Positions 1 to 49,679 of a DNA stretch of 49,679 nucleotides are shown here, piece by piece. This stretch comes from a virus. The stretch lies in the IMG/VR virus record IMGVR_UViG_3300036799_000033, positions 1 to 49,679 of that record. One strand, given 5' to 3'. The position numbers and the translations under genes are program-made. The notes under the pieces were generated by a model, which was not told the origin of the DNA, made no database searches, and worked only from the letters and a program-made list of their open reading frames with translations. Position 1 is the first letter of the stretch; each line of letters opens with the position of its first letter.

Positions 1-127
1 TGATATTTCCCTGTTCTGTCTCTCGCTTGACCGCGCGGGTTCGGGCGTAGTCAGTGGCGATCCTCTGCGCGGCGAAGTCAGGCATCAGCAGATCGCCAGG
101 GGCAAGCTTCTCAGCCGCTTTCTTCCC
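1..127. repeat. Terminal direct repeat marking circular contig closure (left copy)
   Basis: The first 127 bases are identical to the last 127 (49553-49679). The length of exactly 127, a common maximum assembly k-mer, suggests an assembly overlap rather than a biological terminal repeat. The genome is therefore circular in the assembly (circularly permuted, or the physical ends were joined), with 49,552 unique bases. Confidence 0.95.
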
Positions 128-982
128 TTCGGTGATAAGCTGCTCCAGGCTTTTGCCGGAGTCCGGGTCCCCAGCACCAAGCTGAGCGGAGATATTCCTC
201 GCGCCGGTGGTCCGAGTCTGTGACTGAACAACCTTCTCTACACGATCGGCGTCCCTAGCGTCAAGCTGTGGACGGAACTTCTCCAACAGTGCCTGGGCTT
301 GGAAGGGATCGGTGCGGGATAATCCTATGATCTGTTGCGCCCTAGCGGTGGAAACATTCGCCGTTACATTCCGCTTGATCGTCTCATCATCCTGCCCATG
401 CATAGCACCCTGCTGCATGGTCTGTTCGCGGATTTGATCCACACCGGATTCGAATAGTCTTTGATCTTTTGGATTCTGGAAGATATCATTGAAGGTATTA
501 TCAACCCGCGCCTGGGAGACCCCGGTTAGCCATTTCTTATTCTCCGTCGCCGCGTGACCAGCGCCGTTGAACATACTCCTCGCCATAACCGATCGAGTTT
601 CGGTATCGTAAAGCTTCTGCACCATAGGATTGGTAACGCCGCCACGGATATCATCCCGGGTCTTTTGAAGGTCTTGGTAATACTTCGGCAGCGCGTCTCG
701 GGCGTCCTTCCCTTCCAGGGTAGAATACTGCGCGTGGAGTTCGCCAGCCTTTATCGAATACTGCGTTGCGGCGTCATCTGCCTCGGCTCGGTTAATCAGG
801 TCCTGCATTGCCACGGCGCGCTTGAACAACTCATCGCCAGCCCCGGCGACTTTTTCGCCAAGGTGTTCTGTAGCGCGGGCGACGTTCACCCCGAAGGTAT
901 CGGGGTTGGTGGGGATATTCAGCCGTGGAGTGGGGATATCGCTCGCTGCGGCGGGGACGGGGTTGTAAGGGACCTGGGGCAT
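1..982 (-). CDS. Internal virion protein, T7 gp15-like position (N-terminal part, crosses contig junction)
   Basis: The frame opens at an ATG at 982 (protein start MPQVPYNPVPAAASDIP) and stays open to base 1. Because the contig is circular it continues at 49552 and stops at 48786, giving 582 aa. The visible part is Ala/Gln/Asp-rich and predominantly helical, without transmembrane segments or a recognisable catalytic motif. It lies between a gp14-sized gene and a giant gp16-like gene, the same order as T7 genes 14-15-16. The likely role is a structural component of the ejectosome that enters the host envelope with the DNA. The assignment rests on position and size, not on a recognised domain. 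The next upstream gene stops only four bases away, so the two are probably co-translated. Confidence 0.75.
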   Translation of the reverse strand, partial: MPQVPYNPVPAAASDIPTPRLNIPTNPDTFGVNVARATEHLGEKVAGAGDELFKRAVAMQDLINRAEADDAATQYSIKAGELHAQYSTLEGKDARDALPKYYQDLQKTRDDIRGGVTNPMVQKLYDTETRSVMARSMFNGAGHAATENKKWLTGVSQARVDNTFNDIFQNPKDQRLFESGVDQIREQTMQQGAMHGQDDETIKRNVTANVSTARAQQIIGLSRTDPFQAQALLEKFRPQLDARDADRVEKVVQSQTRTTGARNISAQLGAGDPDSGKSLEQLITEGKKAAEKLAPGDLLMPDFAAQRIATDYARTRAVKRETEQGNI

Positions 983-985
983 GGC

Positions 986-1549
986 CTAGCTTAACATTGT
1001 GATTGATTGATCGCCAGAGCCAAAGTTCTGCGAGAAGGTTGACCACTTGCTCGCTACTGATCCGGCGGTGCCGAGTAAGGTCCCGGTTGCAGATATTGCC
1101 CCAGCCTTAGCCGAGTTCTTCCCTGCCATGATATCCAGCTGAGATTTAGTCTCCTCTTGATAAGCCTCCACGCCGTATCCATAAGCTGTCTTCGCAGCCC
1201 CTGCCCGAATCACCGCTTGGTCTTCCTGGCCGATCTCATGCTCGGATGCCCGAACATCCATAGCCGATCCGGAGCCTACGTCCAAGTTCCCCGCCCCTTG
1301 CTGGGCCTTGGTCTTGCCTTCTTGGAACCGTTCGGTAAGGCCAGCTACCTGCGCCTTAGACTCCCCAGCCTGGAGTGCGTAGTCAGCGTTTTGCTTTGCA
1401 ATCTGCTGGTTGGCCAACGCCACCCCAGATTGGTAATTATACATCTGCTGCTGGGCCTTGCCTGAGGAATAGGCTCCATAGGCAGAAACCCCGCCGCCGA
1501 TAGCGGTAGCGGTCATTCCAATAACAGCTAGCGTGACTGGATCAGCCAT
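986..1549 (-). CDS. Internal virion protein, T7 gp14-like
   Basis: 187 aa starting MADPVTLAVIGMTATAIGGG. The start at 1549 is preferred over an in-frame ATG at 1597 because AGGAGAAAGG sits directly upstream of it. The N-terminus has a hydrophobic Ala/Gly-rich stretch (about residues 3-25). An Ala/Gln-rich helical middle follows (NYQSGVALANQQIAKQNADY), and the C-terminus is again Ala/Gly-rich and amphipathic. This architecture and length match the gp14 class of podoviral internal proteins, which insert in the outer membrane on ejection. It overlaps the upstream gp13-like gene by 8 nt and lies just before the gp15-like gene. Family assignment is from layout and composition. Confidence 0.75.
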   Translation of the reverse strand: MADPVTLAVIGMTATAIGGGVSAYGAYSSGKAQQQMYNYQSGVALANQQIAKQNADYALQAGESKAQVAGLTERFQEGKTKAQQGAGNLDVGSGSAMDVRASEHEIGQEDQAVIRAGAAKTAYGYGVEAYQEETKSQLDIMAGKNSAKAGAISATGTLLGTAGSVASKWSTFSQNFGSGDQSITMLS

Positions 1550-1967
1550 CCTTTCTCCTGATCTGGAACGGCAAGCATCCCCCAATCGGCTCGTCAAACC
1601 GCGCCCCCAGCCAGCTGAGCCATTTCAATCCCTTGGTATTAGCAACCTGACAATGGCCGTGGATAGACTCATACCGATCCAACAACTCCCCCAACCACAT
1701 TTGCGAATGGCGAACGAATAGAAACTGATGCTTATCCACCAGATCGGTGTTAATCATCCAGAGGTAGGCTCGGTTGGAGAGGATCGACGGGGGGATCAGT
1801 CCGCAGATGCAGGCGATCTCAGTGTTCCAGAATCCCACCCAAGTCTCTGAGGACGAAGCCATATACCCACTGAGAACCGCATTCGCATCTGGATCATCCC
1901 TCACCGGCGAGTTTCGAATCACCTCCGCAATATCCACCGCGGCATTCTTGTGAATCTCCACCGTCAT
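1542..1967 (-). CDS. gp13-like / DUF2833 virion-associated protein (acetyltransferase-fold)
   Basis: 141 aa beginning MTVEIHKNAAVDIAEVIRNS. The segment SSETWVGFWNTEIACICGLI, followed by a LWMINTDLVDKHQFLFVRHS stretch, resembles the GNAT-like fold of the DUF2833/T7 gp13 family, a protein required for correct assembly of the internal core. It overlaps the upstream tail-tube gene by 4 nt and the downstream gp14-like gene by 8 nt, as expected for translational coupling. No acetyl-CoA site can be confirmed by eye, so enzymatic activity is not claimed. The position between the gp12-like and gp14-like genes supports the gp13 assignment. Confidence 0.7.
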   Translation of the reverse strand: MTVEIHKNAAVDIAEVIRNSPVRDDPDANAVLSGYMASSSETWVGFWNTEIACICGLIPPSILSNRAYLWMINTDLVDKHQFLFVRHSQMWLGELLDRYESIHGHCQVANTKGLKWLSWLGARFDEPIGGCLPFQIRRKDG

Positions 1968-4606
1968 CGTCCGGTGTCCTTAGTATCGCCAATGGAAATC
2001 TCTGGCACAACACCTAGGACCGTCGCCGGGAGCGGATTATCCTGCTGCAAGCAAATCTGCCCTTCCACATCCCAGCTTGGGTCCATCACCACCCGCTCCT
2101 GACCGGTGATAAGTGGGATAGGATCACCAAGGATGGTGCTGGGAGATAGTTCCTTAATCGCCACCAAGACATCCTCCGCGAAGGTAGACCCTGCTTTTAG
2201 CCCTCGGGTGTTAACACAGAGAACCGTCAGGGCCGAGATACTCTTCCGCTTGCCTTGGATAGTCCCATCGCTCCCGTTGATATCCAACGGCATTGTCTGA
2301 AGCTGTGCCTGGAAACCTAGCCCGACTGTAACCAAACTGGCCGGATTGTCAAGGGTGATAGAGCCGTTGGTGACTACTTGGGGATCAATCACCCCGCCAT
2401 CGGCGAGGATAGAGACGGTTTGACCTTCGAGGTAATCCAGACCAAAGAGAGTGGAGAACTTCGGCGCGATAGACCATTGCCCTGGCGCTGCCGGGGATGG
2501 TTGTTGGTTTGGATCGTTGGGGATCGTTACCGAAGGCGATGCTGTCCAAGTGGCACGGATTTGGAATGGGGAGATATAGTCAGTAATGGTCGCTATCCCT
2601 CCACCCATCCGCAGGATAGAACCAACCTGACTAGTGCCGAAGTCGGTGGAGGTAGAAGCGAACAATGTCGAACCACGAGAAGAATCAGCAGAGAGGGTAC
2701 CGTTGAATGTGGACAAGGCCGACTGTATTCCACAATCCACACACCAAGCGGATTCTGCATTGGCGGTGATGTAGGGAATGGGAAGGTTGGTATTGGCTTC
2801 GCGATTCTGATTCGAGTAGGTAAAGGTTCGATCGGCGAACCGTTCGATCATGTAGACCCAGCGGCCGCTGATGGATCGCTGGACCAGAACATAAACCGCG
2901 TCAACTTGATTCTCCGTCACCGCGCAGACGGATTTGAATAGACCGAGGGTGTCGGAATGGGACCAACCGAAGATTTCCTGGTCCTTAACCATAGTCAGCG
3001 TTAGTAGGATTCCATCCTCCCGCACCGCCCAGATAGTCTTGAAAGGCTCTTCAGCGTAGGCCCATTGGGAGATTGAATGGCCGAAGAATAGATGGTTGGA
3101 TAGAACCGAGATATCCGTCCCGGTGTAGATATTGGCGTAGATATTATAACTAAGGTCCCGAACCGTGGACCCCTTCGCCTGGACATAAATCACATCATAG
3201 TTCACAACGATTGGCGGAACATCGCTCGCGCCGTTGTATGCCTGGGGAGTGGCGGTGGCGTTAGCCGGAGTAATCGCAGAGACACTCGCCGCGCCGTTCC
3301 CACTCCCAATCTGCCAAGCACCCTTACTCGTCAGCGCAATCAATCCCCCAGGCATAGGGAGTAGGGATTTAATCGAATTCACCTCCAGGGATACTATCGT
3401 CCCGGTAATCGCATCATCATCTTGGATTGGGGAGGAAACGTTGAAGTTGTAGAACAACCCCGGCTGAGACATCCAGAAGGTTGTTGGGTCCACAGCCGAT
3501 CCGCCAAAGCTGAGGCGTTGTTGGAAGTAGCAAACTGAGATCGGGTTGTTACCAGCGAATGGGTTCCTGGGTATTGGCGGAGAGATAGAGAAGTCGGGCA
3601 GGATCTTCGAGTTGATAAACGTAGTGCCAGTGCAGGAGCCAATGAAACCGAACTGAGCACCAACGGGAATTCCCGCGGTGTAGCTTCGTTCCGCCATGTA
3701 GACGTTGTAACCTACTGCCCCAGCGGAGCCAGTCCAGGTGATGGTGATGGTTTCTGCAACAGCGTAGATATCCGCAGAGGCCGCGAGGTTGGAGACATTC
3801 GATACCAACGATTCTTGGCCAAAGCCATCCACCGCAGTCACAGCGAAGGCGTAGTTGGTAGTTCCACCAGCGGAGCAGACAGAGCCAAGGCCGGTCGGCG
3901 GTGAGATTGAAGTGCCGAAGGTGATAGGAGTAAAGTTCCAATTCGTTGGCGAAGCTGAGGCAAGGTTATACGGAACATAGCTCGGGTGGGTGATCGTCAT
4001 CACGCTAGCCGATTGAACAAATTTCAACAGCTGAAGATCGGCCGCAGCGTATGGGGAGACAATGGTGTAAACCCGCGCAGCCGTTCCACCGCTAGCCCAG
4101 ACATCGTAGGTGGCGGTGTTGACGGTATCGCCATTCACGTCGAACAAGGTAAGGTTTGCCCCGATAACCTGTGGGGCGAAGAACCTCCCATCCAACTGTG
4201 GGACCCCTGTCCCAGTGATGAATATCCAATCGCCGGTCGCCCAGGGATTCCCTGGAACTGATACAACACCAGGGTTGGCATTGGTAATCGCAGTGATTGC
4301 CAACGCGGTTTCCAGAACCGAACCGTTGTGGGATATAAATCGACAATAGTGGTCGCCAAACTCGATCACGTAGGATACTGTGGAGGAGAACTGGTAGGAG
4401 ATCAGTCTAGGAGGAAATGGTCCGGTATCCCTCGCCTGGATTACAAACCGGGTTCCTGTCCTAGTGCTGGCCCCGGAGCGGTAGTCAACGAAGAAATTCC
4501 TCATCAACGCAGCGGCGGAGTGATACTTAGCCAAATCTGTCCTAGCAAACATTGAGGGAGCAAGCTCCCCAGCAGAGAATGATGTTTGGATTACATTATC
4601 TGACAT
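1964..4606 (-). CDS. Tail tubular protein B (gp12-like tail nozzle)
   Basis: 880 aa. The start at 4606 overlaps the preceding stop as TAATG. An upstream in-frame ATG at 4633 lies inside the previous gene and is less likely. The N-terminus (QTSFSAGELAPSMFARTDLA, then about residues 25-55 with RNFFVDYRSGASTRTGTRFV) is the hallmark of podoviral nozzle proteins, whose usual form is a GELSP segment followed by a D-x-A-x-Y and RPGT stretch. The remainder is beta-rich and Gly/Ser/Thr-rich, including a fibronectin-like segment near 240-310 (VTAVDGFGQESLVSNVSN). Its length is close to T7 gp12 (about 794 aa) with some extra sequence. It forms the distal tail tube below the gp11-like ring. Confidence 0.9.
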   Translation of the reverse strand: MSDNVIQTSFSAGELAPSMFARTDLAKYHSAAALMRNFFVDYRSGASTRTGTRFVIQARDTGPFPPRLISYQFSSTVSYVIEFGDHYCRFISHNGSVLETALAITAITNANPGVVSVPGNPWATGDWIFITGTGVPQLDGRFFAPQVIGANLTLFDVNGDTVNTATYDVWASGGTAARVYTIVSPYAAADLQLLKFVQSASVMTITHPSYVPYNLASASPTNWNFTPITFGTSISPPTGLGSVCSAGGTTNYAFAVTAVDGFGQESLVSNVSNLAASADIYAVAETITITWTGSAGAVGYNVYMAERSYTAGIPVGAQFGFIGSCTGTTFINSKILPDFSISPPIPRNPFAGNNPISVCYFQQRLSFGGSAVDPTTFWMSQPGLFYNFNVSSPIQDDDAITGTIVSLEVNSIKSLLPMPGGLIALTSKGAWQIGSGNGAASVSAITPANATATPQAYNGASDVPPIVVNYDVIYVQAKGSTVRDLSYNIYANIYTGTDISVLSNHLFFGHSISQWAYAEEPFKTIWAVREDGILLTLTMVKDQEIFGWSHSDTLGLFKSVCAVTENQVDAVYVLVQRSISGRWVYMIERFADRTFTYSNQNREANTNLPIPYITANAESAWCVDCGIQSALSTFNGTLSADSSRGSTLFASTSTDFGTSQVGSILRMGGGIATITDYISPFQIRATWTASPSVTIPNDPNQQPSPAAPGQWSIAPKFSTLFGLDYLEGQTVSILADGGVIDPQVVTNGSITLDNPASLVTVGLGFQAQLQTMPLDINGSDGTIQGKRKSISALTVLCVNTRGLKAGSTFAEDVLVAIKELSPSTILGDPIPLITGQERVVMDPSWDVEGQICLQQDNPLPATVLGVVPEISIGDTKDTGR

Positions 4607-5430
4607 TAGTAGGTACTGATGAACCCACCCCAATCATAACCAGAGACTAGCCATCCCCCCGGTCCCCACTGACCACCGGAGATAAAGTCGATCCCCCTGG
4701 TCCTGATCCAATCCGGGGTTACATCGTTAATAGTCAACCCCTCATTCCCATCGCCAGCGCGCGCGGTTTGTATATACCCGTTGGCCTCGCTGATCTTGAT
4801 ATTGGCAAGGCCTTTATCTCCGGTGAGGGCGAAGACCAGCCTCGCTGCTAACACCGCCACCCAAGCCTGGATCAACTGCTGATCCATCACATTCGGATCA
4901 CTGACATCCTTAACGTAGCAGAGGATTGCCTGTTCTTGGTTGGTCAGGATTACCCTGGTGTCCGATCCAACATTCGCCGGGAGTCCATCTGTCCCAATCT
5001 GATCTATCGCGACTTGGAACTTTACCGGCGGTCCATTCCAGAACTGCGGTGCACCGCCAGTCACCGCGGTGGTGATGGGGACTCCATTGGAGAACCCGGT
5101 AGAGAACTGAGGGACGATAAACACCGCCCGAACGCAATCGACAGGGTAGGCGTATTCATAGGACCAAGGTGGGGCAGGGATACCCTTCTGCCAAACATTC
5201 ATTCCAGTCGCCGGATTCTCTGGAGTCCCTGGCGCGGCGCAGATCAAGGCGAGGTTGTTGTAATTCCGCGCACAGTTCCAAGGGGCCAAGCGGAGGATTT
5301 CCTCTCGACAAGGTGTAATCAACAACCTCGCCTGCTTGGCCTCGTTAGAATTCTCCTCCAACGAAGCTATCTGCGACCGAGTGCCGATCGCAGATAGGGC
5401 TCTGTTGGCGATGTCTACATCAGAAGGCAT
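4606..5430 (-). CDS. Tail tubular protein A (gp11-like head-tail adaptor)
   Basis: 274 aa. The first 70 residues (MPSDVDIANRALSAIGTRSQ, then SNEAKQARLLITPCREEILR and LAPWNCARN) match the gp11 adaptor family, in which N-x-AL-x-x-IG, an R-x-x-LR turn and a PW-x-A motif are characteristic. These proteins form a dodecameric ring under the portal and connect it to the gp12-like nozzle. T7 gp11 is about 196 aa, so this version carries additional C-terminal sequence, as many gp11 relatives from non-enterobacterial phages do. It is followed directly by the nozzle gene with a TAATG junction. Confidence 0.92.
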   Translation of the reverse strand: MPSDVDIANRALSAIGTRSQIASLEENSNEAKQARLLITPCREEILRLAPWNCARNYNNLALICAAPGTPENPATGMNVWQKGIPAPPWSYEYAYPVDCVRAVFIVPQFSTGFSNGVPITTAVTGGAPQFWNGPPVKFQVAIDQIGTDGLPANVGSDTRVILTNQEQAILCYVKDVSDPNVMDQQLIQAWVAVLAARLVFALTGDKGLANIKISEANGYIQTARAGDGNEGLTINDVTPDWIRTRGIDFISGGQWGPGGWLVSGYDWGGFISTY

Positions 5431-5433
5431 TGA

Positions 5434-5631
5434 TTAGTATTTGCCCTGCGTTCCGCAGACGCCGATGTTAGTCCCATGTAGGCCGGGGGTTTTAGCATCA
5501 CCAATGTTTGATGGGCCTTTAGGCGGGTCGTATGGAATCGGCTTGACCTCCATCTGGCCGCCATTGGTAGCGCGGGGAGCTTGTGGAGAAGGGGAGTCTT
5601 TCCCAAACTCGGAGAGGATATCTCTGGGCAT
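5434..5631 (-). CDS. Small hypothetical phage protein (65 aa)
   Basis: 65 aa, starting MPRDILSEFGKDSPSPQAPR, hydrophilic and rich in Pro and Gly, with no domain I recognise. It begins inside the stop codon of the upstream gene (TAATG at 5631) and ends three bases before the tail tubular A start, so the spacing supports a genuine translated gene in the structural operon. Low-complexity proline-rich proteins of this size are common between head and tail genes. No function is assigned. Confidence 0.65.
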   Translation of the reverse strand: MPRDILSEFGKDSPSPQAPRATNGGQMEVKPIPYDPPKGPSNIGDAKTPGLHGTNIGVCGTQGKY

Positions 5632-5927
5632 TAGATTTTCCTTTCGACCACAGTGGGATTCTCAGGCGGGGGGATCAAAGCAGGCTCTACGACCTTAGCT
5701 TCCTTGGCCTGCGCTTCCCGCTTGGCCTCGGCTTCAGCGGATGCCTTGGCTCTAGCCCGAGCCTCTTCCATCATCCGCTCATCAAGCTCAACCGCCGCTT
5801 CCTCTGCGGTCCCTACAAGCTCTGCCATCGCCAAGTCATGCAATGGCTTCAGCTTCGGATACTTGTTCGGGTTTGCTTCCGAGATAACATGCAGAAGCAG
5901 TGCCGCTCTATCGAAACTTAGGCTCAT
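5631..5927 (-). CDS. Hypothetical protein with charged helical tail (98 aa)
   Basis: 98 aa beginning MSLSFDRAALLLHVISEANP. The N-terminal half (to about residue 48) looks like a small helical domain. Residues about 50-80 are an Ala/Glu/Arg/Lys repeat (MMEEARARAKASAEAEAKRE) typical of a long solvent-exposed helix or coiled coil. The end is Pro-rich. It overlaps the upstream gene by ATGA (5924-5927) and the downstream gene by TAATG. I do not recognise the family. Confidence 0.65.
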   Translation of the reverse strand: MSLSFDRAALLLHVISEANPNKYPKLKPLHDLAMAELVGTAEEAAVELDERMMEEARARAKASAEAEAKREAQAKEAKVVEPALIPPPENPTVVERKI

Positions 5928-6130
5928 TTGTGTCTCCCTTGCGATCCTGAATGATGTTGCTGAGTGCCGGTTGTTGGAGCTTTGAATCCTCGTCCAGCCC
6001 CCATCGGCTCCGCTGCTTTGGCTGGGCCAATATGGGTTCCGATCTGTGCTACCCCACCGGGGTTAATCGCGTGAGGTTTCGGTTCCACCTTCACCGCGGT
6101 TACTGTCGTTTTCCCGCTTCCTTGTCTCAT
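5924..6130 (-). CDS. Small hypothetical protein (68 aa), Gly/Pro/His-rich
   Basis: 68 aa starting MRQGSGKTTVTAVKVEPKPH. A strong ribosome binding site (AAGGAG) lies about 8 nt before the ATG at 6130, inside the coding region of the upstream gene. The two genes overlap by 68 nt in different frames. The protein is basic, Gly/Pro-rich and probably disordered, ending in a His/Gln/Lys-rich tail. No function is recognised. The good ribosome binding site and the ATGA junction with the next gene are the main evidence that it is real. Confidence 0.6.
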   Translation of the reverse strand: MRQGSGKTTVTAVKVEPKPHAINPGGVAQIGTHIGPAKAAEPMGAGRGFKAPTTGTQQHHSGSQGRHK

Positions 6131-6287
6131 CAGCTTGCTCCTTTCTAACGATCTGCATAAATAATCCGTAGGCCCGATCGTACTCAGCGCCTAAGGTCTG
6201 CCCCCGAGAGATTCCGCCAGCGGCATCCTTCGAATCCATAATCGAGATCAGGCTGGCGAGGTAAGATGCGAGATCGGCTTTGTCCAT
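6063..6287 (-). CDS. Small hypothetical helical protein (74 aa)
   Basis: 74 aa starting MDKADLASYLASLISIMDSK, with AGGAAGGAAC just upstream of the ATG at 6287. Residues 1-50 look like two amphipathic helices (ASYLASLISIMDSKDAA and EYDRAYGLFMQIVRKEQ), followed by a charged tail (DETRKRENDSNRGEGG). The tail region overlaps the next gene by 68 nt. It follows the large tailspike gene by 8 nt and may be an assembly or regulatory factor of the tail region, but nothing in the sequence identifies it. Confidence 0.6.
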   Translation of the reverse strand: MDKADLASYLASLISIMDSKDAAGGISRGQTLGAEYDRAYGLFMQIVRKEQADETRKRENDSNRGEGGTETSRD

Positions 6288-6295
6288 GTTCCTTC

Positions 6296-8740
6296 CTAAT
6301 GCAGATTGCCGGTGGTAGTCGTGTGCGTGCCAGTAGCAGTGATGGAATTAGCCAGCGTCGCGCCGTTAGTCTGATTGTTGGTCACGATGAAGTAATCGGC
6401 CGCGCCAACAATGCTATAGCACTGATTGATCGGGCCCGCGAGCGTACCAGCCGGCCCGCAGATGTTATTCGAGAAATTGAAGCTGCTGCCAGGGGTGATG
6501 AAGGCGGTCTGGTTCAAGCCCTGGTACGATCCATTGGTGAAGACGCCGTTAATGTTTCCAGTCGGCTGGATATCCCAACCGTAACTGCCATTAACTAGGT
6601 AGTCGTTGACCGATTTAATACCGCCGCTGCCAGATGACCCCCAAGACGTTCCAACATTGACGATTGCGCAGTTAGTGATCCAGCAGCCCTCAAACAAGTT
6701 CATTGAGCTACGGAATTCATTGCCCTTATCCAGAAGGGCCGCGCCCAGATATCCCTGGAAATTGGAATTGCTGACCGCGAACAGCGTCGGGTCCACCGAT
6801 GCATTGTCGTTGGTCATCGCTAACCCGTAAGTGTAGGAGTTAGACAGCACGTCCAGCTGCTCCGCGAACGTCTGATTGCAACCGCCGTCGCACTGTACGC
6901 CGTAATATGGAAAAGGGCTAAACAATTGCGCCGTAGCCGTGCCGTCGGTGATGTTGACAAGCCACGGTTTAACGGTCGGGGCGCTGCCACCCGTCGTGCC
7001 GCCGACCGTGTAGCGGATGTAGTAAGCGCCGCTAACAAAAAGGATATCGCCAGCACTGACCGTCGCACCCGCCGACCAGTTTGAGAAGGCCGTGGTGGCT
7101 CCGAAAGAGGAGCCGGGGTTTGGCATGTCTTGGTCGATTTTGACCCGCTTCAAATACCCACCGCATAGGCCGGACGTGCAGCCGATATAGACGCCCGCTC
7201 CGTAAGCGTAGCTGACGAGGGTGTTCGAAATAATTATGTCGCCGCACCCGACGCCACATTTAATGCCATAGTAACCCCCGAGAACAATCGCGTCGTCAAT
7301 GAGGCACTGCACGCAATGTGACAAATCCAGCGTCGGATTAGATACCGGTAATGTATCCGTTGATGCGGCCCCGTAGCCGAGCAGCTGCATGTGCTGGAGG
7401 CCGGAATTGCCCCCCTGAAGCGCCAGCAGCGTGATGTTATGGCCGCATGCCGACAGCACCGACCCGTTGACGCCGGTTCCCATGAAGATGATCGACACAT
7501 TAGAATTGGTCGTGACCGTCGAGAAATTGCAGTACGCGCCGCCATGCGGGGGTGGAAAGTAAACGACTCCGGTCGTCAGAATATTTAGTTCATCGACGCA
7601 GGCTTGAATGGCGGCATGGTCATTCGTGACGCCGTCGCCCACCGCCCCCTTAGCCTGAACGTCGCACCACGGCCTGCCGCTGCCGAACAGATTGTCGCCG
7701 GTATATACATTTTTTGCGGCCAGGCTCCCTCCTGTGGAGGACATGACGCCTGACGAGCAAACGACGGTGGTGCCGTCGCACTTGATGGCACCAGCTGTTG
7801 CCGACGGCGATCCGGAAGCGTCCGAAGCTAGTGGCAGGTCACCGGCCAGGATGCCCGACGCGACGTAATTGGTGCCATTGCCGCGAAGGAACGTGCCGGA
7901 CCCGGCAGCGCCGCTAAGGGTAAAGCCGACCGTAGAGTCAATGTGATTATGAGCACTAAAGCCGCCAAATACTTCCAGTACATAGCTGCCGCCGGGCGTA
8001 CCGCGGACGCCGACATTCCTATTGCTGGTATCGAATGTCATTACCGACGTGGTCTTGTCTGCTTTTGTGACTGTTAAAGCCGCTGTAGAATCACTTTGCG
8101 GCGCTAAGACGGAACCCGCTAACGACGTAAATGTGCCGTTACCCAACGTCGGCGTTGTCATCACGCACGATGTGGTTAGACACAATACCGTTCCAGAGCC
8201 AGAGACGGTATATTCACCTAGCACGCCACCGACGTTTCGAAGTACGTTCCCTGACGTGCCACCAATAATAGAAGTAGTACCGACCGTCATTGATGCCGCC
8301 GTAGCGGTGATGGCGCAGGTACTACCAAGCGTACAGTCCACGCCGTTAACAGTGGTGGATGGATTAACTAGATCAGCATTGGTAACAAGCCCAGTCGCGT
8401 TAAAGCTGCCAGTTACAGTTAACCCGGTCGCGGTGGGATTCGTTAGTACACAGGAGATCGTCAAACATAGCGCAGTCCCAGAGCCGGATGAGGTGTACTC
8501 ACCAAGGACCCCGGCGTTGTTGCGGAGGATGTTGCCTGAGGTGCCACCAGTTACGGTAGTGGTGCCAACGGTAATACCTGCGGTAGTGCCTACTGCCCCT
8601 TGTACAAAGGCTGTGCTGGCACAGGCATTAGTTGAGTCTCCTTGTGGCCTAGTCGGGCATTGGGGATTGCTGCGATTTTGGGCATCGGCCGATCCACCAA
8701 GCGCCAGAAGAACGATCGTCGCTAGCAGAAAGGATTTCAT
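6296..8740 (-). CDS. Tailspike-like protein with Sec signal peptide and pectate-lyase-type beta-helix
   Basis: 814 aa. Residues 1-20 (MKSFLLATIVLLALGGSADA, then Q) form a textbook Sec signal peptide with an ADA-Q cleavage site. Two copies of an approximately 50-residue repeat follow (about 55-104 and 152-198), sharing GGTSGN-x-LRN, GVLGEYT and SGSGT motifs typical of phage fibre shafts. Around residues 350-375, AKGAVGDGVTNDHAAIQACV is the classic N-cap of pectate-lyase/GH55-like right-handed beta-helices, and the rest is beta-helical. The protein is unusually rich in paired cysteines (CLTISC, CTLGSTC, CGVGCG, CDGGC), which suits an oxidising compartment. It is coupled to the upstream gene by ATGA. 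A signal peptide is unexpected on a virion spike. It is either an exported depolymerase or surface protein, or a spike with a hydrophobic anchor. Confidence 0.85.
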   Translation of the reverse strand: MKSFLLATIVLLALGGSADAQNRSNPQCPTRPQGDSTNACASTAFVQGAVGTTAGITVGTTTVTGGTSGNILRNNAGVLGEYTSSGSGTALCLTISCVLTNPTATGLTVTGSFNATGLVTNADLVNPSTTVNGVDCTLGSTCAITATAASMTVGTTSIIGGTSGNVLRNVGGVLGEYTVSGSGTVLCLTTSCVMTTPTLGNGTFTSLAGSVLAPQSDSTAALTVTKADKTTSVMTFDTSNRNVGVRGTPGGSYVLEVFGGFSAHNHIDSTVGFTLSGAAGSGTFLRGNGTNYVASGILAGDLPLASDASGSPSATAGAIKCDGTTVVCSSGVMSSTGGSLAAKNVYTGDNLFGSGRPWCDVQAKGAVGDGVTNDHAAIQACVDELNILTTGVVYFPPPHGGAYCNFSTVTTNSNVSIIFMGTGVNGSVLSACGHNITLLALQGGNSGLQHMQLLGYGAASTDTLPVSNPTLDLSHCVQCLIDDAIVLGGYYGIKCGVGCGDIIISNTLVSYAYGAGVYIGCTSGLCGGYLKRVKIDQDMPNPGSSFGATTAFSNWSAGATVSAGDILFVSGAYYIRYTVGGTTGGSAPTVKPWLVNITDGTATAQLFSPFPYYGVQCDGGCNQTFAEQLDVLSNSYTYGLAMTNDNASVDPTLFAVSNSNFQGYLGAALLDKGNEFRSSMNLFEGCWITNCAIVNVGTSWGSSGSGGIKSVNDYLVNGSYGWDIQPTGNINGVFTNGSYQGLNQTAFITPGSSFNFSNNICGPAGTLAGPINQCYSIVGAADYFIVTNNQTNGATLANSITATGTHTTTTGNLH

Positions 8741-9099
8741 ATATTGCTATCCAAAACAGTTAAAGGTTTACCCGTCGAAGCCACACATAGAGCAAACCAC
8801 GCGCCCTGGCATTCGCCGCGGATGGTACGATCGCCGCCGTTGGCGTAGACTAGGAACGCACCCCCTGGCGCTGCCACTGTGACGTTAAGCGCAGACTGTG
8901 ACCCACCGGTTTGCTGAAACTGAGGGAAGATCAGTATGTCGGTATCACCTGGGTTGTGGAAGGTGATCTCTGTCCGACTGGTGTTCGCCGGGGCCACCAG
9001 CAATGCGGTTATAGAGCTAATGTTATTAAAGGCATAGACCTTCCCGCCCGAGGTAGGACCGACCGCTCCCGATGCCCCTACGCCTCGGATGGTAGTCAT
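8737..9099 (-). CDS. Hypothetical beta-sandwich-like virion protein (120 aa)
   Basis: 120 aa starting MTTIRGVGASGAVGPTSGGK. It is beta-rich, with stretches such as ALLVAPANTSRTEITFHNPG and TDILIFPQF. This looks like a compact surface or decoration domain handling a host-exposed position, a pattern I associate with small proteins next to phage fibres. Its start overlaps the previous stop (ATGA at 9096-9099), and its own stop overlaps the start of the tailspike-like gene, implying coupled expression and perhaps a shared structure. No catalytic motif is visible, so only the structural guess is offered. Confidence 0.6.
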   Translation of the reverse strand: MTTIRGVGASGAVGPTSGGKVYAFNNISSITALLVAPANTSRTEITFHNPGDTDILIFPQFQQTGGSQSALNVTVAAPGGAFLVYANGGDRTIRGECQGAWFALCVASTGKPLTVLDSNI

Positions 9100-9653
9100 A
9101 GCTTACGCTCTATTTCTTTTTCTTCTTTCGGAGTATTCCGGTTTTCTTGTCCGCTTGATTGAACTCCTTCGCCACCCCCGGCGGGACTCCTACTTTCTTC
9201 GCGAACTGTGGATTGTGTGCGGCCGCTGCCATTAACCTCGCTTGTGTTGGACTCTTGCTGGGCATTGGGGACTACCTTTCCGCCGAGGACTTTATGTGTA
9301 CCATCGTGAAGGGCTAAGGCCATAGTGCGGAGTTCATCCTCGGTGTGAACTACTACCCGGCCAGTGCCACGGTGGTGGAATTGTTGATGGAGGGAATCGA
9401 GTTGGTCCGCGAGGTCTTTGTAGAACTCATACTCCATCGGCTTGTCGGTTGGAGAAAGGGTGTTGATCTCCTTGACCATCAACGGAGTTTCCTTCGCCAT
9501 CTTCCGCAGGCGTTCGGAGTGGTAGTGGGTGTTGTATTCGAAGTAATGCGGCCGAACGCTATGGGCTACGATGTGTTGAGAAAGCTCTAGATGACTCGCC
9601 TTCTCGATCCCGGCCCTGTCTTTGATCTTGCCGTCTGGATGTTTATCTACCAT
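9096..9653 (-). CDS. Hypothetical protein (185 aa), His-rich helical with disordered tail
   Basis: 185 aa starting MVDKHPDGKIKDRAGIEKAS. Residues 20-110 are helical and rich in His, Tyr and charged residues (HYFEYNTHYHSERLRKMAKE, then LDSLHQQFHHRGTG). Residues 130-185 are a Ser/Gly/Glu-rich linker ending EIERKL. It sits directly after the T7-like fibre gene, so it may be a fibre-associated or assembly factor. No family was recognised, and the His clusters could bind metal, but there is no clear motif. Confidence 0.6.
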   Translation of the reverse strand: MVDKHPDGKIKDRAGIEKASHLELSQHIVAHSVRPHYFEYNTHYHSERLRKMAKETPLMVKEINTLSPTDKPMEYEFYKDLADQLDSLHQQFHHRGTGRVVVHTEDELRTMALALHDGTHKVLGGKVVPNAQQESNTSEVNGSGRTQSTVREESRSPAGGGEGVQSSGQENRNTPKEEKEIERKL

Positions 9654-9660
9654 ACCTCAC

Positions 9661-11700
9661 CTATGAAGCCAGAGCGAAAGTTGCTGCATCGACAGTCCCC
9701 GCAGTTGCACCGGGGAATGTTGCGCTAGCGGATTCAATCTGTGCTTGATTAGTAGACACAAATTTCTTTCCTGTTGATCCTCCAGCAGAACCTGGACCAG
9801 AGAATGTAGGAGCGGCTCCGCCAGCGTTCAGATACCCACCGCTAGTAGCGCCAATCCAAACAATGAAGGTGAGCGCGTTCGGCAGTGCCCCGTTGAAGGT
9901 TCCATAATTCGCTTTGGATCGCCCACCTATTGCCATAAAGGTAGAAAAGTTTCCATTAACCGTGTAAGGCCCACCGATATCAGCAGAGCCGAGGTCAAAT
10001 AGATTTATCACTACACCCAATGGGAATGCATCGAAAGCACAATTGCCCCAGTCAAGTTGGAAGAATTGAGATACACTCAACGCTGTTGAGCCGTTGCCAC
10101 TGGTGTGATAGGTGACCCCAGTGATAGTCCAAGTTCCTCCGCCATCACGGCCAGCGAATACCGTTCCGCCGGGGGAGACGGTGAGGATGACGTTAGCTGG
10201 GGTTACAATATCTCCAGTAAGGGCAGTTTGATTTGCTGATCCGCCGGTGTAGTAGTTTAGATTCACTCCCGCGCCGAGATCATAAGTTCCGGCACGTTGA
10301 TTTATCGTAGCTCCACCATTACGGTTATCATAATAGCGTTTTAGATTACTAACCGCTCCAGCATTGGTTAACCAAGCACCTAAGGCGGAATCGCCAAGGC
10401 CATCGTTAGAGTCAGAACCATCGGTGCGGATGAAGAATTGTGCAGGGGTTAATGGCGCCCAAGGGCCGGGGTCAGTATAGAGCCAAGCAACATTCGCTGG
10501 GTCCAGAGTGATCGTGGTTGATTTACCATGGTAGAGCCAGAATGGGGTAACTCCATTAGGCGAGATAAGCTTGCCGTTGTTGCCATCACGGTTGAAGACG
10601 GTGATCTTATACGGGCCGACTATTCCGGCGGCCGCGGGGACAGCGAAAACGTAGCTGCTATTCCCACCGAGAATAAACGAGGTTCCATTATCTGACTGTA
10701 GCGCCGAGTACGTTGCGGTTTTATTTACCACCAACGAGGCAGCATTGTTGGAAGTCACATACCAAGTTGCTGACCCAGCGGCATCGGTAGATATGAATGC
10801 CTGTGTTCCGGGCTTGAGGATTATCGAGGTGCCAGAGGCAAAGTTCTCAAAGTTATCCGCAGCGTCAAGCGCCAGGGTGACGGTATGGGACCGAGTGTCG
10901 ATCCAGTATCCATAACCGTTCCAAAGGGTGTCACCGCGAGGGGCGGTTAAGGTAACATCGCTAGTCGCAACCAGCCGAGTCATATCATCCGCAGCGACCA
11001 AGGCACGACTGGCGTTGGCGACTACGTTGGGGAAGTTAACATCAACCTTACCGACTGCGGATACGTTAACCTGAAGGCCAAGCCCAGCATCCTCAGTGGC
11101 TAGGCCCTTAAGGCCCATAGCAGTTCTGGCCAGAGCCAGGGTTGCCGCTTCAACAACTGGAACCATCGCGGTGGAGATCGGAACCGAACCACCGCCTGGG
11201 GTGGCGATTGGATTCCCCGCCGAGTCAAACCCCATTATCAGCCCGGCGCGCTGTGCCACAGGCGGAAGCGCAAGCGGGGCAGGGTCTGAGATAGCAACGT
11301 CGATGGACCGGCCGAGTTGTTCCTGAAGCTGCTGAATCAGCATGGTGAGGTAATCGAACTGTGTCTCGATCACCTTAGGATATACCGTCCCTTGGTTGGC
11401 GAAGGAGGTATTTTGGGTTTCGTCCAAGGCTCGAACGATGGTTAGCAATGTCCCGGCCGCGATTGGCGATCCAGTTAGGGGGTAGGTAACTGAGCCACCG
11501 GCGGGGGTTGGGTTGGGACTAACTGAAGCGTTTAGAACCACCGTGTAGAGCGTGGGGGATAATAGAGTAAGATTGCCGCTAGCATCAGTGTAGTAAACTT
11601 GCAAATCACCAACAGCCACCGCTGGAAAGGTGAACGGGAACAAGGTTGTCGCTCCGTTCCCGGCGAAGGTAATCTTATTCGAGGTGGTGTTGACGGTCAT
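9661..11700 (-). CDS. Tail fibre protein with T7 gp17-type N-terminal domain
   Basis: 679 aa starting MTVNTTSNKITFAGNGATTL. Residues 1-150 show the gp17-like virion-attachment domain: FPFTF-x-x-x-x-x-DLQVYY, a TLYTV beta hairpin, GTLLTIVRALDETQ, and a helix with ETQFDYLTMLIQQLQEQLGR that leads into the shaft. The rest is beta-rich (SDGTSFILGG-like motifs, a beta-helix-like C-terminal half) and contains only one cysteine. Unlike the neighbouring tailspike-like proteins it has no signal peptide, as expected for a cytoplasmically assembled fibre. It starts immediately after the preceding stop (TAA-ATG). This is the best candidate for the true tail-attached receptor-binding fibre. Confidence 0.88.
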   Translation of the reverse strand: MTVNTTSNKITFAGNGATTLFPFTFPAVAVGDLQVYYTDASGNLTLLSPTLYTVVLNASVSPNPTPAGGSVTYPLTGSPIAAGTLLTIVRALDETQNTSFANQGTVYPKVIETQFDYLTMLIQQLQEQLGRSIDVAISDPAPLALPPVAQRAGLIMGFDSAGNPIATPGGGSVPISTAMVPVVEAATLALARTAMGLKGLATEDAGLGLQVNVSAVGKVDVNFPNVVANASRALVAADDMTRLVATSDVTLTAPRGDTLWNGYGYWIDTRSHTVTLALDAADNFENFASGTSIILKPGTQAFISTDAAGSATWYVTSNNAASLVVNKTATYSALQSDNGTSFILGGNSSYVFAVPAAAGIVGPYKITVFNRDGNNGKLISPNGVTPFWLYHGKSTTITLDPANVAWLYTDPGPWAPLTPAQFFIRTDGSDSNDGLGDSALGAWLTNAGAVSNLKRYYDNRNGGATINQRAGTYDLGAGVNLNYYTGGSANQTALTGDIVTPANVILTVSPGGTVFAGRDGGGTWTITGVTYHTSGNGSTALSVSQFFQLDWGNCAFDAFPLGVVINLFDLGSADIGGPYTVNGNFSTFMAIGGRSKANYGTFNGALPNALTFIVWIGATSGGYLNAGGAAPTFSGPGSAGGSTGKKFVSTNQAQIESASATFPGATAGTVDAATFALAS

Positions 11701-12093
11701 TTAGGCCCGGCGAGGAGCTTGGGAGACTTTGGTCGGGGGTAGAATTCCGGCGGTGGTCTGGGGGAGAGATTCGATTGGGTGAATCCACTTATCGCGGAGA
11801 TCATCCGTGATCTTCTCGGCCTCGTCGTCAAGCGGTTCCATTTCTGGAGTTGGTTCGCCGGAGAAGATGAAGTCCCGAGGGAAGGCCTTGTCGAACTTGT
11901 TGGTAACGACGCAATCGCCATTCCAGTTGCAATCGCGGGGGTTGTTTGGATCAAGGTGCCGGGGAACATCGAATTGCCTTGAGGCGGACTGGCCTTCGCT
12001 CGTCACCTCGCGATGTTCCCATTTCGTTGCGTGGGAGCCGTCGGAGTTCTTGATGTTAAGATAGTGCGGGCTCATTAGTTTCCATCGAGCCAT
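11701..12093 (-). CDS. Hypothetical phage protein (130 aa)
   Basis: 130 aa starting MARWKLMSPHYLNIKNSDGS. The start at 12093 is chosen from an AAAGGAA ribosome binding site 6 nt upstream; the much longer open frame to 12831 only overlaps the neighbouring beta-helix gene. The middle contains FDVPRHLDPNNPRDCNWNGD, an aromatic and Pro/Asp-rich segment, and the C-terminal part is acidic. I recognise this as the type of small conserved protein often found beside podoviral tail genes, but I cannot name a function. It ends SQAPRRA, one of several basic C-termini in this genome. Confidence 0.75.
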   Translation of the reverse strand: MARWKLMSPHYLNIKNSDGSHATKWEHREVTSEGQSASRQFDVPRHLDPNNPRDCNWNGDCVVTNKFDKAFPRDFIFSGEPTPEMEPLDDEAEKITDDLRDKWIHPIESLPQTTAGILPPTKVSQAPRRA

Positions 12094-12157
12094 TGAAGAT
12101 TCCTTTCTATGCTTGCCACTATGGTGGTAGAGACTTCTAAGAAAATCAAGCGGTAAA

Positions 12158-13720
12158 TCATTGCCCAAACCCCGCGCGGATGTAGGTGTTCGGGCCGACC
12201 GCAGTGTAAGTGTTGTCGATAGTGTGGAGTGGGCGGACGGCGAGATAAGCGAAGTAGCCAGCATCGGTCGCAGGCGAGCCGCCAATCGAGCCGTAATAGT
12301 CACCGACGGTGCGGTTCGGCGCAGGATAGCCGCCAAGATTGATGTCATTGGGGGTCGTAGTGTTTCCGGTGCCCTGATCGTTAACGAACTGGCTGCCCCA
12401 ATCGTAGATAATGTTATTGATCGCGGTGATGCCGCTGGTGTCGGGATCAGTTTCAAGCGCCCAACTTGGCGTCGGGCTTGCAACATGGGCAATAATGTTG
12501 TTTTTGACCTGAATGCCCGAACCGGAAGCATTAAGAATTTCGATCCCCAGCCCGCGTGGCGTGCTGCCGTCGATGTCGTCACTTTTAAGTATAACATTAT
12601 TGGTTGCAACCCCAACGGTAATGACATCGCCGGTATCACTAGCCTGATGGCCAAGATCGAAGCCGGTGGAATTGCTGACGAACAGATTGTTGGTGACCGT
12701 CCCACCGGATCGAAACTGGATACCCTCGCTGGACGAACGGGTCGATATGTTGCCGCTCGCCGTGACCGGGCCACTGCCTTGTCGCAGATAGGCGTTTCGA
12801 TTAAGGATGTTGCGTTCGCCACCAACAACATCGGCGTTCCAGCCGTTATGATCGAAGAAGTTCTCGGTCAGTGTCAGGGCGACAATGCCGGAGGCGTGAA
12901 GCCCTTGGGAACGACTAGTAATGCTGTAGGCGTTAACGACAATGTTGCGGCGGATGCTGGCGGCTAGCCTGTCCAACGGCGCGTTAAATTGAAAGTCGAT
13001 GTTGGTGCCGTAGAAACTAACCTTGCAATCCTCAATCAGCCGCCACGATGTTGAATTGTTGTTGCCGATGCCAACGGTGTCGACCGGGTTAGTAAACGCC
13101 GGATTGCTTGGGTCGCGGGTGTAGGCGTAAAACTCAAGGCCCACAATGGCGACGAAATCGCCGCCTTGACCACCGCCACCGAAGAACACAATGCCAAAGT
13201 CGTCAGGCGCGGCGGTTTGCACCATCGGACGCGCGCCGCTGCCATAGTAGGATAGCAACATCGGCTCGGTAGCGGAGCGCCCCGACAGGCCGAACAGCCC
13301 GAAAGTCTCGTTAGTCCAAGTGTCGCCGCGCTTGAGCAGAAGATGGTCGGGGAAGCCGTCGCGAAGCTTGCCAACGGCATAGGCTATCGTTTGACAAGGC
13401 GAAGCCTGTACCAAGCAGGTGTTCGCGGTATTGCTGCCGCTGGTCGAAACATAATAGGTTTGAGTATCCGCGCTGCTGCAAATCCGCGTCCAGTTATTGT
13501 CGAGCGGATCAGGCGTCCAGCACGCACCCTGCGCAGTGCCGTGATTGAACCCCGTATCAATCGGTGCGGGCTGTGGCGCTGGCAGCGGAGCCGGAACCGG
13601 CGTTACCGCGACAGGAGCCGGTTTGTGCGGATTGGGCTTCTTCGACATCGCATCGGCGGGGAGCGCGCCGCAGATCGAGGCGCCGAGGAATAGCCAGAGG
13701 ATGGCGAGGAGAGTTGTCAT
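12158..13720 (-). CDS. Secreted right-handed beta-helix protein (pectate-lyase-like)
   Basis: 520 aa. The start at 13720 overlaps the preceding stop (ATGA); an earlier in-frame ATG at 13801 lies within the upstream gene and would bury the signal sequence. Residues 1-24 (MTTLLAILWLFLGASICGAL, then PADA) are a signal peptide, followed by a Pro-rich linker (about 32-52, repeated PAP). From about residue 85 (TYYVSTSGSNTANTC) the sequence reads like a parallel beta-helix of the PbH1/pectate-lyase fold, with recurrent N-N-x-F/I turns (GTVTNNLFVSNSTG, GIQVKNNIIAHV). It could act on host or environmental polysaccharide. It contains cysteine pairs compatible with export. The substrate is unknown. Confidence 0.78.
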   Translation of the reverse strand: MTTLLAILWLFLGASICGALPADAMSKKPNPHKPAPVAVTPVPAPLPAPQPAPIDTGFNHGTAQGACWTPDPLDNNWTRICSSADTQTYYVSTSGSNTANTCLVQASPCQTIAYAVGKLRDGFPDHLLLKRGDTWTNETFGLFGLSGRSATEPMLLSYYGSGARPMVQTAAPDDFGIVFFGGGGQGGDFVAIVGLEFYAYTRDPSNPAFTNPVDTVGIGNNNSTSWRLIEDCKVSFYGTNIDFQFNAPLDRLAASIRRNIVVNAYSITSRSQGLHASGIVALTLTENFFDHNGWNADVVGGERNILNRNAYLRQGSGPVTASGNISTRSSSEGIQFRSGGTVTNNLFVSNSTGFDLGHQASDTGDVITVGVATNNVILKSDDIDGSTPRGLGIEILNASGSGIQVKNNIIAHVASPTPSWALETDPDTSGITAINNIIYDWGSQFVNDQGTGNTTTPNDINLGGYPAPNRTVGDYYGSIGGSPATDAGYFAYLAVRPLHTIDNTYTAVGPNTYIRAGFGQ

Positions 13721-15684
13721 TTTCCCACCACCGTCCAGTTCGATGCGTTGCAGCGTGCCAAAATATGATTGCTCCCGCCATTGGCGACAGTTGCGCCCCA
13801 CGTCGCTGTGTTGCTGTCGGTGACGCTTTTCTCCAAGCCTTCGGTATCACTGGCACAAGTGGGAAGATCGGCAAATGGACCAGCGGTTGTTCCCAACGCC
13901 CCGCTGAAATTCAGCGATGCAATAGAGCCACTGCCTATCGCGGCATTGCTCTTTGTCTGAAGCTGGCAACCATTTCCACTGAGACACATATACCAATCGA
14001 AGCCGTGATTGGTCGAGTTTGGGGCAAGGCTGGCTGATGTATTGGTCCAGAATATTTTACCGGCAGTATCGGACACAGAACCGGGGGCAGGTGCGCCAGA
14101 GCCTTCCGCGCTATTCAAAGTAATGGCGGTTGTGCTGGCGTCATGGATAAAAAGACCGGTCTCGACCGGAGCAAGAATATCTAGCCCGGTGCCAAATGCT
14201 CTAGTTGCTGCATTTGATCCAGTTGCCAACTGACTGGTAAGCAGAATGCCATTAGTAAACTTACGAGCGCCGTTGTTCTTGATGACTTTTCCGTTACGAT
14301 AAGTGCCGCCCGGCGTCCACACCGCTATGTTGGTTTGCTCTAAAGTTACATCAGGATACGGCGTGATCGCCACTTCGACATTATCGCCAGCAGTCCAAGT
14401 TGATGTGGTCGTTTCACAAATGAGAATTCTGCCGCCTGAAATTTGCAAGATGCGAACTGCGGGGCGAATGACGTATCCACCACTGCCAGGGCCTAATCCG
14501 TTATAAGCCAGATCACCCGCAACACTAAACGAATGTAAAGATATTTGCGTGTTCGATGTTCGAGACGTAATTTCGTACCAAGATTTCAGCGTGCCGCTCG
14601 ATCCAGAGCCATTGAACGGGGCACCGCTGTAATCATCAGCGTCAAACGCAAAGGCACCGATATTAAGCGCCGACCCACCAACCATATTGACGGTCCAGGT
14701 CGTGCCAGAGCCGGTTAAAACCGCAGCGCCTGTAACACCCGATACTGTTCCGGTTGAATAGCTCGCGCCGCTTAAATTGACCAGCAACCGCCCCTGACCG
14801 AACAAGCCGCCGTCATTCAACGTCAACGCAAGGGCTGGCGTCAGCGTAGTACCGCTAGCTTGATTGTTGCGGAATATCGCTGAGATATTACCGCTCCCAA
14901 CTGCGGTAATCTGCACCGCCTCAATGTTGGGTGCCCCCGTAGCAACAGCCTGCCCGACGACGATCCAATCTCCAACGGTAGCATTGGTGGTACTTGCAAC
15001 GGTGACTATTTGAACGTCTTTTGAGCCGGTTATATCTTGAGTGATGGTAGAGCTATAAGTCGAGCGGGCTACAGATGAAACTGTTTGCAGAACAAGGACG
15101 TTCTGTTGTGTCAACACATCTTGCGGCGTGAACCCCTGCCCTTCATCCCCGGCAATATCAGCACCAGCAAAAGAAACTCGTTTTGAGCCTAGAAAGCAGT
15201 CACCTTCACCGTAACAGTTTTGCAATTGATTAAGGACAAATCGCTGCCCTGCCGCTTGCGCGTTTGAAGTTAAATTCAAAACACCGAAAGTGCTTTTAGC
15301 GCAGGAGGCCGGAAAGTCGCAATTCGGGTCGCCAAATGAATTATCGCCGTTGGTCGGCGAAACCGACATTGTGCCTGCAAACGAATTGGAAAACGCCGGG
15401 GTAAGTCCGGTGATTGGCGCAGTTGAGGACACATCAAGAGCGCGGCGATTGGTGGCGTCGTCGCCAATTTGTGGATCGGTGGAGTTTATAGCAAGGCCGC
15501 CCGTTCCAGTTGGGCCGGGTGTGGCCGTGCCAATGCCAACATTACCGAGAAGATAATAAAGCTGATTGCCGTTGGCGAGCCAAGCCGTTGCGGCGAGCGC
15601 GCCATGATACCATCCGGCAACAATTCCGGGCGTAACGGCAAGAATTGCTGCCGCCATTAAAAGATTTCGGAAAAACTTTTTCAT
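13717..15684 (-). CDS. Secreted tail-fibre-like protein (655 aa)
   Basis: Starts MKKFFRNLLMAAAILAVTPG, a positively charged n-region with a hydrophobic core ending near IVAGWYHGALA, so a signal peptide or signal anchor is likely. Residues 40-120 carry a shaft-like motif (LLGNVGIGTATPGPTGTGGL, GNVGIGT being typical of phage fibre and long-tail-fibre repeats). The C-terminal 55 residues (SVTDSNTATWGATVANGGSN, ILARCNASNWTVVGK) match a terminal module common on phage fibre tips. It has ten or more cysteines, several paired (CDFPASC, CYGEGDC). It overlaps both neighbours by ATGA. It is probably a receptor-binding or surface-decoration protein exported rather than assembled in the cytoplasm. Confidence 0.75.
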   Translation of the reverse strand: MKKFFRNLLMAAAILAVTPGIVAGWYHGALAATAWLANGNQLYYLLGNVGIGTATPGPTGTGGLAINSTDPQIGDDATNRRALDVSSTAPITGLTPAFSNSFAGTMSVSPTNGDNSFGDPNCDFPASCAKSTFGVLNLTSNAQAAGQRFVLNQLQNCYGEGDCFLGSKRVSFAGADIAGDEGQGFTPQDVLTQQNVLVLQTVSSVARSTYSSTITQDITGSKDVQIVTVASTTNATVGDWIVVGQAVATGAPNIEAVQITAVGSGNISAIFRNNQASGTTLTPALALTLNDGGLFGQGRLLVNLSGASYSTGTVSGVTGAAVLTGSGTTWTVNMVGGSALNIGAFAFDADDYSGAPFNGSGSSGTLKSWYEITSRTSNTQISLHSFSVAGDLAYNGLGPGSGGYVIRPAVRILQISGGRILICETTTSTWTAGDNVEVAITPYPDVTLEQTNIAVWTPGGTYRNGKVIKNNGARKFTNGILLTSQLATGSNAATRAFGTGLDILAPVETGLFIHDASTTAITLNSAEGSGAPAPGSVSDTAGKIFWTNTSASLAPNSTNHGFDWYMCLSGNGCQLQTKSNAAIGSGSIASLNFSGALGTTAGPFADLPTCASDTEGLEKSVTDSNTATWGATVANGGSNHILARCNASNWTVVGK

Positions 15685-16526
15685 TGATGAGTCCAGGCCG
15701 AACCGTCAAAAAAAGCGCGGCACTTCACACTGCCGCCGCCTGTAAATGTCCCGCCAAGAACTGGGCATGAGGTCAGTTGATCTGTGACGTAAACTGAGCC
15801 TCCCGTAATTCCCGTTGGCAACGATGCAACGGCATAACCAGCTAGAATAGCTTGACCGCCCTTGATTGTTAAACCAGTGGTTTGCGTTTGCGCATCAGTG
15901 CCACTAGCAACAGCAACGGGGGACTGCAACAGCAGCGATGAAGGAGTGCCAGTGCCAGTACCATTACCAGCACTGATTGTAATATTTCCGCCGCCTACAT
16001 TACTGTCAGTTCCGGCTCGTGATCCTTGCGCCAACAATTTTTGTGCGACCGGCGAAGCTGCATCGGCATCACCGAGGCGAAGTGATGCCACATCAGAGCG
16101 GCATAACAATAAATCGGGCGCGTGTTGAAAAGCTCCGCTGTCGTTCCATGTCAGACACGTCGATCCAGCAATGCCGAGATACGCATTGCTTACAGCGAAT
16201 GAACGGAAGTCCCATGCTCGGAAGTACACCTCATTATTGAAAAACCCGACTCCAGACGTAGAGGTCGGCCCGATAGAAACAATATCTACACCGCCCGAAT
16301 CCGCAGGGGCGATAAATCCGCTAAAAGAACTTGTCCCTGTAACAGCAAGTTTATTAGTTCCAATGGTTGCGCCGTTTAATGCAAGCGAAGTCATGGTACA
16401 GGTAGTAGAACAGCCGCCAGCGGGTTGATTAAACCCCTGTCCGATTGCAGACGACACGCAGGCCACCAGCGTGACCAGCACGACCCTGCCGAGGAGATTG
16501 ATAAAGCGATCCATCATGCTCACCAT
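15681..16526 (-). CDS. Secreted fibre-like protein (281 aa)
   Basis: Starts at 16526 (MVSMMDRFINLLGRVVLVTL), with a closely spaced alternative ATG at 16517 (MMDRF). Residues 5-28 form a hydrophobic signal sequence ending SSAIGQG. The mature part begins with a Cys-x3-Cys pair (CSTTC) and is Gly/Ser/Thr-rich beta, ending in a domain with LTSCPVLGGTFTGGGSVKCR and FFDGSAWTHQ. Similar segments occur at the ends of phage fibre proteins. It is a member of the run of tail-like proteins with leader peptides, and is coupled to its neighbours through short overlaps. Confidence 0.7.
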   Translation of the reverse strand: MVSMMDRFINLLGRVVLVTLVACVSSAIGQGFNQPAGGCSTTCTMTSLALNGATIGTNKLAVTGTSSFSGFIAPADSGGVDIVSIGPTSTSGVGFFNNEVYFRAWDFRSFAVSNAYLGIAGSTCLTWNDSGAFQHAPDLLLCRSDVASLRLGDADAASPVAQKLLAQGSRAGTDSNVGGGNITISAGNGTGTGTPSSLLLQSPVAVASGTDAQTQTTGLTIKGGQAILAGYAVASLPTGITGGSVYVTDQLTSCPVLGGTFTGGGSVKCRAFFDGSAWTHQ

Positions 16527-17158
16527 TTCGAACAGGTAAACTTGTCGCCGGTCGTCGCGCCGATCAGGAACACCGCGGCGGAGATACCGATGCCCAACGG
16601 CGAATTGTACGAGCCGCCCGCGCTGGTCGAGGACGACCCGGCGTTGAGCGTGTAGGTGCCGTTGGTGCCGACTGCTGGCGTTACTGTGGTCCAGCTAAAG
16701 CCGAGCGCGTCGGTGGAGAGATTTTGGATTTGGAAGCCGTGTGGAGCGGTCCCGGCCCCGATGATGGATTGCGCCGTTCCGCCTGACGTGACAGTACCGC
16801 TGCAATCGGATGGCGCGGTGGTGGGGACCGGAGAGTTGACAGCAGCTAATACCGCCGCATCCAGTACTCGCAGATGGCCGGATAGATCAAGGCTAAGCGG
16901 TGCGCTAGTCTGACCTTCGGTATAGGTTGGGTCGGCTGCGGTTGCTGTCCCTCCGCTGCTTCCTCCACCACCAGTGACTAGGTTGCCATGCTGGTCGCAG
17001 TTAACGAAAGCAGCCTGACCAGAGGTTACAGTCGGCTGGACTAGGTTGTATACACAGAGCATGGCCTGTGCCCCAGGCGGGGGAGGCCATCCTGCGTTTT
17101 GAGCCTGGGCTGGCGCAGAGCCCAGGAGTAAGCAAAGCGCCAGCCCAAGTTTTCTCAT
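16520..17158 (-). CDS. Secreted small beta-rich protein (212 aa)
   Basis: The start at 17158 overlaps the previous stop (ATGA). An earlier ATG at 17176 would add six residues and lies inside the upstream gene. Residues 1-20 (MRKLGLALCLLLGSAPAQAQ) are a clear signal peptide with an AQA-Q cleavage site. The mature protein has an N-terminal Pro-rich segment (GWPPPPGAQ), a Gly/Ser linker (about 70-80) and a C-terminal beta domain (GFQIQNLSTDALGFSWTTVT) reminiscent of small phage capsid or fibre decoration domains. It has four cysteines. Function unknown; it is part of the leader-peptide cluster. Confidence 0.68.
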   Translation of the reverse strand: MRKLGLALCLLLGSAPAQAQNAGWPPPPGAQAMLCVYNLVQPTVTSGQAAFVNCDQHGNLVTGGGGSSGGTATAADPTYTEGQTSAPLSLDLSGHLRVLDAAVLAAVNSPVPTTAPSDCSGTVTSGGTAQSIIGAGTAPHGFQIQNLSTDALGFSWTTVTPAVGTNGTYTLNAGSSSTSAGGSYNSPLGIGISAAVFLIGATTGDKFTCSKW

Positions 17159-17793
17159 TGCGCTGATTCCGTCCAACGGAAGGAGATATTCAACAGCGCG
17201 GTGGGGGTCGTGCCAGTTAGGTTAACACAGAGTTGCTGGGCCACCCCTCGAAGGATTGGGGCTTGAGAGAAGTTTCGATCGGCGTAGTTGAAGGCAAGGC
17301 CTGGTTGGACCGCTGCGCCGACGGTGGTAGCGACAAGGCCCAGGTTTCCGTTATCTAGGATACCGGGGGTGGTGTCGTTCACGGTGGGGTTTGCAGTCCA
17401 GGCGGTGGTGGTAGCTGAGGCTGCCGGGTTGGAGGAGTCTAAGGCATATGGAGCCGGTAAGGCTGTGGATGTTGCCGCTGTTCCGCCTGAATTGGCGGAG
17501 GCATTCTTGCGGAGCAGGACCGGGATGGAGATCGCGGTGCCGGAACCTGAGATCACCACCCGTTGCAGGCGGACTACTTTGGTCGCCGAGCCGGTTAGGC
17601 AGGCGACGTCGGTGGCAGCGGCTGCGGGGACTAGACCGACAGAGGTTGCGCCGTAGGTGGCGACGGAGGGTTCGGAGAGGCAGTTGATTCCAGTTTGTGG
17701 AACCGAGTTCACCCCACCAACCGCGACGCACTGAGCCTGGGTGGCGAGAGTGCCACCCAGAAGGAGTGCGAGGGAGAGAAGAAGTTTCTTCAT
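17155..17793 (-). CDS. Secreted hypothetical beta-rich protein (212 aa)
   Basis: The start at 17793 is supported by a GAGG ribosome binding site. Upstream in-frame ATGs up to 17931 lie within the capsid-cement gene. Residues 1-21 (MKKLLLSLALLLGGTLATQA) are a classical signal peptide. The mature region is Ala/Thr/Gly-rich beta (VVRLQRVVISGSGTAISIPV, LLRKNASANSGGTAATST), which looks like a compact jelly-roll-like domain. It has four cysteines. It is the first of the secreted series and immediately follows the capsid-cement gene, so it may be a decoration-like protein that acquired a leader, or an exported surface factor. Confidence 0.68.
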   Translation of the reverse strand: MKKLLLSLALLLGGTLATQAQCVAVGGVNSVPQTGINCLSEPSVATYGATSVGLVPAAAATDVACLTGSATKVVRLQRVVISGSGTAISIPVLLRKNASANSGGTAATSTALPAPYALDSSNPAASATTTAWTANPTVNDTTPGILDNGNLGLVATTVGAAVQPGLAFNYADRNFSQAPILRGVAQQLCVNLTGTTPTALLNISFRWTESAQ

Positions 17794-17800
17794 CTGATCC

Positions 17801-18328
17801 TCAATTCGCAACGTTGAGCCCAGCGGGATATCCGCCGAGGACAGAGTTGTCGGTGCCGGAGTATGGCTGATCGTCGCGGTCGAGGACCACGAAGGCGGAG
17901 ATATTGCCAGCGGTGAAGTCGGCCGTGGCAACGGTGTAGAGCAGGCGGACGAATCGCGGGATGCCTACGCCGTCGGGTGGACGTGGGAAGTCCATGTTGA
18001 AGAGGCGAGAGCCAGCGTTGAGGGTGGCAAGGGCGTAGGCTGGGGAGGTCCACCAAGTTGTGTAGGAACCCGGTGCACCGGAGCCATTGTCGGGGGCGCC
18101 TTGGATGGCGACGGTGAGGGTGCCTGCGCCGTTAGAGGTGAAGGTGGTGGTTACATCCACCATGAGCTTCAGCGCAGGGTCATCGCCAATGCCCATATCG
18201 CGGGCGCCTTGGAGGTTGGCGAGGACGGGGATTGCCGGTCCACCGTAGTCGAGGACGTTGGTGGAGGCAGCAGCACCGGTTGTGATCGCCTGCGCGTTGG
18301 AGAACTGTTGGAATGCGTCGAGAATCAT
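17801..18328 (-). CDS. Bbp16-family capsid cement / decoration protein
   Basis: 175 aa starting MILDAFQQFSNAQAITTGAA and continuing STNVLDYGG. This is the signature N-terminus of Bbp16-type jelly-roll cement proteins of Bordetella phage BPP-1 and relatives, with a M-I-x-D-x-x-x-x-F-S-x-A-Q-A-x-T motif. These trimerise on the capsid surface and stabilise the expanded head. The rest is beta-rich with a DFPRPPDGVGIPRFVRLLYT segment near residue 112. Its position directly downstream of the major capsid gene, with a 1-nt overlap at 18328, agrees with the family. Confidence 0.9.
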   Translation of the reverse strand: MILDAFQQFSNAQAITTGAAASTNVLDYGGPAIPVLANLQGARDMGIGDDPALKLMVDVTTTFTSNGAGTLTVAIQGAPDNGSGAPGSYTTWWTSPAYALATLNAGSRLFNMDFPRPPDGVGIPRFVRLLYTVATADFTAGNISAFVVLDRDDQPYSGTDNSVLGGYPAGLNVAN

Positions 18329-19371
18329 TAGACAACCCTCGCTTCGTTGTTGAGGATGGCGTCGCAGGTTCGCACCGGGATGCCGCGGAAGGTGGTGACG
18401 GGCTTGCCGTCGTACTCTTCGATCCGAAGCAGGACGTTGGTCTTGTTCATCGCTTGCAGATCGAGATAGGTGCGGATCACGCGGTTGCAGTAGATCACCG
18501 TGCGGCCCATGTTGGCTCGGACTTCAGGAGTGTCCGAGGTTTGGATGGTGGTGGCGGAGACTGGCGCGGTGGGCAGGCGATAGAGGGCGCGGATGAAGAG
18601 GTTGATCAAGTTCGCTGCCGAGACGCCGGTGAGTTGGGTCACGTCAATGTTCGCGATGCGGGCGACGTATCGCCAGTCGCGAAGGACAAGGCCGATTTCC
18701 CATTTGAAGTGATCGCGGTAGGCTTGATAGGTGTTCAGGTTGGAGTCCTGAACAGGCCACTCGCCCATGTCGCGATGTTGGAGGCCGGTGATCTTGCCCA
18801 TTGGGAAGGTAGCGTGGAGGGTATCCATGCCCCACACCGCAATCCAGATCGAGGTGTTGGTAGAGCCGGTGCCGCCAGCGTCGAGGACGTTGTTGGCGGT
18901 TTGGGACGAGGCGGTGGATACCGTGGAGTAGCGAGGGGCAAGGCCGGTGAAGCGTTCCGGATTTAGGCCTTGGTTGCCGTAAATCAGGGTTGTAGCAACC
19001 TGCTGCGACATGCCTTCGAGGAAGGCGCGGACTTCGCTAAGACGGAACTCAGCGGTGTTGCCGTTCAGATCGGCAATGTCCTTGTCGATGACGGAGTAGA
19101 CTTCCAGGTTCCCGCAGGTATCGACGATCTGCGCGGTGGTGGACTTGGCGTTGGGGACGCCTTGGTTGAGTAAGCGCCAAGTCGCCTGGGGAAGGCCGGT
19201 GCGGACGGTGGTCTTGTGTCCGGTTGGGAGGTTACCCTCGACGACCATCATGTCTTCGAGGATTTCATTCGTCTGGGAGAGAAGCTCGATGATGCGGGCG
19301 ATCTTATACCCGTCATCGGTTCGCTTCGCCCAGTCAGCGTAGGTTAGGGCTGTGGAGCCGACGGTGGCCAT
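18328..19371 (-). CDS. Major capsid protein (BPP-1/GP7-like, HK97 fold)
   Basis: 347 aa starting MATVGSTALTYADWAKRTDD. The N-terminal sequence (IARIIELLSQTNEILEDMMV) and the following EGNLPTGHKTTVRTGLPQAT and RLLNQGVPNAKSTTAQ are typical of the BPP-1 / GP7 group of podoviral capsid proteins. Other features include DIADLNGNTAEFRLSEVRAF and a C-terminal PVRTCDAILNNEARVV strand. The length fits this group (about 330-350 aa). It assembles the icosahedral head on the scaffold protein encoded just upstream (2-nt gap), with the Bbp16-like cement following. Confidence 0.93.
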   Translation of the reverse strand: MATVGSTALTYADWAKRTDDGYKIARIIELLSQTNEILEDMMVVEGNLPTGHKTTVRTGLPQATWRLLNQGVPNAKSTTAQIVDTCGNLEVYSVIDKDIADLNGNTAEFRLSEVRAFLEGMSQQVATTLIYGNQGLNPERFTGLAPRYSTVSTASSQTANNVLDAGGTGSTNTSIWIAVWGMDTLHATFPMGKITGLQHRDMGEWPVQDSNLNTYQAYRDHFKWEIGLVLRDWRYVARIANIDVTQLTGVSAANLINLFIRALYRLPTAPVSATTIQTSDTPEVRANMGRTVIYCNRVIRTYLDLQAMNKTNVLLRIEEYDGKPVTTFRGIPVRTCDAILNNEARVV

Positions 19372-19373
19372 GG

Positions 19374-20090
19374 TTAAGCGGTCCTATTGGCTGAAGGGAG
19401 ATTGGGGAACAGGGCTTGGGCTGCGGATGGCGGCCGACCCTGCGGGTTTTCAACATTCGTTGGGCCACCCTTGGCCACTGGCTTCCCTTCTGTCACAGCC
19501 TTCGCGAAAGCGTTGAGGACCTTGACGAAGGCGGGGTGATTACCCGCTTTGGTAAGGTCCATGATCTCGCGGAAGCTTGCTTCCAGCTTGGGGTCCAGGG
19601 TCTTGAGTGCTTTACCAACGTTCTGCTTGATCTCCTCAAGCTTCCCACCGATCTCGGGGTCGTCCTGAGTTTCCTTCAGCCACTGCTCACCCATATCATT
19701 CCAAGCTTTATATGGGGCCTCGGCTGCTTCTTTCGTCTTAGCGACGTGGAAGTCGATTAGGGACTGGGCCTGATCTTGCGACAGTCCGTTTTGTTTGAAG
19801 AGAGTCCCCGCTTCTTCGGCGACCTTTGGGTCAAGCACGAAGCCGTCGGGGACTTTGAACTCGGTGTATTTCTCCGGAGCGCCAAGGCCTTCGGCCTTCT
19901 TATCTTCGGGCTTAGGTGTGCCTTCGGCCTTGGTTGGCTCGGGCTTTGCAGGTTCGGTCTTCGGTTCAGTGGTCTGTTCTACCACCGGCTCCGTAGTCTT
20001 CGTCTCCAGGGCTGGCGATCCCTGATCCTTCAGCGTCCCCTCCGGGGTCCTGGCGTCGGGCGAGTTCGGCAGCGGAGCGTCCGGAGGCAT
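19374..20090 (-). CDS. Capsid scaffolding protein
   Basis: 238 aa starting MPPDAPLPNSPDARTPEGTL. The first 75 residues are Pro/Lys/Glu-rich and disordered. A helical part follows (GLSQDQAQSLIDFHVAKTKE; DPEIGGKLEEIKQNVGKALK), with a basic, probably capsid-binding C-terminus. This two-part composition, the acidic helical core and the position just before the capsid gene identify a podoviral scaffold. The start at 20090 has an AAGGAA ribosome binding site but lies 125 nt inside the preceding gene. The disordered Pro-rich N-terminus is the segment encoded in the overlap. Confidence 0.85.
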   Translation of the reverse strand: MPPDAPLPNSPDARTPEGTLKDQGSPALETKTTEPVVEQTTEPKTEPAKPEPTKAEGTPKPEDKKAEGLGAPEKYTEFKVPDGFVLDPKVAEEAGTLFKQNGLSQDQAQSLIDFHVAKTKEAAEAPYKAWNDMGEQWLKETQDDPEIGGKLEEIKQNVGKALKTLDPKLEASFREIMDLTKAGNHPAFVKVLNAFAKAVTEGKPVAKGGPTNVENPQGRPPSAAQALFPNLPSANRTA

Positions 20091-20391
20091 CGCGGGTGTT
20101 CCTTTCTTGAAGCATCCTCACCCATTGCTCTGGGCAGAAGGACATGATATCGTTGGTGAAGAATAGGCCAACTTCACGTTGGCCTTCGGCGAATGCGGTG
20201 GTGAGGGCTTCGCCGGTGAAGGATGGGGCAAAGACGTGGCAGTGTTCTAGGATGGAGAGCATCCACTGGCGACCGTTGGTGGAGGACATCACATCGCGGA
20301 CTACATTGCCGCGTTGCATTGTTTCCAGCTTGGCTCGCTTCGTGGCAGCCTTTACGTCGGAGCGTTCGGCGGCGTTGTAGCTATCGCTCAC
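19966..20391 (-). CDS. Bbp19-like structural protein
   Basis: 141 aa starting MSDSYNAAERSDVKAATKRA. Residues 25-95 (VVRDVMSSTNGRQWMLSILE, HCHVFAPSFTGEALTTAFAE, GQREVGLFFTNDI) match the small helical domain of BPP-1 Bbp19-like proteins, where a GR-x-x-L helix, an aromatic/Ser loop and an EG-x-R-x-V helix recur. Such proteins sit between portal and scaffold genes and are thought to be structural. The C-terminal 45 residues (NTRDASGRSAAELARRQDPG) overlap the scaffold coding region and look disordered. It overlaps the portal stop by ATGA. Confidence 0.78.
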   Translation of the reverse strand: MSDSYNAAERSDVKAATKRAKLETMQRGNVVRDVMSSTNGRQWMLSILEHCHVFAPSFTGEALTTAFAEGQREVGLFFTNDIMSFCPEQWVRMLQERNTRDASGRSAAELARRQDPGGDAEGSGIASPGDEDYGAGGRTDH

Positions 20392-22130
20392 TGAATCATA
20401 CTCTCAAGCGCAGACTGCCCGCCACCGACCTGGGTATCGGAGAGAACCTTGGCAGACTTCGCCAACTGCTCCGCCTGCGCGGCTCGTTGCTGTTGCTCGG
20501 CTTGCTGCTCACGACGTTGGCGAATCGCCATCAATGCCTCAGGGGATCGAATCAGTCTGGGATCATTGTTCAGTAGGTGTGACATTTTGTCAAGGCCAAA
20601 ATCTATGTCAACATTGTCGGTTACCGCAGGATCGATCCCCGCGAGGTTTCCCATCACCGCGAAGATGCGCTCGATGCCGGAGGAGGCAGAGGCGGCTTGG
20701 GCCTGAGCCAGCATGGAGACGAACTCTAGCTTCAGGTGCTGGCCCTGGATGGCGGCAGGAGCGGGAGGGATGATTCTGGCGCGGGAGGCGATGGCGAAGG
20801 TGCGGTCGATGATCTTGGCGAGGAGTTCGGTCTGGAGGCGTTCGAGGACAGGGCCAAGCATGACTAGGGATTCGGCTTTCCGCATATCCCATTCGACCGC
20901 GGTGACGTTGGAGCGGGTTTCGTACTGGGAAGCGGTCCGGAATAGATCGTTGAAGAAGATTTTGCTAACCCGCTCTCTGATCTCGTTCAGGTCCTCCATC
21001 ATGTGTTTTATCTGCGGGGTGACTTGGTAGACCGGCGCGAAGCCTGGGCGGGCGTTGGAGAGCATCCCGGCGACGTACGTCACACCTCCAGGCAACAGCG
21101 AGGCGGGTTGGTTCTTCAGCTGAATATCCGCAACCATTGGCGGGTTGACCATCTTGTCGATGGCCTGGGCCTTGCGGCGGGTTTCTAGTTGGAGTTGTTT
21201 GATGTCAGGAAGGGCGTCCATCCCGGGGGAGCGGCCGTAGGGGTCGTTGGATACAAGGTCCCATCGTACGGGGATATGTGGGGCCTCGTAATATCCCTGC
21301 TTTCGGAGAAAGCCTTGATAGTAACTTGAACCGCCCTGTGGCGAAGCTGATCCTCCCCACTGGTAGTAGACTTCCCTAAAGGCGAACCTTTCTGAGAAGC
21401 CATACTTCCTCGCTTCAGTGTTGGGCTCGATTAGGTGGGCGATCACGATCTCGCGGGTGAGGGCTGCACCGCCTTCGTCATAGGCTTGCTTTACATCTGG
21501 CGAGCAGTTGTCATAGCCGAACTCTTCCACGGTTTGGGAGACGGTGTAGACGAATTCGCTCCCATACACCGCCGGTTCGTTCAGCTGATTGTTGGCGAGG
21601 TAGAATTCCCCAAGGCAGGGGTTCTCGCAGTGGATGACGTTCTCGAAGTTCTCGTAGATCAACATCGTCGCGGTGCCGAAGACCACGAGGTCGAAGTAGA
21701 GCGTGGCGATGGAGTTGTAGAAGTTGGATTCTTGGAAGATGGCGAAGAGCAGGCGTTCAACCTCCGACAACCACAATGACACCGGGCCAGTCATGGTCGA
21801 ATCGATAGTCCCCGCTTTCATCCGGAACCATCGCTTGGTAGGATCGGTTACGCCAGTCATAATACCAGAAGCTAGATTTCTGGCCGCCAAAGTCCCTGAG
21901 GAGTCTAGAATGTGCCCGTTGATTGGCGATCCTCTTGTCTGCATGTTCGGCGTTACTAGCCATCGGTATCTCCGGGGGAGTTCGTAATCGGCAAGCTCTC
22001 GCCAATGGCACCACCAGGAATAGCGATTGTCTCGCATGCCCATGATAAGGCCATCGGCGCGCTTGCGCAAGGCAAGGTCTTCGCTGGGGACGGTGTCTGG
22101 GGTGGCGGCTGGCTTACGTCTGCGGGGCAT
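20388..22130 (-). CDS. Portal protein (podoviral head-to-tail connector)
   Basis: 580 aa starting MPRRRKPAATPDTVPSEDLA. Recognisable connector-family segments include ELADYELPRRYRWLVTPN (about 45), LDSSGTLAARNLASGIMTGV (about 75), FYNSIATLYFDLVVFGTATM (about 140), a basic/aromatic wing and the crown helix (PIKHMM-like MMEDLNEIRERVSKIFF at about 380). The C-terminal 60 residues are Gln/Arg/Ala-rich (RQRREQQAEQQQRAAQAEQL), a typical barrel helix. Length fits the 500-600 aa podoviral head-tail connector family (Pfam Head-tail_con). It forms the dodecameric DNA gateway to which the terminase docks. Confidence 0.93.
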   Translation of the reverse strand: MPRRRKPAATPDTVPSEDLALRKRADGLIMGMRDNRYSWWCHWRELADYELPRRYRWLVTPNMQTRGSPINGHILDSSGTLAARNLASGIMTGVTDPTKRWFRMKAGTIDSTMTGPVSLWLSEVERLLFAIFQESNFYNSIATLYFDLVVFGTATMLIYENFENVIHCENPCLGEFYLANNQLNEPAVYGSEFVYTVSQTVEEFGYDNCSPDVKQAYDEGGAALTREIVIAHLIEPNTEARKYGFSERFAFREVYYQWGGSASPQGGSSYYQGFLRKQGYYEAPHIPVRWDLVSNDPYGRSPGMDALPDIKQLQLETRRKAQAIDKMVNPPMVADIQLKNQPASLLPGGVTYVAGMLSNARPGFAPVYQVTPQIKHMMEDLNEIRERVSKIFFNDLFRTASQYETRSNVTAVEWDMRKAESLVMLGPVLERLQTELLAKIIDRTFAIASRARIIPPAPAAIQGQHLKLEFVSMLAQAQAASASSGIERIFAVMGNLAGIDPAVTDNVDIDFGLDKMSHLLNNDPRLIRSPEALMAIRQRREQQAEQQQRAAQAEQLAKSAKVLSDTQVGGGQSALESMIQ

Positions 22131-22263
22131 TGGAGTCCTTCGCTGGCGGGACCAAGCGGCCCAGTTCGTGCATGGTAGCAGCGGCCATGAGCAAGGTTGT
22201 CTCAGGGATTTGTGGGCGTGGGCCTGGGACGACGGTGGCGGGGGAGGTGGGGACGACTGGCAT
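22114..22263 (-). CDS. Very small protein (49 aa) between terminase and portal genes
   Basis: An ATG at 22263 opens a 49-codon frame (MPVVPTSPATVVPGPRPQIP, then ETTLLMAAATMHELGRL) ending with TAA at 22114. It begins 2 nt after the stop of the preceding gene and overlaps the portal start by 17 nt, filling an otherwise unexplained gap in a gapless operon. The first 20 residues are Pro/Val-rich, followed by one amphipathic helix. No family is recognised. The tight packing is the main evidence; it could be a chaperone or connector-associated peptide. Confidence 0.6.
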   Translation of the reverse strand: MPVVPTSPATVVPGPRPQIPETTLLMAAATMHELGRLVPPAKDSNAPQT

Positions 22264-22265
22264 CG

Positions 22266-22460
22266 CTATTCGCCGAGCAAGGTTTTGTTGGAGGTGGAAG
22301 CGGCTGCCCCGGTTCCGCCGAGGATAGTCGCAGCGTAGGCAGACATGTTATTACCAGATTTCTGCGCAGGCTTGGATGTTGGCTGGGTGCCGAACATCGG
22401 TGGGGCGGCAGGGGCAGCAGGCGCAGCAGGGAGTTGAGGAGCGGAGGGGGATTTGAACAT
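22266..22460 (-). CDS. Small Pro/Ala-rich protein (64 aa)
   Basis: 64 aa starting MFKSPSAPQLPAAPAAPAAP. The ATG at 22460 overlaps the terminase stop (TGATG). The first half is a Pro/Ala low-complexity stretch, and the second half (NNMSAYAATILGGTGAAAST) is a Gly/Ala-rich segment ending KTLLGE. Short Pro/Ala-rich proteins with an ILGG-type motif between terminase and portal are common in podoviruses, but I know of no experimentally defined function. No membrane segment is evident. Confidence 0.65.
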   Translation of the reverse strand: MFKSPSAPQLPAAPAAPAAPPMFGTQPTSKPAQKSGNNMSAYAATILGGTGAAASTSNKTLLGE

Positions 22461-23962
22461 CAGGCTACCATTCTCTCTGGCGCGAAGGGATCGTATTCGC
22501 TTTGGACAGTTGGCTTCTGGGGATGGTCGCCGCCAGCGTAAGCGTGGGAGGCGAGGGGGTAGGCGAAGGTGAGGACTAGGGCATCGAGATCGTCAGGCGA
22601 TAGCCCATCGTTATCGGCCATCATGTCCTCTTTCTTCTCCAAGAGGATTTCATCCCGGATGTTGTAGGAGTATTGCACAGCGAGCATTTGTTTCTTTAGC
22701 TCGGGATCGTTGGGGATGGCGCCGGTCTTGAGCCAAGCGCGGAGGGCGCCGTACATGGCTGCGCGTTTGTTGGCGTACTTCTCTCCAGGGCAGCCCCAAG
22801 TTTCACCGCCTACATCATCCTTACCACCAAACTGAACATCCCAACAATACAAATGCATATTCCGTACATTGTCCACAACACCGCCGCCAACGCCGCCGCC
22901 GTCAATAAAGATTCCGTCAGAATGGAGCCGAGTGTGGAACTCAAAGACCTTGGTGGCGAGTTCCACGGTGGATAGGCCGTTGTAGGCTTCTCGGGGCAGT
23001 GTGCGGGCGTCACGACCCTTCCGGGGAAAGATGACTGAATTATTAGCGCCATATCTTGCAACATCGACTCCGATGGCGAGGGGATCGGTGATTGCATTGG
23101 TGACCTCACGGAGCATTGCGGATTCGATCTCGGCGATGGAGAAGAACTCCATCATACCGCGGCGAGGGAATTGGCCCTTTACGCGAATGCGAACGAAGTC
23201 GGAATCGTCGCCATAGGCTTCGATCCAGGCGGCGAATTGTTTCTTGTTGGTGATGGAGACTGAGCGGGAGTCGATCTGGCGGGTGATCCAGCCTTTGCTG
23301 TGGGCACCGCCGCCGTGGATGTCTCGGAACCGGCCGGAGTTTCTGGTGGGGTTGCCGAAGACACACCAGATGATTTGGGTTTCGGAATCGGTCAAGGCGC
23401 CTTCGGTGACTTCGTAGATGGTGTCTAGGATGGCGGAGCCTTCGTCGAAGACGATGAGGATTCGCTTGCCTTTGTTATGCATCCCGGCGAAGGCTTCGGT
23501 GTTCTTCTCTGACCAGGGCACCATGTCGATGCGCCAAGTGCGTTCGCGGGAGGGGTCTTTGGAGAGGAGAGCGGTGGCGGTGAGGGAGAAGTGTTCCCGG
23601 CCGAGGAAGAGGTTGAACCACTTGCCGACCTCGGCCCATGTTTTGGTCTTAAGTTGGTTCTCGGTGTTGGCGGTGACCACCCCGCGGGTATCGGGGAAGG
23701 TGGTGAAGGCCCAGAGGACGATCCAGGAGACAAGGGCAGATTTGCCAATGCCGTGGCCGGAAGCAACGGCGAGTTTGATCGCGGTGTTGGTGTCGATTAG
23801 GCCGTCGCGGATTAGGCAGAGGATGTCGCGTTGCCAGTCCTCAGGGCCGGAAAAGTTCTCTAAGGTGGTGCCGGTTTCGCCCCAAGGGAACGCCCCCATA
23901 ACGAAGGCTAAGGGATCGTCTGAGACTTCGGCAAGCCAGCCTAGGAGATCGTCTGTCATCAA
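22460..23962 (-). CDS. terL: Terminase large subunit
   Basis: 500 aa. The ATPase domain has the Walker A motif SGHGIGKSA at residues 68-76 and the Walker B segment RILIVFDEG at 167-175 with catalytic Glu174. A coupling-motif-like FGNPT is near 202-206. The nuclease domain (RNase H fold) shows GVDVARYG with Asp300, FIDGGGVGGG with Asp354 and DDLDAL with Asp460, the expected three acidic positions. Length is normal for TerL. The protein cuts and pumps DNA into the prohead through the portal. The start at 23962 overlaps the small-subunit stop. The packaging type (pac or cos) cannot be settled from sequence alone. Confidence 0.95.
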   Translation of the reverse strand: MMTDDLLGWLAEVSDDPLAFVMGAFPWGETGTTLENFSGPEDWQRDILCLIRDGLIDTNTAIKLAVASGHGIGKSALVSWIVLWAFTTFPDTRGVVTANTENQLKTKTWAEVGKWFNLFLGREHFSLTATALLSKDPSRERTWRIDMVPWSEKNTEAFAGMHNKGKRILIVFDEGSAILDTIYEVTEGALTDSETQIIWCVFGNPTRNSGRFRDIHGGGAHSKGWITRQIDSRSVSITNKKQFAAWIEAYGDDSDFVRIRVKGQFPRRGMMEFFSIAEIESAMLREVTNAITDPLAIGVDVARYGANNSVIFPRKGRDARTLPREAYNGLSTVELATKVFEFHTRLHSDGIFIDGGGVGGGVVDNVRNMHLYCWDVQFGGKDDVGGETWGCPGEKYANKRAAMYGALRAWLKTGAIPNDPELKKQMLAVQYSYNIRDEILLEKKEDMMADNDGLSPDDLDALVLTFAYPLASHAYAGGDHPQKPTVQSEYDPFAPERMVA

Positions 23963-24579
23963 GCCCGCCTAAGCAGGCGTGGTGGAGCCGAGGGCGCGTC
24001 CCTGGGTTGAGGAGTTTGGGAGGAGGACGGTCCTGGCCCCACCACTTTCACTTCGACAAGCTTGGATCGCTTGCGGGCGGATTCAAGCTTTGCCGCGAAG
24101 TCTACATTGACATTGAGGTTGGTTTGCTTCTTCCCGTAGCCGAAGCGGTCGGCGGCATCGCGGGAGATCAGTGTTAGGTCGCGGATGGAGAGCTTGGCAT
24201 CGCCAGACTCGGCATCTTCGAGACGTTCGGCGATTTGGGTTTCGGCCTTGAGCATGTTTGAGGTGGCCATGTCGTAGTAGTCGTCTACTTGGTCAAGCCA
24301 AGCCTTGGTCACCATCCCACGGTATTGTTCGATCAGTTCGATGAAGGAGGGGTCCTTGGTCAGCAGCTGCGCGCGGGTGTAGGAGTAGCCAGCGCGGGGA
24401 GCGGCGTCGATGAGTTTTAGACCTGAGGCGAGAAGCCGAGCTAGGCGATGGTGGGGGTCTTTGATTGCTTGAACGACAGGCATTGGCCTAGGCTCGCGAA
24501 GCACAGCGAGGTCGTCGCGGGAGAGGACTCGCACCTCCAGGATTTCCTTCTTACTCGGAACCTTCCCACGCGCAATCAT
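23959..24579 (-). CDS. terS: Terminase small subunit (putative)
   Basis: 206 aa starting MIARGKVPSKKEILEVRVLS. Residues about 42-85 (PHHRLARLLASGLKLIDAAP, RAGYSYTRAQLLTKDPSFIE) read as a helix-turn-helix DNA-binding region of the kind used by small terminase subunits to recognise the packaging site. A long helical part follows (MVTKAWLDQVDDYYDMATSN), then a DLTLISRDAADRFGYGKK segment and a basic, Pro-rich disordered tail ending RLLRRA. It directly precedes terL with ATGA overlap and follows a nuclease gene, the typical packaging-module layout. Confidence 0.82.
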   Translation of the reverse strand: MIARGKVPSKKEILEVRVLSRDDLAVLREPRPMPVVQAIKDPHHRLARLLASGLKLIDAAPRAGYSYTRAQLLTKDPSFIELIEQYRGMVTKAWLDQVDDYYDMATSNMLKAETQIAERLEDAESGDAKLSIRDLTLISRDAADRFGYGKKQTNLNVNVDFAAKLESARKRSKLVEVKVVGPGPSSSQTPQPRDAPSAPPRLLRRA

Positions 24580-24980
24580 AACCGCCTCGCAAGATGGGGG
24601 CCGGGGGGAGAGGCTTTGTTCAAAGTGAGGGATACGGCTCCGATTACGAGGTTGATCGGCGCGACGATTTTCTCCTGGGTCTTCAGCATCTGGTTCAGCC
24701 TAGGCTTGTAGCGGTCGATCATTTCGCGTTCGAGGGCATCCAAGGCTTCCAACATACAAGGCCGGATCAGAACCTCGTCGAAGTAAATCCCCTTCACCGG
24801 CGATAACCATTCCGGCGTCTGGCGACCCTTCCGCTTGCTGATGTAAAGGTTCCGGTGGGTGTAAATCCGCGCAATCATCGCGCGAGACTTCCCCACATAG
24901 ATCACCTTCCCCTTCGCCGCCAGGAGATACACCCCGGCCTTGAGCAGGGGACTTACATCAACGAAACCTTCCAACTGCAT
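24576..24980 (-). CDS. GIY-YIG endonuclease
   Basis: 134 aa starting MQLEGFVDVSPLLKAGVYLL. Residues 16-32 contain the family signature: GVYLL, then eight residues later IYVGKS. It is followed by MIARIYTHR, with the catalytic Arg expected at about residue 37, and by ALEREMIDRYKPRLNQ, where the conserved Glu and the terminal Asn lie. Free-standing GIY-YIG nucleases next to terminases may assist DNA cleavage or be homing enzymes. This one is the first gene of the leftward operon and overlaps terS by ATGA. The C-terminus is ARRL, a basic ending shared with several proteins here. No separate DNA-binding domain is visible. Confidence 0.85.
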   Translation of the reverse strand: MQLEGFVDVSPLLKAGVYLLAAKGKVIYVGKSRAMIARIYTHRNLYISKRKGRQTPEWLSPVKGIYFDEVLIRPCMLEALDALEREMIDRYKPRLNQMLKTQEKIVAPINLVIGAVSLTLNKASPPGPHLARRL

Positions 24981-25003
24981 TCGCCAGTCCTCGACCTCCC
25001 CCG

Positions 25004-25032
25004 ACCATATACCAATCCCCAGCGAAAGTCAA
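25004..25032 (-). promoter_or_regulatory. Leftward promoter driving packaging and virion genes
   Basis: On the minus strand TTGACT (25032-25027) is followed by a 17-base spacer and TATGGT (25009-25004). The predicted start site is near 24997, only about 15-20 nt upstream of the GIY-YIG start codon. The -35 flank continues TTGACTTTC, the same 9-mer as in two rightward promoters in this window. Confidence 0.65.
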
Positions 25033-25353
25033 GTAGGCCCAAGTTCGAAATTATGAAATTTTATATAATAGGGCCTTCGCCCAAGCCAAGTTCAAAAATC
25101 GCATATCGGGCTGAGAGGACCGGTTTAAAAATATAGTTTCGGTCTGAGAGGACCTCTGCGCCCGATTCGCCCGACGAATTTTGGCCTAGGGGGTCGGCCG
25201 AGGGAGGGTATTGCAGGAAGCGTGCCAGGGAGGAATGCGGGGCGAGCATGGCTGGGTTGCAGGAATGCACCGCGAGCGCCATCATTCCGCCACAATCGGG
25301 GTGCAGGGTTGGAACGTCACCAGGGCAATGAAGCCCAAACATAGGAGTGTGAC
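25033..25353 (+). promoter_or_regulatory. Divergent control region with phased direct repeats
   Basis: This gene-free stretch separates the two arms. Two imperfect 31-bp direct repeats (25091-25121 and 25124-25154) share TTYAAAAAT, TCGG and CTGAGAGGACC and are 33 bp apart, three helical turns. A looser AT-rich relative lies at about 25044-25075, including TATAAT at 25064-25069. Further right is a 21-bp element (25246-25266) with a near copy at 26311-26331. These look like operators or phage promoters for the rightward early genes. No terminator and no gene are visible. Confidence 0.5.
25246..25266. repeat. 21-bp intergenic repeat, copy 1
   Basis: GCATGGCTGGGTTGCAGGAA plus T. It differs from copy 2 (26311-26331) at 3 of 21 positions. 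Both lie 60-110 bp upstream of a rightward small gene, which suggests a shared regulatory site rather than chance, though the significance was not calculated. Confidence 0.45.
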
Positions 25354-25626
25354 ATGATCCTTCAGGACTTGACGCAAGCGCAGCTAATCGCCAAGTATGA
25401 GGCATTGCAGGCGCAGCTTAAGGCGGCTAATGCCAGCCGCAAGCTGTCGTTCAAGGTTAGCGAGAAAGGCTGCGTTTCAGTGTATGGAATGAATAGCCGC
25501 GGTGTGCATCTGTACGCTACTCAATGGGGGAAGATACTGGACAACGCGGAGGCTATTCGAGCGTTTATCTCAGCCAATAAGGAATTGCTGTCGTTCAAGA
25601 CTGAGACAGACCGCGATAGCATCTAA
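25354..25626 (+). CDS. First rightward early gene: small conserved hypothetical protein (90 aa)
   Basis: 90 aa starting MILQDLTQAQLIAKYEALQA. An amphipathic N-terminal helix (2-26) precedes a beta-rich part, LSFKVSEKGCVSVYGMNSRG and VHLYATQWGKILDN, a motif order (K-V-S-E-K-G-x-VSVYG, Y-x-x-QW) that I associate with small proteobacterial and phage proteins of unknown function. An AGGAG ribosome binding site lies upstream. Being the first gene after the divergent region and isolated by a terminator, it is probably expressed immediately on infection and may act on the host or on transcription. Confidence 0.72.
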   Translation: MILQDLTQAQLIAKYEALQAQLKAANASRKLSFKVSEKGCVSVYGMNSRGVHLYATQWGKILDNAEAIRAFISANKELLSFKTETDRDSI

Positions 25627-25649
25627 CCCGTTCCACAAATGTTCTGCAA

Positions 25650-25677
25650 CGCGCCAGGATCACCCCTGGCGCGTTTT
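25650..25677 (+). terminator. Rho-independent terminator after the first early gene
   Basis: A perfect 9-bp GC-rich stem (CGCGCCAGG with CCTGGCGCG), 6-nt loop and TTTT tail, 24 nt after the stop codon. Confidence 0.88.
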
Positions 25678-25990
25678 GCATTCTGGCCGCTAGGGTGATA
25701 GCCGAGCCATCGCCAAATCGCCTCCAGCCGCATCCCCAGCCGATTGCGCCCACATCCATCGCCGATCCGCGCTCGATCCCTACAACCCGCCTCAAGCGCC
25801 TCTCATATCCCCCTTATCTCCTGTACTCCCCCAACCCTCCATCCGTTTCCCTTTAGGCTTGAGTCCACACACACATCTCACAAACAGACCCAACCCTACG
25901 GGTTCCCTAAGATACGTGAATGGTTAGTCGGGTTAAGGGCTTAAGGGGAATATGAGAGGAGGATAAGTGGTACGGTAGAGAAAATAATGC
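25678..25990. other. Gene-free interval
   Basis: No convincing gene on either strand. The short open frames here are Pro/Arg/Ser-rich without ribosome binding sites. The left two-thirds is C-rich on the plus strand and the right end is A/G-rich. A sigma70-type promoter begins at the right edge (25991). Confidence 0.5.
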
Positions 25991-26019
25991 TTGACTTTCA
26001 AGGGGTTAGGGTGTATAGT
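25991..26019 (+). promoter_or_regulatory. Sigma70-like early promoter
   Basis: TTGACT (25991-25996), 17-bp spacer, TATAGT (26014-26019). It shares the extended TTGACTTTC box with the leftward promoter and with the promoter at 29640. It precedes the gene at 26045. Confidence 0.78.
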
Positions 26020-26044
26020 GAACCTGTTAGAATGGAGATTGGTG

Positions 26045-26296
26045 ATGGGCGGGAGATTCGCTAAGGGTGCGGAGGTTATTGCGGAGCATGAGGGGAGAAT
26101 GCGGGAGGCTAGGCTGCGCAGGCTGAGGGAGACTGATGATTTTCAACAGGCTGCGCCAGAGCCGGGGATAGTGATCGAGCGGCTTGCGAATACAACACCG
26201 TTGCCAAAGACCAAAGCAGAGCTTACTGAGGCTAATGACAAAGCCATCCGCAAGCGGATACTCTATTCGACCCTTCCCCGATTGTTGCAAAAATGA
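26045..26296 (+). CDS. Small basic hypothetical protein (83 aa)
   Basis: 83 aa starting MGGRFAKGAEVIAEHEGRMR. The start at 26045 is chosen for the GGAG 7-8 nt upstream; an in-frame ATG at 25991 overlaps the promoter itself. The protein is helical and strongly charged (REARLRRLRETDDFQQA), with a basic C-terminus (KAIRKRILYSTLPRLLQK). There is no known domain. It could bind nucleic acid or a host protein. It lies 26 bp downstream of a strong promoter and is therefore likely an early gene. Confidence 0.62.
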   Translation: MGGRFAKGAEVIAEHEGRMREARLRRLRETDDFQQAAPEPGIVIERLANTTPLPKTKAELTEANDKAIRKRILYSTLPRLLQK

Positions 26297-26310
26297 CACA
26301 TGCGTTGGGT

Positions 26311-26331
26311 GCATAGCTGGGTTGCAATAAT
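26311..26331. repeat. 21-bp intergenic repeat, copy 2
   Basis: GCATAGCTGGGTTGCAATAA plus T, the partner of 25246-25266, located 59 bp upstream of the start codon at 26390. Confidence 0.45.
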
Positions 26332-26389
26332 AACATATCGTTCCCGTTTCGTCCGTGGTACAATTGTGGCCAGAACTCAGGAGGCGATC

Positions 26390-26569
26390 ATGGCTATGAC
26401 TGACTTCAATGTGTATGAGTTGGTAGAGCATGATGATTATGTCACATTGCCTAATGGTTCTAGGTTCAAGCGTGTTACTCGTAGGCTGGTTAAGACATTC
26501 GCCACGCTGGATGAGGCTTTAGACTATAAGCCCAATCCTGGCGAGGGTTATCTTATAACAATGGAATAA
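26390..26569 (+). CDS. Small hypothetical early protein (59 aa)
   Basis: 59 aa starting MAMTDFNVYELVEHDDYVTL. A strong AGGAGG ribosome binding site 6-7 nt upstream fixes the start, so the longer frame to 26300 is not used. The central segment LPNGSRFKRVTRRLVKTFAT and the C-terminal NPGEGYLITME suggest a compact beta-alpha fold. It is unrecognised. Confidence 0.68.
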   Translation: MAMTDFNVYELVEHDDYVTLPNGSRFKRVTRRLVKTFATLDEALDYKPNPGEGYLITME

Positions 26570-26572
26570 CCA

Positions 26573-26671
26573 ATGCCTACCTGGATCATAGTCCATCGCT
26601 TTAACAAACGCCAAACGATCCGTTCGGAGTGGTATCCAGCTTGGTATGCGATGGGTTGGAGATTGGTTTAG
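26573..26671 (+). CDS. Possible tiny protein (32 aa)
   Basis: An ATG four nt after the previous stop opens a 32-codon frame (MPTWIIVHRFNKRQTIRSEW, then YPAWYAMGWRLV), rich in Trp, Arg and hydrophobic residues. The adjacency and the fact that the frame ends just before structured non-coding sequence suggest translation, but no ribosome binding site is obvious and coding status is uncertain. Confidence 0.4.
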   Translation: MPTWIIVHRFNKRQTIRSEWYPAWYAMGWRLV

Positions 26672-26801
26672 CTTTCTAATCCTATCAGGCCATCGCGGTC
26701 TGGGCTGTTTGACAATGGCTAGTGCGATCCCAAGGCTAGGGCCGGGGTTAAGATAGCACAGCCTACATACTAGGGAAATGCCAGAGGTGGCTATCCCATC
26801 G

Positions 26802-26825
26802 GATGCTGGATTAGCCTAGCGTGGG
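26802..26825 (+). repeat. Left arm of a 24-bp inverted repeat flanking a small gene
   Basis: GATGCTGGAT, a 4-base core (TAGC), then CTAGCGTGGG. The two 10-mers are exact reverse complements of 27058-27067 and 27044-27053; only the 4-base centre differs. It encloses the 26843-27037 gene. Confidence 0.85.
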
Positions 26826-26842
26826 CAACGCAGGGGTAATCA

Positions 26843-27037
26843 ATGATCTTAACACCAGGAGATAAGAATGTAGTCCACAATCTTCGTGGTCAACACCCTC
26901 AAGGATTGGCAAACTACAGTGACGAGGTAATAGCCTTAGCTTGGCGTATATTCTCTCAGAGTGATGAACACACTGGTCATCCATCTGAGGAATTGTTTGT
27001 TGAATGGTGCAAGATAGCCGAAGAAGAACTGAAATAA
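26843..27037 (+). CDS. Small hypothetical protein (64 aa) inside an inverted repeat
   Basis: 64 aa starting MILTPGDKNVVHNLRGQHPQ, with AGGGG about 10 nt upstream. The body (YSDEVIALAWRIFSQSDEHT, then EELFVEWCKIAEEELK) is helical with an acidic C-terminus. I recognise no family. The gene is precisely bracketed by the 26802/27067 inverted repeat, so its transcript could be held in a long-range stem, or the unit could be a small insertion. Confidence 0.55.
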   Translation: MILTPGDKNVVHNLRGQHPQGLANYSDEVIALAWRIFSQSDEHTGHPSEELFVEWCKIAEEELK

Positions 27038-27043
27038 CCACTC

Positions 27044-27067
27044 CCCACGCTAGACTTATCCAGCATC
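27044..27067 (-). repeat. Right arm of the 24-bp inverted repeat
   Basis: CCCACGCTAG, 4-base core (ACTT), ATCCAGCATC, pairing with 26802-26825 across a 218-nt interval. No target-site duplication is visible outside the arms. Confidence 0.85.
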
Positions 27068-27157
27068 TTGTGTGCGCAGCACTGACTGTGGGCAACCGTG
27101 GTCTATGCTTCGCACTGTGCGGATTGTATAACCCTGGCGCAGCCTGAGGGCATTACC

Positions 27158-27364
27158 ATGAACCTAAAACCTTTCTACCATCTGCAAAATCCACAATGGC
27201 GTGTAGTCTATCGTCCACATAGTCGCTGGTTTGTGCAGCGATTATCGGACCACAAGGCAAGTCGTGAACATGATCCTTGGGAGGATATAGGCAGACCCAA
27301 GGATGATAAAGAACAGGCCATGAAGTCAATGTACCGTATGCTGCCTCTCGTTCTTAGAGCTTAA
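27158..27364 (+). CDS. Small hypothetical protein (68 aa)
   Basis: 68 aa starting MNLKPFYHLQNPQWRVVYRP. The start at 27158 has GAGGG 8 nt upstream; the earlier in-frame ATG at 27098 lacks one. The protein is rich in aromatic, Arg and Lys residues (HSRWFVQRLSDHKASREHDP), suggesting nucleic-acid binding or a compact basic fold, without a recognised family. It directly precedes the structured non-coding region. Confidence 0.58.
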   Translation: MNLKPFYHLQNPQWRVVYRPHSRWFVQRLSDHKASREHDPWEDIGRPKDDKEQAMKSMYRMLPLVLRA

Positions 27365-27385
27365 CAAACATTGCGCCAGAGTTAT

Positions 27386-27716
27386 ACAATCCTACCAACC
27401 CGGCGGAGGGAGGAGGGAATTCCCCCCTTCCCTCGGCACTCCCGCCACGGTATCTCTCCCCCACGGATACCGTTCTCCCTCTACCGGGTTGGCGGGGGAT
27501 TGTGCAGGCGGGGGCTAACGCGACCTCTCTATCCTAGAGGTAGGATTTGTATGGGCTGAAAAGCCTAGCATAGCGTTAGCTCCTCCCTGTGCAATCCTGC
27601 ACAGCCAACACCAGACGAAAGAATGGACGTTAGCTAGAGGTTACCTGTTAGGGGTAGCTCCCCTTCCATTCCTCTGTGATGCTAAGCAATCGCCCATTGA
27701 GCGTCTGGTGCTAACG
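27386..27716 (+). ncRNA. Candidate structured RNA (three large nested stem systems)
   Basis: No believable gene occurs between 27365 and 27733, yet the plus strand folds densely. System 1: ACAATCC/CCAACCCGG (27386-27403) pairs with CCGGGTTGG/GGATTGT (27484-27503), enclosing an 8-bp hairpin (27447-27473) and a purine/pyrimidine hairpin (27406-27434). System 2: a 25-nt arm (27497-27521) pairs with 27573-27597 with one C-C mismatch and several G-U pairs. It encloses a 6-bp stem with 7-nt loop (27523-27541) and a stem capped by a GAAA tetraloop (27552-27567). System 3: CACCAGACG (27609-27617) pairs with CGTCTGGTG (27702-27710), enclosing GAATGG/CCATTC. Base-of-stem sequences of systems 1 and 2 compete. 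It could be a stable phage RNA or a 5' leader controlling the 27734 gene. It resembles no RNA family I know. Confidence 0.6.
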
Positions 27717-27733
27717 GACAGAAAGGAAACTCT

Positions 27734-28411
27734 ATGTCCGATACTACCCAAGGGGAAACCGCAACCGACAATCCCACGACCGAAGCTCCGGCTGGGACTG
27801 TCCTCCGCGTTCCCGTTACCAAGGCTAAGGGTGGCTTTGTAGAAATCAATACGGCTGAGTTGCCGGATGATGTCTACGCTGAGGCTCTGGCCCTGGGGGT
27901 CAAGGAACTTGCAAATCGCAAGATGAGCAAGATTACCAAGGCCCAATATCCTGACGCGGATGAGCTAAAGGCCGCTGCTCTGGCTCAGGCTCAGAAGAAT
28001 GTCGAGGATATCAAAGCCGGTAAGATTAAGTTTGCGGGGAAGTCCTCCGCAACCAAAGTCTCCGGTGCCGAGAAGACCGAAGCTATGCGGATCGCTCGTA
28101 ATCTGATTAAGGATACCCTGAAGCGGGAGAAGATCAAGATTTCTCACGTTAAGGCTTCCGAGATCACCGCAGCGGCTAAGGTTCTCTTGGAACAAGACCC
28201 CAAGATCATGGAGCAAGCGAAGGCAAATCTCGCCGCTCGCGATACCATCGGTACTGGGTCGATCAATATCCGGGCCTTAATCCATGAGGACCCGGCGCTA
28301 GTTGCGAAGGCTGAAGCTAAAGCGGCGAAGGAGAAGTCTGGAACCTTGTCTGCTAAGCAGGCAGGGATGACCAAGAAATCCAAGCCGGGAGCTTCTGCAA
28401 CGCAGCACTAA
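27734..28411 (+). CDS. Hypothetical early protein (225 aa), Lys/Ala-rich
   Basis: 225 aa starting MSDTTQGETATDNPTTEAPA; AAAGGAAA is the ribosome binding site. The first 25 residues are Thr-rich and disordered. Residues 25-60 contain VLRVPVTKAKGGFVEINTAE. The remainder is highly charged helix (AEKTEAMRIARNLIKDTLKR, KASEITAAAKVLLEQDPKIM) with a basic tail (KSGTLSAKQAGMTKKSKPGA). It may bind DNA or RNA. It is preceded by the structured region and followed immediately by a perfect hairpin, so its mRNA is likely a discrete stabilised unit. I recognise no named family. Confidence 0.8.
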   Translation: MSDTTQGETATDNPTTEAPAGTVLRVPVTKAKGGFVEINTAELPDDVYAEALALGVKELANRKMSKITKAQYPDADELKAAALAQAQKNVEDIKAGKIKFAGKSSATKVSGAEKTEAMRIARNLIKDTLKREKIKISHVKASEITAAAKVLLEQDPKIMEQAKANLAARDTIGTGSINIRALIHEDPALVAKAEAKAAKEKSGTLSAKQAGMTKKSKPGASATQH

Positions 28412-28432
28412 TAGGGGATAAGTCTCCCCTAT
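28411..28432 (+). promoter_or_regulatory. Intercistronic hairpin at the stop codon
   Basis: ATAGGGGA, 6-nt loop, TCCCCTAT: a perfect 8-bp stem beginning on the last base of the TAA stop. No T-run follows, so it is more likely an mRNA 3'-end stabiliser or processing site than a classical terminator. Confidence 0.65.
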
Positions 28433-28573
28433 CCTTCCGGGGCCAGCAGTCCCAACGGTGGCGAGCAATACGGCATGAGATCGTGTGGCCAGAGATAGTA
28501 TCAAGGCGGCACACTCCAGAGAAGCCTAGGATCACCACCGCCCTTCCCCTTCCACACCCAAAGGAGACTTCAC

Positions 28574-29278
28574 ATGAGTGATGGAAACACGGCTAGTGGC
28601 AATGCCACCCTTAGCCCCATCCCTACGGAGAGCGAAATGGGCCATATCAGACAAATCTTCGATCGCGCAGCCAATGCGATTGTCCAAGCGTCTGAGTTGG
28701 CGGTTAAAGTTTCAGAGCTTAGCCATCGGGTTGATGAGCTTAACTCTGAAATGGAGAAAGTCCGCCGGAACAATCTCTGGCTGGATGAACAACTCACCAC
28801 CGTTCGCGACCAGCGAGACACCGCTAAGCGCGAGGCAAGCGAAGCCAAGGCAGAGCTTGCGAAGGTTAATTCCGAACTGGACATAGCCCATAGCCGGGTG
28901 AATGCCCTTGAGGGTGATATCCAACACCACAAGGATCGCTTGGCTCAAGCAATCTCCGAACGCGATGACTACGGCCTGAAGCAGATGGAGACTTCCGATG
29001 CCTTGGCCGCGGCTACGGCCAAGCTGTCGAAGCTCCGAGAGGCTTTGGGTGTGGAGGAGGAGAAGCATGAGCCGGTGGCGCAGCCTGTTCATACTCCGCC
29101 GCAGGCTCAGTCAGAGCCGATTCACTATCAGGAACTGCCACAGTCTCCTGCCCATGAGCATGATACTGGCGAAGCCAACGAAGCCCCACATCGGGTCTAT
29201 GAAGACGAAGCCGGGTATGATTATACCAAGCCTTCGCAATACGACATTGGCCGCAACCGCTACTGGCAATACCAGTAG
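28574..29278 (+). CDS. Coiled-coil hypothetical protein (234 aa)
   Basis: 234 aa starting MSDGNTASGNATLSPIPTES, with AAGGAG upstream. Residues about 25-155 form a continuous heptad-rich coiled coil (QASELAVKVSELSHRVDELN; EAKAELAKVNSELDIAHSRV; AATAKLSKLREALG). The C-terminal 80 residues are Pro/Gln/Glu/His-rich and disordered, ending in a Tyr-rich segment (PSQYDIGRNRYWQYQ). No enzymatic motif is present. A scaffold or host-interaction role is possible. Strong hairpins lie on both sides, suggesting independent and abundant expression. Confidence 0.8.
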   Translation: MSDGNTASGNATLSPIPTESEMGHIRQIFDRAANAIVQASELAVKVSELSHRVDELNSEMEKVRRNNLWLDEQLTTVRDQRDTAKREASEAKAELAKVNSELDIAHSRVNALEGDIQHHKDRLAQAISERDDYGLKQMETSDALAAATAKLSKLREALGVEEEKHEPVAQPVHTPPQAQSEPIHYQELPQSPAHEHDTGEANEAPHRVYEDEAGYDYTKPSQYDIGRNRYWQYQ

Positions 29279-29290
29279 AGCTTAACCAAG

Positions 29291-29317
29291 CCCCTGGAGG
29301 GGAACACTCTCCAGGGG
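29291..29317 (+). promoter_or_regulatory. Intercistronic hairpin
   Basis: CCCCTGGAG and CTCCAGGGG form a perfect 9-bp stem around a 9-nt loop, 13 nt after a stop codon. It lacks a T-run; probable transcript-processing or attenuation element. Confidence 0.65.
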
Positions 29318-29334
29318 AAAGTTATAGGTGGAGC

Positions 29335-29499
29335 ATGGTAACAATAACAATCAATATGCCTGATGGTACAGAAGAAACGTGGCAGAGAACTGATATAGAC
29401 TATAGGAAAATGGTTTACGCCGTGAAAGTTCTATACCCTGGATGGTCCTCAATAGTTATCACGATCACTGCCCCGGTTGTCACTGCTACTGCTATATGA
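29335..29499 (+). CDS. Small hypothetical protein (54 aa)
   Basis: An ATG at 29335 preceded by GGTGGAG opens 54 codons (MVTITINMPDGTEETWQRTD, then a YRKMVYAVKVLYPGW stretch) and ends in a beta-branched hydrophobic tail (SSIVITITAPVVTATAI). It looks like a small beta-alpha fold. A strong terminator follows 9 nt after the stop codon. It is unrecognised. Confidence 0.6.
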   Translation: MVTITINMPDGTEETWQRTDIDYRKMVYAVKVLYPGWSSIVITITAPVVTATAI

Positions 29500-29507
29500 A
29501 TGACCCT

Positions 29508-29545
29508 AGCCCTGGGAGCATCCCCCGCTCCCAGGGCTATTTCTA
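29508..29545 (+). terminator. Strong hairpin terminator
   Basis: AGCCCTGGGAGC and GCTCCCAGGGCT form a perfect 12-bp stem with a 7-nt loop followed by ATTTCTA. It closes the unit of small early genes. Confidence 0.82.
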
Positions 29546-29639
29546 TATGTCCACTACCGTACATATCCCCTCTCCAGCTAACCTGCGAAGGCAAAGTTCC
29601 AATCCTGCCTTGGTAAAATTATAAGGGGAAACTTTTCCC

Positions 29640-29668
29640 TTGACTTTCACGTCGGAATAGGATATAAT
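29640..29668 (+). promoter_or_regulatory. Sigma70-like promoter for the recombination/replication operon
   Basis: TTGACT (29640-29645), 17-bp spacer, TATAAT (29663-29668), and a second TATAAT ten bases on (29674-29679). It is the strongest promoter match in the window and shares the TTGACTTTC box with 25991 and with the leftward promoter. From here genes run with few or no gaps to 41600. Confidence 0.85.
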
Positions 29669-29692
29669 GGCTGTATAATGGGGAGCTAAGCC

Positions 29693-29908
29693 ATGCGAAC
29701 CTGCGCCAGAGATGATCTAGGTTTCCCTCTCAACCCTTCCCATTGCCTATTTTGCCGGGCGCTATCTCTCCACTTGAACTCCCTCGAAGTCTCCAAGGTG
29801 CTTGGGCCTGGTGGTATCGCGTCCCGCCCAAGCACCTGCGGGGATGCGGAGGAATACTCCGGCGAGGCGGATAGCCGAGGGATGGACAGCCGAGGGTTTA
29901 ACAAATGA
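29693..29908 (+). CDS. Small Cys-containing hypothetical protein (71 aa)
   Basis: 71 aa starting MRTCARDDLGFPLNPSHCLF, with GGGGAG about 10 nt upstream. Cysteines occur at 4, 18, 21 and later (CLFC), so a small metal site is conceivable. The C-terminal half is Gly/Ser/Asp-rich and low complexity. The overlap of its stop with the next start (ATGA at 29905-29908) and the promoter just upstream are the main evidence that it is translated. Confidence 0.5.
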   Translation: MRTCARDDLGFPLNPSHCLFCRALSLHLNSLEVSKVLGPGGIASRPSTCGDAEEYSGEADSRGMDSRGFNK

Positions 29909-30387
29909 GCCACCTATACAACCTCCGTTCAACCGCCCGCAGCGTAGACTTCACCATCACCAAATTCGACGATGACCTCAATCCCATCGAAGGCTCATCC
30001 TACATCGTCTCCGAAACCGGCTGCACCTGCCTACAAGGTCACAAGCCAACCTGCCGCCATCGGAAGATGCTTCCGTACTTCCTTTCCGACCCGAAGAAGG
30101 TCGCCCGATTAGACACCGGCTGGTTTCTCGATTGGGACACTCGACAATGGAAAGACCCAACGGGGATTGAGTATGCTAAGATTTGTGATAGGGCAGAGGA
30201 GATACTATCGGGGGAAACTGCTTCCCATGCAGGTGAAGGGCCTGGGCCGTCCACGCTCGCGGCCGCTAATTTCTCTAGCCCTTCCGCAAGTGGCCGTGGC
30301 CAGCCTGCGCCAGCTTCCCCAATCGAATTAGAAATCACCCAGAACCTAATCATCCCCACTCCACCCAAGCTCAAGAGGCGGATATGA
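29905..30387 (+). CDS. SWIM-type zinc-finger-like protein (160 aa)
   Basis: 160 aa starting MSHLYNLRSTARSVDFTITK. Residues about 39-53 give CTC, seven residues, then CRH, the CxCx(n)CxH pattern of SWIM zinc fingers, which bind DNA or proteins. It follows a beta hairpin (SSYIVSETG), which is also the usual SWIM context. Residues 100-145 are a Pro/Ser/Gly linker, and the C-terminus is basic (TPPKLKRRI). It is expressed from the promoter at 29640 and may regulate or recruit replication and recombination proteins encoded downstream. Assignment is by pattern only. Confidence 0.65.
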   Translation: MSHLYNLRSTARSVDFTITKFDDDLNPIEGSSYIVSETGCTCLQGHKPTCRHRKMLPYFLSDPKKVARLDTGWFLDWDTRQWKDPTGIEYAKICDRAEEILSGETASHAGEGPGPSTLAAANFSSPSASGRGQPAPASPIELEITQNLIIPTPPKLKRRI

Positions 30388-30692
30388 GCGCCCAAGCCCT
30401 AACCACCGCCGCGCCAACCTGGGCTCGTAGAGTCTGGGCCGACGCTACTCATATATTTCTCGAAATCCCCTGCAAGGATGGTCCTCCCTTCATCCAGAAA
30501 TACTCCAAATCCGAAGGTGGCCTATCCAAGGCCCTGGACCTAATCTGCCTCGCCTTTCGCCAAGAGTCCCCGCGTGGTGGGAGCTATCCCTTGCTCAAAC
30601 ATCCCCGAACCCAGAAGCCAGGGATCAATAACTTCTCCCAGGAACAACGAGATCGTGCCAGCGCGGTGTTGAAGAGGTTGAAGATTACATGA
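30384..30692 (+). CDS. Hypothetical protein (102 aa)
   Basis: 102 aa starting MSAQALTTAAPTWARRVWAD. A beta-rich part (THIFLEIPCKDGPPFIQKYS) is followed by a helix (GGLSKALDLICLAFRQES) and a basic C-terminus (EQRDRASAVLKRLKIT). No family is recognised. It overlaps the SWIM-like gene and the following small membrane-protein gene by 4 nt each, so it is translated as part of the early operon. Confidence 0.68.
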   Translation: MSAQALTTAAPTWARRVWADATHIFLEIPCKDGPPFIQKYSKSEGGLSKALDLICLAFRQESPRGGSYPLLKHPRTQKPGINNFSQEQRDRASAVLKRLKIT

Positions 30693-30820
30693 GGGATGTT
30701 CAACCTGACGGCCCCATCGGCTGGTGCGGATGGATTGGCGCGGTGGTGCTATGGCCAGCATTCTCCGCCTGTGTGATCCTGGGGATTTTAATCATAATCG
30801 CTTCAGTGTGTAGGTGCTAG
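30689..30820 (+). CDS. Small single-pass membrane protein (43 aa)
   Basis: An ATG overlapping the previous stop opens a 43-codon frame: MRDVQPDGPIGWCGWIGAVV followed by a long hydrophobic segment (about residues 12-40, with LWPAFSACVILGILIIIASV) and a short Cys/Arg tail. Its stop is immediately followed by the next ATG. One transmembrane helix is near certain if it is translated. Candidate roles are an early membrane-targeted inhibitor or a superinfection factor. Confidence 0.65.
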   Translation: MRDVQPDGPIGWCGWIGAVVLWPAFSACVILGILIIIASVCRC

Positions 30821-31135
30821 ATGGGTGAGCCTTTCCTCATCGCCCACAAAGTCCGCGGCGAATCCGCCTTCGACATTGCGGAGCGGTGTATGATTGGCGA
30901 TGAGGAGGCGTGGATCATTTCTACCTCGGGACATAGAGCCTATCCTTATTGGACACATTCACTAAATGGACTTTGTGAGGAGTTTATTATCTCTGACATG
31001 CTTGAAGATATGCCCGAAGGCCACCCAGATCACTACCCCACCAACCCCACCAAACCCCCACCCCGCACCGGCGGCAACCTGCTAGCACGGCTGGGGCTGG
31101 TGGTTAAACCGGAACCGATTAAGCGGAGGCTTTGA
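30821..31135 (+). CDS. Hypothetical protein (104 aa)
   Basis: 104 aa starting MGEPFLIAHKVRGESAFDIA. Residues 5-60 form a compact alpha/beta part (CMIGDEEAWIISTSGHRAYP; YWTHSLNGLCEEF). Residues 70-90 are Pro-rich (HYPTNPTKPPPRTGG), and the end is basic with the tail EPIKRRL. The Pro-rich linker plus basic tail is shared with several early proteins here. No known domain. It abuts its neighbours with no intergenic space. Confidence 0.7.
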   Translation: MGEPFLIAHKVRGESAFDIAERCMIGDEEAWIISTSGHRAYPYWTHSLNGLCEEFIISDMLEDMPEGHPDHYPTNPTKPPPRTGGNLLARLGLVVKPEPIKRRL

Positions 31136-31342
31136 ATGGGAATCCCCACTAAGGGCGAAGAATTTGCTAAACTCATTGAATACCTCCGCCTCGCTGCCGA
31201 GTCCGCCGCCATGCTAGCCCACCTTGCCAACAACGACGGGGCGAAGGGCAGGCGGATGGCAATAGGTTGGCTGGGAGTAGAACAAACTTTGAAATTGACT
31301 GTAAAGGCTGTTACAGACATGGCGACGAAGGGGCTACAATGA
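31136..31342 (+). CDS. Small helical hypothetical protein (68 aa)
   Basis: 68 aa starting MGIPTKGEEFAKLIEYLRLA. Almost entirely helical (AAESAAMLAHLANNDGAKGR; GVEQTLKLTVKAVTDMATKG), resembling two helices of a small bundle. It begins directly after the previous stop and overlaps the following start by ATGA. No family recognised. Confidence 0.66.
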   Translation: MGIPTKGEEFAKLIEYLRLAAESAAMLAHLANNDGAKGRRMAIGWLGVEQTLKLTVKAVTDMATKGLQ

Positions 31343-31524
31343 ATAAGCAATTGCTAAAGGTAGTTTGTGATAATCTAACAGAATGGGTAATCAAAAGTAA
31401 TATGGAATCTATTCCACAAGATAAGAAACTTAATATAATCATGATGAGCCTTGCGGATATCTGCGTTGCGCTTGCAACAGATGGAACTGAGAAGTCTATC
31501 GAGGAATTCCATGCTAACAACTGA
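31339..31524 (+). CDS. Small acidic helical protein (61 aa)
   Basis: 61 aa starting MNKQLLKVVCDNLTEWVIKS. The start overlaps the preceding stop (ATGA); the in-frame ATG at 31267 lies inside the previous gene and is not used. Helices are separated by NMESIPQDKK. The gene is AT-rich compared with its neighbours and overlaps the helicase start by 14 nt. It is unrecognised. Confidence 0.62.
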   Translation: MNKQLLKVVCDNLTEWVIKSNMESIPQDKKLNIIMMSLADICVALATDGTEKSIEEFHANN

Positions 31525-32941
31525 ACACCAGCAGACTGAGGAGCAGAAGCATATCCTCGAACGTGCTGTCTCCAACACCGACAACCTCATGCTCAACGCC
31601 CTGGCCGGTTGCGGGAAAACCACCACCCTAGAAATGATCGAACGCGAAGTCGATACCAAACCCATCCTCTACCTCTGCTTCAACAAAAAGAACGCCGATG
31701 AAGCTACCGACAGGATGCTCTCCACCACGACAGTTCGAACCTTCAATTCCCTTGGGCACCGCATTTGGGCCAAAGCCTGTGCAAAATCCTCCCTCTCCCT
31801 CAATCCCCGCAAATCCCAGGAAATCCTCCGTGAAATCATCCAAGCGGTCCCGAAAAGGGATCAAGGGCCGATCTGGGAAGTCTTCTGGGATGTCGTCGGA
31901 GCAGTGGGTTTGGCGAAGGCAATGGGGTACGTTCCCGAGGGAGTTTTCCCAACCGCCCGCCGACTCTGCACCCAGGGCTCCTTCCACTCCGCCCTCGACG
32001 AGCCCCCAGACGACCTCGTCTCCGATCTCATCGATGCGGTCCTTACGCGAAGCATTAAACAATCTTACGCCGGTACCATTGATTACAACGATCAGATATA
32101 CATGCCCGCACTGTTTGGCGGAGCATTCCCTCGATTTCCCCTCGTTAAAGTTGACGAGTACCAAGACCTCAACCCCACCAACCACGCGATGTTGGATAAG
32201 CTTGTTAAACACCGTCTCATCGGTGTCGGGGACCCTTGGCAGAATATCTACGGGTTCCGCGGTGCCAAAGCGGAAGGTATGGCGGAGGCGCAAGCGAACT
32301 TCAAAATGACCCCCTGCAATCTCTCCACCAGCTTCCGCTGTCCTTCGGAGATAGTCAAACACGTCCACTGGCGAGTGCCGCACTTCAAATGGATTCGCGA
32401 GGGAGGGTCGGTTGAGCAAGCCACAAAGATTCCTGGTAGTTCTATCAGTGACAATGCAGCTATTATCTGCCGGAACAATGCACCCCTATTCCGCTTGGCC
32501 CTTAGTCTTCTTAGCCATAAGCGGTCTGTGTCTGTTGCTGGTAGCGATGTCGGACCAAAGCTGCTAGCGATGATGAAGAAGCTGGGGGCAGAGGATGCTC
32601 CGCAGGCATCCTTCCTCTCCGCTATCGAAGATTGGCGAGCGGAGAAGTTAGCTAAAGGCAACGCCTCCGCCTCCGACCTAGCCGACTGCATGAAAGTCTT
32701 CGCCGGGTTTGGTTCAACCAAGTCCCAGGCGATCTCCTATGCCGAGCATCTATTCGCCCAGAAGGGCTCCATCCGACTCCTCACCGGGCATAAATCGAAG
32801 GGGCTAGAGTTCGATACCGTCTACCACCTCGATCCTTGGCTCCTGTCAGATACCGAACAGGACAAGAACCTCCGGTATGTAATCTCCACCCGCTCTCGCG
32901 ATCGCCTGATTGAAATCGACTCACGGAACATCCAATGGTAG
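31511..32941 (+). CDS. UvrD/Rep-type superfamily 1 DNA helicase
   Basis: 476 aa from the ATG at 31511 (MLTTEHQQTEEQKHILERAV). Q motif and Walker A: NALAGCGKTTTL, residues 29-40. Walker B: VKVDEYQDLNPTN, about 212-224. Motif III: GDPWQNIYGFRGA, about 240-252. Motif V: TGHKSKGLEFDTV near 427-439. Motif VI-like arginines: VISTRSRDRL near 459. Length is short for UvrD (about 720 aa) because the 1B/2B inserts are reduced, as in phage Dda-like and UvrD-like helicases. It probably unwinds DNA 3'-5' in phage replication or recombination with the downstream nuclease and ATPase. The ribosome binding site is GAGG. Confidence 0.9.
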   Translation: MLTTEHQQTEEQKHILERAVSNTDNLMLNALAGCGKTTTLEMIEREVDTKPILYLCFNKKNADEATDRMLSTTTVRTFNSLGHRIWAKACAKSSLSLNPRKSQEILREIIQAVPKRDQGPIWEVFWDVVGAVGLAKAMGYVPEGVFPTARRLCTQGSFHSALDEPPDDLVSDLIDAVLTRSIKQSYAGTIDYNDQIYMPALFGGAFPRFPLVKVDEYQDLNPTNHAMLDKLVKHRLIGVGDPWQNIYGFRGAKAEGMAEAQANFKMTPCNLSTSFRCPSEIVKHVHWRVPHFKWIREGGSVEQATKIPGSSISDNAAIICRNNAPLFRLALSLLSHKRSVSVAGSDVGPKLLAMMKKLGAEDAPQASFLSAIEDWRAEKLAKGNASASDLADCMKVFAGFGSTKSQAISYAEHLFAQKGSIRLLTGHKSKGLEFDTVYHLDPWLLSDTEQDKNLRYVISTRSRDRLIEIDSRNIQW

Positions 32942-33141
32942 CCATTCGCCACGGCTTCATCAAAGACTACAACTGGTCCATCAAAGCCGTAGGCAGAATC
33001 AAACGCGGCCGCCGTTCAATAGAAATCCGCTTCTCCGAACCGCTCTACGCCGCCATCCTCGCCGAAGCCAAGCTCCGCGAATGGTCCTTCTCCCACATGG
33101 TCCGCCACCTCTGTGAAGCTTCTATAAATGGAATAGAATAA
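32935..33141 (+). CDS. Small basic protein, possibly ribbon-helix-helix-like (68 aa)
   Basis: 68 aa starting MVAIRHGFIKDYNWSIKAVG. The basic segment RIKRGRRSIEIRFSEPLYAA contains a beta strand (SIEIRFSEPL) followed by helices (AAILAEAKLREWSFSHMVRH), the strand-helix-helix order of RHH DNA-binding proteins. Resemblance is by pattern only. The gene overlaps the helicase stop by 7 nt. Confidence 0.6.
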   Translation: MVAIRHGFIKDYNWSIKAVGRIKRGRRSIEIRFSEPLYAAILAEAKLREWSFSHMVRHLCEASINGIE

Positions 33142-33560
33142 TGACAATCTCCAACTCTCGCGGCTCGTACAAAGACTGCTTCGATGTCTACAACGCCGCT
33201 CTGGAGGACCCAGAGGGCGTCCGGATCAAGGTCAAGGACTACTCCCAGGCGGTGTTCTTTCGTATGCGGATGCATAAGGCGCGGTCGATCGTTCGGGAAG
33301 AATCCAAGGATATCTATTCCCCTGGCGATCCAGGATACTCCGTCACGGTCTATGATCCGCTGGTGGTGAGAATCCGCGCTGCCGATGGCGATGCTTGGTA
33401 CGTCTATGTAGAACAACAGGGCCTGAACCTTGGCGAGATCGAGCCGCTATCAAAGATCGAAGAGGAGGAAGACCGAGTCCTCCCACCGCCAACTCGCCAG
33501 CTGATGATCGAGGCCCAGCCAACTGAGGTTAAGATTGAACGGGTACAAAGGAGGCTTTGA
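33141..33560 (+). CDS. Hypothetical protein (139 aa) with basic C-terminus
   Basis: 139 aa starting MTISNSRGSYKDCFDVYNAA. The N-terminal 100 residues have a mixed alpha/beta pattern (GVRIKVKDYSQAVFFRMRMH; PGYSVTVYDPLVVRIRAADG; WYVYVEQQGLNLGEI). An acidic stretch follows (SKIEEEEDR), then a linker, and the tail EVKIERVQRRL. No family recognised. It overlaps the preceding gene by one base (TAATG) and the following by TGATG, so it is translated as part of the operon. Confidence 0.68.
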   Translation: MTISNSRGSYKDCFDVYNAALEDPEGVRIKVKDYSQAVFFRMRMHKARSIVREESKDIYSPGDPGYSVTVYDPLVVRIRAADGDAWYVYVEQQGLNLGEIEPLSKIEEEEDRVLPPPTRQLMIEAQPTEVKIERVQRRL

Positions 33561-33799
33561 TGAACCCCAACCCCGCCACCCTCCTCCCTCTATGGCACCG
33601 GGCTCTCGCCTCTGAAATCGGCATCGCCATCCGCACCAACGACCGGCGATGGTTGCAGACCGCGTTATATGAAGCCCGATCCAGGGCTAACGATCCGCAG
33701 CTGGAGAAGATCATGCTGGTTATGCCAGGGAAGGATTTAGAAGGGAACCCCTCTCAGGAGGTGATGATGTTGAAGAAGCAGGTGGAGCTTGAATCATGA
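33560..33799 (+). CDS. Small hypothetical protein (79 aa)
   Basis: 79 aa starting MNPNPATLLPLWHRALASEI. Helical and rich in Leu, Arg and Asn (GIAIRTNDRRWLQTALYEAR), ending MMLKKQVELES. No known domain. The start at 33560 overlaps the previous stop. The composition and tight overlaps (4 nt with the next gene) are typical of early phage accessory proteins. Confidence 0.62.
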   Translation: MNPNPATLLPLWHRALASEIGIAIRTNDRRWLQTALYEARSRANDPQLEKIMLVMPGKDLEGNPSQEVMMLKKQVELES

Positions 33800-34032
33800 G
33801 TGATCCCACCACCACCCTCGACGAGCTAATGGACCGCAATCCCCTCGAACTCTCCAACCAAGACATCGATCAGATCATCGCCTACCAGCGCAAGCAACGG
33901 GCGGCCCTTGCCGACTCTCCCACCCGCGGTAGGGCTAAGAAGGAAACCGGCCCTGGGGTCAAGGTGGACCTAGCGGCCCTGGGACTTCTACCAAAGCCCG
34001 CGCCGGTGGGTGTGGTTAAGAGGCGGCTATGA
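33796..34032 (+). CDS. Small hypothetical protein (78 aa) with KRRL terminus
   Basis: 78 aa starting MSDPTTTLDELMDRNPLELS. Residues 1-35 are helical (ELSNQDIDQIIAYQRKQRAA). The middle is basic and disordered (TRGRAKKETGPG), and the end is Pro-rich with a terminal VVKRRL. Its stop overlaps the start of an inserted HNH gene, and it was probably followed originally by the Cas4-like nuclease gene at 34508. Confidence 0.62.
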   Translation: MSDPTTTLDELMDRNPLELSNQDIDQIIAYQRKQRAALADSPTRGRAKKETGPGVKVDLAALGLLPKPAPVGVVKRRL

Positions 34033-34511
34033 ATAAAGAGATTTGGAAGCCTATACCATTTGCGCCACAATATCAGTGTTCCTCGTTTGGCCACATTATA
34101 GGCAAAAGAGGTAGTTTGCTTAATCCGACTGTTTCAGATAGAGGATATCTCGTATGCGATTTACATAAAAGACAATATAGGGTAAATCGTATAGTTTGTA
34201 CGACATTTCATGGAGAACCACAAACCTCATTGCATCAAGCAGCACATAAAGATAGTAATAAAGCCAACAATCACAGCGACAACCTGTACTGGGCAACACC
34301 TCTAGAGAATGCTGCCGATCTCAAGGCTACAAACAAGAACAATGGCGAGAATAGTTTTGCTGCCAAACTTACAGAGGTTCAGGTTATTGAAATACGAAAA
34401 CAACATGCAGAGGGCTATTCTATCGTTTTAATAGCAAAAGATTTTCCTGAGGTTGGATATGCTGCTATATCACATATAATTCATCGACGCTGTTGGAGGC
34501 ATATTCCATGA
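34029..34511 (+). CDS. HNH homing-type endonuclease (NUMOD4-HNH)
   Basis: 160 aa starting MNKEIWKPIPFAPQYQCSSF. The NUMOD4 part is W-K-P-I followed by Y-x-C-S-S-x-G (residues 6-22). The HNH core has VNRIVCTTFHGEP, LHQAAHKDSNKANNHSDNLY and YWAT, with the metal-binding His and Asn residues expected in the family. The C-terminal part (TEVQVIEIRKQHAEGYSIVL) resembles a NUMOD-type helix-turn-helix. The gene is clearly more AT-rich than its neighbours and sits between two genes with 4-nt overlaps on both sides, consistent with insertion. Likely a free-standing homing endonuclease. Confidence 0.88.
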   Translation: MNKEIWKPIPFAPQYQCSSFGHIIGKRGSLLNPTVSDRGYLVCDLHKRQYRVNRIVCTTFHGEPQTSLHQAAHKDSNKANNHSDNLYWATPLENAADLKATNKNNGENSFAAKLTEVQVIEIRKQHAEGYSIVLIAKDFPEVGYAAISHIIHRRCWRHIP

Positions 34512-35527
34512 ACGAATTAGCAACAGTTTCCTTGGTAGATAGGGATGCCCCAGCGGCAAGTCCCTATTTGCCAGGAACCCAGGTGCAGTTTGCTTGGGAT
34601 TCAACTTCTCTTGGATATTTGAAAGTTTGTCCGCGCCTCTACCAATATACTATGCTCGAAGGCTGGGCACCCAAGGACGAATCAGTCCACCTTCGGTTCG
34701 GGATCGAATACCACAAGGCCCTGGAAGACTACGATCGCCTGCGAGCAGATGGAGCGGATCATGAGGAGGCTACTCAGACCACCATTCGAGAACTCCTCAC
34801 CCGTACCTATGGCTGGGAGGTAGATGAGGATACCAAGGCGGGGAAGTATAAGAACCGCGCTTCCCTCCTCCGAACAGTATCCTGGTACCTGGACGAATTC
34901 CAACACGACGCTGTTACTACCGTCCTCCTCTCCGATGGACGACCGGCGGTGGAGTTGAGCTTTCGGTTTGAGTTAGATTGGGGGCCAAGCTTCAATACTG
35001 TAGTTAAATCTAATATAAAGACAGCTATGACTGGCGACCCCCAACCCTACCTCCTCTCCGGTCACCTCGACCGCGTGGTCAACTTCGCCGGGGCCACTTT
35101 CGTCATGGATCGCAAGACCACCACCACCACCCCAGGGCCGTACTACTTCAACCAGTTCGAGCCCAACAACCAAATGACCCTCTACACCCTCGCCTCCCAA
35201 GTCATCCTAGCCTCGCCAATCAAAGGGGTCATCATTGACGCCGCACAGATTCTTATTGACTCTAGCCGTTTTGTTCGTGGGATTACTTACCGTACCCCCG
35301 ATCAGTTGTCGGAGTGGACAGGCGATCTACGATACTGGCTCTCCGTGGCCGAGGGGTATGCTGAGAATAACTACTGGCCGATGAATGATACCGCCTGCGA
35401 TAAGTTCGGCGGGTGTCGGTTTAGGGAGGTGTGTTCTTCCTCCCCCCAGGTTCGGGAAGCGCGCCTTCGCGCCAAGTTTACAAAGCAAGAAGAAGGGGAA
35501 CGATGGAATCCGATCAAGCCAAGGTGA
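34508..35527 (+). CDS. PD-(D/E)XK nuclease, Cas4/RecB-like, with putative Fe-S cluster
   Basis: 339 aa. The start at 34508 (MNELATVSLVDRDAPAASPY) has GGAGG 8 nt upstream; an ATG at 34493 is in frame but lacks it. Residues 38-45 (LKVCPRLYQY) and 66-71 (IEYHKAL) are the usual Cas4 N-terminal elements. The catalytic core is GHLDRVV (Asp188) and FVMDRKT (Asp201, Lys203), with Q222 of the QMTLYTLA motif. C41 together with a C-terminal C-x5-C-x5-C (near CDKFGGCRFREVC) could coordinate a 4Fe-4S cluster as in Cas4 and AddB. It probably resects DNA ends in phage recombination with the nearby helicase and RecA-fold ATPase. It is not associated with a CRISPR array here. Confidence 0.85.
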   Translation: MNELATVSLVDRDAPAASPYLPGTQVQFAWDSTSLGYLKVCPRLYQYTMLEGWAPKDESVHLRFGIEYHKALEDYDRLRADGADHEEATQTTIRELLTRTYGWEVDEDTKAGKYKNRASLLRTVSWYLDEFQHDAVTTVLLSDGRPAVELSFRFELDWGPSFNTVVKSNIKTAMTGDPQPYLLSGHLDRVVNFAGATFVMDRKTTTTTPGPYYFNQFEPNNQMTLYTLASQVILASPIKGVIIDAAQILIDSSRFVRGITYRTPDQLSEWTGDLRYWLSVAEGYAENNYWPMNDTACDKFGGCRFREVCSSSPQVREARLRAKFTKQEEGERWNPIKPR

Positions 35528-35718
35528 GGCACATAATCAACACCTCAGTAATCGACGTGAAGGTAATTGGGGAACATTGGTTCGTCCACTTCGACGGATC
35601 GCGGGAATCCCTAGCCTTCTGTCACAAGTCCGAGGATACACCGTTTGCAATCGGGGATAAGATAAAGATTTCTTTTGAAAGGATAGCGGATGCCCTCCCT
35701 AGCGAACCATCAGTCTAA
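35503..35718 (+). CDS. Small hypothetical protein (71 aa)
   Basis: 71 aa from the ATG at 35503 (MESDQAKVRHIINTSVIDVK), preceded by AAGGGG. Beta-rich (VIGEHWFVHFDGSRESLAFC; FAIGDKIKISFERI), suggesting an OB-like or small barrel fold. It overlaps the nuclease gene by 25 nt and the ATPase gene by 29 nt, so it is deeply embedded in the operon. It may be an accessory factor of the nuclease or ATPase. Confidence 0.6.
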   Translation: MESDQAKVRHIINTSVIDVKVIGEHWFVHFDGSRESLAFCHKSEDTPFAIGDKIKISFERIADALPSEPSV

Positions 35719-36538
35719 TGAGTTTACCAAGCTTCTGTTGATCGGCGATTCCAAGTCTGGCAAGACCGGATCGCTTGTCTCCCTAGTCAAGGCCGGATAT
35801 AAACTCCGCATCCTCGACATGGATAACCTGTTAGAGGTGTTGAAACAGTACGTCCTCCGCGAATGTCCGGAGCTAATCGGCAATGTCGAATACCGAACCC
35901 TCCGCGACAAGCGAAAGGCATCTGCCGCAGGTTCAATCATCGACGGGCCGCCTAAGGCCTTCGTCGAGGCCTTGAAGATGCTGGACCATTGGAAATACGA
36001 CGATGTTGATCTCGGCCGCCCAGCGGATTGGGGCCCAGACTGCATCCTAGTCATCGACTCCTTCTCTCGCCTTTGCGACTCCGCCTACGACTTCCGCGAG
36101 CCGATGGCACCGAAGGGCAAGGATGGCAAGGCCGACGGGCGAATGATCTACTTCGATGCCCAAAACGCAGCCGAGGATGTCCTGGCCTCCCTCACCTCCG
36201 ATGGCTTCCGCACCAACGTAATCGTCATCGCCCATGTCATGTATATGGATATGCCCGATGGGACGAAGAAGGGACTTCCACAAGGGATCGGCTCTGCCTT
36301 ATCCCCGAAAATCCCCCAATACTTCCCGTCGATCGTACTTTACACCAACAAAGGAGGCAAACGCACCTTACAAACCAACTCCACCCCTCTGATCGACCTC
36401 GCCAATCCGAAACCCTTCGCGATGGCTACAAGCTATCCGATTGAAAGCGGACTCGCGGATTTCTTCGAGGTTCTCAGAGAGGCACCTGAACCGAAACCGA
36501 CTGAAAATAAACCCAAGCTAATCCTAAGGAAAGCTTAA
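35690..36538 (+). CDS. RecA-fold P-loop ATPase (Sak4-like recombinase candidate)
   Basis: 282 aa starting MPSLANHQSNEFTKLLLIGD. Walker A: GDSKSGKTGS, residues 19-28. Walker B: CILVIDSFSRL, about 118-128. RecA-core elements include a sensor-like VIVIAHVMYMDMP and a glycine loop TKKGLPQGIGSAL at about 210-220. This is the compact RecA-like architecture of phage Sak4 single-strand annealing/recombination ATPases, also annotated as AAA_24-type. It lies between a Cas4-like nuclease and a putative ssDNA-binding protein, the common phage recombination trio. The C-terminus is KPKLILRKA. Its original downstream neighbour was displaced by an HNH gene. Confidence 0.82.
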   Translation: MPSLANHQSNEFTKLLLIGDSKSGKTGSLVSLVKAGYKLRILDMDNLLEVLKQYVLRECPELIGNVEYRTLRDKRKASAAGSIIDGPPKAFVEALKMLDHWKYDDVDLGRPADWGPDCILVIDSFSRLCDSAYDFREPMAPKGKDGKADGRMIYFDAQNAAEDVLASLTSDGFRTNVIVIAHVMYMDMPDGTKKGLPQGIGSALSPKIPQYFPSIVLYTNKGGKRTLQTNSTPLIDLANPKPFAMATSYPIESGLADFFEVLREAPEPKPTENKPKLILRKA

Positions 36539-36539
36539 A

Positions 36540-36569
36540 ATGGCCGAACCTAACTTTGGCGCAATATGA
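36540..36569 (+). pseudogene. Nine-codon stub of the downstream gene left at an HNH insertion
   Basis: ATG at 36540 encodes MAEPNFGAI and stops (TGA at 36567-36569). The same nine residues open the gene at 37002, but with six synonymous third-base changes. The stub keeps an AGGAA site upstream and overlaps the HNH start by ATGA, so it may serve as a leader cistron for coupled translation of the HNH gene. Confidence 0.8.
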
Positions 36570-37009
36570 TTTATGATAAGCAGTATATCGAATCTCGTAT
36601 TGTCATAACCAAACAAGGTTGCTGGGAATGGCAAGCAGCTAGAGATAGGTATGGCTACGGGTTGGTATCAAGGCGTTCCAGTGGAGAATCGTTAGCACAC
36701 AGATTGACTTGGAGAATATACAACGGTTCTGCTGAACATTTGTGTGTTCTTCACAAGTGCGATAATCCACCCTGCTGCAATCCAGAACATCTATTTCTAG
36801 GATGGCAAGCTGAGAATATCTGGGATGCCATGTCTAAAGGAAGGAAGTATATCCAACCTTCCAGAATAACGCTAGAGGTTGCATCGGATATTGCAGCCAG
36901 ATTACAAAGGGGTGAGAAACAAAGGGACATAGCTAAACTGCATAACATATCTGAATCCCACCTGTCAAATCTGAAACATCAAATCTTAAAGGAACATGCA
37001 AATGGCTGA
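36566..37009 (+). CDS. HNH endonuclease (HNH_3-type) inserted near a gene start
   Basis: 147 aa starting MIYDKQYIESRIVITKQGCW. HNH_3-type core: LAHRLTWRIYNG, then VLHKCDNPPCCNPEHLFLGW and a QAENIWDAMSKGRKY helix, with paired cysteines and conserved His/Asn/His. The C-terminus carries a helix-turn-helix (EVASDIAARLQRGEKQRDIA, KLHNISESHLSNLKHQ) that probably reads the target. It is AT-rich relative to the flanks. The last codons overlap the next gene's start (ANG* read over ATGGCTGA). Translation probably depends on the preceding stub. Free-standing homing endonuclease. Confidence 0.88.
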   Translation: MIYDKQYIESRIVITKQGCWEWQAARDRYGYGLVSRRSSGESLAHRLTWRIYNGSAEHLCVLHKCDNPPCCNPEHLFLGWQAENIWDAMSKGRKYIQPSRITLEVASDIAARLQRGEKQRDIAKLHNISESHLSNLKHQILKEHANG

Positions 37010-37442
37010 ACCAAATTTCGGAGCCATACTTGATAGGCCCTCCTCCGAGATCGAGCGTCCGAAACCTCTCCCTGTTGGGCATTACCTCACGGTAACCCAG
37101 GGCCTGCCTCGCTTCGATAAGTCAACGAAGAAGCAGACCGAGTTTGCGGAGTTCACCTTGAAGTTCCTCCAGCCACTCGACGATGTGGACCCAGAGGAGC
37201 TTAAGACCTTCGGCGAACTCACCGACAAGACCATGACCCACACCTTCTACCTGACGGAGAAATCCGCCTATCGCCTGAAGGAGTTCATGGTGGAGGACTT
37301 GGGGATCGAGGAAGCGGATACCCTCAGGGCCATGATCGACGAGACGCCCAATCGACAGGTGGTGGTACAGATCAAGCACACCCCATCGGATGATGGGAAG
37401 TCGATGTACGCGAACATCGCCAGCACACAGCGGGCGGAGTAG
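37002..37442 (+). CDS. Putative ssDNA-binding / DUF669-like protein (146 aa)
   Basis: Start at 37002 (MAEPNFGAILDRPSSEIERP), with AAAGGAA 8 nt upstream inside the HNH gene; an ATG two codons earlier is less well placed. An OB-like beta pattern (PVGHYLTVTQGLPRFDKSTK; TEFAEFTLKFLQPLDDV; RQVVVQIKHTPSDDGKSM) and an acidic centre resemble phage single-stranded-DNA-binding proteins that accompany Sak4-like ATPases. The ending TQRAE is not the classic acidic DDIPF tail. No direct family identity was confirmed, so the role is inferred from position between recombination and replication genes. Confidence 0.62.
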   Translation: MAEPNFGAILDRPSSEIERPKPLPVGHYLTVTQGLPRFDKSTKKQTEFAEFTLKFLQPLDDVDPEELKTFGELTDKTMTHTFYLTEKSAYRLKEFMVEDLGIEEADTLRAMIDETPNRQVVVQIKHTPSDDGKSMYANIASTQRAE

Positions 37443-37444
37443 TC

Positions 37445-37876
37445 ATGCGTTGCCCCCGGTGTTATTGTGAAATCAATACCGCACCGGGGGCAATTACCTT
37501 TTGTTGCATGGCGGATATAAAGGATTGTTGCATGGCGAATATAAAGGAATGCTGGATGGGTGACGATCTTAGGTCTGAAGGTGTTAGAAGGTATCAGGAA
37601 GAACTCGCGAAGCCTGTTCAAACAAGGGACGCGCTCTTGGTTGAGCGGGAGAAGACCCACGGAGACTTCGAACTCATCGCCGCTTTGTCTCAGGACTTGA
37701 AAAACGTTTTGCATAAGTGGAATACTGCGGCGAACTTCAGTCCTCGCAAGATGGAAGCCCTTGAGATGATTTGTGTTAAGATAGCCCGTGCAATGCATGG
37801 CAATCAATCAGTGAAAGACCACTGGGACGACATCGCCGGGTATGCCAAGCTGGGATCGGAAGCCTGTGACGGCTAA
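37445..37876 (+). CDS. DUF6378-like protein with duplicated Cys-rich N-terminus (143 aa)
   Basis: The C-terminal 90 residues (LLVEREKTHGDFELIAALSQ; LEMICVKIARAMHGNQSVKD; HWDDIAGYAKLGSEACDG) match the small phage DUF6378 family of unknown function. The first 40 residues contain CPRC and three tandem C-x-M-x-D/N modules created by a 24-bp DNA duplication (37501-37548). Each DNA unit carries AAGGA and an ATG, so translation could also start at internal sites near 37507, 37531 or 37557 (the last giving MGDDLRSEG). The 143-aa start is therefore tentative. The gene overlaps the polymerase-module ORF by 35 nt. Confidence 0.65.
   Translation: MRCPRCYCEINTAPGAITFCCMADIKDCCMANIKECWMGDDLRSEGVRRYQEELAKPVQTRDALLVEREKTHGDFELIAALSQDLKNVLHKWNTAANFSPRKMEALEMICVKIARAMHGNQSVKDHWDDIAGYAKLGSEACDG
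37501..37548 (+). repeat. 24-bp tandem duplication carrying a ribosome binding site and start codon
   Basis: Two adjacent 24-mers (TTGTTGCATGGCG then RATATAAAGGA) that differ at one base. Each contains AAAGGA, and the second half of one plus the next provide a spacing of 7 nt from AAAGGA to ATG. In frame with the DUF6378-like gene. Confidence 0.9.
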
Positions 37877-38975
37877 GCCCCCCATCTTCCTCCTCGGCGA
37901 AGCCATGGGCGAGAACGAGAAGAAGATCGGCGCAGGCTTTGTCGGTTCCTCCGGCATCGAACTCCTCCGAATGATGGACGAGGCCAATCTCATCGAACTC
38001 ACCGCCGAGGATAGATCATTCCTTTCCAAATACTACGACACTTCCAACCCCACCCACATCGACATGATCTGGCGACTCCATCCTGAAGTCCACCGCTCCA
38101 ACGTCTTCCAACAACACCCACCGGGGAACCGGATCGAGGCATTCTGCGGGGGAAAAACCGAAGCCATCTACGGCTACCCCGCGTTGATTAAAGGCAAGTA
38201 CGTTAGGAAGGAATTCCAACATGAACTCGAACGACTTGGCGATGAACTTGTCTCCATTAATCCTAACCTTATCGTATGTCTGGGTAATAGTGCCCTGTGG
38301 GCTATGGCAGGCAAGACGGGAGTATCCAAACTCCGAGGGACCACTAGTGTTAGCACTCATACTGTGGATGGCTTTAAGCTGCTTAGCACTTACCACCCTG
38401 CTGCGGTTCTTCGCCAATGGGAGCTAAGACCGATCACGGTTATTGATTTGATGAAGGCCGCGAGGGAGGCGGAGTATCCAGAGGTACGACGGCCCAAGCG
38501 GGAGATTTGGATTGAGCCGGGGATAGAGGACATAGAAAGGTTTGTCGATGCGCACGTACTTGGATGTAGAATCCTTTCTGTTGATATTGAAACGAGTGGA
38601 TCACGAGTCACATGTATTGGCTTCAGCCCTTCATCCTCCTTGGCGATCGTTATACCGTTCGATGACACCAGAGCAAAGAGCCGAAGTTACTGGAATGATG
38701 TTAAGATCGAGCGCACAGCTTGGTTACTTGTACGACGAGTTCTTGAGGATAAGTCTATACGAAAATCCTTCCAAAACGGACTCTACGATATAGCATTCCT
38801 CTGGCGAGCCTATGGCATTCCAGTGCTTGGCGCAGCGGAGGACACTATGCTCCTCCATCACTCACTCCAGCCAGAATCGCTCAAAGGCCTTGGATTCCTC
38901 GGCTCAATCTACACCGACGAGGGAAGCTGGAAAAGCGATCGTAAAGGGACGGAAACGATAAAGCGAGACGAATGA
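37842..38975 (+). CDS. Uracil-DNA glycosylase-like domain fused to 3'-5' exonuclease motifs
   Basis: 377 aa. N-terminal domain (residues 13-210) is UDG-fold (family 4/5-like): LLGEAMGENEKKIGAGFVGS (motif 1, GE..G..E...G..F.G), then LIVCLGNSALWAM and HPAAVLR at 185-191 (motif 3). C-terminal part has exonuclease motif I VDIETSG (Asp248, Glu250), motif II QNGLYDIAFL (Asn312, Asp316) and EDTMLLHHSL (Asp334), but ends at residue 377 before motif III. That motif (YNGLD) lies at residue 24 of the next ORF. The ORFs overlap by ATGA. It is either a split UDG-Exo-Pol gene or two interacting chains. It is likely to remove uracil and proofread during replication. Confidence 0.85.
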   Translation: MPSWDRKPVTAKPPIFLLGEAMGENEKKIGAGFVGSSGIELLRMMDEANLIELTAEDRSFLSKYYDTSNPTHIDMIWRLHPEVHRSNVFQQHPPGNRIEAFCGGKTEAIYGYPALIKGKYVRKEFQHELERLGDELVSINPNLIVCLGNSALWAMAGKTGVSKLRGTTSVSTHTVDGFKLLSTYHPAAVLRQWELRPITVIDLMKAAREAEYPEVRRPKREIWIEPGIEDIERFVDAHVLGCRILSVDIETSGSRVTCIGFSPSSSLAIVIPFDDTRAKSRSYWNDVKIERTAWLLVRRVLEDKSIRKSFQNGLYDIAFLWRAYGIPVLGAAEDTMLLHHSLQPESLKGLGFLGSIYTDEGSWKSDRKGTETIKRDE

Positions 38976-40468
38976 GAATCATCAACACCGCCACCATCCA
39001 ACCAACCGACCTCCGCACCCAATGGGAACGTGATCAAGTCTACAACGGTTTGGACACATGCGTCACCGCCGAAATCCTCGATCAACTCCTTCCCCAACTC
39101 GACAACCACACCGCTGCAACCTACAGATTTTCCAAAGACCTCCAAGGCCCGGCGCTGGAAATGCGTCTCCGCGGAGTCCTAATCGACAAAGCCCGAACCG
39201 CCGAGGTTGTAGATGAATATTTCGACAAACTTGAAATCCTCCAGCGCAATCTCGAGCGCATCGTCCTTGAGGGTGTGGGCCTCCGCTCTTTTAATTGGCG
39301 TTCCAATCGCGACTTACATGAACTCTTCTATGACCGATTACGAATTCCAGTTATTAAGAAAGGTGGCCGCCCAACAGTTAATCGAGAAGCCCTCGAACGT
39401 ATGGAGTCTTATCTTGTCGCGAAGCCTATCGTCGCTCACATTAAGGCAATGCGGGATATTGGGAAGAAGATTAGCGTGCTTAAGACAGAGATCGATCCCG
39501 ACGGGAGGATTAGAACCAGCTACAACATCGCGGGTACAAGCACTGGTCGCTTCTCCTCATCCTTCTCCGAGTTTGGTACCGGTGGTAACCTCCAGAATGT
39601 TGAGGAGAGTTTAAGATCGATCTTCATTGCCGATCCTGGGATGAAGATGGCGAAGTTTGATGCGAAGTCAGGGGAGAGCTACTGTGTCGGAGCGATCGAA
39701 TATAATCTCTTCCAAGATTCCAGATACCTGGACGCCTGTGAGTCAGGCGACCCTCATACAGCTACTGCAAGAATATGCTGGCCTAAGCTCCCATGGACTG
39801 GTTCTATCACAGAGGATAAAGAGATTGCCGAACAGCCGTACTACCGTCATTATACATATCGCTTTATGTGTAAGAAACTCGGTCATGGTTCAAACTACGG
39901 CGGCAAAGCCCAAACGCTCTCCGCCCAAGCCAAAGTCCCCATCACCGTAGTCTCCGACTTCCAACCCAAATACTTCTCCGCATTCCCCGCTCACCTCCAA
40001 TGGCACAGGCATGTAGATGACACGCTTCGTCGTTACGGCTATCTTGTTTCACTCACTGGTCGTAAGCGTTGGTTTTTTGGCCGTCGTAATGACGATAGCA
40101 CCCTCCGCGAGGCTATCGCCTACGATCCACAATGCTCGCTTGCCGACATCGTTAACACTGCAATGCTCGCCATCTGGCGACGGAACATCGCCATCTTACT
40201 CATGCACGATCACGACGCCCTCACCGTAGAATACCCAGAGGAAACTGAATCCGAAGTAATCCCGCTACTACTCGACGCGCTTAAGGTTCCAATCCAACTA
40301 GAACATAACAGAACACTTCTTATCCCATACGACTGCAAGGTGGGTTGGAATAGAGGGGAGTTTAATGAGAAGAATAATCCCGACGGGCTCCGGGACTACG
40401 AAGCCTCCGCCGAAGCTAAACGGAAGCGGAGCAAGAGCTTGCACCTCTTGGACAGGAAGATTCGTTGA
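38972..40468 (+). CDS. Family A DNA polymerase
   Basis: 498 aa starting MRIINTATIQPTDLRTQWER. Residues 24-28 (YNGLD) are exonuclease motif III, completing the exonuclease of the upstream ORF. The polymerase part shows TSTGRFSSSFSEFGTGGNLQ (about 189-208), motif A KFDAKSGESY (Asp230, Glu235), motif B RFMCKKLGHGSNYGG (Arg297, Lys301, Tyr309) and motif C MHDHDALTVEY (catalytic Asp413). Thus a catalytically complete palm. The canonical motif A DYSQIELR is changed to DAKSGESY, which still keeps Asp and Glu. Probable replicative polymerase. Confidence 0.92.
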   Translation: MRIINTATIQPTDLRTQWERDQVYNGLDTCVTAEILDQLLPQLDNHTAATYRFSKDLQGPALEMRLRGVLIDKARTAEVVDEYFDKLEILQRNLERIVLEGVGLRSFNWRSNRDLHELFYDRLRIPVIKKGGRPTVNREALERMESYLVAKPIVAHIKAMRDIGKKISVLKTEIDPDGRIRTSYNIAGTSTGRFSSSFSEFGTGGNLQNVEESLRSIFIADPGMKMAKFDAKSGESYCVGAIEYNLFQDSRYLDACESGDPHTATARICWPKLPWTGSITEDKEIAEQPYYRHYTYRFMCKKLGHGSNYGGKAQTLSAQAKVPITVVSDFQPKYFSAFPAHLQWHRHVDDTLRRYGYLVSLTGRKRWFFGRRNDDSTLREAIAYDPQCSLADIVNTAMLAIWRRNIAILLMHDHDALTVEYPEETESEVIPLLLDALKVPIQLEHNRTLLIPYDCKVGWNRGEFNEKNNPDGLRDYEASAEAKRKRSKSLHLLDRKIR

Positions 40469-41600
40469 AGAGACGGCTAATCTTGATTCGCCGGAAATCT
40501 TCCGCCTATGGTCAGCCATTGGCGCGATCGCGGCAACTGTGGAGCAGAAGGTATGGATAACTACATCGTCCGTTCTTTACCCGAATCTATACACATTCCT
40601 CATTGGCCACCCCGGTACAGGCAAGACGCGCTCGGTCCGTGCTGCGAAGGGCTACTTGAGAGAACTACCAGACTTCCATCTCGCACCGCCTTCACTTACG
40701 TTTGCGAGTCTTGTAGATACGTTGTTAGAATCGAAGAGGATGCTCGTGCGCCTACCAGAGGCGCCATTAGAATATAACAGCTTAATGATCGCTGCGGATG
40801 AGTTAGGGACTTTCATCCACAAGTACGATAAGGAAATGGTAGATGGTCTATCTGCGTTTTACGACCCTGATCCCTATGGACAATCCCGGCGCGGTAAGGA
40901 CATACGAATTAAGATCAAGTCTCCTCAGCTTAATATTCTTTGCGGATCGACTCCTTCCAATCTCATGGAACTCATGCCAGAAGGAGCCTGGGGGCAAGGC
41001 TTCACCAGTCGAATTATCATGGTCTTCTCCGACGAGCGTCCCATTGGAGACGATTTCGCCGTCATCACCAGAGAGCTAAGTCAGGAGCTACTCCATGATC
41101 TCAAGATCATCAACGGGCTGGTCGGGGAGTTTAAAGTTACGGAGGACTACCGTAACTTGGTCAATTTATGGCGTGCCGAAGGAGAGGCGCCCGCTCCTAG
41201 CCACCCAAAACTCATACATTATAACACCAGACGGAGGGTTCATTTATATAAGTTATCTATGGTGGCATCACTTGATAAGTCTAATTCTCTGCTCCTCACC
41301 CGCGAAGACTTCAACACCGCCATGAACTGGCTCACCCAAGCTGAAACCCAGATGCCTGATATCTTCAAGGCTGGGGTGCCGAACTCCGATGCCGAAGCAA
41401 TGAATGAAATCCAGCACTACGTCCTAATCAACGACGCGCTTGGGGTAGGTTTGCCGGAGTATAAAATAGTAAACTTCGCCAAGGACAAGGTCCCCAGCTA
41501 TTCCGTCATGCGGGTGATTGAGATTATGGTTCGCGGGGGGATGCTGCTGGAGGCCGGGCAGGATCGGCGAACCGCGCAGAAGCTTTATAAGGCAGGCTAA
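40365..41600 (+). CDS. P-loop ATPase, DUF3987-like (putative replicative helicase)
   Basis: 411 aa. ATG at 40365 is preceded by GGGGAG at ideal spacing, so the 104-nt overlap with the polymerase gene appears genuine. Walker A GHPGTGKTR is at residues 81-89 and Walker B-like AADELGTF (Asp145, Glu146) at 144-150. The following SAFYDPDPYGQSRRGKDIRI and LNILCGSTPSNLMELMPEGA segments resemble DUF3987 phage and plasmid ATPases that act as helicase-like replication proteins. No primase domain is visible. It is the last rightward gene, its stop overlapping the stop of the opposite gene by 4 nt. Function as a helicase is inferred. Confidence 0.72.
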   Translation: MRRIIPTGSGTTKPPPKLNGSGARACTSWTGRFVEETANLDSPEIFRLWSAIGAIAATVEQKVWITTSSVLYPNLYTFLIGHPGTGKTRSVRAAKGYLRELPDFHLAPPSLTFASLVDTLLESKRMLVRLPEAPLEYNSLMIAADELGTFIHKYDKEMVDGLSAFYDPDPYGQSRRGKDIRIKIKSPQLNILCGSTPSNLMELMPEGAWGQGFTSRIIMVFSDERPIGDDFAVITRELSQELLHDLKIINGLVGEFKVTEDYRNLVNLWRAEGEAPAPSHPKLIHYNTRRRVHLYKLSMVASLDKSNSLLLTREDFNTAMNWLTQAETQMPDIFKAGVPNSDAEAMNEIQHYVLINDALGVGLPEYKIVNFAKDKVPSYSVMRVIEIMVRGGMLLEAGQDRRTAQKLYKAG

Positions 41601-41827
41601 GGCGCCTTCGACACTCCAGTTGCCTTTAGCTCCAGGTGTATAATTCTATTTCTTAAATCGTGTATCTGCGTATCAATCTCAGTCCGGTGTTTATTCAACT
41701 CTCGATATAACGTAATCTCTATATGCCGAAACCTACCTGACAACCATAGAACAATGGCGATCACCGACCCGGTCCAAGTCATGACCGAGCCAATGATCGC
41801 CAAGATAAGCATGGGCACGTCATTCAT
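41597..41827 (-). CDS. Small membrane protein with coiled coil (76 aa)
   Basis: 76 aa from the ATG at 41827 (MNDVPMLILAIIGSVMTWTG), a TGATG junction with the previous stop; the longer frame to 42061 lies inside other genes. Residues 6-30 are one transmembrane helix, and residues 34-70 (HIEITLYRELNKHRTEIDTQ) a charged coiled coil. The type II-like topology with a C-terminal coiled coil resembles inner-membrane spanin (Rz-like) or lysis accessory proteins. It lies last in the lysis cassette. The assignment is by topology only. Confidence 0.65.
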   Translation of the reverse strand: MNDVPMLILAIIGSVMTWTGSVIAIVLWLSGRFRHIEITLYRELNKHRTEIDTQIHDLRNRIIHLELKATGVSKAP

Positions 41828-42036
41828 CACAGGTCGAGATTGAATTCGTCGATCTGTTGATCCAAAACCCCTTCCACAGCATCCAGATCGGAATCCGTTA
41901 CCGTTCCGGTTTGCCCTTTCTGCACCAGCCCGGTCAAGGCCGAGATCGCCGGTGCGGCTGTCTGCCCCGCTGCCAACAACGCGGAGATAATCGTCATACC
42001 CTTCTCCACCAGGGCCAGGATTGCAACGGCATTCAT
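41827..42036 (-). CDS. Small hydrophobic protein, holin-like (69 aa)
   Basis: 69 aa starting MNAVAILALVEKGMTIISAL, with a hydrophobic Ala/Leu-rich N-terminal half (2-40: LAAGQTAAPAISALTG) and an acidic C-terminal tail (DSDLDAVEGVLDQQIDEFNL). One or two membrane helices are possible. It could be a second holin or antiholin, or an accessory of the lysis cassette. It overlaps the lipoprotein gene by 4 nt. No family assigned. Confidence 0.6.
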   Translation of the reverse strand: MNAVAILALVEKGMTIISALLAAGQTAAPAISALTGLVQKGQTGTVTDSDLDAVEGVLDQQIDEFNLDL

Positions 42037-42401
42037 TGGGCAACTCCATTCTGTGCAGCAACTGACTTAGCGGTGGCGATCAGGTCCGACAGGGCCGCGT
42101 AGGCAGTAGCCGCGTTAACCTGATCATTGTTCCGAACGAAGGCTCGGACCTGTTTCAAGTACGGCGGAATCTGCCGGGTGTATCCCTGGATTTTCAGGAT
42201 GGTGGATTTGCAGGATACTGGGATAGCGCCCTTAGCGCAGGTTTGCTTATAGGCATTCAGCCCGGCGAATAGAACCACCGCGGATTGCTCAGCCTCGTAG
42301 AGCATAGGCTTGGTGATCGGGTTGGCGCCGGATAGGGAGGGGAGTTGGATGCTTGAGCATCCGGCGAGGGCGAGGGATAGTACCAGGGCTACCGTTTTCA
42401 T
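42033..42401 (-). CDS. Lipoprotein (122 aa), lysis-cassette associated
   Basis: 122 aa starting MKTVALVLSLALAGCSSIQL. The lipobox LALAGC places the lipidated Cys at residue 15, so the protein is exported and anchored to a membrane. The mature part is helical (YEAEQSAVVLFAGLNAYKQT; YAALSDLIATAKSVAAQ). In lysis cassettes a lipoprotein often acts as o-spanin, but this one lacks the short Pro-rich sequence typical of Rz1 and has two additional cysteines (CAKGAIPVSCK). It sits between the holin and small hydrophobic genes. Role as o-spanin or superinfection factor is open. Confidence 0.8.
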   Translation of the reverse strand: MKTVALVLSLALAGCSSIQLPSLSGANPITKPMLYEAEQSAVVLFAGLNAYKQTCAKGAIPVSCKSTILKIQGYTRQIPPYLKQVRAFVRNNDQVNAATAYAALSDLIATAKSVAAQNGVAQ

Positions 42402-42685
42402 TTGATCACCACATTGTCCGGAGTCGCTGCGTCAAGCGTTGCAACGCCAGCGACACCTTTGGCCAACTCTACAGTCTTAACCTCAGGCATTACCGCAACC
42501 TGAGAAACCAACGCCGACTTCCTGGTGCTTACCGCATTCCAGATAATCGCCGCGGCGCCTGCAACTGACCCAAGCACCATTGTCCAGGTTGCTGCATCGA
42601 AACCAAACACTCCCTTACCGGCTAGTAAGCCAGCAAGGAAAGCAACCATCGGTGCTGTCGTGGTTGTAGTCTGAGTGGTATTCAT
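42398..42685 (-). CDS. Holin (two transmembrane segments, 95 aa)
   Basis: 95 aa starting MNTTQTTTTTAPMVAFLAGL. Two hydrophobic helices (about 13-26 and 36-50: FLAGLLAGKGVFGFD; WTMVLGSVAGAAAIIWNAVS) with a short turn and a hydrophilic Ala/Val/Lys-rich C-terminus, matching class II holins. It is encoded immediately downstream of the M15 endolysin and would release it to the periplasm and time lysis. It overlaps the lipoprotein by 4 nt. Confidence 0.78.
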   Translation of the reverse strand: MNTTQTTTTTAPMVAFLAGLLAGKGVFGFDAATWTMVLGSVAGAAAIIWNAVSTRKSALVSQVAVMPEVKTVELAKGVAGVATLDAATPDNVVIK

Positions 42686-42700
42686 TCCCTTCTCCTTTGG

Positions 42701-43174
42701 TTAACGTGAAACTGCTTCGAAGTGCATCGGGTCTTTCCTGCCGTGATAATCCCCGCCCCAGAAGAATCCTTGGCGCTTGAAGGCGTTGATCACGATCATA
42801 GACAGGGTCCCTTTCATATTGAACCCATTCAACGCCGGGGCTAAGTCGATCGCACAGGCCCAGGAGTGATTGCTCCAGTTATTGCTCCCGGCGATATTCC
42901 GAATGTTGAAACACCCGCCGAAGTCACTAGCGCCAGTCTTATCCACCTGAGCCTGATCGCGCTTGCAGGCTTCCCATATCTCGGTGAATGCCAGCATCAA
43001 CGCCGAGGCGATCTTCTTATGGACAAGAATCCCATGGACCAGCAGTTGCTTATCATAATACATCTTAAACGGCGGATTGATATGGATCAGATTCAACGCC
43101 TGCCATCCAGGGGAATGGAAGTCCCCATAGAAAGCATTCTTCGAAAGGGTGGTATCCTTGGGCCACTGATTCAT
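42701..43174 (-). CDS. Endolysin: M15-family D-Ala-D-Ala carboxypeptidase/endopeptidase
   Basis: 157 aa from the ATG at 43174 (MNQWPKDTTLSKNAFYGDFH), overlapping the previous stop (TGATG), with GGAGG upstream. Zinc ligands of the VanY/M15 fold: H103 and D110 in WSNHSWACAIDLAP, and H151 in DPMHFEAVS. The length suits a single catalytic domain with no cell-wall-binding domain. It cleaves peptidoglycan stem peptides and is released by the adjacent holin. No signal peptide is visible, so holin-dependent export is expected. Confidence 0.88.
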   Translation of the reverse strand: MNQWPKDTTLSKNAFYGDFHSPGWQALNLIHINPPFKMYYDKQLLVHGILVHKKIASALMLAFTEIWEACKRDQAQVDKTGASDFGGCFNIRNIAGSNNWSNHSWACAIDLAPALNGFNMKGTLSMIVINAFKRQGFFWGGDYHGRKDPMHFEAVSR

Positions 43175-46100
43175 CACTTCCCTCCTGCGTGTTGTAGCCA
43201 TTGATCAAAGGTCCGGGAATGCTTATCGGTTTTGCCATACCGCAGGCCCACAGCCGAGTCCCAGGGGCCTTTAGGATGTTCCATCCCTTGGGAATACCGA
43301 TAGAGGTATTCTAACGCTCGGCCTTCTTGGGCATTGGTTAGGCCGGTAAGGACACCAGTGGCGGCGAAACCATGTTTGATTATATTCCCAGCCTTCTCCC
43401 TGGTGAACGCTTGCTTGCCGTGGGAGAGGTCCCTTGCCAGATCGGTTCCGGCTTTCAGCGTTGTCCCTGCAAGGCCAGCCTGGGGATCGCGAACGTTAAT
43501 GGCAGCACGAAGGAAATCTCTCACTCCGATCAGAGACGAACTGACCCCCATCGCCAAGGTCTTCGCGGCTTTCATTCCCCAGGAATCCTTCTCGGAGTTT
43601 GTGTATGGCGTGACTAGCTCCTCAATCACCGCCGGGGCGACTACATAGGAGAAGAACCCCCGGATCAAATCCGGCGCATGGCGAGTGGTGTCAACATCGC
43701 CTGACTTCTCTCCTCTTAGCATATCCTTCGCCTTCCACCCAAGCTCATATTGCTTCTGCTGCATGTGGGAGAAGAAGCCGTAGAGAGAGGAGAACCAAGC
43801 GCCAAGGGCATTGGTCCGGGCAATCGCAGGCTTGTTGGAAAGGACTGAGGAACCGTGGGCCCTTCGCACAGCGCGATCCGCTTCGAACACCGCTTCGCCT
43901 TCGTCCAGCTTGTCAGCAATTCCTTTCTTATACTTCGCCAGCCATGTAGGCACCGCGGATAGCAAATCCGAGATCGACACCGGCCCAGCCCCAGCCGACA
44001 TCATAAACTCGCGATAGCTTCCGAACTTACTCTGCGCCCCACGGATGTTGATCTCGCTTCCATGTCCAAAGATTAGCTCGGAATAGTTCCGCATCCTCCG
44101 CTGAAGTTCCTCCGACTTATCCATCGCCATAGTCCAATTCTTCTTCCCAGTTCCATCATCCTTTAATAGGGAAGCGAACTCTCTGGCGAAGTTAACTGGG
44201 CCAACTTCGGTCAACGAGTTAATCGCCGCCGTAGGCCCATGCTTAAGCACGGTGGAGGGATTCAAACCGATCAAGGTGGCGATGGTGTTCTGTCGGAAGA
44301 ACTCCAACGCCTGATTCCCCATCGACTCACTCAACGACTTAAAGTTCGACGCGTTGGCGATATCACGAAGGAATGGAATCATTTCCTCTGCCTGATGCTG
44401 GCCGAAGTGTTTAATCATATCCCGCTTGAATCCGGGATCGTAGAATACCTTCGACAACTGTAACACCGCCGGGCGCATGGCGATGTCGTGGATCATCTGC
44501 TTCATCCTAGCCGGGACGATGTCGAGATTAAGCTCCACCGGGGCGATGTATCCGGTTCTCCCCTTCGTATACCCCTGCGGAGTGGTGGCGCGGTAGAAGC
44601 CTTCTTCCTCTATCCCCCGGCCTAACAGCTTCTTACTCTCCCCCGGCCTCAGCGGATCGTACTTGATCGGGTTATACCATCCAGGGTACTCCCCAAACGG
44701 GGTCTGAATCGGCGTCAACGGCAGCTTCTGGATGTTCACCCCGGATATCTGATGCGACATCACATCCGCTTGGTCAAACAGATCGTTGAATATTTTCCCA
44801 ATCGCCTGCGCCCGATCCCAGTCTTCCTTTGTAGTATGCTGACCAAGCCAATCCATGATCTGGGCAGGCTCAAGGTTATATCCCTCAGCCAGCTTCTTCA
44901 TATTGCTTACGTTCCCGGCGTTCTGGAGAATCCCGAGAACATTCCGCCTGCGCATCACCATCGGCTGGGAGGTTATCGGATCGATAAATAACGCATTATC
45001 CACCAGCTTGTCGATCTGATCGATCTTCCCCACCTCAGCTATCCGCTTCTGGTAATCGCGAAGTAGGCGATCCTTGTAGTTGCTGGCTTCGGTGAAAGGT
45101 CGAACGATGTATTGGTTGAATACCCCCTTTGAGTTATCCCTATCCAATCGATTCATCATCGACTCAACGGTGATACCGGACCACCACCAGGACTTGCCAT
45201 ACTCGATGGCTTTCCTTGGCCGGTCTATCGGATAATCCCTCACCCCCAACGTCGCCATCTTCTCCCGCATCTGGCCCAGCACCTCCGCCAGATCATGCTT
45301 CTCGCCAGCCTTTTCTATCTGGAGTTCGTTCCGGCCGTTGAACGCCATAGCCTTGATGGCGTTGTTGACTTGTTCGAACTGTTCCACCGATAGGTCCCCT
45401 AGGTTCTTCCTGAAGGAATCCTGCTGGAGGAAATCCGGTACATGAAGGTCCCTAAGCCCATCCTCCTTCTGGGTAACGAAGTCCTCAAACGACTTATACC
45501 CATCCGCGGTGATGTTATCGGCGAGGTCTTGGATGCTTCGCTTGACTGGTTGGCCGACCTTAATCAACGCAGTCTGAATGAAATTCGTATACTCCTGCTT
45601 AACCGAAGCCACCTCACGGTTGGCGAACCGCTTTGCCGCTCGATCGAACTGGGCTTTCAGTTTCTCAATCCGCAACCCTTCCTTAGCTCGCAGCATCCCG
45701 ATATACTGCTGCTGCTTGGCTCGAAATGCGTCGGCCCATTTCTCGGCCAGAAGCGCATCCTCAGCCTTCCGCCCTGCACGGCCAGCGTCAGCGAAGAACT
45801 TATCGGAGTCGATTGACGACAACGGTTGTTTACCCACGTCCTCAATAACCGCTGCCTTCAACTCCCCGCGCTTGATCGAGAACTCCATATCGTTCTTCAG
45901 GCCCAGCATGAGAACTTCTTCATGCAGGAGATCAAGCTGGGTCTGTGAAGCGACTTGGTCCTTTACCTCAGTCAGTGCGTCCTTCGGATCGTTGAACTTC
46001 TCTTTCAGCCGGGCTTCGGTTTCGATCTCAGACAGCCGATCAGCGAAGGCTCTGGGAGTCATCCCCGCCTGCCCCCGCTGGGCGGTGACTTCGGCCAACT

Positions 46101-48789
46101 GCGCGATCAGCGAATCGCCTGAAGTGTAACCAAACAACCCAGCAAGATCGTCAGGATTAATCCCATCTTTAGCCAGGTATTCCTTAGGTAGCGCAGCCTT
46201 CTGTTCATCGGAGAGGTACTCCGTTCCTAGCTTTGGTCGCTCTGTCAGCTTGTCCCCCAGGTAGGTCCCCTCGCCTAGCATAAGGTCCGCAGCGATTGCT
46301 GGGCGAGATTCAATCTCCGCCTGCGCCTGGGGACGGATTTCAGCCTGGGCCGCTTTCCATTCCTTCGTCTGCCTCCGGCGAGCGTCCTCAGCCGCAGCCT
46401 TCTCGGCATCCGCCACATCCTCGGCGTTTCGTTTGTCGATCAGTTTCATATACCGATCGTATTGCTTCTGGGTGAGCCCGATTGCCATCCCACGCTCGAA
46501 GGCATCCCGGTCTTCCATTCGGGTAGTGCCAGCCTGGGGGAGTTCGGGTTCCCTAGCGTGAGTCTTGGCCCCGGCCTCAGCCTCCTTAGGCTCCCTACCG
46601 CCAACCTTGCCGGATTCGATCTCTTGGAATATCTCCTCCGCCGAAAGGTCCTTGCCGAAGTATTGCTTCACCACTCTGGCGACTGCATCGAGGAGGGATT
46701 TGATCCTAGCAAAGGCCTTACCTAACGGGGTGGTAGCATCAGCGCCTGCGGTCTTCCATCCACGGAATTCCTCAGCAATCGCTTCCTCAAGCTTATCCTC
46801 CATCTTCAGCCCTTGATGGCCGTACTTATCCTCAATCTCATGCTTGTCGATCCACTTACCTTCCCTCGCAGCGCGGTTCAGGGTGAACCATTCTTTATCG
46901 GAGAGGAACCGTTTGAGTTCGTGGATCGCCTCATGGCGGAGGATGCCTGGGGCGCCTTCATCCAAGGCCAGCAGAATCGTAGGGCGAAAGCCTTCGTAGG
47001 ATAGATGCGCCCCAGAATACTCCACCTTGGACTTCTGATCCCGAATCCCCTCCACCGGCTCGATATCAACATCGGTCAGGTTTAACTTAGCAATCTCCTT
47101 ATCAACCGCGTCGAGGATTTCCCTTTGCTTCGGATTCAACTCCTCATCAGGAAGATGCTTCGCCTCCATCCCCGCGCCAACATCCTCCCATAGGCCGTGT
47201 TCGGAATACAACTTGGCGACTTCGTCCTCAAGATCAGCACTAAGCTTAATCGTAACCTTTCCCTTACTCTCCCAGGTCCCCGCCTTATCCCTAGCGCCGG
47301 ATACCCGGAAACCGGAGAGTTCTTCCGCTTGAGGAAACTCTGCCTTCAACTGACGCAAGACATCCCGCATAGCCGAAGGCCCAAAGGCACGGATGGACTT
47401 CTCTCCCCCCGCCCCGCGGATGTCATCGACATAGAGGCGTTTGCCCCCAGCTTCCTCAGCGATTGATAAGGTGGCCGCGGTCTTACCTTCCTGATTCATC
47501 AGGTTGAAGGCATGCATAGGAGTGCCGGAAGTGCGATCCATCGCAGAGCCGACCTTGCGGAGGGCTAGTTTCCTCTCCTGGCCTAAGATTGGATCAAGTC
47601 CAGCAGCGGTGCGGATGGTAGTGGTGGGGGTATCCGGAATTAATTTCTCCTCATCTACCGCTGCCTTCGCCCGTTCCGCCAGCCCCTTCGCTTCCTCCCT
47701 AGTCACTCCCCCAGGCCGAACTCGAATATCATCCCGGAGTTCCTTCGCGATCTCCGGATCGACCTTCGCCAGCCAATCCGCAATCGGGACCTGGACATCC
47801 CCACCAGTGGCCTCAGCGGATTCTAATTTCTCCGCAATCCCAGGAACCCACCCAAGCACTCCGTCGTCTTCCAACGGAGCCTTGTCGCCATAGAGCTTCC
47901 GCACCGCTTCGGCATTGATCCCAATCTCGGCGGTGGTATGCTGACGGATGAACCCGGCAAAGCTCTCCGGCGATCGCTCCTTCGTCAGGCTCGTCTGTGA
48001 CTCCTTCAACGCCTCATCCAACGTCTTCAGATCAAGCTCAGCCTGTTCCGCTTTAATCTTATCAAACGACGGATGGACACCAACAGGCGGTTCCTTTCCA
48101 GATTCAATATACGACTTCCCCGCCCTGATTGCATCAACCACCTGCGGATGAGGCTCCGCACCATGCCCCGGCTGGAGAAGCATGAACTCCAGCATCGCCG
48201 CGGTTTCCCTAGACAGCCGCTGGGCCGACATCGGGTCCATGCCACCTTGGATGCCGAGTTCCTCCACCCCAGCTTTAGCCCCAGCGATTGCGCCTGAGGC
48301 AAGCTTGGCCCCGAGTTCAATCGGTGCACCAAGGACAGACCAGAGGGAGTAGCCTAACCGGCTAACCTCGCCTTTATCTACCTCCGGACCAAGCCACTCG
48401 CCTAAGGTTCCGGAGCCGAAGCCTTCTTTGAATCCGGAGGCGGCCTTCTGGGCTATGGAGATTGGCGAGAATCCGCGGACTGATTCGGAGACTTTATCTA
48501 GGTTGGCATAATCATCGTTGGATAACGAAGCATTCAGCGGATGAGCGGCTAGGTAGTCTTGGATGTAGGAGTTCTGGGAGACAATCCCCGCTGCCAACCT
48601 TGTCTTATGCTGCTGTTCGAAACCTTCCAGGTCGCCGTGGATTACACTGGGATCAACCCCTGTCGATTGTCCTAACTCAATCGCCCTCGCTGCATCATCA
48701 GGCGATGAGTTTACATTCCCCACCGCCCTCGCCAGGGATTGTTGACGCTCAGAAAACAGGTCCTCAATGGTTTCGTTATACTCACTCAC
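43174..48789 (-). CDS. Giant internal virion protein (1871 aa), T7 gp16-like position, with HEAIH metallopeptidase motif
   Basis: Starts MSEYNETIEDLFSERQQSLA at 48789, overlapping the gp15-like stop. The N-terminal 190 residues are helical with an amphipathic Gly/Ala segment (GASAGAKAGVEE-like at about 160-175). Near residue 615-620, LRHEAIHEL forms the HExxH zinc-peptidase motif within GAPGILRHEAIHELKRFLSD, downstream of an HLSYEGFRPTILLALDEG strand, the order used by gluzincin-like domains. Long coiled coils occupy about 700-1150. The C-terminal 500 residues (FRQNTIATLIGLNPSTVLKH; GFFSHMQQKQYELGWKAKDM) resemble LPD38/PLxRFG-type domains of phage polyvalent proteins. T7 gp16 (1318 aa) is a transglycosylase; here a peptidase replaces that activity. 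Ejected with DNA. Confidence 0.82.
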   Translation of the reverse strand: MSEYNETIEDLFSERQQSLARAVGNVNSSPDDAARAIELGQSTGVDPSVIHGDLEGFEQQHKTRLAAGIVSQNSYIQDYLAAHPLNASLSNDDYANLDKVSESVRGFSPISIAQKAASGFKEGFGSGTLGEWLGPEVDKGEVSRLGYSLWSVLGAPIELGAKLASGAIAGAKAGVEELGIQGGMDPMSAQRLSRETAAMLEFMLLQPGHGAEPHPQVVDAIRAGKSYIESGKEPPVGVHPSFDKIKAEQAELDLKTLDEALKESQTSLTKERSPESFAGFIRQHTTAEIGINAEAVRKLYGDKAPLEDDGVLGWVPGIAEKLESAEATGGDVQVPIADWLAKVDPEIAKELRDDIRVRPGGVTREEAKGLAERAKAAVDEEKLIPDTPTTTIRTAAGLDPILGQERKLALRKVGSAMDRTSGTPMHAFNLMNQEGKTAATLSIAEEAGGKRLYVDDIRGAGGEKSIRAFGPSAMRDVLRQLKAEFPQAEELSGFRVSGARDKAGTWESKGKVTIKLSADLEDEVAKLYSEHGLWEDVGAGMEAKHLPDEELNPKQREILDAVDKEIAKLNLTDVDIEPVEGIRDQKSKVEYSGAHLSYEGFRPTILLALDEGAPGILRHEAIHELKRFLSDKEWFTLNRAAREGKWIDKHEIEDKYGHQGLKMEDKLEEAIAEEFRGWKTAGADATTPLGKAFARIKSLLDAVARVVKQYFGKDLSAEEIFQEIESGKVGGREPKEAEAGAKTHAREPELPQAGTTRMEDRDAFERGMAIGLTQKQYDRYMKLIDKRNAEDVADAEKAAAEDARRRQTKEWKAAQAEIRPQAQAEIESRPAIAADLMLGEGTYLGDKLTERPKLGTEYLSDEQKAALPKEYLAKDGINPDDLAGLFGYTSGDSLIAQLAEVTAQRGQAGMTPRAFADRLSEIETEARLKEKFNDPKDALTEVKDQVASQTQLDLLHEEVLMLGLKNDMEFSIKRGELKAAVIEDVGKQPLSSIDSDKFFADAGRAGRKAEDALLAEKWADAFRAKQQQYIGMLRAKEGLRIEKLKAQFDRAAKRFANREVASVKQEYTNFIQTALIKVGQPVKRSIQDLADNITADGYKSFEDFVTQKEDGLRDLHVPDFLQQDSFRKNLGDLSVEQFEQVNNAIKAMAFNGRNELQIEKAGEKHDLAEVLGQMREKMATLGVRDYPIDRPRKAIEYGKSWWWSGITVESMMNRLDRDNSKGVFNQYIVRPFTEASNYKDRLLRDYQKRIAEVGKIDQIDKLVDNALFIDPITSQPMVMRRRNVLGILQNAGNVSNMKKLAEGYNLEPAQIMDWLGQHTTKEDWDRAQAIGKIFNDLFDQADVMSHQISGVNIQKLPLTPIQTPFGEYPGWYNPIKYDPLRPGESKKLLGRGIEEEGFYRATTPQGYTKGRTGYIAPVELNLDIVPARMKQMIHDIAMRPAVLQLSKVFYDPGFKRDMIKHFGQHQAEEMIPFLRDIANASNFKSLSESMGNQALEFFRQNTIATLIGLNPSTVLKHGPTAAINSLTEVGPVNFAREFASLLKDDGTGKKNWTMAMDKSEELQRRMRNYSELIFGHGSEINIRGAQSKFGSYREFMMSAGAGPVSISDLLSAVPTWLAKYKKGIADKLDEGEAVFEADRAVRRAHGSSVLSNKPAIARTNALGAWFSSLYGFFSHMQQKQYELGWKAKDMLRGEKSGDVDTTRHAPDLIRGFFSYVVAPAVIEELVTPYTNSEKDSWGMKAAKTLAMGVSSSLIGVRDFLRAAINVRDPQAGLAGTTLKAGTDLARDLSHGKQAFTREKAGNIIKHGFAATGVLTGLTNAQEGRALEYLYRYSQGMEHPKGPWDSAVGLRYGKTDKHSRTFDQWLQHAGGK

Positions 48790-49679
48790 TTAGTCGGAAC
48801 CTTGGGGCCGGATTCGGCAGTCGATTTCTTCCCTCCGTAGAGCTTGTTATACTGCTCCCTGGCGTAAATCCGCTGAACATCCGAATCCGTCGGAGTGATT
48901 CCCCGGTCGGCCCAGAAGGGATCGGACTTGATCCGGTTTGCTACCGGCTCGGGAACAGGGAGATCGAAGACCGGGGTTTTGTTCGGCCAGAGGTTCCCGA
49001 ACAACGCCCCCGGCGTCGCCTGACCTTGGAGCAGCCGGGCTCCCATAAGGTTGATCTCCTCCGCATTGGGGAGCTTTTTATTATTCTTCTGGAAGTCATC
49101 CATCGCATCCTGCAAGGACCCAACGAATCGATTATACTGATCCTTATCCGCTGTTGGTGTAATCTGGGCCGCAGAGAGCATCGGCCGAAGAACCCCCAGC
49201 GCGTGGGTGACCCGCGGATCGCCCTCTGCCTTCCCCTTGATCTTGATTTGCTGATCAATCAGTTGCCCCTTCACAGTTCGGGGCAGGTCCTCATCGGAGA
49301 TATTAGCCTCCAAGAACTTCAGCGGATCGCTCTGCGCTAGCCCCTTCAGTTCCATCTTCCGATCGAACCGGGCTTGATCCTCAACCACATCCCCCTTGGC
49401 ATTCTTAGTCAGCCCCGCTAAGAAGGCCCTCTGCTTCCGTTCGTCTAGCCCCTCCCAGGCAGCCTTGGCCTGTGGCGAAGCGGTGAGTTCCTCCACGGTA
49501 GTGGGGAGGGTTCCGTTAGAGAATTTCCCCATGATCGCAGCGGAGAGGGTGTTGATATTTCCCTGTTCTGTCTCTCGCTTGACCGCGCGGGTTCGGGCGT
49601 AGTCAGTGGCGATCCTCTGCGCGGCGAAGTCAGGCATCAGCAGATCGCCAGGGGCAAGCTTCTCAGCCGCTTTCTTCCC
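48786..49679 (-). CDS. Internal virion protein, gp15-like (C-terminal part up to contig end)
   Basis: This is the C-terminal portion of the gene whose start is at position 982 on the other side of the circular junction. The frame is open from 49679 to the stop at 48786 and encodes, in order, MPDFAAQRIATDYARTRAVK, then an Asn/Thr/Ala-rich helical region with FKLKGLAQSDPLKFLEANIS-type repeats, and PTDSDVQRIYAREQYNKLYG near the end. The apparent ATG at 49637 is an internal Met, not the start. It overlaps the following 1871-aa gene by 4 nt. The last 127 bases duplicate positions 1-127. Confidence 0.75.
   Translation of the reverse strand, partial: GKKAAEKLAPGDLLMPDFAAQRIATDYARTRAVKRETEQGNINTLSAAIMGKFSNGTLPTTVEELTASPQAKAAWEGLDERKQRAFLAGLTKNAKGDVVEDQARFDRKMELKGLAQSDPLKFLEANISDEDLPRTVKGQLIDQQIKIKGKAEGDPRVTHALGVLRPMLSAAQITPTADKDQYNRFVGSLQDAMDDFQKNNKKLPNAEEINLMGARLLQGQATPGALFGNLWPNKTPVFDLPVPEPVANRIKSDPFWADRGITPTDSDVQRIYAREQYNKLYGGKKSTAESGPKVPTK
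49553..49679. repeat. Terminal direct repeat marking circular contig closure (right copy)
   Basis: Identical to bases 1-127; together they show that the contig closes on itself in the middle of the gp15-like gene. Confidence 0.95.

What the first reader, a model, noticed from the sequence alone, without database searches (positions are those of the whole stretch)
27386..27716. Unassigned, very strongly folded RNA region in an early intergenic interval
Three sets of long complementary arms (9+7 bp, 25 bp with one mismatch, 9 bp) with inner hairpins, a GAAA-capped stem and a likely loop-loop interaction (ATCCT in a 7-nt loop facing AGGAT just downstream) occur in a 368-nt gap with no gene. It resembles a multi-domain structured RNA rather than a simple terminator. 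No family I know matches.
Basis: partly seen in the sequence, partly recalled or inferred. Interest (0 to 1): 0.82.

Follow-up and report, generated by a model that had tools for sequence, protein, structure and literature searches.

The report
Structured leader RNA of early phage operon
In an uncultured soil phage group, the messenger RNA just before the first shared early gene folds into an elaborate RNA shape that is preserved by compensating mutations in dozens of related phages and matches no known RNA family, and upstream of it lies a site that looks like the one bacteria use to keep RNA polymerase running through their ribosomal RNA genes.

Summary
The fold is real (27360-27740 +, z = -8.2) and no Rfam family matches. 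It is not a stand-alone RNA. It is the last part of a structured 5' leader upstream of a conserved, unnamed early gene (27734-28411), found before homologues of that gene in related viral contigs. D2 and D3 of the window are conserved modules; D1 (27395-27492) looks lineage-specific. A covariance model built without the window has a single hit in it, 27588-27727 + (E 1.4e-7). Helices in 20 relatives covary (score 0.371 against 0.150 in shuffles). The modules are: a stem whose ends (GGATTG...CAATCC) are constant and whose arms covary; a small hairpin (xxGC-AAUCCy-GCxx) that competes with its 3' arm; and a multi-helix domain 24 nt before the start codon. In several relatives, and in a second element of the window (27121-27392), the stem encloses a small gene. 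About 1 kb upstream (26703), a boxB-boxA-like site resembles alphaproteobacterial rRNA leaders; it occurs before 25 of 78 leaders, never on the opposite strand. Best reading: an rRNA-operon-like early leader combining Nus-factor antitermination, leader-trailer-like helices and control of the downstream gene. Structure and cis location are well supported; the mechanism is inference.

The parts
25991..26019 (+). promoter-like site (TTGACT-17-TATAGT), candidate start of the rightward early transcript
   Evidence: consensus match 10/12 only; weak
26686..26702 (+). boxB-like hairpin CAGGCC-ATCGC-GGTCTG directly before boxA
   Evidence: same layout in most relatives with boxA
26703..26714 (+). boxA-like site GGCTGTTTGACA (putative NusB/S10 binding site)
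   Evidence: only copy in the window on either strand; 25/78 leaders on the gene strand, 0 opposite, 0.1 expected in shuffles; similar sites ~200 nt before alphaproteobacterial 16S genes
26843..27037 (+). small ORF (64 aa) between boxA and element 1
   Evidence: ORF list; no family match
27121..27392 (+). stem-A element 1: arms 27121-27141 and 27372-27392 (95% complementary) enclosing a small gene
27158..27364 (+). 68-aa gene inside element 1; homologue (46%) inside the corresponding element of L050
27395..27492 (+). D1: Y-shaped hairpin between elements 1 and 2, MFE -59; no conservation seen in relatives
27497..27597 (+). D2 = stem-A element 2: arms 27497-27521/27573-27597 with a non-coding structured insert
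   Evidence: arm complementarity is locus-specific in relatives
27588..27603 (+). hairpin B TGTGCA-ATCC-TGCACA, overlapping the 3' arm of D2 and mutually exclusive with it
   Evidence: covarying stems in relatives
27609..27710 (+). D3 = domain C: P1 27609-27617/27702-27710; AAAG bulge 27618-27621; P2 27622-27626/27694-27698; P3 27629-27634/27681-27687; U-AG...GUGAU internal loop (27635, 27676-27680); P4 27636-27640/27671-27675
27722..27727 (+). Shine-Dalgarno-like AAAGGA
   Evidence: sequence
27734..28411 (+). conserved early gene g27734 (225 aa), downstream of the leader; no Pfam, PHROG or solved fold

Best explanation
The feature is the 3' part of a long cis-acting leader RNA at the start of the rightward early operon, built on the plan of a ribosomal RNA operon leader. 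Shown by comparison: the modules are conserved, on the sense strand, in a fixed order: boxB-boxA-like site, stem-A 5' arm, insert (hairpins or a small gene), stem-A 3' arm overlapping hairpin B, domain C, start codon of g27734. Inferred: (1) boxA loads host NusB/S10 and Nus factors onto RNA polymerase so that the early transcript is not terminated; (2) this complex helps the stem-A arms find each other across the insert, as the rRNA leader and trailer do, giving a long helix that is a substrate for RNase III-type cleavage; (3) after cleavage, or whenever stem A is not formed, the 3' arm refolds into hairpin B as a 5' cap of the downstream mRNA; (4) domain C, ending 24 nt before the start codon, sets or regulates translation or stability of g27734.
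For: Fold far beyond shuffles. 78 distinct regions upstream of g27734 homologues were compared. Covariation in 20 relatives with the window left out: 81.5% of cells paired against 68.6 +- 1.4; score 0.371 against 0.150 +- 0.017, slid versions at most 0.129. Tests anchored on sequence motifs alone exceed all 1000 permutations for hairpin B, stem A, P3 and P4. The window-excluded model hits the window only at 27588-27727 +; in 70 other loci the hits with E < 0.04 lie just upstream of a g27734 homologue. The domain-C template occurs in 0 of 5000 shuffles of D3. Stem-A variable arms pair with their own partner (mean 33.4) far better than with other loci's (10.8), 27 of 32 above the 99th percentile, across up to 1118 nt. 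In most of the long loops a small ORF starts about 35-52 nt inside the element. boxA-like sites: 25/78 leaders on the gene strand, 0 opposite, 2 in 569 kb outside; L124 has TTCTTTGACAAGTGAA as in the Acuticoccus 16S leader. boxA and the leader-trailer helix in rRNA operons: PMC10250234.
Against: Nothing experimental: no transcript, cleavage, Nus binding or regulation has been seen. boxA is absent or not recognised in 16 leaders that have the hairpin-B loop motif. In the window boxA lies about 400 nt from the first arm and about 780 nt from D2, unlike most relatives. There is no evidence of RNase III recognition. P2 is only 45% paired in the alignment used. The window's model score rests largely on hairpin B (11.1 bits alone); domain C alone scores 4 bits. 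The opposite strand is also strongly structured.
Confidence: 0.45

Rival explanations
1. The leader is chiefly a translational or stability control element of g27734, possibly bound by the g27734 protein itself (autoregulation, as in ribosomal protein leaders); boxA and stem A are separate features of the same operon.
For: The RNA lies directly upstream of g27734 homologues wherever found; the protein is a conserved, lysine-rich, early, otherwise unknown family.
Against: Does not explain the fixed order boxA - stem A - hairpin B, nor stem A enclosing genes. No RNA-binding fold recognised.
Confidence: 0.22
2. The modules upstream of domain C are RNA-cleavage units, stem A/hairpin B being an undescribed self-cleaving RNA or nuclease site that separates the leader from the upstream mRNA.
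For: In relatives L062, L146 and L153 a type-II hammerhead ribozyme sits in this position, and other relatives have one further upstream; in this leader group hammerheads and stem A/hairpin B look exchangeable.
Against: No known ribozyme core in the window; stem A tolerates inserts of 5 to over 1000 nt, odd for a catalytic fold.
Confidence: 0.15
3. Stem-A elements are DNA-level cassettes (terminal inverted repeats or a folded single-strand recombination site) that move small genes into the early region.
For: Constant outer ends with different small genes inside; tandem elements in the window and L056; several copies per genome in L066-L070.
Against: Variable arms stay complementary within an element while differing between elements; G.U pairs outnumber A.C on the gene strand (23 to 5 in stem A; 27 to 2 in P3+P4), although in one motif-anchored P3/P4 count A.C is not rarer (15 to 10); hairpin B overlaps an arm and covaries; no recombinase was identified among the neighbours scanned.
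Confidence: 0.1
4. A trans-acting non-coding RNA processed from the early transcript.
For: Compact and stable fold.
Against: Found immediately 5' of the same gene, without an intrinsic terminator on the + strand in the gap.
Confidence: 0.05

Closest known systems
Bacterial rRNA operon leader (boxB-boxA-boxC and leader-trailer helix; PMC10250234)
   Same: boxB-like hairpin directly followed by a boxA close to alphaproteobacterial rrn boxA; then a 5' arm that pairs over a long distance with a 3' arm closing the insert
   Different: The insert is a small protein gene or hairpins, not rRNA; a competing hairpin B and domain C follow; the boxA-arm distance varies
Lambdoid phage nut sites
   Same: boxA and a small hairpin early in a phage operon
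   Different: nut order is boxA then boxB and needs phage N (general knowledge); here the order is boxB-boxA and no N-like gene was identified; lambda has no gene-enclosing stems that I know of
HK022 put RNA (PMC9378689)
   Same: structured nascent phage RNA in early transcripts
   Different: From general knowledge put is a short two-hairpin RNA acting on RNA polymerase itself; size and plan differ here; not compared by sequence
Type-II hammerhead ribozyme (RF02276; PMC3088659)
   Same: occurs in leaders of relatives of this phage, partly in the equivalent position
   Different: no hammerhead core in the window
Ribosomal protein leaders / riboswitch-like leaders
   Same: structured 5' UTR with mutually exclusive helices before one gene
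   Different: no Rfam match; ligand or protein unknown

Membership tests
Any Rfam 15 family | covariance-model score above the curated threshold | tested here: not met
   for the window; on 19 relatives gave only two tRNAs
RNA family defined here (model R1) | hit by a model built without the window, at the leader position | tested here: met
   27588-27727 +, 28.8 bits, E 1.4e-7, only hit in 49.7 kb
RNA family defined here (model R1) | domain C (P3, YAG, P4, RYGAY) present independently of hairpin B | tested here: met
   template at 27635/27676; 0 of 5000 shuffles of D3; 2 hits on + and 0 on - in the whole window; the model alone gives only 4 bits
rRNA-type boxA antitermination site | boxA sequence as in host rrn leaders | tested here: met
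   window GGCTGTTTGACAATG; rrn leaders GGTTCTTTGACAAGTG, TGTTCTTTGACATTG and others; host itself unknown
rRNA-type boxA antitermination site | hairpin (boxB) directly 5' of boxA | tested here: met
   26686-26702
rRNA-type boxA antitermination site | NusB/S10 binding and resistance to Rho | not testable with these tools
   needs biochemistry
Leader-trailer helix with RNase III processing | long-range helix enclosing the insert, downstream of boxA | tested here: met
Leader-trailer helix with RNase III processing | cleavage by RNase III | not testable with these tools
   none
Lambda nut site | boxA followed by boxB, with phage N protein | tested here: not met
   order is boxB-boxA; no N-like gene identified among the neighbours scanned
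Hammerhead ribozyme | CUGANGA, GAAA and UH core with three stems | tested here: not met
   descriptor scan of all three permutations: none in the window, 9 in relatives, 0 in shuffles
Intrinsic terminator | G+C-rich hairpin followed by a run of U | tested here: not met
   no + strand candidate in 27365-27733
Integron attC site | RYYYAAC / GTTRRRY ends and integron integrase | not tested
   the ends read GGATTG/CAATCC by eye; no formal scan

The most novel reading that the evidence does not exclude
A new kind of phage leader: early transcripts copy the plan of pre-rRNA, with boxB-boxA followed by leader-trailer helices that enclose interchangeable small early genes, each helix competing with a hairpin that becomes the 5' cap of the next mRNA, and ending in a new structured RNA class that controls the first core early gene. 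The phage would thereby use the host's ribosome-making machinery to transcribe and process its own mRNA.
Probability: 0.3. Interest if true: 0.9.

Novelty: new variant of a known kind. Interest (0 to 1): 0.74.

Why it matters
It adds a covariation-supported RNA family absent from Rfam, found in an uncultured phage group with relatives in many metagenome samples, next to a conserved protein family of unknown function. If the rRNA-operon mimicry holds, it would show phages taking over the Nus-factor antitermination system in rRNA style, without a recognisable N-like protein, and would give a natural system in which long-range helices enclose protein genes. Each module (boxA, arms, hairpin B, domain C) can be tested in a reporter.

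Tried and rejected
Rfam at gathering and at permissive thresholds: only spurious miRNA-type and viral-packaging matches in the window. Nucleotide search of phage records with the region: nothing. g27734 or a relative in phage records: nothing; g27734 alignment in bacterial and archaeal genomes: nothing; the g27734 single-sequence scan of viral contigs found nothing, so relatives were found through the portal and helicase, then with the g27734 alignment. A sliding-window fold scan of the whole window timed out, so I cannot say how exceptional this region is within the genome. A direct MAFFT plus RNAalifold consensus saw only hairpin B and one further helix; the helices P3/P4 were then defined from conserved motifs and tested with permutations. 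Hammerhead in the window: rejected. Simple terminator: rejected. The pseudoknot reading GGAUU with the AAUCC loop was considered; pairing continuing through the hairpin-B stem (for example L114, L124, L082) favours mutually exclusive helices. A structure search with the g27734 model gave no significant match. Literature searches for a phage early operon with an rRNA-type boxA found none described in the held library.

Full report
1. Observation. The gap between the stop of ORF 27158-27364 and the ATG of 27734-28411 is 369 nt. The + strand 27360-27740 folds to -175.1 kcal/mol against -125.2 +- 6.1 for dinucleotide shuffles, z -8.2; the - strand gives z -6.0. No Rfam family matches. The window is a 49,679-base virus record of IMG/VR with a podovirus-like portal, below 40% identity to those of cultured phages in the rows listed.

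2. Relatives. Portal and helicase queries gave 75 related viral loci. Among them the gene downstream of the RNA, g27734, is widely conserved, and a g27734 alignment brought 80 further loci, partly from the same contigs. After removal of duplicates there are 78 distinct upstream regions. No relative of g27734 was found in annotated phages or in one genome per bacterial or archaeal species. The protein is an unnamed family: no Pfam or PHROG match for the window protein and only stray ones for relatives, a confident but unmatched fold.

3. Conserved anatomy. (a) Stem A: a 5' arm beginning GGATTG and a 3' arm ending CAATCC, extended by arms that differ between loci but are complementary within a locus. 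With the constant ends removed, own-arm pairing scores average 33.4 against 10.8 between loci, and 27 of 32 exceed the 99th percentile of cross pairs. The enclosed loop ranges from 5 nt to 1118 nt. (b) Hairpin B, xxGC-AAUCCy-GCxx, uses the same 3' arm: a stem of at least 4 bp around CAATC occurs in 40 of 78 leaders, 46 such hairpins against 3.8 in shuffles. The stem changes in concert (GTGC/GCAC, GAGC/GCTC, AGGC/GCCT, GGAC/GTCC, GCGC/GCGC), and in several relatives the stem-A 5' arm changes with it (L008, L116, L129, L130). Stem A and hairpin B are therefore mutually exclusive and both maintained. (c) Domain C: closing stem P1, an A-rich NAAGA-like bulge, P2, P3, an internal loop YAG/RYGAY and P4. 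In many relatives further helices lie inside P4; the window has a short version.

4. Statistics. With anchors chosen by sequence motif only, observed pairing exceeds all 1000 permutations for hairpin B (0.558, maximum 0.552), stem A (0.788, 0.744), P3 (0.700, 0.585) and the unforced P4 pairs (0.808, 0.756). On an alignment of 20 relatives without the window, with the structure given by me: 81.5% of cells paired (shuffles 68.6 +- 1.4), 59 cells changed on both sides (22.3 +- 3.8), covariation score 0.371 (0.150 +- 0.017); slid versions reach at most 0.129. Helix 2 (P2) is only 45% paired in that alignment. The sequences are related and the counts are not independent events. G.U outnumbers A.C in P3+P4 (27 to 2) and in stem A positions 7-9 (23 to 5), as expected if the + strand RNA is the selected form; in the motif-anchored P3/P4 count, which includes wrongly anchored rows, it does not (10 to 15).

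5. Membership of the window. Covariance model R1, built from those 20 relatives, has one hit in the window at E up to 10: 27588-27727 +, 28.8 bits, E 1.4e-7. Hairpin B alone gives 11.1 bits and domain C alone 4 bits, so the joint hit depends on both. As an independent check, the domain-C template (4 bp of P3, YAG, 5 bp of P4, RYGAY) is present at 27635/27676, in 0 of 5000 shuffles of D3, and only twice on the + and never on the - strand of the window. In 70 other loci the model hits with E < 0.04 lie directly 5' of the g27734 homologue. D1 has no counterpart that I could find.

6. Upstream context. The window holds GGCTGTTTGACA at 26703-26714, directly after a hairpin. Such a boxA-like site occurs in 25 of 78 leaders on the gene strand within 1500 nt, in none on the opposite strand, and in 0.1 shuffled leaders on average; outside there are 2 and 0 hits in 569 kb. 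In relatives that have both it precedes the stem-A 5' arm, often by 25-100 nt. Leaders of plasmid-borne alphaproteobacterial 16S genes carry a similar site about 200 nt before the gene, in several cases after a hairpin. This supports boxA identity and hints at an alphaproteobacterial host. In rRNA operons boxA nucleates the antitermination complex, and boxC, downstream of it, lies in the leader-trailer helix (PMC10250234).

7. Genes inside stem A. In the window element 27121-27392 (arms 95% complementary) encloses ORF 27158-27364. In L049, L079, L090, L093, L105, L124 and L125 a small ORF likewise starts about 35-52 nt inside the element and in most ends shortly before the 3' arm; L050, L056 and L114 hold more than one; L074 holds none. 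The proteins mostly differ. Stem A is thus a constant frame around a variable slot.

8. Mechanism (inference). The order boxB-boxA, 5' arm, insert, 3' arm is that of a pre-rRNA. I propose that Nus factors loaded at boxA protect the early transcript from Rho and favour pairing of the arms across the insert; that the helix is processed, RNase III being the obvious candidate; that hairpin B then caps the downstream mRNA; and that domain C acts on g27734. Rough confidence: real conserved cis RNA 0.93; boxA function 0.7; processing of stem A 0.35; domain C regulating g27734 0.6, with its mode unknown.

9. Rivals and limits. Autoregulation by g27734, self-cleaving modules (suggested by type-II hammerheads in the equivalent position in L062, L146 and L153) and DNA cassettes are listed with their tests. 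Nothing here is experimental, the phages are uncultured, the host is unknown, and the fold scan of the rest of the window did not finish.

Noticed in passing
L012, L062, L093, L095, L098, L101, L103, L146, L153 (for example L098:2714-2764 +): Type-II hammerhead ribozymes in relatives: 9 distinct, 0 in shuffled loci; mostly in the region before g27734. Of four loci scanned with permissive Rfam settings only L098 showed one, below threshold (27 bits, E 0.19).
   Followed up: partly
leaders L018, L019, L021, L023, L086, L088, L090, L099, L105, L131, L138, L154: A second recurrent structured element, CTTACGSCGGGC-hairpin-ACCCGSCTTAAGGC-TTAGGAGA, placed before a CATAGA-type domain C or before boxA; not characterised.
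   Followed up: no
L099 at -30, L116 at -27 from the start codon: Extra hairpins with the same AAUCCY loop (GGGGC-AATCCC-GCCCC, GGGC-AATCCT-GCCC) next to the start codon: a possible second recognition hairpin.
   Followed up: no
L064, L066, L067, L068, L069, L070: Copies of TGATTGCAAGCC-hairpin-GATCGTGCAATCC between small early genes, up to three per locus.
   Followed up: partly
leaders of L094, L101, L104, L105, L125: The P1 3' strand can alternatively pair with sequence just downstream (for example GTGGG-CTTC-CCCAC), a second possible mutually exclusive helix before the Shine-Dalgarno site.
   Followed up: no
window 27734-28411 and 58 aligned homologues: Conserved basic early protein with no Pfam, PHROG, PDB or viral-structure match; AlphaFold model of two strands plus helices, mean pLDDT 86.
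   Followed up: partly
L098:6506-6576, L103:6401-6472, L154:6166-6237: tRNA gene about 3 kb downstream of g27734 in three relatives; the window has none.
   Followed up: no
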